From positions 36,188,862 through 36,252,861 of the forward strand of contig CM049307.1 in NCBI GenBank assembly GCA_026874595.1: 64,000 nucleotides of DNA, read 5' to 3'. Under the pieces are notes generated by a model. The model was not told the origin of the DNA. It made no database searches and saw nothing but the letters and a program-made list of their open reading frames with translations. Position numbers and translations under genes: made by a program. Shown in pieces: positions 1 through 64,000 of this stretch (position 1 is its first letter; each line of letters begins with the position of its first letter). This stretch comes from Sipunculus nudus (lineage: Eukaryota > Annelida > Sipuncula > Golfingiida > Sipunculidae).

Positions 1-1890
1 TATTTTATACCTATAGTTCCCATAATGTAAGGCCTTCCTCGTATAAACGCATACATACTTTGGCATTTGTTTGGGATTTATTTTATGTAACCAGTGTTGT
101 CTCCTGTAAGAGGTACTTTCCTATGGTGAATTCATGAACTGAATTTGGAATATATTATAGTCATAGAATGCTGCTGCATTTAAAATATTTCCCGTCAGAA
201 TGTTTTCTTTGACTTTAAATATTGCCATTTCCACCCATTGGTTTCTGATTTTATATAAGGAGGATCATCAATATAGACCAGCGTTTTAGTGACTTACATG
301 TTATTTTCTCCTATATGTTATAAGGTTATGATTATATGAAATATATGTTGAAACCGTATAATATATAACAGAGAGGGCTACTGTATTAAATAAAAAGCAA
401 ATATTTATTTCAGTTTTGACTCAAATTATGAATTCTCTTATCAGACCTTGCTGTAATATAGGCAGGAGTGCATGACTTATCTAAACACCGACAATAGAAA
501 AGACAGAATAGACAGGAGAGACAGACAAGACTGTGAAAAGAAGAGTAAAGACAGAGTAAAAAAAAAAAAAGACGGAGATGCGTACGTGGGTGATGGACAG
601 TACATGTATATTATTTCAAACATGTACACGTTTTATGCTTTTATTATATGCAATTAAGTTCTTGGTGAATTTTCGGGAGAGGCTGAGAGCCTCTTGACTC
701 AGCTCCTCAACGTATACAGATGGACTTTAATGGATAAGATCTCACATAAATTCATTATTAATTACGAATAATGGACCATGGTCTGTTTAAAGTGTTTGTA
801 CTCTGTCTGTCCACGTTGATGCAGCCTCTCGTTGCTGTAACGAGAGTCTATCCTATCACTGAGTAGCCGGTCTATTGACGGTCAGTTTCCAGCCAACGTC
901 ATCCAAGTCATTTGACGCAGACTACAGAATACACAATTATACCGGAACTTCGATTAAGCGTCCCAAACGAAAGAGCAGCGCAAAGCAAATAAGCTCACAA
1001 GCTCATTACGGTATTAGTCCCCTAACAAACTTATATCGCATGTTTACATAAGCGTATGCAATAAGAGTTAGACGGGTCATTTAACTTCGGGGCAGGGGGT
1101 TTGCGTATAGCTGGAGTATTGACCCAAGATCCACTGGCGCTCCATTACAAATTGCCGCTAAGTCCTGGTACAGCGGGCTCTACAGGCTCAGATCGATAAG
1201 AAGCGGGTCTTTGGGGATCATCAGACTTGTATGGATACTGCATGAGGTCATCAGTGACCACTATTTCTCTAATCCAATGGTCAGCTGGTACAGTATAGAG
1301 CGTGAAGGTGGACACAATGACCACACACCCATGTTGCAGTAATCGCGTGGACATGTCGCCTGCTCCCCCGGGAGAGGTTCCAAATGGCCAACCTCACTCA
1401 CCCACTCAAAGTAACGGTATAAATTTTGAATGACAAGTGCGGATCGTTGTGAGAAGCTGTATATAGTCGGTGGCACTTTCAACCCAGGCTTCCATATAGT
1501 CTCGCTGAATTCTCAGTGTAACTATCCGCTGGCATGCAATCTGTAGCTAAGTCTCCCAGTGCAGATAAGTAATTTAGTTGCGCTTGTGAGTTAAACTGTC
1601 TTTGGCATGACTAAAATTCTAGATTCAGAATATCATCGGGCCATATATATACAAGTAACATACAAGCTCGGGTGAAATTCAGTTCTCGGCTCTTTAAAAG
1701 CAATCATATGCTTGTATATAGATTTCTCACTTAATACAGGAAAAGTTCAGTGTATATCTTTAAAGGAAACACTATATAATTATATAAATATGTATATATA
1801 TTTCATTTTGTACCCTGTTTCTTTCCTTTGTTTCCAATCACTGTAAACTTAATTTGGAGTTTTAAGAAAGCGATAGGATATGCAATTGTA
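1..1890. other. No gene recognised
   Basis: A/T-rich. Short frames lack coding character; a less A/T-rich patch at ~1080-1560 has no recognisable product or repeat. Confidence 0.6.
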
Positions 1891-1894
1891 ACTA

Positions 1895-2045
1895 TAAATC
1901 TGCATTCGAAGGAATGCAAACCTCCGCCATGTTTGCATGCACTTATTCGGAACATACTCCTAGGTTGGTGCATAAGTGACGGTAAATTTGTTAATATTTC
2001 TTGATGACGTTCTTGAATCCGGGTCATGTGCCGGACCTAAACGTG
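1895..2045 (+). repeat. Short interspersed repeat, copy 1
   Basis: Shares CCTCCGCCATG, ACTTATTCGGA, AAGTGAC and TTGATGACGTTCTTGAATCC with the copy near 62.1 kb. The family resembles an interspersed repeat I know from molluscs and other marine invertebrates; it has no coding capacity. This copy lacks the 3' third. Confidence 0.55.
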
Positions 2046-2134
2046 TTTACGTCCGTCAACTTTCATACACTGCAAACCCTTTTTCTGCAAGTCGCTTGAC
2101 TGAATTATTGCTATATATACCGCTAAAGTAATAA

Positions 2135-2440
2135 CTAGAAATATGCATTCTTAGGAAAACAAGCCTCTGTCATGTGTTTGCATTCACTCATTCTGTGAAT
2201 ATTTACAGATTGATTCGTTTATAAGTGACTGTATAGTTGGATATTCCTTGATAACGCTCCTCAATCCTGGCAATGTACCGAATCTGCACCCAAATCTAAC
2301 TGATTCTTAATTCTTAATTCATTCTCAAAAAGCCCTGAGAATTTCATGAGATTCCATTCAAGACTTCTTAATTTATATTGTGAACAACCCTACACACATG
2401 AACGCAGATGAATGCATACCTTCCGGGCGGATGCACGAAT
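2135..2440 (+). repeat. Short interspersed repeat, copy 2
   Basis: A diverged copy in tandem with the previous one, about 250 bp further on. It keeps TAAGTGACTGTA, TCCTTGATAACGCTCCTCAA, GTACCGAATCTGCACC and AAATCTAACTGATTCTTAAT, and extends to the 3' GCATACCTTCCGGGCGG end that copy 1 lacks. Confidence 0.5.
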
Positions 2441-5400
2441 GCATAGACAGTACAAACAATTATGATGTACAAAGAATAATTATTAATATGGATTCTGAGA
2501 CCTATTGTAATTAGTTGAATCGCAACCGTTTGAGAAATAATCATGTTCATCTAACTATATATATAGGCAGCTAATTCGTTTTAAAATGGAGTGGTCAACA
2601 GATTGCGCGTAAAATGTTCCCTGGACTTTTGATGTAACGTTTTCATAGGGTTGTACAAGATACACAGTCACCCTCCTTTTGCTTTTGGTCTATAATTGGT
2701 GATCTCCAACCTGACCACGAATTAAAATAAATAAATAAACTATGATTTGTCTCGTATATTACCTGAAATTATATTTCTCGAAGTTTCAACAAGTGATTCA
2801 GCTGTAAAATTTATGACGTATTTTGTTTGTTATATTGTAAAGGTATACTTCTGAACATCAACACTTTTTTCTTCTAAAGCCGCGTGCTTGCGGTAACCAT
2901 GATTGGATATAACCATGAAATTTATGATAACTGCGCATGCATCTATATGCATATATAAACCCCGCCATATTTCTGGGCTAACAGATTCAGAAGCATTTTG
3001 TTGTATATAGCTCTCGGCTTTTAAACTCCACAGGCTGTATGACTAATGAGTCCATTCCATGCAGCCAGTCACCAGTGCCTTGGCGCCGAAGCTTTCCTGC
3101 TCGGGTAGATAGAGAGGCTGCGACAGGGCTGAAAACCTTTCCTTCTCTCCCGGTGCTCAGCGCCACAACCGTTCATCATGTACGTCGCAGGGGCCTTTGG
3201 CATAAAATCACTAACGTTGTTTTTTTCTTTTTACTGACATGTCAGTCATTTCAGGGGCTTGATAGCCGCACAAGACAAACAATAGCGATCAACATGATAT
3301 AACTAATGCAACCACAAGATCACATGCGGAAAAAATCGGCCCCCATATGCCTAATTTGATATTTGATATTGTGACCCTGACGACACGGAGACTCGTATAT
3401 AAAGCACACTAGGGGCCATTATAGATTAATGCATTGTTATTAACAATATGTTCTGCTCCCTCCCATGTATTTATGAGTGAATAAAAAAGTAGACTACCTG
3501 CATTGTGGGTCTGATCATCAAGTGATTTATACAACAAAGGACTAACCTTAGTTCTATATATCAGGGGAAAGAGGATTTTAAATTAGACACGATTCCTATA
3601 AATGAACGCAAAGCCGAACCGATGTAAATAAAACCACCAGCACACGGCAGTGTATAAATGCAGCCTAGGTTATCCAGGATTACTCATAATATATAAAAGC
3701 ATGCTAGTTTTATATGTACGTTATAATTACATATAAAATGTAACATATAGTATGGAACCGATTAAGCATTATTAATATGATTATATAACAAACAATAAAA
3801 AAATACAGGAAACGACATATGTATATAAAAACATATCGAGCTCCATCTCTGTGTTCCAAGTGACTGCCATAATTTATACATGCATGCAGAAGAAAAGTTG
3901 GCAATTCGCCTTTTTTCACAAATATTTTATTATCTTTCCTTACATCTCCTAAGAAATACAGCGTTTTAATATGCGTTCGTCTGTTCTGCTGTATCTATAA
4001 ACGGCTTATCGTAATATTTCATTAAGACAAATTGGCTTTTCAAATGGTCGGGAGGGTTATTTCTGTCCCCTCCCACGCCGATAGGACATGCAGAGGATGG
4101 TTGCGTGAAATTTTCCGAAAACTTCACGTGGACTTATCAGTGGAAATTTGTCGCGCAAAAATAAAAAAGATTAAAGACTTGATAATGCCAAGTCATGGAT
4201 GCATGTAGGATTCGCTAAACGATAACATCGTGATAGGTACGGCGCGGAAAGAGATGTCACATGATAATTGATGAACAATACTGATCCTTGGTAAAGGGCC
4301 TCGGGGATCCCATTGAAAAACGCAGCACTTTTTTGCAGAGAAAACCCATAAGGTGCGCGCGGAGGAAGCTATCCAAGGGATGTGTACCGGCTCCAGGCAA
4401 ATGCGCGCCAAATTATAATGTAATGGCGCGCGCGGGAAAACGCGCGTGACTCACACATCGTCTTAGATCCAACAAAGTCGCGCTAAGCTTTATCTGTGAT
4501 GCATTATATTACCAACCATTCGTCTTCATCTTCTTGCTATTTAACGACTGGATATCGCGATTTCCGCCGTTTTAGAATCCAACAGATTGGAAGATACATA
4601 ATTGTGTGCGGCATAAGGGGCAGTTTGCATTAGACGGTATTTAAGACCCCCTAATGAAGATGGTGTTTTAGTTCTGTAAAACATGCCTTCAGCAGCACTC
4701 CAATGTATGAGGCATTGCTTTCTCATTCATTGGGGTTTATTCACACATTGGCGACACATGTATTTGCAGAAAAACGTTAACAGGTCGATTTGTCTAAGTC
4801 TGCATGCATGATGAGAAATGCACATGGCTGTATACGAGCGTGTGAAAGTTGTTGAGATAAACCGTGTTTGTTAGGCCAGCTCTTTGTGACGTATACAAGA
4901 ATTGCCGCCACAGATACCGTAAATTTCTCACAGGTGGCAAAGTATTATATATGTAAGAGCAACAAAATGGTCGTATGAGTAACGCGTGCTTGCTGTGGTA
5001 GTACACAGCGGTCATATTCAAGCTCTCACGCGGTATGCTTACCGTAAAATCAGGGTGAATTCAATGTGAAGCGTGTCTCTGCCCCACTATTTTATTGCAT
5101 TTCAGGCATTTGTAGACAGCATTTATTGAAACAAATAGCTTCCACCCGGTGTATAAAGGGCCATAATTCGTATAGCAGTCCATACATACATAAAACCACA
5201 CGTGTTACTGTTTGTCAATACCTTTCGCATATGCACGCATTCCCTCCATGCACGCGAAGTTTCACTCCACTGCGCAACCTCTCCTGGGCATTCCCACGTG
5301 CCTCCGGAATTGTTTCACCTTTTGCTGGCTTAGTTCTCTTAATTTTGTTTGGCTGTGTTTCTTCTCATGTGTACTTAAACTTCCTTTAAAGGTTATATAA

Positions 5401-5734
5401 TCTATAACAGACGTAATATATTGTGCAATACAGAAATGTTCAGCAAATGTTATTATTTTAAATCTCGTTTATATATAATCACACTGTCACAATTGACAAT
5501 GACATTTCCGCTAATAGATAATGTAAGCACTTTAAAAACACAAATAAGAACCTAATTAGCTCACTGACTAAAGTGCCATAACTATATAGAGACAGGCCCT
5601 TGTCCGTTGTCTGTCCACCCGAACAGCCATCTATTTAAAAAGGCACAATTCTATAGCTATTTTAAAACCCAGGAAGTTCAAACTTCACAGGATAAAAGGT
5701 CCTGATATAAGTCTAGTGTAGGAATTCAAAATTA
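2441..5734. other. No gene recognised
   Basis: Contains only the E2F/AP-1-like patch at 4.4 kb and a 107-codon frame (5066-5389) with no domain, codon bias or splice support. Confidence 0.6.
4405..4453. promoter_or_regulatory. E2F-like pair plus AP-1-like site in a CpG-dense patch
   Basis: GCGCCAAA (4405-4412) and GCGGGAAA (4432-4439) are both E2F-type words, and TGACTCA (4447-4453) is an AP-1/CNC word. The intervening sequence is CpG-rich (GGCGCGCGCGGG), unlike the A/T-rich flanks. No gene is seen within several kb, so function is unknown. Confidence 0.3.
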
Positions 5735-6830
5735 CATCACAGCGACCTATATTCTTTAGGTCTTCGGAGCGAAAACTCATGTTTTACCAACTCAAAGGTA
5801 AGACTCGATCATGCATGTCGTTAAATATTCATGTAAAAGGTCAGATTTCTTACGAGCAGCCGGATGGAATGTCGTGAAATACGGCATCCTAATTGGTCTT
5901 AAAGAACATAATATGCTGTATAGACAAGTGTGTGGCGTCATCTACACTTTAAAATATTTTTTAATGCAATTTACCTTTATTTTTGGATGATCAGATATCA
6001 TGCATGTTACATTTATAGCTGTAGCAGCTGGTCCAAAAATCAAAACCGTATATAGCGCTCATGATGTTTAAACTTAATCGCTGAAATTTAATATTACAAG
6101 TCACTGTGACATATATTTTCTGTATTTTAAGTTAAATATTTGTCAATACAAAAAGCCTTATATTTCAGGAACAGATAGATTGTGTTCATGACATTTTATA
6201 TATATTTAATCTAGAAGAACTTTAACTGGTGCAGTAGATTGACCCATGGAACCATCTATGATTTTCCCGAATTATTACAGATTAATAGGTTATTATTGTT
6301 GAAAAGGACAAAATATGCCCATGGTTTAATCTTCAGCAAAGCACAAATCGTATCCGTACCTATATGACGTTCAATCTTGACACGCTGACAGGTCCACAGG
6401 TTGACGATTCTTGAATGACATCACTGTGGCCTATAGTTTTTGAGTTACGGTGCGAGACCACGTTTCGGCATGTTTCAGAAGTTAACACACAACTTAGTAT
6501 GCATTCATAAAAAAGGCCAGATTTTTTTCAGAAAAAAATCTGCAAGGATAGTCATGAAAATCCGTGTACTAATATTGACATGTAACTATGACTATATATA
6601 GGACTATATATTATAACTACAACACAAGACTGGGGCGCCACCTACAATTTCTTCATTGTTAAGCATTTTTTTTAGAATGGCACATAATAATGATTGGTCG
6701 AACCTTTAACGGGAAAAATCGTTAGACACAAAGTTCCACCGAACATGACATTTCTCAGGAGACGTGAATGGGGGTCACTGTGACCTATATATACATTTTG
6801 TATATTCTACATGCATGAGTTTCAGGGCAA
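5735..6830 (+). repeat. Degenerate ~320-365-bp repeat series
   Basis: A TCACTGTGACCTATAT-like word recurs at about 5737, 6101, 6421 and 6775. The spacings of 364, 320 and 354 bp come with other loosely shared words (AAAGGTCAGAT / AAAGGCCAGATT, GTCGTGAAATACGG / GTCATGAAAATCCG). The units are old and poorly conserved. No gene is seen. Confidence 0.4.
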
Positions 6831-6837
6831 AGAGTAC

Positions 6838-6840
<3 letters not shown>

Positions 6841-6886
<46 letters not shown>
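6841..6886. repeat. (TA)23 microsatellite
   Basis: Pure TA run followed by a GA-rich stretch. The IYIYIY frames on both strands are not genes. Confidence 0.98.
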
Positions 6887-6887
<1 letters not shown>

Positions 6888-7295
6888 TGAGAGAGAGAAA
6901 GAGGGTGGGGGGGAGAATATTATGGTACAATGTTACATATATACATGTACTGTAATTTATACCCTTTAGTGCGTTAGATACCAATGCGTGTGTCCATTAA
7001 ACTGAAGTATATATGAGAACACGAACAACTGAAGTGGTCCATGTAAAGGCCGGTCTGGTGTATTGGAAGCTGGTAATCCCTGGTGAACTTCTTTTGTCTC
7101 GGAGACAGACACATCGGCTAATGGAGCGCCACCGCCGGATTTAATATTTTAACACCGATACTATACAGCTCCCACGTCACAGAACTAGGGCAGGAACCAA
7201 ATTCACGTCGCTCGGCATTTTGCATGGCCTCTGTACAGTTTTATTTGCACTGGGTTTCTTGATTTTATCAGTACAACTAATAATGTGTATACATA

Positions 7296-7371
7296 ATGTA
7301 TATCTATATTTATGTATATATATATATACTTATATATATATGTATATATATATATATATTTATATATATAC
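7296..7371. repeat. Interrupted (TA)n microsatellite
   Basis: TA runs broken by TTTATG, CT and TG. A G14 run follows at 7416-7429. Confidence 0.9.
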
Positions 7372-7429
7372 ATCCCATTCAGCAAGGACTGTGCAACAGG
7401 CGTGCTCTTTTTTTAGGGGGGGGGGGGGG

Positions 7430-9129
7430 TGGAGTATATAAATAACATTTTTGCCAACAGGTCTACAAATGGAAACTAATGCTAACGAGTCCATAATTTG
7501 TAAACTTGAGTCACTCTGTTATAGGTGCTTCATATGTTGAATCTTTTTCAGGCACTTTTAAACCTGATATATCTATTAAACACATGTTCGAGCATTTTAA
7601 AGTGTTCCTTAATGAAGCGAACGCGTTATGTTATAATGTATATGCAAAACTAATTCCTGGGAACATTTTATTGGAAAATATCAATAAAGTCTGTTGGTTT
7701 CATTTTTACTCTGGCCGTAATGCCACCTGTACCCTTGTAACCCACATGGTATTGATACAGAATGTGAGCGACAAATATAATTAAAAAATCATCTTTATCT
7801 CCCTTCTGTGTATATACAGAAAGCATCATGTTAGGCAAAGTTTGCCCATGCAACCAATGATATTGTCGAAAAACAGAAATATGGAGACTAACAGGATTGA
7901 ATAGGACCGCTTATATGTAGGAAGGCAGTGAAACCCCGTGGGAATTACTCGGCTAATTCACGAGCGTTTTATTATTAATGAAAGTGAGTGCCGGACACCG
8001 ACTGTTAATCCGTGGAATGGTGCTGTTACCATGGGTTACCGATTATGCGCCCGGCTAACCGAATTATAGTAAGAGGTCACTCGAGTTTGGGAGTAGCTGT
8101 AAAGCGATGCGACCAGCAGGGCCTCCAGCCAGCGATCTGTTTTTTAGGGAAGCTGTGCAGGATGTTTCATCTTCAAACCCAGGAGGCAAAATATAGCTTT
8201 TTGGTGATTCATCTGCATGCATAATGTGCGCTCTGTGTACTGTAAATACGACACAGGCACTTGACACGATGTATTCACCGAGTGAGCGATATTACAAGAA
8301 TGAATGGGCCTATCTCCCGGTCACCTATCTTACCAACCTCCCCACTAATTAAACATGGTTATCTTACTCTTACTGTTAATCATTCTGATTTATGCTAAAA
8401 CTAACTCTACATAAGGCTTGAAACAACTTTACAATATTCCTACTTGGCTGCTTCCACACATGCACTTATTTATCACAAGGTATGAATGCTGACATAAACA
8501 CACAAGGGGTCATGCACAAGACATTGTCATGAATGTTCATGAATATTCAAATATCAGGAGTAACTGGTCACATTATGCTGTGGTCTTCAAAAACATGGGG
8601 ATATGGAGTCTTATTGACATACGGGCTCAAGGTATCAAGCTAGCCGAATAATAATACTAACTTATTTTGTTAATAAGAATACTCACAATTAAACCACTGC
8701 ATGTTCATCATACAACTCCCGGAAGTGGCAAGGATTCCAACACAGAACTTTTTGGATATGTTATAAAGTTCTTCTTCTAAAATAATCTCTTAAATTACAT
8801 GATCTCTTGCTTTTTAATGCGAAAAGATGCAATCAGTTTGAAAAAAAAATAATCAGAACAAAGCATTTGCATGTTAATAGTGTAAATATATGTTTTATTT
8901 GGGTGTTTCCATAGACTGGTACCTACTACTATAAAGACCTTTCAGTGTAAAGCCTTCACTTGCATGATTAGCGGGCAAATATAGTGAAGGAAACAGCCAC
9001 CTTCTACAGCGGTATGGTGAACATGCAGTGGTTTGTGAGCATTCTGCTTATAAAATAGACTAACTAGATTTTTGGGTAAGCTTTATCCCTAGACCCCTGT
9101 ATGCTTATAAGACTCCATATCCCTGTGTT
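7430..9129. other. No gene recognised
   Basis: Nothing supported. The 92-residue frame at 7506-7784 has no features I recognise. Confidence 0.55.
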
Positions 9130-10380
9130 TAGGTACATGTAGTACATGTCTCCTCAGTGTACACCTATAACTAGACTGATAAGATACCGTACAGGCATTT
9201 ACAGTGTACAGCTTAACTAGCGTGATCAGATGCCGTACAAGGTATCTACAGTTTACAATTAACGTATAAACATGCAGAATAATCATATACCATGCAGGTG
9301 TCTGTATACAGTGTACAACTGAACCTTATATAGAATGATCAGATATCGTATCTACAGTTTAATACTTAAAGGGGCCCAATCACCTATTAAGCATGTTGAA
9401 TTAACATGAAAAATAGATTCTTCCCTTTAAAATAAATTTTTACTTGCCAAAATATTGCCCTGAAACCGTTTGCTTTCTCCTGTAAACGAGTGTTAAAAAC
9501 AGTGGACCGGGCGCGATCAAAGGTGTCAACATAAACACAGTGCGTGCATCGCCCGGCCACAACACGTCAATCAGGAGATACCCTGACTGACTTAACCCAA
9601 AACATGTAATACATGTTCTTGCTTGCTGAAACACCGCCTGTAAAGGCTCACAATCGGACCTCTGGTCACGCGGCTTTGTTATGGTAAACAGACACACGTG
9701 GACTGTGTTTACAAATACGCAGACCCATAACAAGGTGTTAAACAGCCGTATACGAGGTACTGAGACTGTGTGTTTGGATGGTTTTGCCGGGGAAACTTTT
9801 GACTAAAGCAAAACTGAACTGATAGTGTAGAAAAATAGGCATAATGTTACTCCTGCATGATTATGTCCCTTTAACTAGCATGGTCACATGTCGTCAAAGT
9901 ATCTACAGTGTACAACTTTACTAGAATAATCAGATACCGTATACAGGTATCTACAGTGTACAACTTATCTATAGACTGATCAGATAGCATACATGTATCT
10001 GCAGCGTACAACTTAACTAGAATGATCAGGTGTCATGCAGGTGTTTGCATGTACACAGTGTATATGCTAACTATAAAATGATCAGATGGCATACAGGTAT
10101 CTGCAGCATACAACTTAACTAGAATTATCAGGCGTCGAACTGGTATCTACAGTATACAACATTGAAAGTAGAATGATCAGCTGCCATATTGACAGGTATA
10201 AATTCGGTGTACAAATTAAATAGAGTTATCAGATATCGTATGTACAGTGTACAGCTTAATTATAGATTGATCATATGTTATGCAGGTACATGTATACGTA
10301 TTCAGTGACCCACTTATATATCACTAGAATGGTCAGAGGTTATACAGGCATTTAAATTATAGCTTTACTACGCTCTGAAC
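9130..10380 (+). repeat. Degenerate minisatellite, ~46-57-bp units, interrupted by a transposon
   Basis: The recurring core is TATCTACAGTGTACAAC, TTAACTAGAATGATCAG and ATACCGTACAGG. Spacing of the GATCAG-like core ranges from about 39 to 57 bp over some 14 recognisable units, four before and the rest after the insertion at 9370-9870. No gene is present. Confidence 0.8.
9370..9870 (+). mobile_element. TTAA-flanked non-autonomous DNA transposon, copy 1
   Basis: TTAA stands on both sides (9366-9369 and 9871-9874). The imperfect terminal inverted repeats begin AGGGGCCCAATCAC and, on the other strand, AGGGACATAATCAT. The flanking minisatellite reads on continuously if the element and one TTAA are removed, so the insertion is direct and precise. 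TTAA duplication is typical of piggyBac-type elements, but the termini do not start CCC as is usual, so the superfamily is inferred. No transposase is encoded. Confidence 0.75.
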
Positions 10381-11462
10381 ACAGCGCGTGACCTCTTGGT
10401 GACCTTCCACTCAAACGCTGTGAGAAAAAGCAGGATTCTTCAGGTTTGGCAAGGTGCCAAACACCCAGTCATATATATATATGCTTTACAGTTTGCTCCA
10501 AGAATCCATCGTTAAGGGAAAGTATAGTTAAATACACAACACAAACACATCCTTAGATTTTTATCAAAAAGTTATTTCGTTCACAATGCGGTCAATCACA
10601 CGTTTACCTGATCTTGTATATATAACCGTACGTTTGCAATCGAAAATAAAAACTTAACGAGTAACAAGTAACGATCTCATGCATGTTCAACTCATGAATA
10701 TAACCTGTTATACAGTTTTTGTATCTCTGCGTCTGAGCATCACTTGATAAACCAGTCTTCGTGCTTATACCACAACTGTGCGGGCAAACATGGACTTACT
10801 TGTGTCACATGTGGAGTATTTTCCGGTTTACGTTTCACGGCACGATGCCCGAACCATGCATGCATTCCTTGAAATAAGAACAAATATTACACATCAAGCT
10901 AACTGACCATGATGGATTATCAAGCCGTTACTTTACCTTCCGGGATTGCGGACCAAAACAAAATTTGTTAATATTATAGTTCTTTTCACATTGTCACAAG
11001 GCAGAGCAATATCGGTTAGGGTTAAAGTCTATTGCACATGTAGATGTGCCTCTACAGTATTCCATGAACACGTAAGTACTATATACTTTGGCAAATACCT
11101 TATATGGGTACCAGACATTAAAATATAACACAGCACATCAGGTTAACGAGATGTTTTAAGGCACAATCTCTTAAACTAAATATGTCATATTTAGCATAAA
11201 GTGCATGGTCCTCTCTATCTTCGGAGCTTATATCCATTTAAAACCGACAAGAAACCTCAAATACCATTACATTTTTTCAAGCGAATATATACTATATACA
11301 GCTTAATTCCGCGTGTCTTATAAAGGTTAATATTCATTTACAGTAATATATGTATTATCCTATGTTATTATCTCATTTGGCTGAATACGAAACTTTCCCG
11401 GAGAAACCACCCCGGTTAAAATATCATCAGTTCTACAGTTTTATATGTTGTTGTAGTTCTTT
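10381..11462. other. No gene recognised
   Basis: A/T-rich sequence between the minisatellite and the decayed inverted transposon copy. Confidence 0.55.
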
Positions 11463-11826
11463 GTGTGAGTAAACACAGCCAATGTGTCTGTTTACCGTAT
11501 TACAAGACTGCTCGACAGGAGGTCCGATCTTCAGCACGCGACACTACACAAAGAAGGAGATGAAACATTAAAGAAGAACCACGGAAGAAACATAGGTTAG
11601 AAACTTGGACACCTTTTATTGTGAAGTTGCGCGGTACGGCCACCAGGTGGTGCGCTAGGTTTGTTTTGTGCCATTGAAGGCACCCGCTGCCAGTTTACTT
11701 CTACTTGTGTGCAGGAGTAAGCAAACGGTTTTGAAACGAAATATTGAAAAATAACATTCCCTTTTTAAAGGAATACCCTATATTTCATGTATATATAATA
11801 TAATTGGTATATGAATATTGGTCCCT
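11463..11826 (-). mobile_element. TTAA-flanked element, decayed inverted copy 3
   Basis: The reverse complement matches parts of the two better copies: the GTAAACACAG..CATGTGTCTGTTTACC block near 11468-11497, GAGGTCCGAT near 11519-11528, and GGAGTAAGCAAACGGTTTTGAAAC near 11714-11737. It ends at CCCT|TTAA (TTAA 11827-11830). The middle is strongly diverged and the far end cannot be placed. Confidence 0.5.
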
Positions 11827-12454
11827 TTAAAGCATCTCCATATAATAATATCGTGTAGATTAGATTTGCATGACTAACGGCATGAGGTCACGCAACTATT
11901 CCCACATGATTCAACACAACTGTCAGAATCAAAATTGTTCCTGCAATATTAAATACACCAAGTGCCTAGGAATTTTAACAACCATTTTCTAAACTGATTT
12001 CGGGAGGCCTTATTCCAGGTAGACATGTTTTCTGGTACTGCATGTATCAGTGCAAGAACATGCAACCTTATATACTTACAGCCACTGAAACCATAAACTT
12101 ATAAATTGTTGATAAACGCTAGTCATGACTTGACATTCCCTGTCCATGAAAAATTGTTTTATTTTACTTAGATTTATAATATCATACAAATTTCATGAAT
12201 TCAATATCATCATTGTTAAAAGATTATAATATAATTTTAAAATGTGTGCGTGTGTGTAATATGCCTGTCTATGTACAACATGATTTTATCAAACAGATCG
12301 ACATTTGTACTGAGGTATTTTGAAAAATTCTTGATCAGGTCCGTTCAAATTATATGTTTTCTGTCCTTTATGGGAATAGTTGTATTTAAATTTATCATAT
12401 ATTTATCGGATGTTCTTATTTACTCTTATTATAAAACAATAACATGTATTCCTT

Positions 12455-12505
<51 letters not shown>
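12455..12505. repeat. Compound (TA)n(TG)n microsatellite
   Basis: About nine TA units pass directly into about sixteen TG units. Confidence 0.97.
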
Positions 12506-12506
<1 letters not shown>

Positions 12507-12690
12507 ATATCGATCTGTTCCATTAGCCTGAGGTCTTGAATAGTCAATCATGCATGATACCCACGTATGAGCTAACGAATTTGGTGACTTTTTATTTATT
12601 TCACACTAGATTTTGAACTTATTTTGTATAATTATTTTTTTTTTGTATAATTAATTTTTTTTTATTGAGACACCTTTTAGTGATATTGTG

Positions 12691-13153
12691 TTAAAGGGAA
12701 CATAAAACGCACGCCGATCCAAGCAATACAAATGCATTGTCAGTAATAAAATCATGCATGGACCATTTTCTACCCAATATCCAAAATTATGAAGTGCATA
12801 AAATCACGCGTGGCTTGAATCAAACAATGGCTTAACGTTAGCACAAATTGAATAAATCAGCTCATCATATCTTGTTACGTCAAAGCAATTCATTTGGTGC
12901 GGCAAAGGAGCAGGGATTCAATTTGCTTTGATTCGGTCGTCAGGCGCGACCATGGGGGGCCGTTGGAAGTGACCGCGCGCATGCGCGTGCCCGCCAGATT
13001 GCTCCTATCGGGTTTCAGCGTGCCGTCTGCTGCAGTGACTTTCATGGCCAGATACGTCACTTGAAATTACGCGCAACAATCTCCAGCGTAACCGACATTA
13101 TATCTTCTCAAACTGGATGTTTAGTATTGTTTAAACCTTTGTTGTGTTCCCTG
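12691..13153. mobile_element. Possible ~460-bp MITE with GGGAACA termini
   Basis: It begins TTAAAGGGAACATAAAA and ends TTGTTGTGTTCCCTG; the ends match as inverted repeats at about 12 of 16 positions. The inside is more GC-rich and CpG-dense, with CGCGCATGCGCG near 12975. Target duplication is not visible, so this is tentative. Confidence 0.3.
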
Positions 13154-13764
13154 TGGAGGGCTATTTTCTCTGAACACCATGCATATGGCATACAATTTAT
13201 TTTAAACAAATTGCATCTCAACAATTGATGTGACAAGGGAACGCCTTCTGACTTTTATAACGATACACTAACGTTGACTATAAACTTCAAAACCAGCCAT
13301 ATTTGTCAAGTGACCTGCTAATATACCTTTCAATTGACAGTTTAAGGAATATAATTAATAAATTCTGAGAAAGCTTGCGTGGTTAGTGAGTATTTTGTTT
13401 AAATAAAGGTTCATAATAAGATGTTTTCCATCTAGGTATCACTTGTTCTATAACGCTGTTAAGTATCAAATAATCAAAATCATGGAGAAGCAATGCGGTT
13501 GCCGGCCAGATTGACACGATTTTCTTCAATAGTTTCCTTAGAAAAATTTCTCCGTTACAAACAAGAAGATTAACAGACGTGTCTTTTGTACTTTTATGGA
13601 ACAGAGTCCACCCATCAAGCAACCGAAGGTAAAATAACAATGGAATCAAGTTAAATATAGCTAGATCATGATCAAAGTATATTTACCATACGGACGTGTT
13701 TACTTGAAACGATCGTCATGTGTTTAGAGGTATTATCTTATGTTATCAGTTTTTGTTAATGTGG

Positions 13765-13766
<2 letters not shown>

Positions 13767-13816
<50 letters not shown>
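13767..13816. repeat. (AT)25 microsatellite
   Basis: Uninterrupted AT dinucleotides. Confidence 0.98.
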
Positions 13817-13819
<3 letters not shown>

Positions 13820-15256
13820 AATTCATTAACTTGTTTTTTTCCCATGTTTTTTTATTTATGAAAATGTAATATGTCATACTTCATAACCATTTGGTTAATT
13901 GGGATTATATTCATTTTCTTATTCCGTAAAATGTTCGTATCGCGTTCAGACTAAATACAACAACTCGCGTGGTTTACTATGTCAGTTCCGGGAAGAAGAT
14001 CAGGGGTGGAGCACCTCGGGGACGTCTGTTGGAGGAACGTCCCGCAGAGATGGGTTCTTTAGGTCAATTCCGGGTGGTGACACCAGGTGGCCTAGTCGTC
14101 ATGGCAACCGTGGGGTTATCTCCCTCGTGGCCCCGGGTAGTTTCTACCTGGTTCTGTGGAAGGAACCCTTTGTCTGAATGTGAGTCATCGGGAGCCTTTC
14201 CAAAGACAACAGTTTTAATTACACCCGTCTATTCACCTGTGGAGATGCTATTACTCTACCTGCTGGTTTCATCAGGGCCTAATTAATTTCCTGAAATGAA
14301 CGCCCGCTTGAGCCCGGCCAGGTACAAATGAGAACAGATTCTTTGTCGTGGCGTGAATCGTCAAGCTGGTAGTCCCCGCCCGGGGGGGTAGCTCCCAGTC
14401 AGCCCCGAGGGCTGGGGCTGGCAGCACAGACAATGAAATCTTCTGCGAGGCAGAGAAGTGCAACGCCACTTAACAATACCTGAGTTCTTTATAAAGGTTT
14501 TCCTCTGCAAAAAGCGGTCATCTCTGCTTAGTTATGCTCTTGCCATTAATTTCAGGCTGACTTTAGTTTCTGACGCGGTCACTGTTGTATTATACCAGAT
14601 CCGTGCGGCACCTTAACCCAATTCTTATATATCACCACGCAGTGGTAACCGCAGACATTTCACCGCCCGGAGGTTCTCACAACAACCGAACCTATACCGG
14701 ACAAAGGACTCTCCAATCCGGAAAATCTCATCCACTATATGAACGGGGAGACAACCACAGGATCTTCATCATCATGCTTCACAGAACCTGCATGACACAT
14801 TGTATCTAACAACTTCCCCGCTAATCTGAACCACCAATTATATTTTATAAAATGAAAACAGTTTTCCAGGTGTTGTTATAATGTGTAATTTAGCTTGGGT
14901 GCATTGATGTCTCATGTACATGTTCACACAGGTGTGCATCATAGAGGAATTATTAGGGTAAGGCAGAGTTTAACTCACACCGAGAACATGTTAGAATGTG
15001 CCTATATACTGTTAATACGACAGAGAGCGTGTGCGAAGATACACCTTTTCAAACTTTAATATATATAAATGAATAAAAAATTATTAAATTGGTATTTTGT
15101 ATTATTTTATAATTTTATAATGATATTATTAATTATTATTATTATTATCATGTTATCGCGGATAATATGTTTTCAGCTAGGTTCCTCCGCCACCTCGCCA
15201 TTTCAGGATCGAGAGCGCTTAGAAAATCAGAGGATAGTTTTCCCGAAACTTGGCAT

Positions 15257-15261
<5 letters not shown>
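13817..15261. other. No gene; GC-richer patch at ~14.0-14.8 kb
   Basis: The patch stands out in composition, with overlapping frames on both strands but no domain. It also contains TCATGGCAACC (half of an X-box) and TAATTAATTTCC. A regulatory role is conceivable but unproven. Confidence 0.45.

Positions 15262-15349
<88 letters not shown>
15262..15349. repeat. (TA)44 microsatellite, longest pure array
   Basis: About 88 bp of uninterrupted TA, immediately left of the GCGCCACCT array. Confidence 0.98.
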
Positions 15350-15353
<4 letters not shown>

Positions 15354-15456
15354 CACATATGAACTCATGTCCCTATCCCGTGCGTTATCTACGGCCTGTA
15401 CGTGGCGTCATACATTATTCTCGTTACTTATATCCAATGAACATGACTTGCATGTA

Positions 15457-16340
15457 GCGCCACCTGTAGATTCTCAATATATATATGGATCACGAGACAA
15501 GACTTGGTGGTATTGTCGAAGTTCTAGAAACAAGTTTGGTTTATGTATTGGTCTCCAAATTTTGCATTTCAATGCATCTTTGATAGCTTTCGCGTACACA
15601 TGATTGGTGGCGCCACCTACGATCGTGTTAACGTAACATACATCCATGCACGTATCTCATTAGTGGTTTAACGTTAGATGTTGCATGTCCGCAGATCTTA
15701 ACTAGGCAGCTTTCAGAAGCTGATTTTTTTTATTTCCCTTATTCTGCAGGCGCTAGTCATGCGTAAAGTCTAATGTTTTTCCCGGCACATTTGTTCACCT
15801 GAACATTTGTAAAGTTTTCTATCCGCCAATGGCTTCATCGCTTTCACAAGACAGGTGGCGCCGCCTACAATCATTTTTTGCATGGTGTCCACCCGGGTGT
15901 CCATTTTTTTTTTAAAAAACACATATCCCAGGCGTTGCTGATGTAGTGGCCTCAAATTTTGTATGTACGTCTTCAAAAGCTTTCTCGTACGTTGGACTGG
16001 TTGCGCCACCTAAAATCGTTTTGCGTAGCGCACATCCATGCACGTATGTTGGGAGTGGCTTGAAGTATCGGAGTTTTTTAAAGAGTTTTTTTGCAGGTTC
16101 ATAAATCTGTTCATTTGTGTATATGTATGTGTTTGTATTTAACAAAAAAAAATCTTGAACAGATTTGTTTCATTCACTGTAGAATTAGGGTATGGGGATA
16201 CATCCATGAGTGTGATTTGGGTGAAAATCAAACATATCTCAGGATACGTTTGATGCAGTTGTCAAAAATTCTGCATGTCAATACATTATGGACAACTTTT
16301 TATATACAGGGGTGGTGGTTCTATCTCCCCCTTTTTATGT
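15457..16340 (+). repeat. Degenerate repeat array with GCGCCACCT landmark
   Basis: GCGCCACCT or a one-base variant occurs at 15457, 15610, 15858 and 16013. It is usually followed by AC.ATCGTTTT and ACATCCATGCACGTAT, and preceded by a CTTT(C)..GTAC..GATTGG-like stretch. Spacings are 153, 248 and 155 bp. A single GCGCCACCTACAATTT at 6635 suggests the same family there. The three overlapping frames here are not genes. Confidence 0.45.
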
Positions 16341-16379
16341 AAAGTGTGAATCCATATGTAGACTTAATTTTGGAGCGAG

Positions 16380-16640
16380 TGATTTGATGTATTGGCCTGG
16401 AATGTGTCGTGTGTTACGCCAGGTTTGTCTATGTACAGCTATTCTACCCGTGTCCTGCATTAAGTTGGGGTTGTCTGTGTCCGTGTATCTATACTGACCC
16501 TATCGTGTGTTTTACCCTTGCCCTGTATTAAGTCGGGTTGTTTGTTTGTCAAACTATTCTACCCATGTGGTGCAATTGTATATTATTTTCGCCATGTTTT
16601 TCAATATCGGTATATTCTGTCCTTATCGTGTATTTTATCC
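16380..16640 (+). repeat. Degenerate ~50-60-bp minisatellite, block 1
   Basis: Repeats the theme GTGTTACGCC-GGGTTTGTCT-GTGTCC-TCTATTCTACCC about four times with many changes. The same theme forms a second block at 18.2-18.6 kb. Confidence 0.5.
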
Positions 16641-17670
16641 GTGTGCCACAAGAGGACTGTGACTTAGTTATTTTATTGCATAGTTAAGTAAGAAGTATAA
16701 CCAGATGATTGTTTTTTTTTATAATTTATTGTACATTAATATGGATTATCATGTTCAGATACATGTTCGCGTGCAAACTAAGTTTAGAGAACACAGGTGA
16801 TTCATTTTATGTTAATATCAGTAAAGTTTAAATCTGTGGGAACTGATTCATGTACAGACGGTTCCTATAGCAACATTGTTTATTGTAGAAATCAAAAGCA
16901 ACGCACTTGCTTATTTTTCTTTTTCTCAGGGTTTGCTCCCTAGCTGGAGACGTATCCATTTTAGTATTCATGCACTTAATGACTAGCCGTATAGTTCTGT
17001 AAGAGGATTGGTCAGAAGACGGTCGGGACTTGAGACGTAAGCAGTCGTATTCAAGCCATGAATGCGAAGATCTTGTTACAAACGCTTAAGCCAGCGCGCC
17101 AGTTAGTTGTAGTTTGACGGTCGTCTGCGGTCCAGAAGCGGGTCCGTGTTTGGGTCGTACAGCTCGGAGACAATGTTCCTGAGCGTAGAACGTCAATGTC
17201 TGGGGACGGCCATGTAGCTACCTCTGTGACAGACTTCAGAGTGGATATCGCAATTGCCGACGGACTGGTAATCCGGCAATGTGTTTCTACCGTGAGTACA
17301 TAACAGGCCAGGATGATACATGTACACGTGGAACTATAGTGACACTGAATATTGTCTTGCGAGGGCATATTCAGGTACTTCTTGCTGGGTGGATCCAGGT
17401 GACATCAGCTGGGAGAGACATTTTTTTCAGTAATCCTACAGAGGAGGCTGTGAGCCTATCTGTCAATGCTTTCTCGACTTTGCCTTGAGGAGCAAGCGCG
17501 ATCTTCAGTGAGGAACTGTGCTAATTATCGCCGGCGAAACTCTGTGTAATTTTACACAGGAGTGACATTCTTATGTCATGTGTGCGGGTCGGTCATGTGA
17601 TCTGGAGAAATGTAAACAAGTGAACTGTCGTGTGCTGTGATCACAGAGGAGTAAACAGGACTTAAGCTGC
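16641..17670. other. No gene recognised
   Basis: A GC-richer interval at ~17.0-17.5 kb has frames on both strands but none with family features. Confidence 0.5.
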
Positions 17671-17878
17671 GTGTCTACTTGTACGGAAGCAATGCGTGTG
17701 CAGTGCGGATGCGTATGCGGACGCTGATATGTTTTGCGTGTGTCCATTACAGACGTTTTCAGTGCGGTTTTAGGGCTTTCACCTCTTCAAAAATGGCGTT
17801 TCCGCATACGGTCCGGTTGGAAAAAAACGTATCCGCAGCCGCACGCCGCACCGACTTCCGCACCGCATAAATAGACAC
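17671..17878. mobile_element. 208-bp terminal-inverted-repeat element (MITE candidate)
   Basis: The ends are GTGTCTACTTGTACGG and CCGCATAAATAGACAC, inverted repeats matching at about 13 of 16 positions. Subterminal TGCGGA motifs recur on the left (e.g. 17703-17730), and their complement TCCGCA recurs on the right (17801-17863), as in transposase-binding arrays. No target duplication is clear, and there is no coding capacity. Confidence 0.5.
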
Positions 17879-17984
17879 TGTCTTTCTATATCCGTGTGCC
17901 TGATTTTAGCCATGTCCACATCCGTTTCCTCACAAGTGGACACGAAGCTTAAGTGATTGTGTTTGATTATGTGGACTATTGTGA

Positions 17985-17990
<6 letters not shown>

Positions 17991-18043
<53 letters not shown>
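17991..18043. repeat. (AT)26 microsatellite
   Basis: Pure AT run between the 208-bp MITE candidate and the second minisatellite block. Confidence 0.98.
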
Positions 18044-18047
<4 letters not shown>

Positions 18048-18185
18048 TTTACATTGACATAAAAATGTCTTACGAAACTTGATGTAAGTGTATTTTAATA
18101 TATTTTATTTTTTGTTTACTCATGTCATCTTTAGGAGTGTTTGTGTGAGTTTCAGCCGGTTTGGTTTACCGTTTAAAAGAACCTA

Positions 18186-18560
18186 ATCGTCAATTCCTTC
18201 GGGGGTGTGACACAGTGTCCTTTATTATAAGTAGGGTTGTCTGTATATGTCAAGCTGTTGTACCTATGTCGTGTATTACGCCGGGTTTGTCTGTGTCCAT
18301 CTATATTCTACCCTTGTCCGGGATTAAATCGGGTTTCTCTGTGTCCATGCATCTATTCTGTCCCGTGTCATATATAAAGCCGAGTTTGTCTATGCATGTC
18401 CATCTACTCTATACCCGTGTCGTGTGATAAGTTCGGTTTGTCTATGTCCATCTGTTCTGCCCTGAATGTACCGTGTATTCTATATAAACCAGTGTCATAT
18501 TATACGCCTGGTTTGTCGTCATTCTGTTTTATCCACGTCTCTCATTACACTGTTATTTAC
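18186..18560 (+). repeat. Degenerate ~50-60-bp minisatellite, block 2
   Basis: About seven units of the GTATTACGCCGGGTTTGTCT-type repeat seen at 16.4 kb. It is introduced by ATTCCTTCGGGGGTGTGACA and GTCCTTTATTATAAGT, and that introduction is repeated after the next (TA)n array at 18644-18705. A weaker continuation is at 18.8-18.97 kb. Confidence 0.5.
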
Positions 18561-18573
18561 ATTCAATTACATA

Positions 18574-18576
<3 letters not shown>

Positions 18577-18628
<52 letters not shown>
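18577..18628. repeat. (AT)26 microsatellite
   Basis: Separates the second minisatellite block from the repeat of its own introductory sequence. Confidence 0.98.
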
Positions 18629-18630
<2 letters not shown>

Positions 18631-18974
18631 CCGTTTAAAGAACCTGGTCGTCCATGCATTCCTTCGGGTTGTGACACCTTGTCCTTTATCATAAGTCGGG
18701 TATATATATAATATATAATTAAAACAATCTGTTGTGTAAATATGACAGAAGTGCAAGTTTTTGCGCCCTTTCCTAGTTCATCATTTTTATCAGCATGAAT
18801 CCTATTTCTTTTCTTTCCCTATTGTTTTAACGCCAGGTTTATCTGTCTGCATTCAGTTCACTCATTCCATGTATAGGGCATCCGTATATTGAACGTGCCA
18901 TGCACTATTGTACATTCAATCAGGAGGTGTGAGTCCACATATTTCTACCCCTGCTGTGTGTTACGCGGAGTAAG

Positions 18975-20047
18975 GGTTCAGTTTTGGCATTGACAGATCT
19001 CGCTGGACTAAACAATTGACGTAAACACGGATGGCAGGGATGGGTCCTTTTATTCATCCGAGGCAAAGCTGGCGTACAGATCATTAAAGATACAAACAAC
19101 GTAATTAAAGAACGGGGACTAATTAGAATGAGCCACGTTTAATTAGGTTAATCACCCGTGCGCGTTTCCAGGATCCGTACGCCTGTTCTCTCCGTACTAC
19201 AGGCCTATAATTTCGTTATCACCAAGGCAGACGACCCTGTAGGGGGCGATATTGAAGCTTTGTTGGGTTACGCGGAATTTTACGTTTGATAATTTCACCA
19301 GATGGCTGAACTCACTGTAGCTGATTATGTTGTTATATTTGTAAGCGTCTTTATTTATTCTCTAAGTGTTGACATGGCTGATATTTTATTCCATATATCG
19401 GGCGTATTAATTATACCGTATATGTATTTCTTTAATGAACTCTAAACACACAAACATACACACATATATATATATAATATGCATGCTTATACATGCACTG
19501 TATAAACGATGTATATTTAATGTATATAAAATATATAAAAATATATGATATATATATATATATATATCAAATCATATTCATGAAAATTATATTATACATA
19601 TAAATAATACAGAGCTTTTAGATTCTTTTTACATTCATTCAAATTAAAAGAGGCATGTATAAACATGTGTGTATAAATGTTTATGTTTATATGTTTATTT
19701 AAAAATGATATATATTGAATTTAATTCATATGTATTATATAGTTGCGGTCGTATATAATTTGAAGATGGAAATCAGGCCTGGGTGAGTCCTTGGGCAGAA
19801 AAAAACTTTAATTTGCCACGCATGCCTTGTATCAGTGTATAAATGTTTTTAAGGTAATTATATAGATTCACGTTTATATAAACATCATTTAACTGAGTAC
19901 AGAGAGGTAAGTAAAGCGGCTAACATATACATTAGTGTACGTTTGTGAGATGTCGTCTGCTCTGGTTGCTTGACTCACTTCTACCTGCCCGCACACGGTA
20001 ATTGGTATACCTGACCGGCTGTGCTTTACTGGGGGACCACGGCGGGT
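18975..20047. other. Upstream flank of HS3ST
   Basis: A patch at ~19.07-19.25 kb is rich in ATTAA/TAATTA words of homeodomain type (ATTAAAG, GTAATTAAAG, CTAATTAG, TTTAATTAGG). The rest is A/T-rich with short TA tracts. Confidence 0.45.
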
Positions 20048-20055
20048 ATATAAAC
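20048..20055 (+). promoter_or_regulatory. TATA box, candidate HS3ST core promoter
   Basis: TATATAAA follows a GC-rich stretch (CGGCGGG) about 620 bp before the start codon. Its spacing would place initiation near 20078. The sequence downstream is markedly less A/T-rich than the flanks, as expected of a first exon. In such an A/T-rich window a TATA match alone is weak evidence. Confidence 0.3.
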
Positions 20056-20077
20056 TGTAAGAGCCACCAAGCGAACC

Positions 20078-20251
20078 CAAGGGGCCTCACGTTGTTGTGT
20101 TAAATAGTTCTCGAGAGAGTCCGCTCTATTCACACCAACCTCTTCAACGCCTATCAAGTATCTATATATCGCATCATCATTTGACGATATGCAGTGAATG
20201 GGCGGGTCCGCCACTCGCGAAAAGAAGAGGTAGCCACGCCCCCCTACGGAG
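20078..20251 (+). other. Possible HS3ST 5'UTR exon
   Basis: From the inferred start site the sequence runs to a near-consensus donor, GGAG|GTAAGA, with GT at 20252-20253. The best downstream acceptor is a C/T-rich tract ending TGTCAG at 20579, 90 bp before the ATG. That would give an intron of 328 bp. This model is inferred; unspliced transcription from a nearer start is equally possible. Confidence 0.25.
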
Positions 20252-20660
20252 GTAAGACTGCCAATCATGTGGGATCCGCTGAGACCACGTGATAAAACAG
20301 TGGAAGTTATCAGAGCATACTACCTCTACTGGCAAGCAAGTCAGTAGCGTATAGGAAAACATGTGAGTTACATGCTACATAGAAATCTGTATATACATGG
20401 ACGAGACCGCTGGCTTATTTGACTGTGGTCGATCACAGCACGGATCTAGCTAATAATAGAAGTCAGGATTTGCCAAAACATTTCTTATGAATTCGTCAAG
20501 GTAAAAAGGGAGGGAGGGTGGGCCAGGGGACACGCTCCGTACTAGGAGTCCTGCCGCCCGCTCTCCCCTGTCATGTCAGCATGTTGAACATATCTGTGAA
20601 GCTGAGAACTTCAAAGTTCAGGCTGGGACGGGTTCCCACGTGAATGGCGCAGGTTACTAG

Positions 20661-35997
<15,337 letters not shown>

Positions 35998-36262
35998 CCT
36001 TCAAGGACTTAGCGTTCAAGCTAAATGCACACAGTCTTTATTTTGTTATTATATGGGCTGAATTCCATTGTCTGCAAATGTTTAATTCATGTTACATAAA
36101 CTGGTTTTACAGTTCAATTTTATAATGGTTTCATATGGTGCATGCACGAGAGATGGTCGAAATGCCTCCATTTATGTATTTTATATAATGTTAACTAGAC
36201 ATACACACATGACAAAAAAGAAACAAGATAAATGCTCAGTTTTGAGTTTCTTTACTCTGTGG

Positions 36263-36268
36263 ATTAAA
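36263..36268 (+). terminator. ATTAAA, first candidate poly(A) signal after HS3ST
   Basis: This is the first poly(A)-signal variant after the stop codon, 266 bp downstream. A canonical AATAAA follows at 36933-36938. I see no strong downstream GU-rich element that would decide between them. Confidence 0.2.
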
Positions 36269-36932
36269 ACCCTGAGTGGTAAACCATGGGAGGTCATGAG
36301 TTGGACATATAATTTCCGAAGACATTTTAAATTGGGCACACGCTTGACAATGAGCTTTGTTCAGTTTTTAGCGTTTATTATATCTTTTACATCTGATACT
36401 AAATATCTGTGTCATCTTTACAATACGCGACAGTCTTTATTTGAGGCTGAACCCTTGTTTATCTTTTGTTAGATCTCTTCTTTTGATTCCAATTGCCAAG
36501 GCGGCCGAGTAACCACTTTTTACCCATCTTTATAGAGACAGATATTAAGGGGCCAGTGACAGGTGGTTTGGGGATGTCTATTTATAGATCTTTATCCCAG
36601 GAAGTTATCGAAAATCATTGAAGCATGCGATGCGCGGATGACATCCCTGCCATCCGAAACAGACAGAGCAATTAGTTAAGTCTTTGTACTGTCTGTTATC
36701 TACACTCCCTGATTCTATCTCCTTTGCTATATTGACAGAGGAAAAAACGGTTGCCTTGCTCAATGTGACATATCAGAAAGACAATCTGACAAGCAATATA
36801 TCGCTGTATATTTAATCACTGTGACAGGACGCTCGCCTGTACGGGACATATCTCTATATCTATATAAAGGTTGTTTTGTTTTGTGGCCAAAGTAGATTGC
36901 TTCACAGTATATAATAACCAGCATTGTGAAAA

Positions 36933-36938
36933 AATAAA
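36933..36938 (+). terminator. AATAAA, second candidate poly(A) signal after HS3ST
   Basis: This is the first canonical hexamer 3' of the HS3ST stop and would give a ~950-nt 3'UTR. A (TA)n array begins about 70 bp further on, so the gene must end before or around here. Confidence 0.25.
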
Positions 36939-37003
36939 TACACCATCATTAAATGGAAAATATAACGACCTTATCAAGTGTCAGATCTACCAGTATTATA
37001 AAA

Positions 37004-37004
<1 letters not shown>

Positions 37005-37050
<46 letters not shown>
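37005..37050. repeat. (TA)23 microsatellite
   Basis: First array 3' of HS3ST; a second, (AT)17, is at 37119-37153. Confidence 0.98.
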
Positions 37051-37055
<5 letters not shown>

Positions 37056-37115
37056 TTATATATATTATTTAAATAACTGCAAAGTGTTGATTATAATAGA
37101 TAAAAAAAGCTGATA

Positions 37116-37118
<3 letters not shown>

Positions 37119-37153
<35 letters not shown>
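37119..37153. repeat. (AT)17 microsatellite
   Basis: Pure AT run just upstream of the promoter-like cluster. Confidence 0.98.
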
Positions 37154-37156
<3 letters not shown>

Positions 37157-37366
37157 AAGTGACAGAGCTAACATAATTATATGTTATGTATGTTAAATGT
37201 AATGACACTTGATAAAACAATATTTTTATGATCTTAGCGTTACGATAAAGGACCTGAAGTATATCCTCTGTCATGATGCCTACTAAATAGTCCTTTTTAT
37301 ATGAACCCGCTTAATTATAATGCACAACTGACCACGTCACGAAGAGAGAACACGAACCGCGCAGTA

Positions 37367-37612
37367 TGACGTCACGTATACCGCAGGGTTTCATTGGTGG
37401 ACGGACAGAACTCGGTGACACAGGGTGATCTAATATTGCTGTGTAATGGTGATTGGCTGACGCGTGCATATCAATAATATATGCAAATAGGTCAGTCCTG
37501 GACCCAATTTGCCTGTATGTTTTAGCGTGTATAACCGGCTCTGACTGTCAAGCACTGTTCCATATTGTTCTTGTGTCTTTTGTTGAAATTTGTTGACTCT
37601 GGCGTCTCAAGG
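37367..37612 (+). promoter_or_regulatory. Promoter-like cluster (CRE, CCAAT, octamer) with possible noncoding first exon
   Basis: In order: a full CRE TGACGTCA (37367-37374), inverted CCAAT boxes ATTGG at 37393-37397 and 37452-37456, and an octamer ATGCAAAT (37481-37488). A weak TATA-like GTATAACC lies near 37530, and a GT donor in GG|GTAAAG follows at 37612/37613. CCAAT plus octamer is a known arrangement in histone and snRNA-type promoters, but no histone frame follows. I infer a spliced noncoding first exon of about 37555-37612. No downstream exon has been tied to it. Confidence 0.35.
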
Positions 37613-37940
37613 GTAAAGTGTAAATATTTTACAGTGTTGCCTTGCACATATGATATGTATATATTTTGTTTTGAAATAATTTATGCTCACTGAATTAGTT
37701 TTGCCTTCATTCTACAACTTGAATGCGTGATTGTTTATGTATTTGTTGCCAGCATGCACCACATGTTAGGAGAATTAGCTGACCTGTTGGATAATCTAAA
37801 AGTGTGACCCATCCACCCATATTTCAAATACAATAGGATCAAGACCGCTAGGTGGCGTTTTTGTCCGCAGGTTTATAATTGTAAAATGGAAGTTTTATGT
37901 CCCTTAAAGATGGGTGCGTGTGTGCATGCGTTTGAGTGTG

Positions 37941-37944
<4 letters not shown>

Positions 37945-37985
<41 letters not shown>
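37945..37985. repeat. (AG)20 microsatellite
   Basis: Pure AG run after GTGTGT. Confidence 0.98.
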
Positions 37986-37988
<3 letters not shown>

Positions 37989-38546
37989 AAAAAGGTGTTT
38001 TTTTTGTATTCCGGTCCTTGGATAGTATTGTCGAGAGGTGTCGTATAAAGTGGTTATGTCGCAAAAATAAACTTGCTAACATTAAAACGAAATACCGTAT
38101 TTAAGCATAATTTGCTCAATCGTTGCATTTAAAATAAAAATTGGTAACCAACAACTGTATAAAAACCAACATTGAATCTAAATTCTGTAAGGATGGACAA
38201 CAAAAGATGGAATTTTACACTGGTACGAAAAGTTTAGACTTCAATATCGGCAGTCTAAGCAAAAACTTAAAAGTGGAATTTCGTTTTTTTTTTAGTGCGG
38301 TATCATTGTTATATCACATGTCACACTAATTATGTGGACGATGTCTGAAGCATAAATAGATTGACTCATTCATACAGTAAATGATAAAAATGACGAGTAT
38401 GATTTTATCACATTTAAGAGCAGATTATTTGATATCGGTGTGCTTCTTATAGTCAGATGTAACAAATCAAATTTTCTTTGTAAGGTTAAACGATGTACTG
38501 TATATGGCATAATGTTTGGTAAATGAACTAGAATTTAATGCTTAAT

Positions 38547-38561
38547 GGGGGGGGGGGGGGG
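38547..38561. repeat. G15 homopolymer
   Basis: Fifteen consecutive G. Confidence 0.97.
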
Positions 38562-40844
38562 ACATTAACCACACATTTGATATCAAATGGTCAGTCATTA
38601 TTCGACAATTAATTAATTGTCCCTTGAGCTTATGTATTTGCATTTATCGACGTCTGACATCTCTACGTGCTGAGATCTGACAATGTTTGAAAACAACAGT
38701 AAAACTACACCTAACGTCCACCTCGGTTTAGCAACAACCCGAAAATAACGACCACTTTTTCACGGTCCCAGTTCTTTTGTCCTTCTTTATATTAGCCCTC
38801 GCTGAGACGTCAATATCGGTTGTAATTTCGAGGTTTTAATGCATACACTCAATTCACCTCAGGCTTCCCCTCTCATCCTCCACTTGCCTTCATGTACAAA
38901 CCACACTCAGCAAGCTGCTTCTGTCTGAGAATATTGTATGCATGCACCATCAAATTATAGCAACCTGACGATAACAAAATAGCCTTATCCCGTGGGTAAT
39001 ACAGCTGTTTTCCATTTATCAATCTGTGTGTGCATATTTCTTTTAACAATTTATTTCAAACGCTGTAAGGTAAACACATTTACAAAAAAAAAGATTTGTC
39101 ATAATTCATATTTCCATGGGAGAGTCACTTCAAAGAAGAAATAATAAATACAAAAATCACTACCAAAAGAAATAAACAGTATAGAAGAACAAAGCCTCAA
39201 ATAGAAATGACAAACAAACAATCTGTTAAATAGTCCTCCGTCTTTTTCTGATGGAGACTATTGTTCCTTTTGCTCATCAATGAAAAATCGTCTTCTCCTT
39301 TACGCAATTTGCAAATTGTCACCATTTATCCTGGCACTGTTTTACTGGCTCATTTTCCCATCCAGGAATCAGGCACACACGACTCGAGCCCCCTATTTAA
39401 CAAACAGAACAATTAACTCTGGATATTAATGAGAGGAAGAGAGGTGTTTAATTGTTTTGCCTCGTTCCTGGGGCGCTTGGGATGTGCTGAAGACTTGCGA
39501 TGGCTTCTAAACAGAGACAATATTGGCAAAGCTGGAAAAACTAACTCTCTTTGTCTTCCTGGCAAACAGTGAACGGACGTGAATGGAGCTCCCACATGTA
39601 TTCTTGTCTGTGTAGGAACACCTGCCCGGCCAATTTATGCGCTATCTGCCACAAATTATTGAGGTTGTAATCCCCCGGTGCGCGGCAGCCACTAGGTAGC
39701 GGTTTGCATAAATTAGTATAAATTATCGTCCGGTGGTTGGCGTTCTCTCATTGTGGACAAGTAGCCGGTGTCATGGTATAAATGCGTCTCCCGCAGAACT
39801 CACGCCGTGGAAATGTTGCACCCCCGGGCAAAATGATCGGGCACTTTTGTTAATGTTCAGTCACTCGAAATATACAACCCCATTATGGTATAAAGATAAT
39901 TGTTCAGTAGTTCATTTCACATGGGTAATCTGAACTCTTTAAAACTTTTGCGAGAAACTGTTATAAATTTGGTAAGATTTATTTCGGCTTGAGTACTTTT
40001 GAAAGTATGTATCATCTCCATAAATCGGGCAAAGTTTAAAACCCTGGCGTTTATGAGGAGATAAATGTGAAAGAAAGTGGTGATATCGTGAGAAATATGC
40101 CAGGTTTTGGTCAATATTTTGGTGTATTAAGAGCTATATACACAGAGACGCGGCACGATATGCATTACGAAGTGCTTTTTCGAATGGTCAGTAAATGTTT
40201 TTTATTTAAACGCGATATAAAAATCTTATCTTAAAAAAAAGTTTATGAAATTATCTTATGAAAAGTTTCCTGGAATCTAGAGTTTATTACCAGATTAAAT
40301 TGCTGTTGAACAACGCCTCTTAATTATAGTAATGAGTGATGTAAATTATCGCATGGATCTTTCGAACAAATTTAAAAACAGTTAATGTCAGGGTTATCAC
40401 CAGAAGACCACACGTCTCAAATTCTAAAGAGCCTAAAGAGGGTTGACGTGGGAAAACAAAAAATTTTGTTTTCTGACCTATTAAGTTTAATGGAGCTGTA
40501 TAATTGTTGGAAAATCAGCGGTGTTGCGCAAACTCCGGCAAAACCGGGCGATAATAGGGATTCAGCTGTATGGAGTATGGGCACTTTGTGCTAAGTTCAA
40601 GGTAAAAGATGAACATCGGTCGCAAATCTGTTACCTGAGAATATTACTTTGACTAAATGTAATTTCTTTTTAATCAGCAATATGCTTGATATCTAACACA
40701 AACATGGATCGGATAGAAAAATAAAGAAAAACTAATCTAATGTCTAACCAACAAAAAAAATTACCCTATTTATTGATTTAGGAATAAACTCATCAATTCC
40801 TATATAAGCCTAACCCCGTAGGGTCACGCCTATCTGTGGTAATT

Positions 40845-40846
<2 letters not shown>

Positions 40847-40890
<44 letters not shown>
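40847..40890. repeat. (TA)n microsatellite
   Basis: Pure TA run of about 22 units. Confidence 0.97.
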
Positions 40891-40893
<3 letters not shown>

Positions 40894-41143
40894 TCATGAG
40901 AATAACCGTTTTCGGATCGAATCATAAACACTTTTTGAAGAATCGAATTCAGTTAATTTTGAATCTTTGAATTGAACTATATCTTAGAATTCAAAGCCGT
41001 ATACATTAATTGCACAACAAAACTCGGCTTTCATTTTAACTGACATTACAGTGAAACCTTCACATTTTTTAAATAAACTCCACTCATCTTATACATTACA
41101 TGACAGCCACGCATGTATTCCTTGTATAGGAAGTCGTGAAGTC

Positions 41144-41215
<72 letters not shown>
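41144..41215. repeat. (TA)n microsatellite
   Basis: About 72 bp with a single TAAATA interruption. Confidence 0.98.
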
Positions 41216-41221
<6 letters not shown>

Positions 41222-44162
41222 CTGAAACTATTGACAAAAAGAATATCGAGCCTGTCATTTACGGGCCTATATTATTTTACCATGTTTTTATCAGGGCATA
41301 ACGATGAATGGATGTATATATCTTCACAATAAACCTAAATATATTTATATCCTGATATCAGAACTTATAAAAAAATAATACAGTGATTACGTCATTATTT
41401 TGACTCAAAATAATGGTGTACCCATGATTTCGACATGTGGCTTGTGACATCCAGGTTTTAGTGTGCACAAAAATAGCAGCCCCATGAGCGGATTCGAGAA
41501 ATAACATTATTAGGGTTCGATAAGGGCGCGGGGATGCGACATGCAAGTACACCGAGGAGAGTGTCCAGGTGAGAATCTATCTGCGAATAGAGGTTAAGGG
41601 ACATGTATCGGCAAAGTGAAGATCAGAGTAATTGTTTTTTCCACCACGACCATATCCTCAAATTATAGTAGGATGTTATGTATATAGTATTATACCAATA
41701 CAGAGTTATCGACTTTGTCCGATCACCAAAGAACCACACCCATATACATGTACAATAATTATACGGGCGTATGCCTAGAGTTTTCAACTTGCTATGTTAA
41801 AAGAAATGATATTTCAAGGAGCTGCCTATTCGGGCAACACTGACTCACAGAGGAGATGATATAAAGAATACAAGCATGTATGTACCACGACTCGCTGAAG
41901 CGTATCAGTGGACGAGAGGCCTGCTGGGAAGGTTGATTCATCTAATGACCCCGCGACCTCTCTCAATATGGCCGTCGTGCTCTCCGAGTTCATTCTCTTG
42001 TCCTGCCTATATTCTACTATATGAACCGAGCCAACACACAACAAACACCTATTATAAGTTAACCCCTTGACGTTTTCTGCCTGGACAGCCACTTTCAGTG
42101 CCTTATGAATGCTATCCACGCGGGATACGCTTGAAGACTATTATGTTCTTGCGCCATTTTTTCGAACGAAGACTACGCTAGGCTTCTCAAATTCTCAAAG
42201 TTGCTATGTTAACTGAATCGTTTACTACCTTATCCAGGCCCTCCCTAACAAGGGAATCTTTGCTCTTCCAAGAAGAGCCTTCTTAAGGACTCTTACAGTT
42301 TTAAAAGTGACAAATATGTTAATTCTCCAACATCTAAAGGTCGCTTCTTACCTTATCCATCTTCCCTGAACTGCAGCGTAATACCAAGTACTTGCAACAT
42401 ATTTACGGTCCACGAATATGTTCCTTTTCATCTTTTCTTTATGAACCAAAACTGTTTTTTGTTCAGGAACTAGAACATATCAATCCTGCATGCATATGCA
42501 CCGTTCAAGAAAAATGTAACTCAGGGCATTTGTTACACCACCAGGAGGCGCTGAAATGAGTTAAAAGGCTGACAACAATGGCGAGACCGCAAGAAGTACC
42601 TACCCATGCACACTCAGACTGTTTATTTTAATATCATGGATTGATTTCACGCTGAATTTGTAATTATTTATAAATATTTGTTTAGATCAATGAAATTCAA
42701 CCACATTAAAAATACACTATTCATTAATATTTAAAGATACATGTATGTGTGTATGTATGTGAACAATGCGTTTTGGTTTCGGAACCGAACATGTTCCTAA
42801 TGGCATCATTTTTGCGACCAGGAAGAGGAAATTGTTCGAAGAACACATCACGTGGTTTATACATAAACGTCGACGTCAGAGGGCCAGGACAGGGACGGGA
42901 AGTAACAGAAAAGTTTCAAAGTTGTAAAGAGTTTCAAGTGTGTAAATTTTTAACTAAATAAATCAAGATGCGGACGTTTATATTGAACTTACAAAATAGA
43001 CCTTGTAAAAAAATAAAAATACGTTATACCTTATAAAATGTAAATTGTCAAACAAAACAGCTATGTACTATCGTAAATGCAGCGTATGCTTATACGTGGA
43101 ATTAGAGTCACGACCCAAACTTAGCTTTTTCCCTTTATCATAACGAAACACAAGCCAACTTGTGGCCTGAAACCATTCAAACGTCTTGGCGACGCGAAAA
43201 TACAAGCACTTTCTTACATGATATAGTGAAAACTAAATGAAACTGCACCCGACCTGAAGCCGAGCGCAAAGAGAGTGCAATAAAACGGGAAGCACGGGGC
43301 CAGGGCAGTCAGCACGGCCAACGGGTTCAGTCAATTTGTATCGACACATAATACAAAAGCTTGACACGGTGTAGAGCTCAACAAAACGATTCCTGCTGGA
43401 GGCGCTGGTACACACTGGCGCAGTGGTCTTTAGGGTGCAACAAAACCACTATTACTTCGACCTTCTGGGCTCCTGGGGGCGAGCAAGATGTACGACTGTA
43501 TCAAATACCAGCAGAAGAGGTAGCAGTCTTTTCAGACATCGCGCGCTCGTTGTTAAACAAACACGTTCTTGTGAAGTTTGTGGCTTTTTTCCCTCCCGCC
43601 CCATTCGCCCTGTTCTCCTGTGGTATTGCATTCGGTTAATTGAAAACAACACCACCATGATTGCTTCTTAATACTTCCCAGCCAAGCAAGTCCTTCTGTC
43701 CCGCAGCCTCTTGTCGCAGCAGCAACTGTATACTTTTTCTGTTCCTCTCAAACTACAAAAGCCGTGTCGTCTTCGCCTGGCCCGTTGCCCCAGCAATGAG
43801 GGACAGATGCCGCGTTGCCTGGTGAGAGGAATTCACCTGTTGCGAGGCCGTGGCTTCTAGCCTTAATCTTTGATCCAAACCAGACTTGATTTTCTTTTAC
43901 AAGGTGCGGTGCTATCAATAGAAATGAGCAGCGTCATATCTCTTTCTTCAGTTTAGATTTTTATTACTCCTGAGAGGATAAAGCAATTATGAGGGAAAGG
44001 TGAACACAGCAGATATTAAACCCACATGTATCACTCTGGCAGAGACAAGCGGATGACTCAATGATTGCGTGCTGCGCCCAGAGTTTGTTTACATACGCAA
44101 GGATGTCATTTTATGATACATCAGGCTCTGTATAACCCCCAAACTAATGGTGCTTTTTAAGC

Positions 44163-44166
<4 letters not shown>

Positions 44167-44221
<55 letters not shown>
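44167..44221. repeat. (GA)n microsatellite
   Basis: About 27 units with one AAA interruption. Confidence 0.98.
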
Positions 44222-45396
44222 CTCTTTTGATCACAATGGCTTCAGCACCTTTTACACACACGATTGCGGTTGTTCTGGCTCCACGTTGTTATTTTTTGTC
44301 AAATTTACGGGAAACTAATTCTGCATGCTTAAATATTTTGTGCAAATTTGAATTAACATTCTTCATGGAAAGAAAAGCGTTTGAAATTACATGCCTCATA
44401 AATAAAGATGTTAACTCGGAGTGCTGACACTTTGCTCAAGGCAGTGAACGCGGCATCCTCAGAAATAACCAGATCTTCTACAAGAAAGGCGAACAAGAAG
44501 ATTATCTTGATGTTCCCGGGGGAAAACCGTGATTGGTATGAAGTCATCCACTGTAAAATTACCTACATTGCTGTAAAACTCCATATCGTCTGTGTACACG
44601 GGATGAAAGGCAGTAAACGGGGTAAACGGTTAAAAATATCCCATAAATTGATATAATTCTGCCGCGCTATCACCTAGATCAAATTTAATCATGTCATGTT
44701 CGGTGCCTCGCGTAATGCAGTACAATAGGATTGGTTGGATCGCATCGGATCCCATCAAAAAAGCACATGCATTGTTAACACGATGTCCCGATCACACATA
44801 CAACATGGCTGCGTCGTCAGGTACTCAGTCGAAAGGGAATTAATTCTTGATGGGCTCCGCCATCATTCGTTGTTAGATGCTTTGCCAAAATTGTCCATAA
44901 AACTGTAATTGTCATGTTTAGATTGTGTCTGCCCCCGACCAGACGTGAAGTACTATTGTTACGAGGTTTGTGTAAAACCTTCTCTGTTTCCGGCCTGATA
45001 CACGGCTCGGGGCCTCTTCCTCTCCAGTGACGTCAATCCGTCATCTCACTTAACCAAAAAGTAGCCGGTAATGATTGCAACATTTAAAACCAAAACTAGG
45101 GCTCCTATTTTAAGAAGGTTTATGTGGTTTTGTCATGCAGGTGGCGGTACATTTTCATGATAGAGAGCTTTTTTAACCTGCAAATATCATACTTTATTAC
45201 CTGCTTGACATGACACTGAATCTCTATGGTGATGGTGGTACTGGATAAATTACAGGTGAACACACACACAAACATATATACATATATATATATTATATTT
45301 TATGTTATATCGTAAGCGTGGATCTGTCTGAATGATGCATGCAATATCAACATATATATAAATATACCTCAAAAACTTGAACAACAAAAACAACAA

Positions 45397-45427
45397 CAAT
45401 AGTAATAATAATAATAATAATAATAAA
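45397..45427. repeat. (AAT)n microsatellite
   Basis: About eight TAA/AAT units after an ACAACA-rich stretch. Confidence 0.9.
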
Positions 45428-46316
45428 TAGATACATGTAATTATATATACAGATGCATATATTAATACGTAATTCGTATATTAATATATGGAGGGTGAGA
45501 ATTCGTATAAATGAATATTCGAATTAACAGACTAGATCAAACTTTTAAAATATCATATGAAAATAATTCCTCGTCCTCAACACGGGTAGGTACAATTTCG
45601 GTTAATCCATGCATTTTTTTTTTATTGTTGGAGCTATACCATAAATCCATACATATACAGTTGCGAGTATATCTTTATATATTTATTATAGCTATATATA
45701 TTTACAAATAAATAATATATAAAAATGTAGATTTTGTAGAATAAGAGTACCAATACTTTAAATTAAGGGATTAGATGAACGCATTGTTTAGGTGCACAAA
45801 TATATTTGTATATGGGTAGTTAGCGGGTATTGGGAGTGTAATTACCAGACTTCTATCAGAGCCAGTCTCTCTAATGAGCATTGACATCAGGTGACAATGA
45901 CTACAATCCGACCCCGTCTCGCTAATAAGCACACTGGTATCCTCACCATATCACATACCGGCTTGTTTACTGTCGCTACGCAGTGTACGCTTACTGCTAA
46001 TCTCCTGTTACCATGGAGACCGTTTTCTGTACGTTCATGGCCTTACCGTACGGCCACAGCGCCTTATTATTAAACCAGCATTTGTTAATCGTTATATGTT
46101 TTGAATGAAGAAACCGCCAGGGGGTTCTTGCAATGCGTCCGTAGGTTCTATCCCGCTCATCTGAGCTACGATTACTAACATACCTGTGTTAAACGTGTAT
46201 CAAAAGTGTGTCATAACTGACACAATGTAGACCTTTGAGGAGGCTACAAGTATAAGCCACATTTAGATTATATATATTATTATGACTATTATTGGTAAAC
46301 ACTTTAATGGGTTTCC

Positions 46317-46317
<1 letters not shown>

Positions 46318-46384
<67 letters not shown>
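46318..46384. repeat. (TA)33 microsatellite
   Basis: Pure TA run. Confidence 0.98.
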
Positions 46385-46387
<3 letters not shown>

Positions 46388-47252
46388 CATGCGTGAAATT
46401 TGACGAGTGGATGAGAAACACCCCATCTTTGGGATATAAAGATTAACGGTTATTATAGGTGAGTCTAAATTGCACCAAAATGCAAGGAGCTTTCATTAGA
46501 ACATTCTGGCGTCACATTACATTACGTCACATTAAATTACCATTCTTATAAAAAAAATATTGCAAATATCAGTTGTTATCTGACAATCTGCTAATTAAAT
46601 CAGAGACCGTAAGATATAATAATGTGTATAAATATCTTTTTCTCAGGAGTAAGCAACTCAAAAGTTTTCTTTTAAATCTCCTTTCCGGATAATCATGACG
46701 TCACCATATTACAAATAACCCCAGGATAGTATAAATCGTGTCCAGCTGCATCTATAATCATTCGATTGTCATGAACTGTAACACAAGAACATAAATTAAC
46801 ATTTAAATTTTCACTAAAAAAAATTTCTTTAATTGGCTAGCTGTAAATCTAGTTTACGATTGAGGTAACGAGCATATCAAGGTTATATCTATATAATTAA
46901 TACGGAGTTGATTTTTTTCTAGATCACGGTTTACCTGCTTCCGTTTTGATTTGACTCTCCAAATTCGGCAGACGAATCGGTGGTGTGCTCTTTTAGGACA
47001 TTTTTTATTTTGCGGGATTATGCCCTATTAAACTGAATAATTAATAATTTTAATATTTCCCCATTAGGTGCCCCTATTTCTTTTGACCCACAACTTAATT
47101 ATCATTTTGGTTGGGTGGGGTCGGGGTGAGGGGTTCACATATATTTTTTAAGATCCGTTGTCTGTTGGGACGTTAAAACATGAAAAAATATCACCAGTCT
47201 ATCTTTAAATTGATAACAAACTAGAATCTGTAGTCAGGGCGTACAGACCTCC

Positions 47253-47545
47253 ATCAGAATCTCCTTTGATATATCAGTCATGTGTTCACGTACATGTATG
47301 CGTTTCATGTGGGAACACTGTCGTGCTTCAGTAACACGAGTTCACCTTGCGAGTGGCGGAACAAATAAATACGAATGGGTGGCTTCCACATGGGGACAAA
47401 GGAATGGTCCTTTGCCATAATGGTTTATAAGAAAATATATATTGTGGTGATTCTTATTACCTCCAAAATGAAAGGCACTATTGATATGTCTTTACCTTAA
47501 CCCACTACAAATGTTCAGCAAAACATTTTCGCCTGTCACGCTTTT
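47253..47545 (+). repeat. Diverged direct duplication, copy 1
   Basis: Matches 47937-48225, about 685 bp downstream. Shared words include GCGTTTCATGT/CACGTTTCATGT, GGTTCACC/GTTCACCT, ACGAATGGGTGGCTTC, GGGGACAAAGGAAT, TTATGGTGATTC-like and TACAAAT.TTCAGCAAAA. I find no gene in it; it is probably two copies of an unnamed element. Confidence 0.6.
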
Positions 47546-47936
47546 TTCAGGAGGAGACCTGCATGTTATCCCCACTGAACCCCATTTCCATTACATGGCC
47601 TGCTTAGAAATTTTACTCTGTCAAAAGGAAGTAAAGATTTTAAATTCAAGCGTGGAACGCATGTCCACATGAATCTTCTAATAGGGAGCATTTATTCGTT
47701 GAGTGGACACAAAGAGCTGAGACCCTTAACACGATCACCGTTTTATAGGCTTACAGGTATGCTGATTTTTATATATCCAGAAGTATCTTTCCAGGATAAC
47801 CATGGTTTTAATAGTTCGGCCGATTTATGGGTTGTTTGAAAAGGTTTTTTTCAAAAGGAAGCCCCCCCCCCCCCCGGGAGGGGGATTGCACACACAGCTA
47901 AGGGTCCTCAATCTCTTGGAGACTTTGAAACCCCTG

Positions 47937-48225
47937 CCAGAATCTACTTATCAGTCGTTCGTTCATACGTGCACGTTTCATGTAAAACACTGTCATGGTT
48001 CAGAAACACGGGTTCACCAGGCGAGTGGCAGAACAACTGCATACGAATGGGCGGCTTCTACTCGGGGACAAAGGAATAGCCACTTATATTTATTCCTTTG
48101 TGGAATTGTAATTATGGCACTTAAGAAATAAATATATTATGGTGATTCCGATTACCTCAAAAAATGTAATGGATTACGGATGCAGTTTTACTCTACCCCT
48201 CTACAAATTTTCAGCAAAATCTGTA
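47937..48225 (+). repeat. Diverged direct duplication, copy 2
   Basis: Second member of the pair. A frame through it (TRVHQASGRTTAYEWAASTRGQ) is partly conserved in copy 1 (TRVHLASGGTNKYEWVAST), but copy 1 has no long ORF. I attribute the likeness to shared nucleotide ancestry. A C14 run at 47862-47875 sits just upstream. Confidence 0.6.
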
Positions 48226-49506
48226 TATTACATTTTGCGTTAATTTGCTGAAAGACAATGCAACGAACCAAGGCTGAAGTGGTTTCTTTGCGAAATGCCT
48301 TCATCAAAATTTATCAACCTGCTGTCTTTTTATTTGTAGAGTTGTCAACTTTGTTGCACCTGCTTATTCCATGACAATTTACAGTACTAAAACCAAAAAT
48401 GTAATATACTGTTGGACTATATTTTGCTCTGCCTATCTTTTTCACATTGGCAGCTGTACAAGAGACTTCAACGACATATGCATGTGAATACAAATAACGC
48501 ATGTGTCTGTAAACATGCCTTAGACTATACCCTCAATTGACTACACTGAATAAACATCGTGTTTTACGATGTCGCCTGAGCTTCAACAAATAAAAAGCAT
48601 CTTTTATATAATTTCACGGTAGAATGCTTCTTTATACAATCGTTGTATCTACGATATTTCCCAAGCAATGAGGCTGTCGGACCTATGTTGCTTATCGGAA
48701 AAAAATTTTTTATCTGGATTAGAATAATTTTTCTTTCTATGTTGATATTTTGGGGGAGGGTATTCCTGGAGAATTTTAGCAGAAGTAATCTTTATATCAT
48801 ATAAGTGAAACACATGACAAACGTTCCTGCAATAACCTTAGGATTATAATATGCGTCGTTTAGTTCCTATCAGCTTATTACACAAAAATATGTAACAGAT
48901 ACGTCGTGGATTTTCCACGTGAGCAGCTAGTATAGCCAGTTATTGCAGGCACATATGACATACAATGTTATACCTATATGCTGGGTTTAGTGTCTGCGCA
49001 TACATTTTATCTGAGGTGCAAATTTCCTTTTTAAGACTGAAATGCTGGAAAAAAATAAAACGTCGATATGGTACAAACGGAAACTATATATATATGAAAA
49101 CATAATAGTAGCTGTATGAATATGCATGGGACAGGGTTTATACACACGTTCAGAAGATCCAAATATCATTGAATTTGGAATATTCTTATAAAACTATTGA
49201 CACATTACTTCTGTGATCCCAAATGGCAAAAACTCGATGGATATAGGAGAAAACTAGAATTTTACGGGTGTATTAATGTTGGCAGGCAGGTTTATGAGTA
49301 TGCTATAATGTATCTATCAAGAAGTCCGGGTAATGATTCACCCCTGATCCGATGTATCACGTACAAAGGGGGTCATCTTATCGATTTTGGCTGGGCATCG
49401 GCCTATTCCGGTACAATATGTATTGATGATACGCTTATTTACTTCGTGTATACCATTTTCTGATTAAATACTTCTGTGTATAAATATTTTTCTTTAACAA
49501 ATACTA

Positions 49507-49559
<53 letters not shown>

Positions 49560-50879
49560 CATGTATATGTATATATGTGTGTACATATATACATGCATTA
49601 TATATAATACTTATGATATATAAACTATATACATTACATAAATATACATACATATATATTAATATATAATATATTAATTCTGTGGATAAAAATTTCAATA
49701 TCATTTTACTCTTTGCCCAAGCCTCTTCCAAGATATACGTTTTCATATTATTGGGAATTATAGGTCATATATTATATGTCATGAAATTATACAGTTGTTG
49801 TATGTTTCTTTGAATGTGAATCCCCTAAATCAAATTTCCCCTCGTAAACTAGTATTTGATTTTCCTTAAGAATTTCCACTAGTCTGACCTGTTGTCGAAC
49901 ATGTATTTCATGCAGATTATGCAGGTATAAACGTGGCGCCTATTCGGCCCTATGACATTAGAGAATCTATACGACCAGCGTACTCCCGTCAGAGTGCCTT
50001 TACATCTTGCGTCGAGGAAAGCAGTATGAGGATGAGGATGAACATATTTTACGCTGTCACTTGACATAAGCCAGTCCGTTCGTGAGTATACGTTTAAGTT
50101 TACTTTTTAACAATACCTAACATGTGCGGGAAAAAATCCTTTTTTTCTCAGCATATTGGTAAATCCTTCTGCATGTTTGTTGCTTTTTTGACCGCATGAA
50201 TCAAACATGGTTAACTGGACAACAGTCAACTTGAACGCGATACAGGAATTATATTAATTCCTTGCCTTAGAGACGGATTTTGTTTAATGTGTGAGTTTAC
50301 ATGTATTCTTTTGTGTTAATACGTCACTCGTAGCTTAATGTTAAAAATATCGGCTGTTTCCACGATCAGTGCAATAGGATGAATGCCTGTTGCACTTCAT
50401 TCCCTTGTATGGCTTGCATCACAACTTGAGTTAGGCTTATTAATGCAATATAAATACTGACTGATTCGTGTATTCACGGCCAATATAAATTGGCCTCGAA
50501 AATAGCCTTTCTTACATTTAAAAAAATCAGAGATAAAATACGGATTATCAGGTGAAAACATGTTCAATTAACTGAGATCATAAAATGAAAAAAAAAATTC
50601 AATAGCTATTTTATAGTAGAATATAAATAGTGAGCATCGATTTCAACAATAACGAGGACCGTCCGCTATACCAGTCTATCATCGCTCACACGTGCCGGCT
50701 TGCCCTGGAAGCACAGGCAAGTGTACATACTTTCCTGATCTGGTCGATCATACGACAATACGTGTAATCTTATTTAAGCCGTATAAGGCCATATAAGAAA
50801 TATAAATTAACTTATAAAGTAAAAAGTTCGATTTATAGTTTAAGCCTTATATCTATATTTTTTTGCAGTAATTGTGTTT
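48226..50879. other. No gene recognised
   Basis: A/T-rich with one (TA)n array. The 88-residue frame at 49197-49463 has no recognisable domain. Confidence 0.5.
49508..49557. repeat. (TA)25 microsatellite
   Basis: Pure TA run followed by 120 bp of degenerate TATA/TACA sequence. Confidence 0.98.
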
Positions 50880-51090
50880 CTTCGATACGACGATACAGCA
50901 CGTAAAGCGTATCGGTTACCGTATCGATGGGGCGCATCGAAATGAAATTTATATTGATACAGCTCTACTATCGAGACGTTAATGATGCCTAACCATACAA
51001 AAGAAATTCCGACATTTAAATAGCGACCTCCGGTATTTAAAAAAAGGCGGCCCAGCGCGTGCAAAGCGAAGCATCATTGGTCAGAAAACA
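50880..51090 (+). mobile_element. hAT-like repeat fragment, copy B
   Basis: CGATACGACGATACAGCACG and CGTATCGGTTACCGTATCGA are followed by CCGACATTTAAATAGCGACC and CATCATTGGTCAGAAA, collinear with copy A in the HS3ST intron but more diverged. It lies just upstream of the heat-shock-type promoter module. Confidence 0.4.
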
Positions 51091-51396
51091 GTTAATCGGC
51101 ATCTGATTGGCTAACTGTAGCATGATCGATCAAACCGATTCAGCTAAGGAATGTTTCATTATTCCCTAAGCCGGGAAGCAATCGCTTGGCGAAGAGCAAC
51201 GTCTTGAAATCTAAATTCTAAAATTGATTATATATGTGTCTGTTTTACATGTATCTGTTACATGTATCTGTTTGTTATGCGCGGAATATTACATAATTTT
51301 TTATTCTGATTCGTGTCAAGCGCAAACCCTGTGCGCTGCTATGGGAAACGCACTTGCTGAACCCTCACGGAGTGTAAAGACTGCGTGTTCGGTGTT

Positions 51397-51424
51397 TTCT
51401 AGAGGGTTCCAGAATGGAAGGTTC
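51397..51424 (+). promoter_or_regulatory. Heat shock element, six pentamers in 5-bp register
   Basis: TTC (51397), GAG (51402), TTC (51407), GAA (51412), GAA (51417) and TTC (51422) recur at exactly 5-bp steps, the nGAAn arrangement bound by heat shock factor trimers. Five of the six pentamers are perfect. A TATA box starts 20 bp downstream, the usual layout of a compact heat-inducible promoter. Confidence 0.55.
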
Positions 51425-51444
51425 TGGGCTTCGGGTGGAAAAGC

Positions 51445-51452
51445 TATAAATA
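51445..51452 (+). promoter_or_regulatory. TATA box downstream of the heat shock element
   Basis: TATAAATA in a GC-rich setting (AAGC before it, GGGGC after it), predicting initiation near 51475 at TTTAGAGCAG. The presumed transcript has no long ATG-initiated ORF and is interrupted about 320 bp later by the Helentron-like element. It may be a retrotransposon LTR or a decayed heat-shock gene. Confidence 0.5.
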
Positions 51453-51845
51453 GGGGCTGTGTTTAGAGCAGGCAGAGAGAAAAATACCAGCGGACACGGA
51501 AGAGTGCGACTCTCTCGTTAGTGTTTTTGAACCTATTCCGATAATTGCAGAACTTACAGATATTCTACAGACTTTATACAGTCTTCAGTTTACCTTTGGG
51601 ATTATTACCAGAACTTCACTTTTTTATTACAACAGAGTTTTATCGAGATTATATCGGACTATTCTCTGAGAAGATTTACATGAACTGTTCATCTGGATTA
51701 TTTATGCTCAAAGACTCTTGTGAGACTGTGACAGTGCACATGGTGGTATCGGAAATTCAAAGCCTATAGGATCCGGACACTCTGGTGATGTACATTTTTA
51801 TGCCCCCGCCACAAAGTGGCCGGGGCATATAGTTTTACCCATGTC

Positions 51846-51903
51846 CGTCATTCCGTCATTCTGTCATTCCGTCATTCCGTCATTCCGTCCTTCCGTCATT
51901 CCG
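51846..51903 (+). repeat. 8-bp microsatellite (CGTCATTC)n inside the Helentron-like element
   Basis: Just over seven copies, with single changes (CTGTC, CCTTC). It sits between the 5' hairpin and the first 180-bp unit, the place where pearl-type elements carry their microsatellite. Confidence 0.85.
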
Positions 51904-51920
51904 AAATGAAACAGTTGTAC

Positions 51921-53690
51921 GGACTTTTTTTCGCAATGCCTGCAGATATTGGCCTGATTTTTGGTGTGTGGGCAGATATAGACCAGTTACAGAACGAGTT
52001 CGCGTTTCGTCCCGGTTGACCTACTTTTGACTGTTTTACGGCTCCTAAACTTAGAAAATTTCATGAAAAATAGAAATATTCATGACAGATACACATGTAC
52101 GGACTTTTTTTCGCAATGCCTGCAGATATTGGCCTGATTTTTGTTGTGTGAGCAGATATAGACCAGTTACAGATGGAGTTCGCGTTTCGTCCTGGTTGAC
52201 CTACTTTTGACCGTTTTACAGCTCCTAAACTTAGAAAATTTCATGAAAAATAGAAATATTCATGACAGATACACATGTACGGACTTTTTTTCGCAATGCC
52301 TGCAGATATTGGCCTGATTTTTGGTGTGTGAGCAGATATAGACCAGTTACAGATCGAGTTCGCATTTCGTCCTGGTTGACCTACTTCTGACCGTTTTACA
52401 GCTCCTGAACAGAGAAAATTTCATGAAAAATATGAAATTTCATGACAAATACACATGTACGGTTTTTTTTTCTCAGTTCCTGCAGATATTGGCCTGATTT
52501 TTGGTGTGTGGACAGATATAGACCAGTTATAGATCAAGTTCGCGTTTCGTCCTGGTTGACCTACTTTTGACCGTTTTAAGGCTCCTGAACATAGAAAATT
52601 TCATGAAAAATATGAAATTTCATGACAAATACACATGTACGGTTTTTTTTGCTCAGTGCCTGCAGATATTGGCCTGATTTTTGGTGTGTGGACAGATATA
52701 GACCAGTTACAGATCAAGTTCGCGTTTCGTCCTAATTGACCTACTTTTGACTGTTTTACGGCTCCTAAACTTGGAAATTTTCATGTAAAATAGAAATATT
52801 CATGACAGATACACATGTACGGACTTTTTTTCGCAATGCCTGCAGATATAGGCCTAATTTTTGGTGTGTGGGCAGATATAGACCAGTTACAGATCGAGTT
52901 CGCGTTTCGTCCCGGTTGACCTACTTTTGACCTTTTTTCGGCTCCTGAACATAGAAAATTTCATGAAAAATATGAAATTTCATGACAAATACACATGTAC
53001 AGACATTTTTTTCGCAATGCCTGCAGATATTGGCCTGAATTTTGGTGTATCGGCAGATATTGACCAGTTACAGATGTAATTCACGTTTTGTCCCAATTGA
53101 CCTATTTTTGACCGTTTGACGGTGCTCTAACATAGAAAATTTCATAAAAAAGGTGCACATGTATGGACTTTATTTCGCAGTGCCTGCAGATATGGGCCTG
53201 ATTTTTGGTGTGTAGGCAGATAATGACCAGTTACAGATTGAGTTCTTGTTTTGTCTCAGTTGACCTACTTTTGACCATTTGACTGCTCCTGAACATAGAA
53301 AGTTTCATGAAAAATATAAATTTTCATAACAAATGCATATGTACTGACTTTTTTTCTTCAATGCCTGCAGATACCACCCTGATTTTTTTTTGTGTGGGCA
53401 GATAATGACAGTTACAGATCGAGTTTGCATTTCATCCTTGTTGACCTACTTTTGATTGTTTTACGGATCCTAAACATAGAAAATTTCATGAAAGACAGAA
53501 ATTTTTATGGAAAATGAATATGTATGGACTTTTTTTCACAATGCCTGCACATACTGGCATGATTTTTGGTGTGTTGCTTGATAATGACCCGTTACAGATC
53601 GAGTTTGCATTTTGCCCTTGTTGACCTACTTTTGACCATACGACACCTCCTGAACTTAAAAAATTTTCCAAATTTTACAAATGTTTCTAA
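51921..53690 (+). repeat. 180-bp tandem repeat array (~10 units)
   Basis: Units begin with GGACTTTTTTTCGC or a variant at 51921, 52101, 52281, 52461, 52641, 52821 and 53001, exactly 180 bp apart. Later ones start near 53164 (short unit), 53345 and 53525. Each contains TGCCTGCAGATATTGGCC, GACCAGTTACAGAT and TTGACCTACTTTTGACC. The first units are most alike and the last three most decayed, with extra substitutions and small deletions, as if homogenisation acts at the 5' side. Confidence 0.95.
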
Positions 53691-53816
53691 TTTGCCAAAG
53701 GCGGGGGCATTTGTGTCGTTCCGACACATCTAGTTATTATTGTTATACTGTGTAATTTTATTGATTTAGTGTTGTGATGTTAGGATTGTTCTAAGAATTA
53801 ATTATAATTATTTGTT

Positions 53817-53822
53817 AATAAA
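53817..53822 (+). terminator. AATAAA after the Helentron-like element
   Basis: A canonical poly(A) signal 84 bp past the element's 3' end, followed by a T-rich stretch. If the element is ignored, it lies about 400 bp downstream of the heat-shock-type TATA box, as poly(A) signals do in many LTRs. Confidence 0.25.
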
Positions 53823-55378
53823 CAAAACAATGACTTCTTTATTCATTCCCCTAGACATTTCACGCTGCCTAGTGTTGCGGAATCTGATTTTTTTTTTATC
53901 TCCGTAACAAAATTTGTGCTCGTCACGATTACGTTATCTGTTTTTATTAGTTTCCGTAACACTGTGTCGTATTTCGTATCTTGAGATAATGTGTCGTTAC
54001 AATCCTAAAAATAACGTCTAATACTTCAGCCAGGAAAGCTGGACTCATCCTTATTTTACATTTAAGTCAATATCTTTGTGAAATGGTATGCAGGATATAA
54101 CGGTCTTGATAGCATTTACTATCGGTTAAATGACCATTTGGGGCATATACCCCACTCCACTCGCAAACCACGCCCCAGTAGAAAAAAAATAATGCCGATC
54201 GTAAACACTGACAGCATTTCCAGACATGTGGCAGTCTTGTTCACGTGACCGCAGACTAGACTGGCCTACATTTGTTGAATAAACTATCAGAACGTCCAAT
54301 GTAAATTTACAATTAGTAGTGCACAGAAGGGTATCTTTAACCCCTAACGCTACCCAGCGGGGTCCACATGGTAAAGATTACCCCTCGATCCCTCTAAATA
54401 GCTAACAAAACAAACCGACTTGACTCCAAGTAGACTGTAAGTTTGTTTCCTCAGTGAGAATAGTTAATTTGTCCAAGGGTGCAAGCTTGTCCACGAAAAC
54501 ATTTAGAACCAATGTAAACTTGACCGACATCTCAAGGGCCGCCATTGGGGTATATGTGTGGAGCCATGGCTCTACCATGAGGATGGCCGGGTCAATGGAA
54601 GAATTTTGTGTCGGAGGATAAAAAGTAGGGTTTAGTTCCGGCATTCACGTGAATGCGTGTAAATCATACTGGCGGGTCCAGATAGCTTACTTTATGTGGT
54701 AAAGCAGCTATAAATGGCACGGATACCACAAAAGGGCCTTTTTCATAACTTCTTTAAAAACTTTTGTGCATGCAAGCATGCATGCAAGTCTATCCGCTTC
54801 TGGTTTATTAGCCACGTGGAAGTATTTCAATAAGCTCGGCCACGCATACGGTTCACTAGCCCTCATTCAATATAAGTTATTATCATTCCATGTTCATAAA
54901 TATCTGTAGTTTACGTCAGATGAACAGGCTTCATTGTAAGGCGCCGCAGTGAACCTTACGGGTAATTCGCGCTAGACGTGTGTGAAATCTCTAGCCTTGT
55001 ACGTATCTTATGGCCTGATGTAGGGATATAAAGATGCCGTTTTAATCACAAGAGGGCTACGCGCACCTGCCAAATAAGGATGCCCCCACTAAAACCTAGC
55101 CGAAGACTTATGTATCATTCTTGTATGGCGTGAGCCCGCTGCCGCCACCCATGAAATATTGAACAAGCGATTGGTTCTTTCGAAAGGGCACCTGTGCAAT
55201 GGGGGCTCATCTGAGGGCTGGGCGCATGCGCACCGCCTGTGACCTTGACTGACCTTCTAACAAAAGCAACAACTATTTCGTGTCTCTTCGGCTAATTACC
55301 CTCAAAGGGACCCCCGTAATAAGAGGCAGTTTGAATTATTTATTCCATATTCCGTGCCACGGAAATTGCCTCGCGTAG
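53823..55378. other. No gene recognised
   Basis: Holds a recurring TCCGTAACA/CGTTACA word at 53.9-54.0 kb, possibly the end of an LTR, and a GC-richer unique patch at 55.06-55.35 kb with TAATTACC and a CGCATGCGC word. Confidence 0.45.
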
Positions 55379-55508
55379 GTCAGGAAGTCTGATTGGACTA
55401 GGTCTGCTGGATTGCGTGTTATCCCCGTGCGTCTGTCAGCCGACCACAGTATCAGTCACTGCAAGGTAAACAACAATTTATTGTCAACTTGCTGGTTTCC
55501 GGCAATAG

Positions 55509-55732
55509 GCATTTTGGGCGTAGCCACACGGCAAGCACGCATCATTTTCCTGTATACCAAGTGTGGTATTAAGCAAGTATTGGACCACATTCGATGTCAC
55601 GGCGTGATCGAGGGAGAGAATCGGTGTATGATCCCGGTATGCGAGCACGGAAATGACGAAAACGAGGATATCAGCGAATATACCAAGTACACAAACCTGA
55701 AGCTGAAGACTGACATCGTTAAGAGCTATTGA
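55509..55732 (+). CDS. Unidentified ORF, probable terminal coding exon
   Basis: I do not recognise this protein. The frame is open from 55379 to a TGA at 55730-55732, but its first in-frame ATG is deep inside, so it is not a complete gene. A splice acceptor (TTTCCGGCAATAG) ends at 55508. From there the ~74 residues are rich in Lys, Glu, Asp and Ile, have four Cys (TKCGIKQ, IRCHG, NRCMIPVCEHG), use many G/C-ending codons (AAG, CTG, GAG, GAC, ATC) and end KLKTDIVKSY. An AATAAA lies 63 bp after the stop (55795-55800). This looks like the last exon of a + strand gene whose other exons I could not find. A chance frame or processed fragment remains possible. Confidence 0.35.
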
Positions 55733-55794
55733 TTTCCGATCAAATACTCTCACATTTTATTAAAAAAAAACTTGCCTTGCATGCAACGCCTTCG

Positions 55795-55800
55795 AATAAA
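55795..55800 (+). terminator. AATAAA after the unidentified ORF
   Basis: A canonical poly(A) signal 63 bp past the TGA, at the spacing expected of a short 3'UTR. It is the main reason for treating the upstream frame as a terminal exon rather than a chance ORF. Confidence 0.3.
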
Positions 55801-57557
55801 TCAAAATACTGGCCTAAAAACTGTTATATTTATAATAAAGGCTCCTTGTGTATGTGATTGATTATATATTTCAAAATATGAATATATGAATGGATATTTC
55901 GTAATTTGAAATTTGTCAGATTATAACCTGATTAAATATTATTTCAAAATTAAGTGTACAAAAACAGAGTATTAAAGATGGATGATGAAGATTATTAGCA
56001 TTCCATTACATTGTTATATATGAAGTAAATATTATATATTTTCCAGTAATCTTTCATTTTTCATTTCATTGTAGTTATTTCCTCACTGAGCAGCATTTAA
56101 CCAAATAATGGGCCCATATACTAGGGTTCTTTTTCCGATTTGGCAAACTTTCTGAGCACTCCTGATCTTTCAACTGTTTCCATTAGCATCTATATACAAT
56201 TAAGAAAAGAGAAAAAAATAACCATGATCATGACACCCGGTACCCATGCATTACAACGCACCAAAACATTCCCACACAGGCTTTTTTGAAAAGCAAATCC
56301 ACACAAGAAATAGTTAACAAATGTTAGCGGATACGACAAGGAGTTCTATGTGCCAGAAGTCAAATTCATGCATGCCCTCGCACCGATTAGAAAATTGGTA
56401 CCTATACTTGAAATTTTAGTGGAAATAATCGCGTCCTGTGCCTCTATACTATTGGTTACTACAACTTGGTCTCCTCAGGGAAATTTTTAAAAAATTTACC
56501 AGTTTTTTAATTTCTGTTTTTATTTATGTTTGAATTATTGTGTATCCATATCGGAACCAAAGAGGATTTTAGTCGTGTTTTACATGTGTAAGTGCGCTGA
56601 AGGACATCAACTCCTTTCTGAAAGTCAATTTTATTTGTGTCAGCAAATAAATATAGAGACGAGCTTTGAATAGCCCCTTAGAAACGTATATACAAGCAAG
56701 TATATATTATTAAGAAAGTGATATACATGTAAGCTGAACAAAAGCAAAAGGGATTTGGAACGGTATTTAGACCAACAAAATTGACAAAATATATGCAGTT
56801 TTTAAGCAGCTTAATTCCCCTGACAGGAGAAAGAGGCCGCAGGGTTTTTTTTCTAGATTCCTTTAATTATTTTCATATCAGGTTTCAATATTGAATATGA
56901 TCTTGCGCAGACTTTCAGCTTTTTAATGCTAACAAAAGAAAAAAAAACAGCATATGGCTCAGGCAAAATGAAATGTATTGTCATGTTGCCTGTAAAATCG
57001 ATGTTCCCCTTTGAAAGAAGCCCCAGGAAGACGGTTCGCCAATGGTTTCGTATTTACGATTGCCCAGGTTTGCCATTTAAAGTATGTTAAAATGGAATTA
57101 ATCAGTGGCTCGAATTTACTTGACGTCTAAGATTGTAAAAGGGGGAGTTACGAGATGCAATTAAGGGCCAAAAGAGGCTGCGTTTCTCGTGTTGTCTAAC
57201 AGAATACGACAAGGCTGTCGTCAAATGAATCTTTTGTCAGCAGGTGCGCCAGCGTTCTTCTTTTTCCAAACTCTTTATGTCTTCTGAATTATTGCGCAGA
57301 AGGTTAGTTCCTTTATATATAGGCCCCGATTTGTCAGAAGTGTTCTTTTATTCCGTGAGGAAGGGACGTTACCTATTTTAAGGACAATGACGAGAAAGTA
57401 GCGAATAAAAGAAACTCAACAGTCTCCTATAGGCGTTTATTGCTACAAGTTCAGATGTGAAATGTGCAAAAAATATGTGCATGTATAGACACAGGGTACT
57501 GAGAAAACTGTGGATTACTGTTAATGCATAAGTTTCATTACAAAATAAAATTTCGTA

Positions 57558-57559
<2 letters not shown>

Positions 57560-57611
<52 letters not shown>
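57560..57611. repeat. (TA)26 microsatellite
   Basis: Pure TA run. Confidence 0.98.
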
Positions 57612-57615
<4 letters not shown>

Positions 57616-58318
57616 ATTGTTATTCATGAGATTATGGCAAATTTTAATTAAAAAATCTTAGAATCCCTGGAGAAACGCGTTCATCTTGAGGACATCTTTG
57701 TGCAATCATTAATGTTACTGTTCTGTTAAAAAAGACAACAAGAGAGGATATAAATTAGTCTCGACAAACTAATAAGATATTATATAGTTTTGAGGGAAAC
57801 TTCCATATGTATGCATTGAAATGCTAATTGTGTATATATACCAGTTAATGACAGTCGTGTTCGCTTCCTATATATTCTTGAAAAAGTTGACCGTTTGTAT
57901 TTTATATATTTGTTTCTATATAAATAGATATCGACGGAATTGAAATATTGATTGTAAAAAGTAAAGTAAATAAGAATTTAAATATCGACATGTAATAGGG
58001 GAAATAGGCATGCCTTCTCACTGAGACATAAAAATGTACCTGCATGCATGTATAACCGCAAGGTGTGTGTATACATGCATGTATTCTTTTTTTATACTGC
58101 ATTTATAACAAGCTTTGGTTAAGTAAATAATTTGGCGAAAATAACTGCGTATGTCTTCGACTGAAAAAAACAATACTGATATCGCAGGGAAGATTTAACC
58201 ATTAATTTCGTCGTTTACATACACGTGTACGGTAATTGAGATATATGATTTGAAAGACCGATTCCCTTTCTGCGTCATAAGCAGCCATTTTTCCTATATA
58301 CTTGCTTAGGTCTTTAAC

Positions 58319-58325
<7 letters not shown>

Positions 58326-58381
<56 letters not shown>
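58326..58381. repeat. (TA)28 microsatellite
   Basis: Pure TA run. Confidence 0.98.
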
Positions 58382-58384
<3 letters not shown>

Positions 58385-59647
58385 ACCTTATCTATTCATG
58401 CTGTTACTTTTTTATATAGTTGTTTAGATTATTCCGTGTAATTTAACAAATATATCAGATATCACTGGGGTTGAAAGAAGGTAATACATATATTGTTTTC
58501 TCATATGGGTTTGATATCTTAAATATTCCAGATGTATAGTTATATAGTTTAATTTGTTTCCATAAATTGTTAATTGGGATCATTTAAGGAACACGTTTTA
58601 TATATACATTTTATACGATATATCAGCAATTGTATTATAAGAACAAATCAATGTAAATTTATTTATTCATGTAAAATAAATTTATTTCCATTGCAATAAT
58701 TCGGGAATACCTGGTCATGCATGTATTTTATTTCTTTATATGATCAGTATTATTCTATAGGCAACACTATAAACACAATTAAAATATGTGTTATAATGTA
58801 TGCATGCAATATATATAATAATCTTGTTGAATGTGATTACTTCCTCCGAGGGCCCGATTTTCCACTATGGGAATTTTATTATTTATATAATAAAGGTAAA
58901 GGCATTCCAAAGTAAGCCGAAAATTTAGTTAATGTTTTGGTTGTATTGAAAATATTTACGACGCTAAGTTTTTCACGTTAATTACACTATACTTTTTATA
59001 TAGATATAAACTTATGATATTATCCAAGTTAGTAAAAATATCGCTCATTTACATTTTGACTGTTATAATTAACCATTTACTGCCGAATATAGGGAACTTT
59101 TTTACCTTTTATCATTAAACACCTCAGTGTTTATCATGTATGCGCTTCTCTGACAAATTCATCTGCTGCTTGGAATAGAGCATAATGAATATTAACAACC
59201 TTCAAGTCTAGAAGTACCCTAATATATCTTAATAAAATTTAATAGGTATGTTAATATCTGTAGCCTTTGGGTTGGACTGGTTTACGGCGCCCACAGGGAC
59301 CGCAATCTCAGTAAAAAGTCGATGTGGCGGGATATGAATTTTACACAGGTTGCCATGACAACAGTCAAACTGTTTGGTAATTGTCTGCACCAGTCTGGGT
59401 AACTAAATTTTGTGCAGAGTGGAATTAGCTCAGCAAGCTTATGAAGATTTTATTTGCTGCGTCTTTGTTGTTCTGTTCAAAGATAGGTTTTTCATTTAGA
59501 GTCGGAATAAAGAATATGTGCATGGCTCAACCGAATTTTTTTTAATAATACTGTTTGCCGGTATATATAGGGGCAGTGAGAATGAGAGAGAGAAAAAAAA
59601 GTAAGAAAGAACGAATGAATGAAAGGAGAAAAACAGAACGAGAGAAT

Positions 59648-59648
<1 letters not shown>

Positions 59649-59699
<51 letters not shown>

Positions 59700-59730
59700 A
59701 TGAATGAATGAATGAATGAATAAATGAATG
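59649..59730. repeat. Compound (GAAA)n(GAAT)n microsatellite
   Basis: About thirteen GAAA units change abruptly to about seven GAAT units, then to ATA-rich sequence. Confidence 0.97.
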
Positions 59731-60871
59731 ATATATAATTATAATAATAATATTAATATAATATTATTAATGAAGAGAAGGAGGAGTCATTTATAGGCTC
59801 ATTAATCCATTTATGGACGTCAAGATTACAACGAAATAAGAAGACCATGCACGCATATGTTGCGCAAGATTTCAGTCAGAAAGATAAAAAGGTACTGGGG
59901 GAGGCAATCCAAGAACTTGGGAGACAAATGGATCATGTTACAAGCGGTTCGTGAGCACTAAGGTTTAATTCAAGAAAATCTGACACTCTCAACCTGGCAC
60001 ATCTGTGTTATGCTGGTATTTTATTCTGGTCTCACTTGTTCTTAGTGCATTGGCGAGGTAGCTCATATACTGGTTTCATTGCTGTGGCAACGCGGTAACC
60101 ATGGCGCCTCGTGGTTCCGTATTGCACTTAATCCACCTCAGCATATGACTGCGTTAAACAGTGGTATGGTTTACCTAAACGAAAACAATCTAAAGCTGGA
60201 ATTAATATGATTTATTCTAGAATTTTAGCCTGTTGAATGATATAATTATCATAGATAAATCGGATTTACTCTTGGCAAGACAATTTGCTGATATTTCTTA
60301 GAAATAAAAGTAATTTGTACTATCCGGGCGAAATGAATAAATACGACAAAAAAAGCAAACAGAGAGCGCTGAATACAATATATTTATAGATGTAATCAGT
60401 ATTATTGGGCGGAGTATGATTGCAGGTTGCTCGCCGGAAGACGGCCGCGCCCCTTGGCGGCAGGTTTTCCGCTGGCCTTGCTCATCTGCCTGTACATAGT
60501 AGGCTGGTATTACCGTGATGGGGCTCCTCTGACGGCAGGGGGCCTCAGGTGCGGTCCTGTTCACCTCGCCCTTAAAGAGCGGCAAGGTATGAAAGAAATT
60601 GCACATCAGACACCTGAGGTCCAAACATGGCGTCGCTAGAAAGGCCATCAAAGTTGCCCGTGGTGGCAGAATGGCTACACACTTCAAAGTGTATGTGTGT
60701 TTCCAACCTCCCTGAGGAGACAAAGATTACCATAGCAACGGAGCCAGTTATCTGATCAAAGTCGGCAGATATAGTTTCAAAGCAGCAGCGAGAGGAGAGC
60801 AGAGAAGACAGTTATGATGCGTAGTTCCCTACAGCAAGACTTACACCTGAAGCCACGCAAAATGAGAATTC

Positions 60872-60885
60872 GTTACCATGGCAAC
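60872..60885. promoter_or_regulatory. RFX X-box-like site, GTTACCATGGCAAC
   Basis: A palindromic match to the X-box consensus GTNRCC-(0-3)-RGYAAC, bound by RFX factors, often near ciliary genes. Near matches lie at 60730-60743 (TTACCATAGCAAC) and 59349-59362 (GTTGCCATGACAAC), with a related GGTAACCATGG near 60095. Confidence 0.4.
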
Positions 60886-61994
60886 TTTTCTTTCTTATTT
60901 CCGCAGGGGTATAATTGGTATATACCCGGATAATGATGTTGACAAGCCAATATGTTGGTAAAAGCCACAAGACAAAGGCGGACTACGCAAGACGGCACGG
61001 GGATGCCGTGACATCGGAAATGTACTTCGCTCATCTTTCTTTCATTTGCAGCTTCAAGGACAGGGTGCCGGGGAGGGGCTTGCCTTTGTTTCCTTTCTTA
61101 TACTTTCGTCATATTTACGGTTGGCGGATAGTTATTCCAATCCTGCCTGCACAAACTACATAAGAGTACTGTCTGTTATTTCTTACCTGATTACTTGTGG
61201 TCATATGTTCACATGCAGGAAAAGGAAGAGTCCGCTGAAGCTCTCTTTTTGTGTCAGCCACACAAACTGGCGGCATGTACAGTCAATAGTCAAAGCCTTG
61301 AAGCTCCTCTCTGTCATTTTTCATCGCAGTTCGTATGTTAAAACTTGTGAGGTTTGCTACCCATGATTGATAAGCTTAATTTTTAACTTCAACTCGCCAC
61401 CTTTTTCAACCCAAGTGTACGAGTTTCGCTCACATTACATATATAAACACTGGCAAGACTTAAATATAAACTGATGCCTTTTTGCCACCTGTTTTAATAA
61501 ACATATGTCCTCATAAACATGTATGCATTCTTATCTATCTGATATGACATAAGCTTTATGACAAATTGCATATGTTTGTAAAAAATTTAAGATTAAACAG
61601 ATTTTATCTACAGCGCATTTTCTGATATTTTCCGGCGGCTTGCACGATAAAAGACGGGGAAATTGAAGTTGCGTGAATGTGTCTTACAGGATGTAGTCAA
61701 CAAAAATCTCTTATATATTTAATAGCTTCTTTGTCTTGTTTTGTGGGCGTTTAATCTCTGATGCAATGTTTGATTTTCTATGAATGAAAACGTCAACTGG
61801 AAGAAATGTAACTTCTGTTTGAAATTACATAAAATAGCAAAAGAAATACTTTCCTTTGGGTCAGTTATTTGTTTGTATAACAAAGAAAAGTTCATTCAGT
61901 CAATACCATAAAATATGTTTGGAAAACCTGGATAGGAAAGGTTTCTTTTATGGTTGCCGACAACCTGCTCGTGATACGCTGTACTTGATATCTG

Positions 61995-62305
61995 TAATCT
62001 ATTGACTGCAAGCCTTCGCCATTCACTTATTCGGACCATATTCCAAGATTCGTTCGTACATAAAGTGACTGTAGATTGACTGTGTATTCAGGAAATATTC
62101 CGTGATGACGTTCCTGGATCCGGATCATATGCCGAATCTACACCAAAATCTAATCGATTCTTCATTGGCCCCATGTCCGAAATGACCGGAAAATTTCATA
62201 AGATACCGTTCTTGATTGCGTGAGTTAATTTGTAAACAAACACACAAACAAACAAACGAACGGAAATGAAGGCATACCCTCCTTCGGAGGAAAAATGGGG
62301 CACCC
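61995..62305 (+). repeat. Short interspersed repeat, copy 3
   Basis: The best preserved copy. It reads GCCTTCGCCATTCACTTATT, AAAGTGACTGTAGATTGA, CCGTGATGACGTTCCTGGAT, CCGAATCTACACCAAAATCT, a short (AAAC)n-like stretch, and ends CATACCCTCCTTCGGAGG. The Cys-rich frame read from the other strand here is a shadow of the repeat. Confidence 0.6.
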
Positions 62306-64000
62306 CTTCCAGTGCCTGCTGTCATAGTACTACGGACTATGATGTACACTCTTTATATTTGCCTAGTTCATTAAGTCGGTGGAAACCGTGGTGACTCCCA
62401 ATGAAATCACTTCTACTTCTAATGGACAATGACTGGTGACAAGTTGATGGCTATTCTCTTGGTTCTACTGATACACAGCCTAGCTGAAAGGAATCTATTT
62501 GTGCCAAACACTAAATCTGTCATCAACATACAGATTTTGATGGGCTGTTTGCAGCAGCGTTAGCAGTACTTGCTGTTTTTAAACAGAGACTGCGTAACCC
62601 AGATTATCTTTAGTGCAAACATGACTGTTTGCCTCCGCCGCGTGGCCAGATGACATTTCGCCGGAGTCTTCTTATAGTACAATAAAGGCTCTATAATAAT
62701 TAGCCCACGCCGAAGCAGTTCACGACAAACTAATGCAGAAATATGGATGGAAAAGCACCAACACTCATAACGGATGCTTAGGCTCATGTGCACGGATATC
62801 TACAGTAATCTATATATACAATGAATTTTTAGTTTCAACTTGTATTCATAAGAATGATAATTCTGGCTGAAGATCCAGTGCAAGACCCAATATTACATGG
62901 ACACATAGACCACACAAAACTTAAGATAAAATAAGCCCTATTTAATTTAACCAAAGTTGTTCAAAGTCAATCATTTTGTCTCACTGCATGTTCAGCCCAT
63001 CTGATGTGCTGGGATTCTGCTATCAAGGCTTTTTCTTTCACAAAAAAGTGATTTGATTTCTGATTTTTCATTCAGGAATTTAGTACATGCATGAAGGTCC
63101 GCTTTCTAGCCTAACCAGTTACAAAAAAATGCACTTATCAAGGATTAATTATAGAAACAAAGGCTGTTTCATAACCATTGGTGGGGAAACATACTAGTTT
63201 GAATCAAGGTTTGGTCCTTAATAGATCTAATTAGGTCAGCATGATTCCAGCTGCATACGGAGAAATGTATAGAGCAAGTTCTGCCAAACAAAAAATAACA
63301 TGCCGAGCTGACTTCAGATTTAACCTAACTAATTTAGTCCAACTGGACTTTGACCCGAGCGCTTTGTCCAACATAAGTTAGTGTCATGGTGTTTGAAGTG
63401 AAAATGACACATAATTAAGTATGAGAACGGTACTCATATCTTTGCCTGCACATGAATACTGCAGATTGAGTAAAATTATGCCCGGGAAAGAAACCAGATT
63501 ACTCTATCCATAGTTATCCAAGTTAACTATATATCGATTACTTCAGGCATAGAGTACTTCAGGCAAATAGCTCTTATAAGACAGAAAGTGGAAGAAAACA
63601 TTTTCAAAATGACACTTATTACCTTATCTCAACTTGCTCAAGAATGTAAAAAAAGTTTAACGCTTTCTCCTTTGTCTGTTAAGACAAATGTTGTATAGCT
63701 GTCTTTTATTGCCTTTTGTTTCCTAATGTAGCCTATACTATTCAACTAAACTGACATTGTGACATTTGCAAAACAGGAATTACCTCGATTGTATTTGCAT
63801 CTAAGACCAAGTGCACTTTTACTTTCGGCATGTGACTCTGCATATGATATCGTAAACTTTATACCGGGAAAACCAAGTTTTCTATATTATACTCCATTCC
63901 ACCAACCTGTGTCCACCAGGTTTTTGGTGATAATTTTCTTAAATGTTTGTATTTTTCAATAATTTTCTAGAAAACAACATATGAAAGTGATAACCTAATA

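Follow-up and report, generated by a model that had tools for sequence, protein, structure and literature searches.

What carries the tandem array at positions 51797 to 53733 of the window, that is, of the whole stretch of 64,000 nucleotides analysed here (C2:36188862-36252861), and how did its units come to differ from one another? Analysis of the locus and of its copies in a genome of 1.43 Gb (153 contigs) indicates, with a probability of about 94%, that this region and its array constitute a non-autonomous Helentron of the HINE/pearl type, 1,934 bp long from ATGCC to TCTAG, which is presumably moved in trans, inserts into T-runs and contains an array of two zones. It is a new family of a kind of element already known. 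This assignment draws on common ends, a high copy number, a T-run target, a net gain of two T and no coding capacity found, and on the genome also having an open frame for a protein of the Helentron type.

The window copy possesses all the parts named in the earlier note, namely an 11-bp subterminal inverted repeat (subTIR), a 5' hairpin, an 8-bp microsatellite, ten units and a 7-bp 3' stem followed by TCTAG (Table 1). Dinucleotide shuffling of both end segments, repeated 2,000 times, gave an 11-bp inverted repeat only twice, and the 5' hairpin has a folding energy of -13.1 kcal/mol, with none of 200 shuffles equally stable. The ten units span 51916-53666 with a period of 180, their lengths being 180 bp six times, then 164, 180, 181 and 146 bp; thus the exact 180-bp period, previously extended to seven units, covers six and breaks at the seventh (164 bp). 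Units 1-6 share 86-96% identity among themselves, and units 7-10 show 75-87% identity to any other unit. The ORF list contains no frame of 90 or more amino acids in the element, the single frame scanned there (51789-52016) gave no Pfam match, and no second copy was found when 51000-54600 was compared with the rest of the window. The units harbor ten heat-shock-element-like motifs that fit 8 of 9 positions, where 0.79 would be expected, and no motif that fits all 9; these do not count as independent evidence because one or two motifs recur in every unit.

Table 1. Features of the window copy and of the host sequence that it interrupts (window coordinates).
Feature	Position	Strand	Basis
T5, 5' boundary and target T-run; insertion adds two T in all	51795..51799	+	T-run of exactly five in 34 of 43 copies; empty sites
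5' subterminal inverted repeat ATGCCCCCGCC	51800..51810	+	exact 11-mer in 40 of 43 copies
5' hairpin, subTIR paired with local inverted repeat, 3-nt loop	51799..51829	+	folding
8-bp microsatellite TCCGTCAT, 7.5 copies	51844..51903	+	repeat detection
Six 180-bp V units, variable 5' zone of array	51916..52995	+	unit parsing
Unit a, 164 bp, opens 3' block	52996..53159	+	unit parsing
Unit b, 180 bp	53160..53339	+	unit parsing; probe at 2,315 places genome-wide
Unit c, 181 bp	53340..53520	+	unit parsing
Unit d, 146 bp, truncated final unit	53521..53666	+	unit parsing
3' subterminal inverted repeat GGCGGGGGCAT	53700..53710	+	complement of 5' repeat
3' palindrome TGTGTCG/CGACACA, perfect 7-bp stem here	53712..53728	+	folding
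3' terminus TCTAG, directly after palindrome	53729..53733	+	TCTAG in 40 of 43 copies; T next in 43 of 43
Host dispersed repeat (putative LTR-like), interrupted by element	51229..53951	+	paralogue L056

The copy count proposed in the earlier note was obtained by searching the genome with the ends. The last 34 bases of the 3' end, allowing at most two mismatches, occur at 4,468 places (reversed control: 0), while a 404-base 5'-end query gave at least 51 matches (best 40 of 2,325 candidates scored) and a 3'-end query at least 40 (best 40 of 1,442 candidates scored). Stretches were taken around 37 of the 5' matches and ten of the 3' matches, plus the window; both samples were thus chosen by similarity to the window's ends, and the first also by similarity to the first unit and a half. 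The ends were compared in 43 copies possessing both of them and independent flanks, leaving out L016, which shares its flanks with L015, and L010, L038, L048 and L053, in which one end is absent from the stretch. In these 43 copies similarity starts at T5-ATGCC and stops at TCTAG-T, with column identities of 0.8-1.0 inside (one column 0.61) against 0.24-0.42 outside, and the right break falls within the first four bases past TCTAG, where T is common. The base sixth to the left of ATGCC is A in 32 of 43 copies, and the 11-bp subTIR pair is perfect in 38. A perfect 7-bp stem of the 3' palindrome is found in ten, the usual variant being a T-to-C change in the outermost pair that leaves a 6-bp stem. 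The distance from ATGCC to the first unit varies among copies, mostly in 8-bp steps (85, 93, 101, 109, 117 and 125 bp; once 90 bp). Homology running past TCTAG or past the 5' hairpin had been named beforehand as grounds for rejecting a complete HINE-like element; what the 43 independent copies show is a break at both ends, and the claim that both ends are defined is upheld.

The same ends in unrelated flanks leave a vanishingly small probability that the locus is a satellite fragment scattered by segmental duplication, with no mobile element involved, and paralogous sites without the element (see below) point the same way. Duplication together with flanks does occur at two places: L015 and L016 (C8, about 79.03 Mb) lie in a segmental duplication taking in the 5' flank, as does L023 (C11:67328800-67338700), where the 5' end and two V units appear twice, in steps of about 2.1 kb, ahead of a complete copy. 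The three 5' ends about 2.1 kb apart at C11:67.33 Mb were also considered as tandem rolling-circle multimers, which the recurrence of one host flank at each 5' end rules out, identifying L023 as a tandem segmental duplication.

The left flank of the window copy (51300-51796) is itself a dispersed repeat, with at least 40 matches, all above threshold (best 40 of 4,463 candidates scored), and its paralogue L056 aligns to 51229-51801 and 53734-53951. Twelve such host-repeat paralogues could be read across the site, ten of which lack the element and have A-TTTTT-A (nine) or a run of four T (one) in its place. In the window A-TTTTT-A has become A-TTTTT-element-TT-A, with five T before and two after, so the insertion added the body and two T, and duplicated nothing else; the sequence is compatible with an origin of the two added T in either the element or the target. 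The alignment of empty sites suggested in the earlier note therefore gives a T-run as the insertion site.

A MITE is defined by terminal inverted repeats and a target-site duplication, and a canonical Helitron by a TC at its 5' end and a target site between A and T. The element conforms to neither description, having a T5-ATGCC 5' end, a T-run target, inverted repeats that are not terminal and no target-site duplication. That it might nevertheless belong with the MITE-like DNA transposons, which have terminal inverted repeats and depend on a cut-and-paste partner, is very improbable: the 11-bp inverted repeat does lie close to both ends, but its 3' copy stops 23 bp short of the end, with the palindrome and TCTAG after it, and only T was gained at the site.

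T-runs are recurrent targets of more than one such family, as judged from insertions in L032, L036 and L061. In L032 and L036, a second HINE-like family, starting with AGCTCAGCTG, carrying CAGCTGAGC near its 3' end and ending near CCCTTG, is inserted at two different T-runs of array units; when the usual unit sequence is taken as the empty site of L036, T5 has become T5 plus T2. A related start is found in L061, where a different element begins at the same host T-run as that of the window, and another paralogue (L065) breaks off at the T-run. The inserts of the long copies L032 and L036 (2,637 and 3,302 bp) were considered as a possible autonomous core and rejected, since they begin like another HINE-like family and their longest listed frame is 110 aa.

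As for the host repeat, a heat-shock-element-like motif is present at 51396 (11 of 12 positions over four pentamers), with TATAAATA at 51445. On these motifs the repeat is a possible LTR whose promoter would be of the stress type; a search around it for LTR-type ends with a target duplication gave three candidates, none of them convincing.

HINE features were drawn from the accessible parts of PMC7492417 and PMC4067079, to which all statements on these sources are confined. With the partner aside, the features listed there for Cg_HINE, HINE and DINE-1 were found one by one in the element, which bears out the likeness to HINE architecture seen earlier: 11-15 bp subterminal inverted repeats near both ends, a palindrome after the 3' subTIR, insertion into a T-rich target without its modification (a net gain of TT only), the absence of coding capacity and, as in the pearl type, a microsatellite ahead of core repeats of about 140-180 bp in tandem. 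An inverted repeat complementary to the nearby 5' subTIR, here forming the 5' hairpin, is also present, as in Cg_HINE and DINE-1, though not in HINE-Mo (PMC7492417, PMC4067079).

The closest resemblance in features is to Cg_HINE of Crassostrea gigas, described with 11-12 bp subTIRs, an inverted repeat complementary to the 5' subTIR, a microsatellite (mostly of 4 nt there, with 3 to 8 nt found), central repeats mostly of 140-180 bp in a single orientation relative to the ends, a 3' palindrome and a T-rich target (PMC7492417). Cg_HINE arrays average 3.6 monomers, whereas regular copies here contain 7-11 units, and the accessible part of that source gives no description of a 3' block common to the copies next to a 5' zone that varies. 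The pearl elements of Crassostrea virginica and Anadara trapezia, later classed as HINE, likewise have short arrays of central repeats of about 160 bp, although up to six such repeats are reported (both via PMC7492417, compared by description). HINE-Mo of a mite and DINE-1 of Drosophila share the subTIRs, the 3' palindrome, the unmodified T-rich target and the lack of coding capacity (PMC4067079). Unlike the element described here, HINE-Mo has tandem repeats or microsatellites in some copies only, and two of its subfamilies have longer relatives at 84-99.9% identity, none of which were found for our family (PMC4067079).

Candidate proteins for moving such an element are encoded in the genome, where the Rep domain of Helitrons (Helitron_like_N) has at least 143 matches (best 150 of 195 candidates scored), many of them in long open frames. 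One frame, at C11:50385293, encodes 2,235 aa, and the 1,228 aa that follow its Rep domain include a PIF1 helicase and, at the C terminus, an Exo_endo_phos domain; Rep, helicase and C-terminal endonuclease in this order are the Helentron arrangement (PMC4067079). In contrast to an autonomous Helentron sharing these ends, the 8.3 kb downstream of its Rep domain contain no match to the element's 3' end, nor do the 4-kb stretches beyond two other Rep frames, which start more than 4 kb downstream of the domain. An autonomous element with these ends was thus not found in three Helitron-type loci (16.3 kb in total, two of them partly covered); the partner of the oyster HINEs is likewise unknown (PMC7492417). 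We infer that rolling-circle transposition would proceed in trans, with a Rep/helicase/endonuclease, presumably of this type, recognising the 5' subTIR-hairpin and the 3' subTIR-palindrome. Insertion is into T-runs, usually with an A before the run.

The core array of this non-autonomous Helentron is composed of a 5' zone of V units in variable number and a 3' block a-b-c-d. According to class profiles, 40 of 47 loci (counted without L016 and a second reading of L023) end in abcd, and 36 of the 47 have a clear V(n)abcd structure, n lying between 3 and 7 except in one locus with 24; the class strings of L015, L036, L038, L045 and L053 include small overlapping matches and are not clean. The seven loci without an abcd end are L021 and L040, which end in cd, L049 and L055, which end in d, L048 (cd only), L045 (extra matches past d) and L038, with an unresolved string; L034 reads V13-a-V11-abcd. 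The fourth unit from the 3' end is short, 162-165 bp, in most copies; no unit has that length in L021, L027 and L040, L015 has a shorter one and L034 has two.

The earlier note had taken the last three units to be decayed and homogenisation to be polar. As stated, this does not hold for the copies: in 27 regular ones (L015, L016, L021, L027, L032, L034, L036, L040 and L045 were left out), between-copy identity at the last four ranks, counted from the 3' end, is 0.978, 0.973, 0.975 and 0.926, and the b, c and d units are 97-98% identical at the same rank between copies but only 75-85% identical to different ranks. V units in the same set show 0.91-0.94 across ranks between copies. Such same-rank likeness indicates that the 3' units are an inherited block, and because the last four units are common in order to most sampled copies, their divergence predates those copies. 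Local decay, with free mutation of each copy's 3' units once it is inserted and homogenisation of its 5' units, accords with the lower likeness within a copy of the last four units than of the V units (means of 0.790 and 0.924, 27 copies), yet for the sampled copies it is contradicted by the same-rank identity, and we consider it extremely improbable. It fares no better in the 3'-selected sample, where five regular copies out of ten (L047, L049, L055 and the incomplete L048 and L053 left out) show 0.970, 0.971, 0.959 and 0.892 at the last four ranks, a same-rank likeness of 96-97% outside the fourth.

The extent of this inherited block across the genome was followed with a unit b probe, whose count in Table 1 (control: 0) is about half that of the 3' ends, so that many 3' ends must lack an intact b, being truncated, diverged or of another subtype. 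Where both occur, the register from b to the 3' end is fixed: for 20 of the first 100 exact 3' ends listed, an exact b lies no more than 3 kb away, in 17 cases at 432-451 bp, and in the part of C1 that these ends cover, 17 of the 43 exact b places listed are in register with an exact 3' end. The combination of a common 3' block and a 5' zone that varies has no account in the literature searched, including the accessible parts of PMC8268682 and PMC12628747, which is no proof that it is unpublished; words beginning with 'polar' do not occur in those parts of the two sources.

Being distinguishable from one another, the four 3' units give each copy a built-in ruler on which the sites of array growth and shrinkage become visible. 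Comparison of 31 copies (L016, L032, L034, L036 and L045 left out) gave 362 pairs of unequal unit number, 97 of which, not independent of one another, align above 0.95. The extra units are best placed after unit 0-4 from the 5' side in 92 of these close pairs (304 of all 362), and in ten close pairs, overlapping with the 92, they are placed two units in from the 3' end. Among the 15 closest pairs, the difference falls after unit 1 nine times, after unit 2 five times and after unit 0 once. Nine independent copies (L012, L015, L017, L020, L031, L033, L039, L043 and L044) have a shortened marker unit (spacing of 167-173 bp), always in seventh place counted from the 3' end and with 1, 1, 2, 2, 3, 3, 3, 3 and 3 units upstream; in L040, which lacks a and b, it is in fifth place. 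Taken together, the pair positions and the marker unit indicate that gain and loss are mostly 5'-sided: what is one-sided in this array is the gain and loss of units. These observations also speak against independent decay of the 3' units in each copy.

The simplest cause would be that only V units are similar enough to recombine; most likely, recombination or slippage would act on the V units, which share about 92% identity inside a copy, and leave a-d, at about 79%, mostly frozen. Coupling of unit change to rolling-circle copying is also possible. Array growth would then be tied to transposition, with slippage or template switching just inside the 5' end altering the number of V units in new copies, and the 3' block would be spared as it is copied last, with the termination signal. 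The position of the differences after unit 0-4 in the non-independent close pairs, their concentration at units 1, 2 and 0 in the closest ones and the constant rank of the marker unit with one to three units upstream are all as this explanation predicts, but almost the same would be expected from unequal crossing over confined to the V units, which are more alike. The ten close pairs differing two units from the 3' end, the loss of part of the block in L021, L040, L049 and L055, and the recombination-like repetition of a or ab in long arrays (L034, L053 and a stretch of C1) weigh against it, and replication slippage itself was not observed; we therefore regard growth tied to transposition as unlikely.

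The distinguishable 3' units also make it possible to link a longer array elsewhere in the genome to this core. Exact matches of the b probe number 26 in C1:86066354-86098992 (32.6 kb), with spacings mostly near 702-721, 1,240, 1,419 and 2,479 bp, and once 1,778 bp, most of which fit 4, 7, 8, 14 or 10 units if one or two of them are of the short a type. Reading 2.2 kb there (L072, C1:86067700-86069900) showed a continuous array, bVVabVVVVVVab, with composite periods, two identical a units and neither c nor d. From the spacings, the whole 32.6 kb would form one array. The earlier suggestion that such arrays may become satellites fits this relation between the element and the b matches, as far as the 2.2 kb read bear on it, with a direction that could be either.

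We favour growth of the C1 array out of an element over its having fed one. The reverse, a satellite that came first and of which a piece was captured by the element, with the C1 stretch as source and not product, seems to us somewhat unlikely. It agrees with a stretch that has a, b and V, with c and d not seen in 2.2 kb, and both capture and growth from within are discussed in the accessible part of PMC7492417; however, the shortened a adjoins b in C1 as it does in the elements, which is easier to explain from an element lineage, though it does not settle the direction. It is already established that satellite-like repeats are carried and spread by elements of the Helentron type (PMC7492417). 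A bolder proposal is that the Helentron core array acts as a one-sided, transposition-coupled repeat factory, in which units would be added by the 5' hairpin while the 3' block travels unchanged with the terminator, and from which a-b, copied without c-d, would escape as a satellite with composite periods (abV2, abV6); we put it forward tentatively and think it quite unlikely. In either direction, the relation between mobile element and satellite becomes testable copy by copy within one genome, and the family is a useful natural case for the growth of repeat arrays inside mobile elements.

Elsewhere in the window, two sulfotransferase-like frames (20661-21392 and 35326-35994; PF00685 in both, the second also PF13469) gave the sole Pfam matches among the ten window frames scanned, and are probably exons of one gene. 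An Rfam scan of the window had 0 matches, tRNA genes numbered 0 in it, and pattern scans of viral contigs and of genome contigs gave 0 matches each. The window's strongest heat-shock-element-like run, at 8525-8554, matches 14 of 15 positions over five pentamers, had no equal in 12 shuffles and lies near local repeats at 8.6-10.3 kb. Finally, a self-complementary stretch of 155 bp at 23256-23410 (92% in self comparison) is possibly a small foldback element, judging by its sequence.
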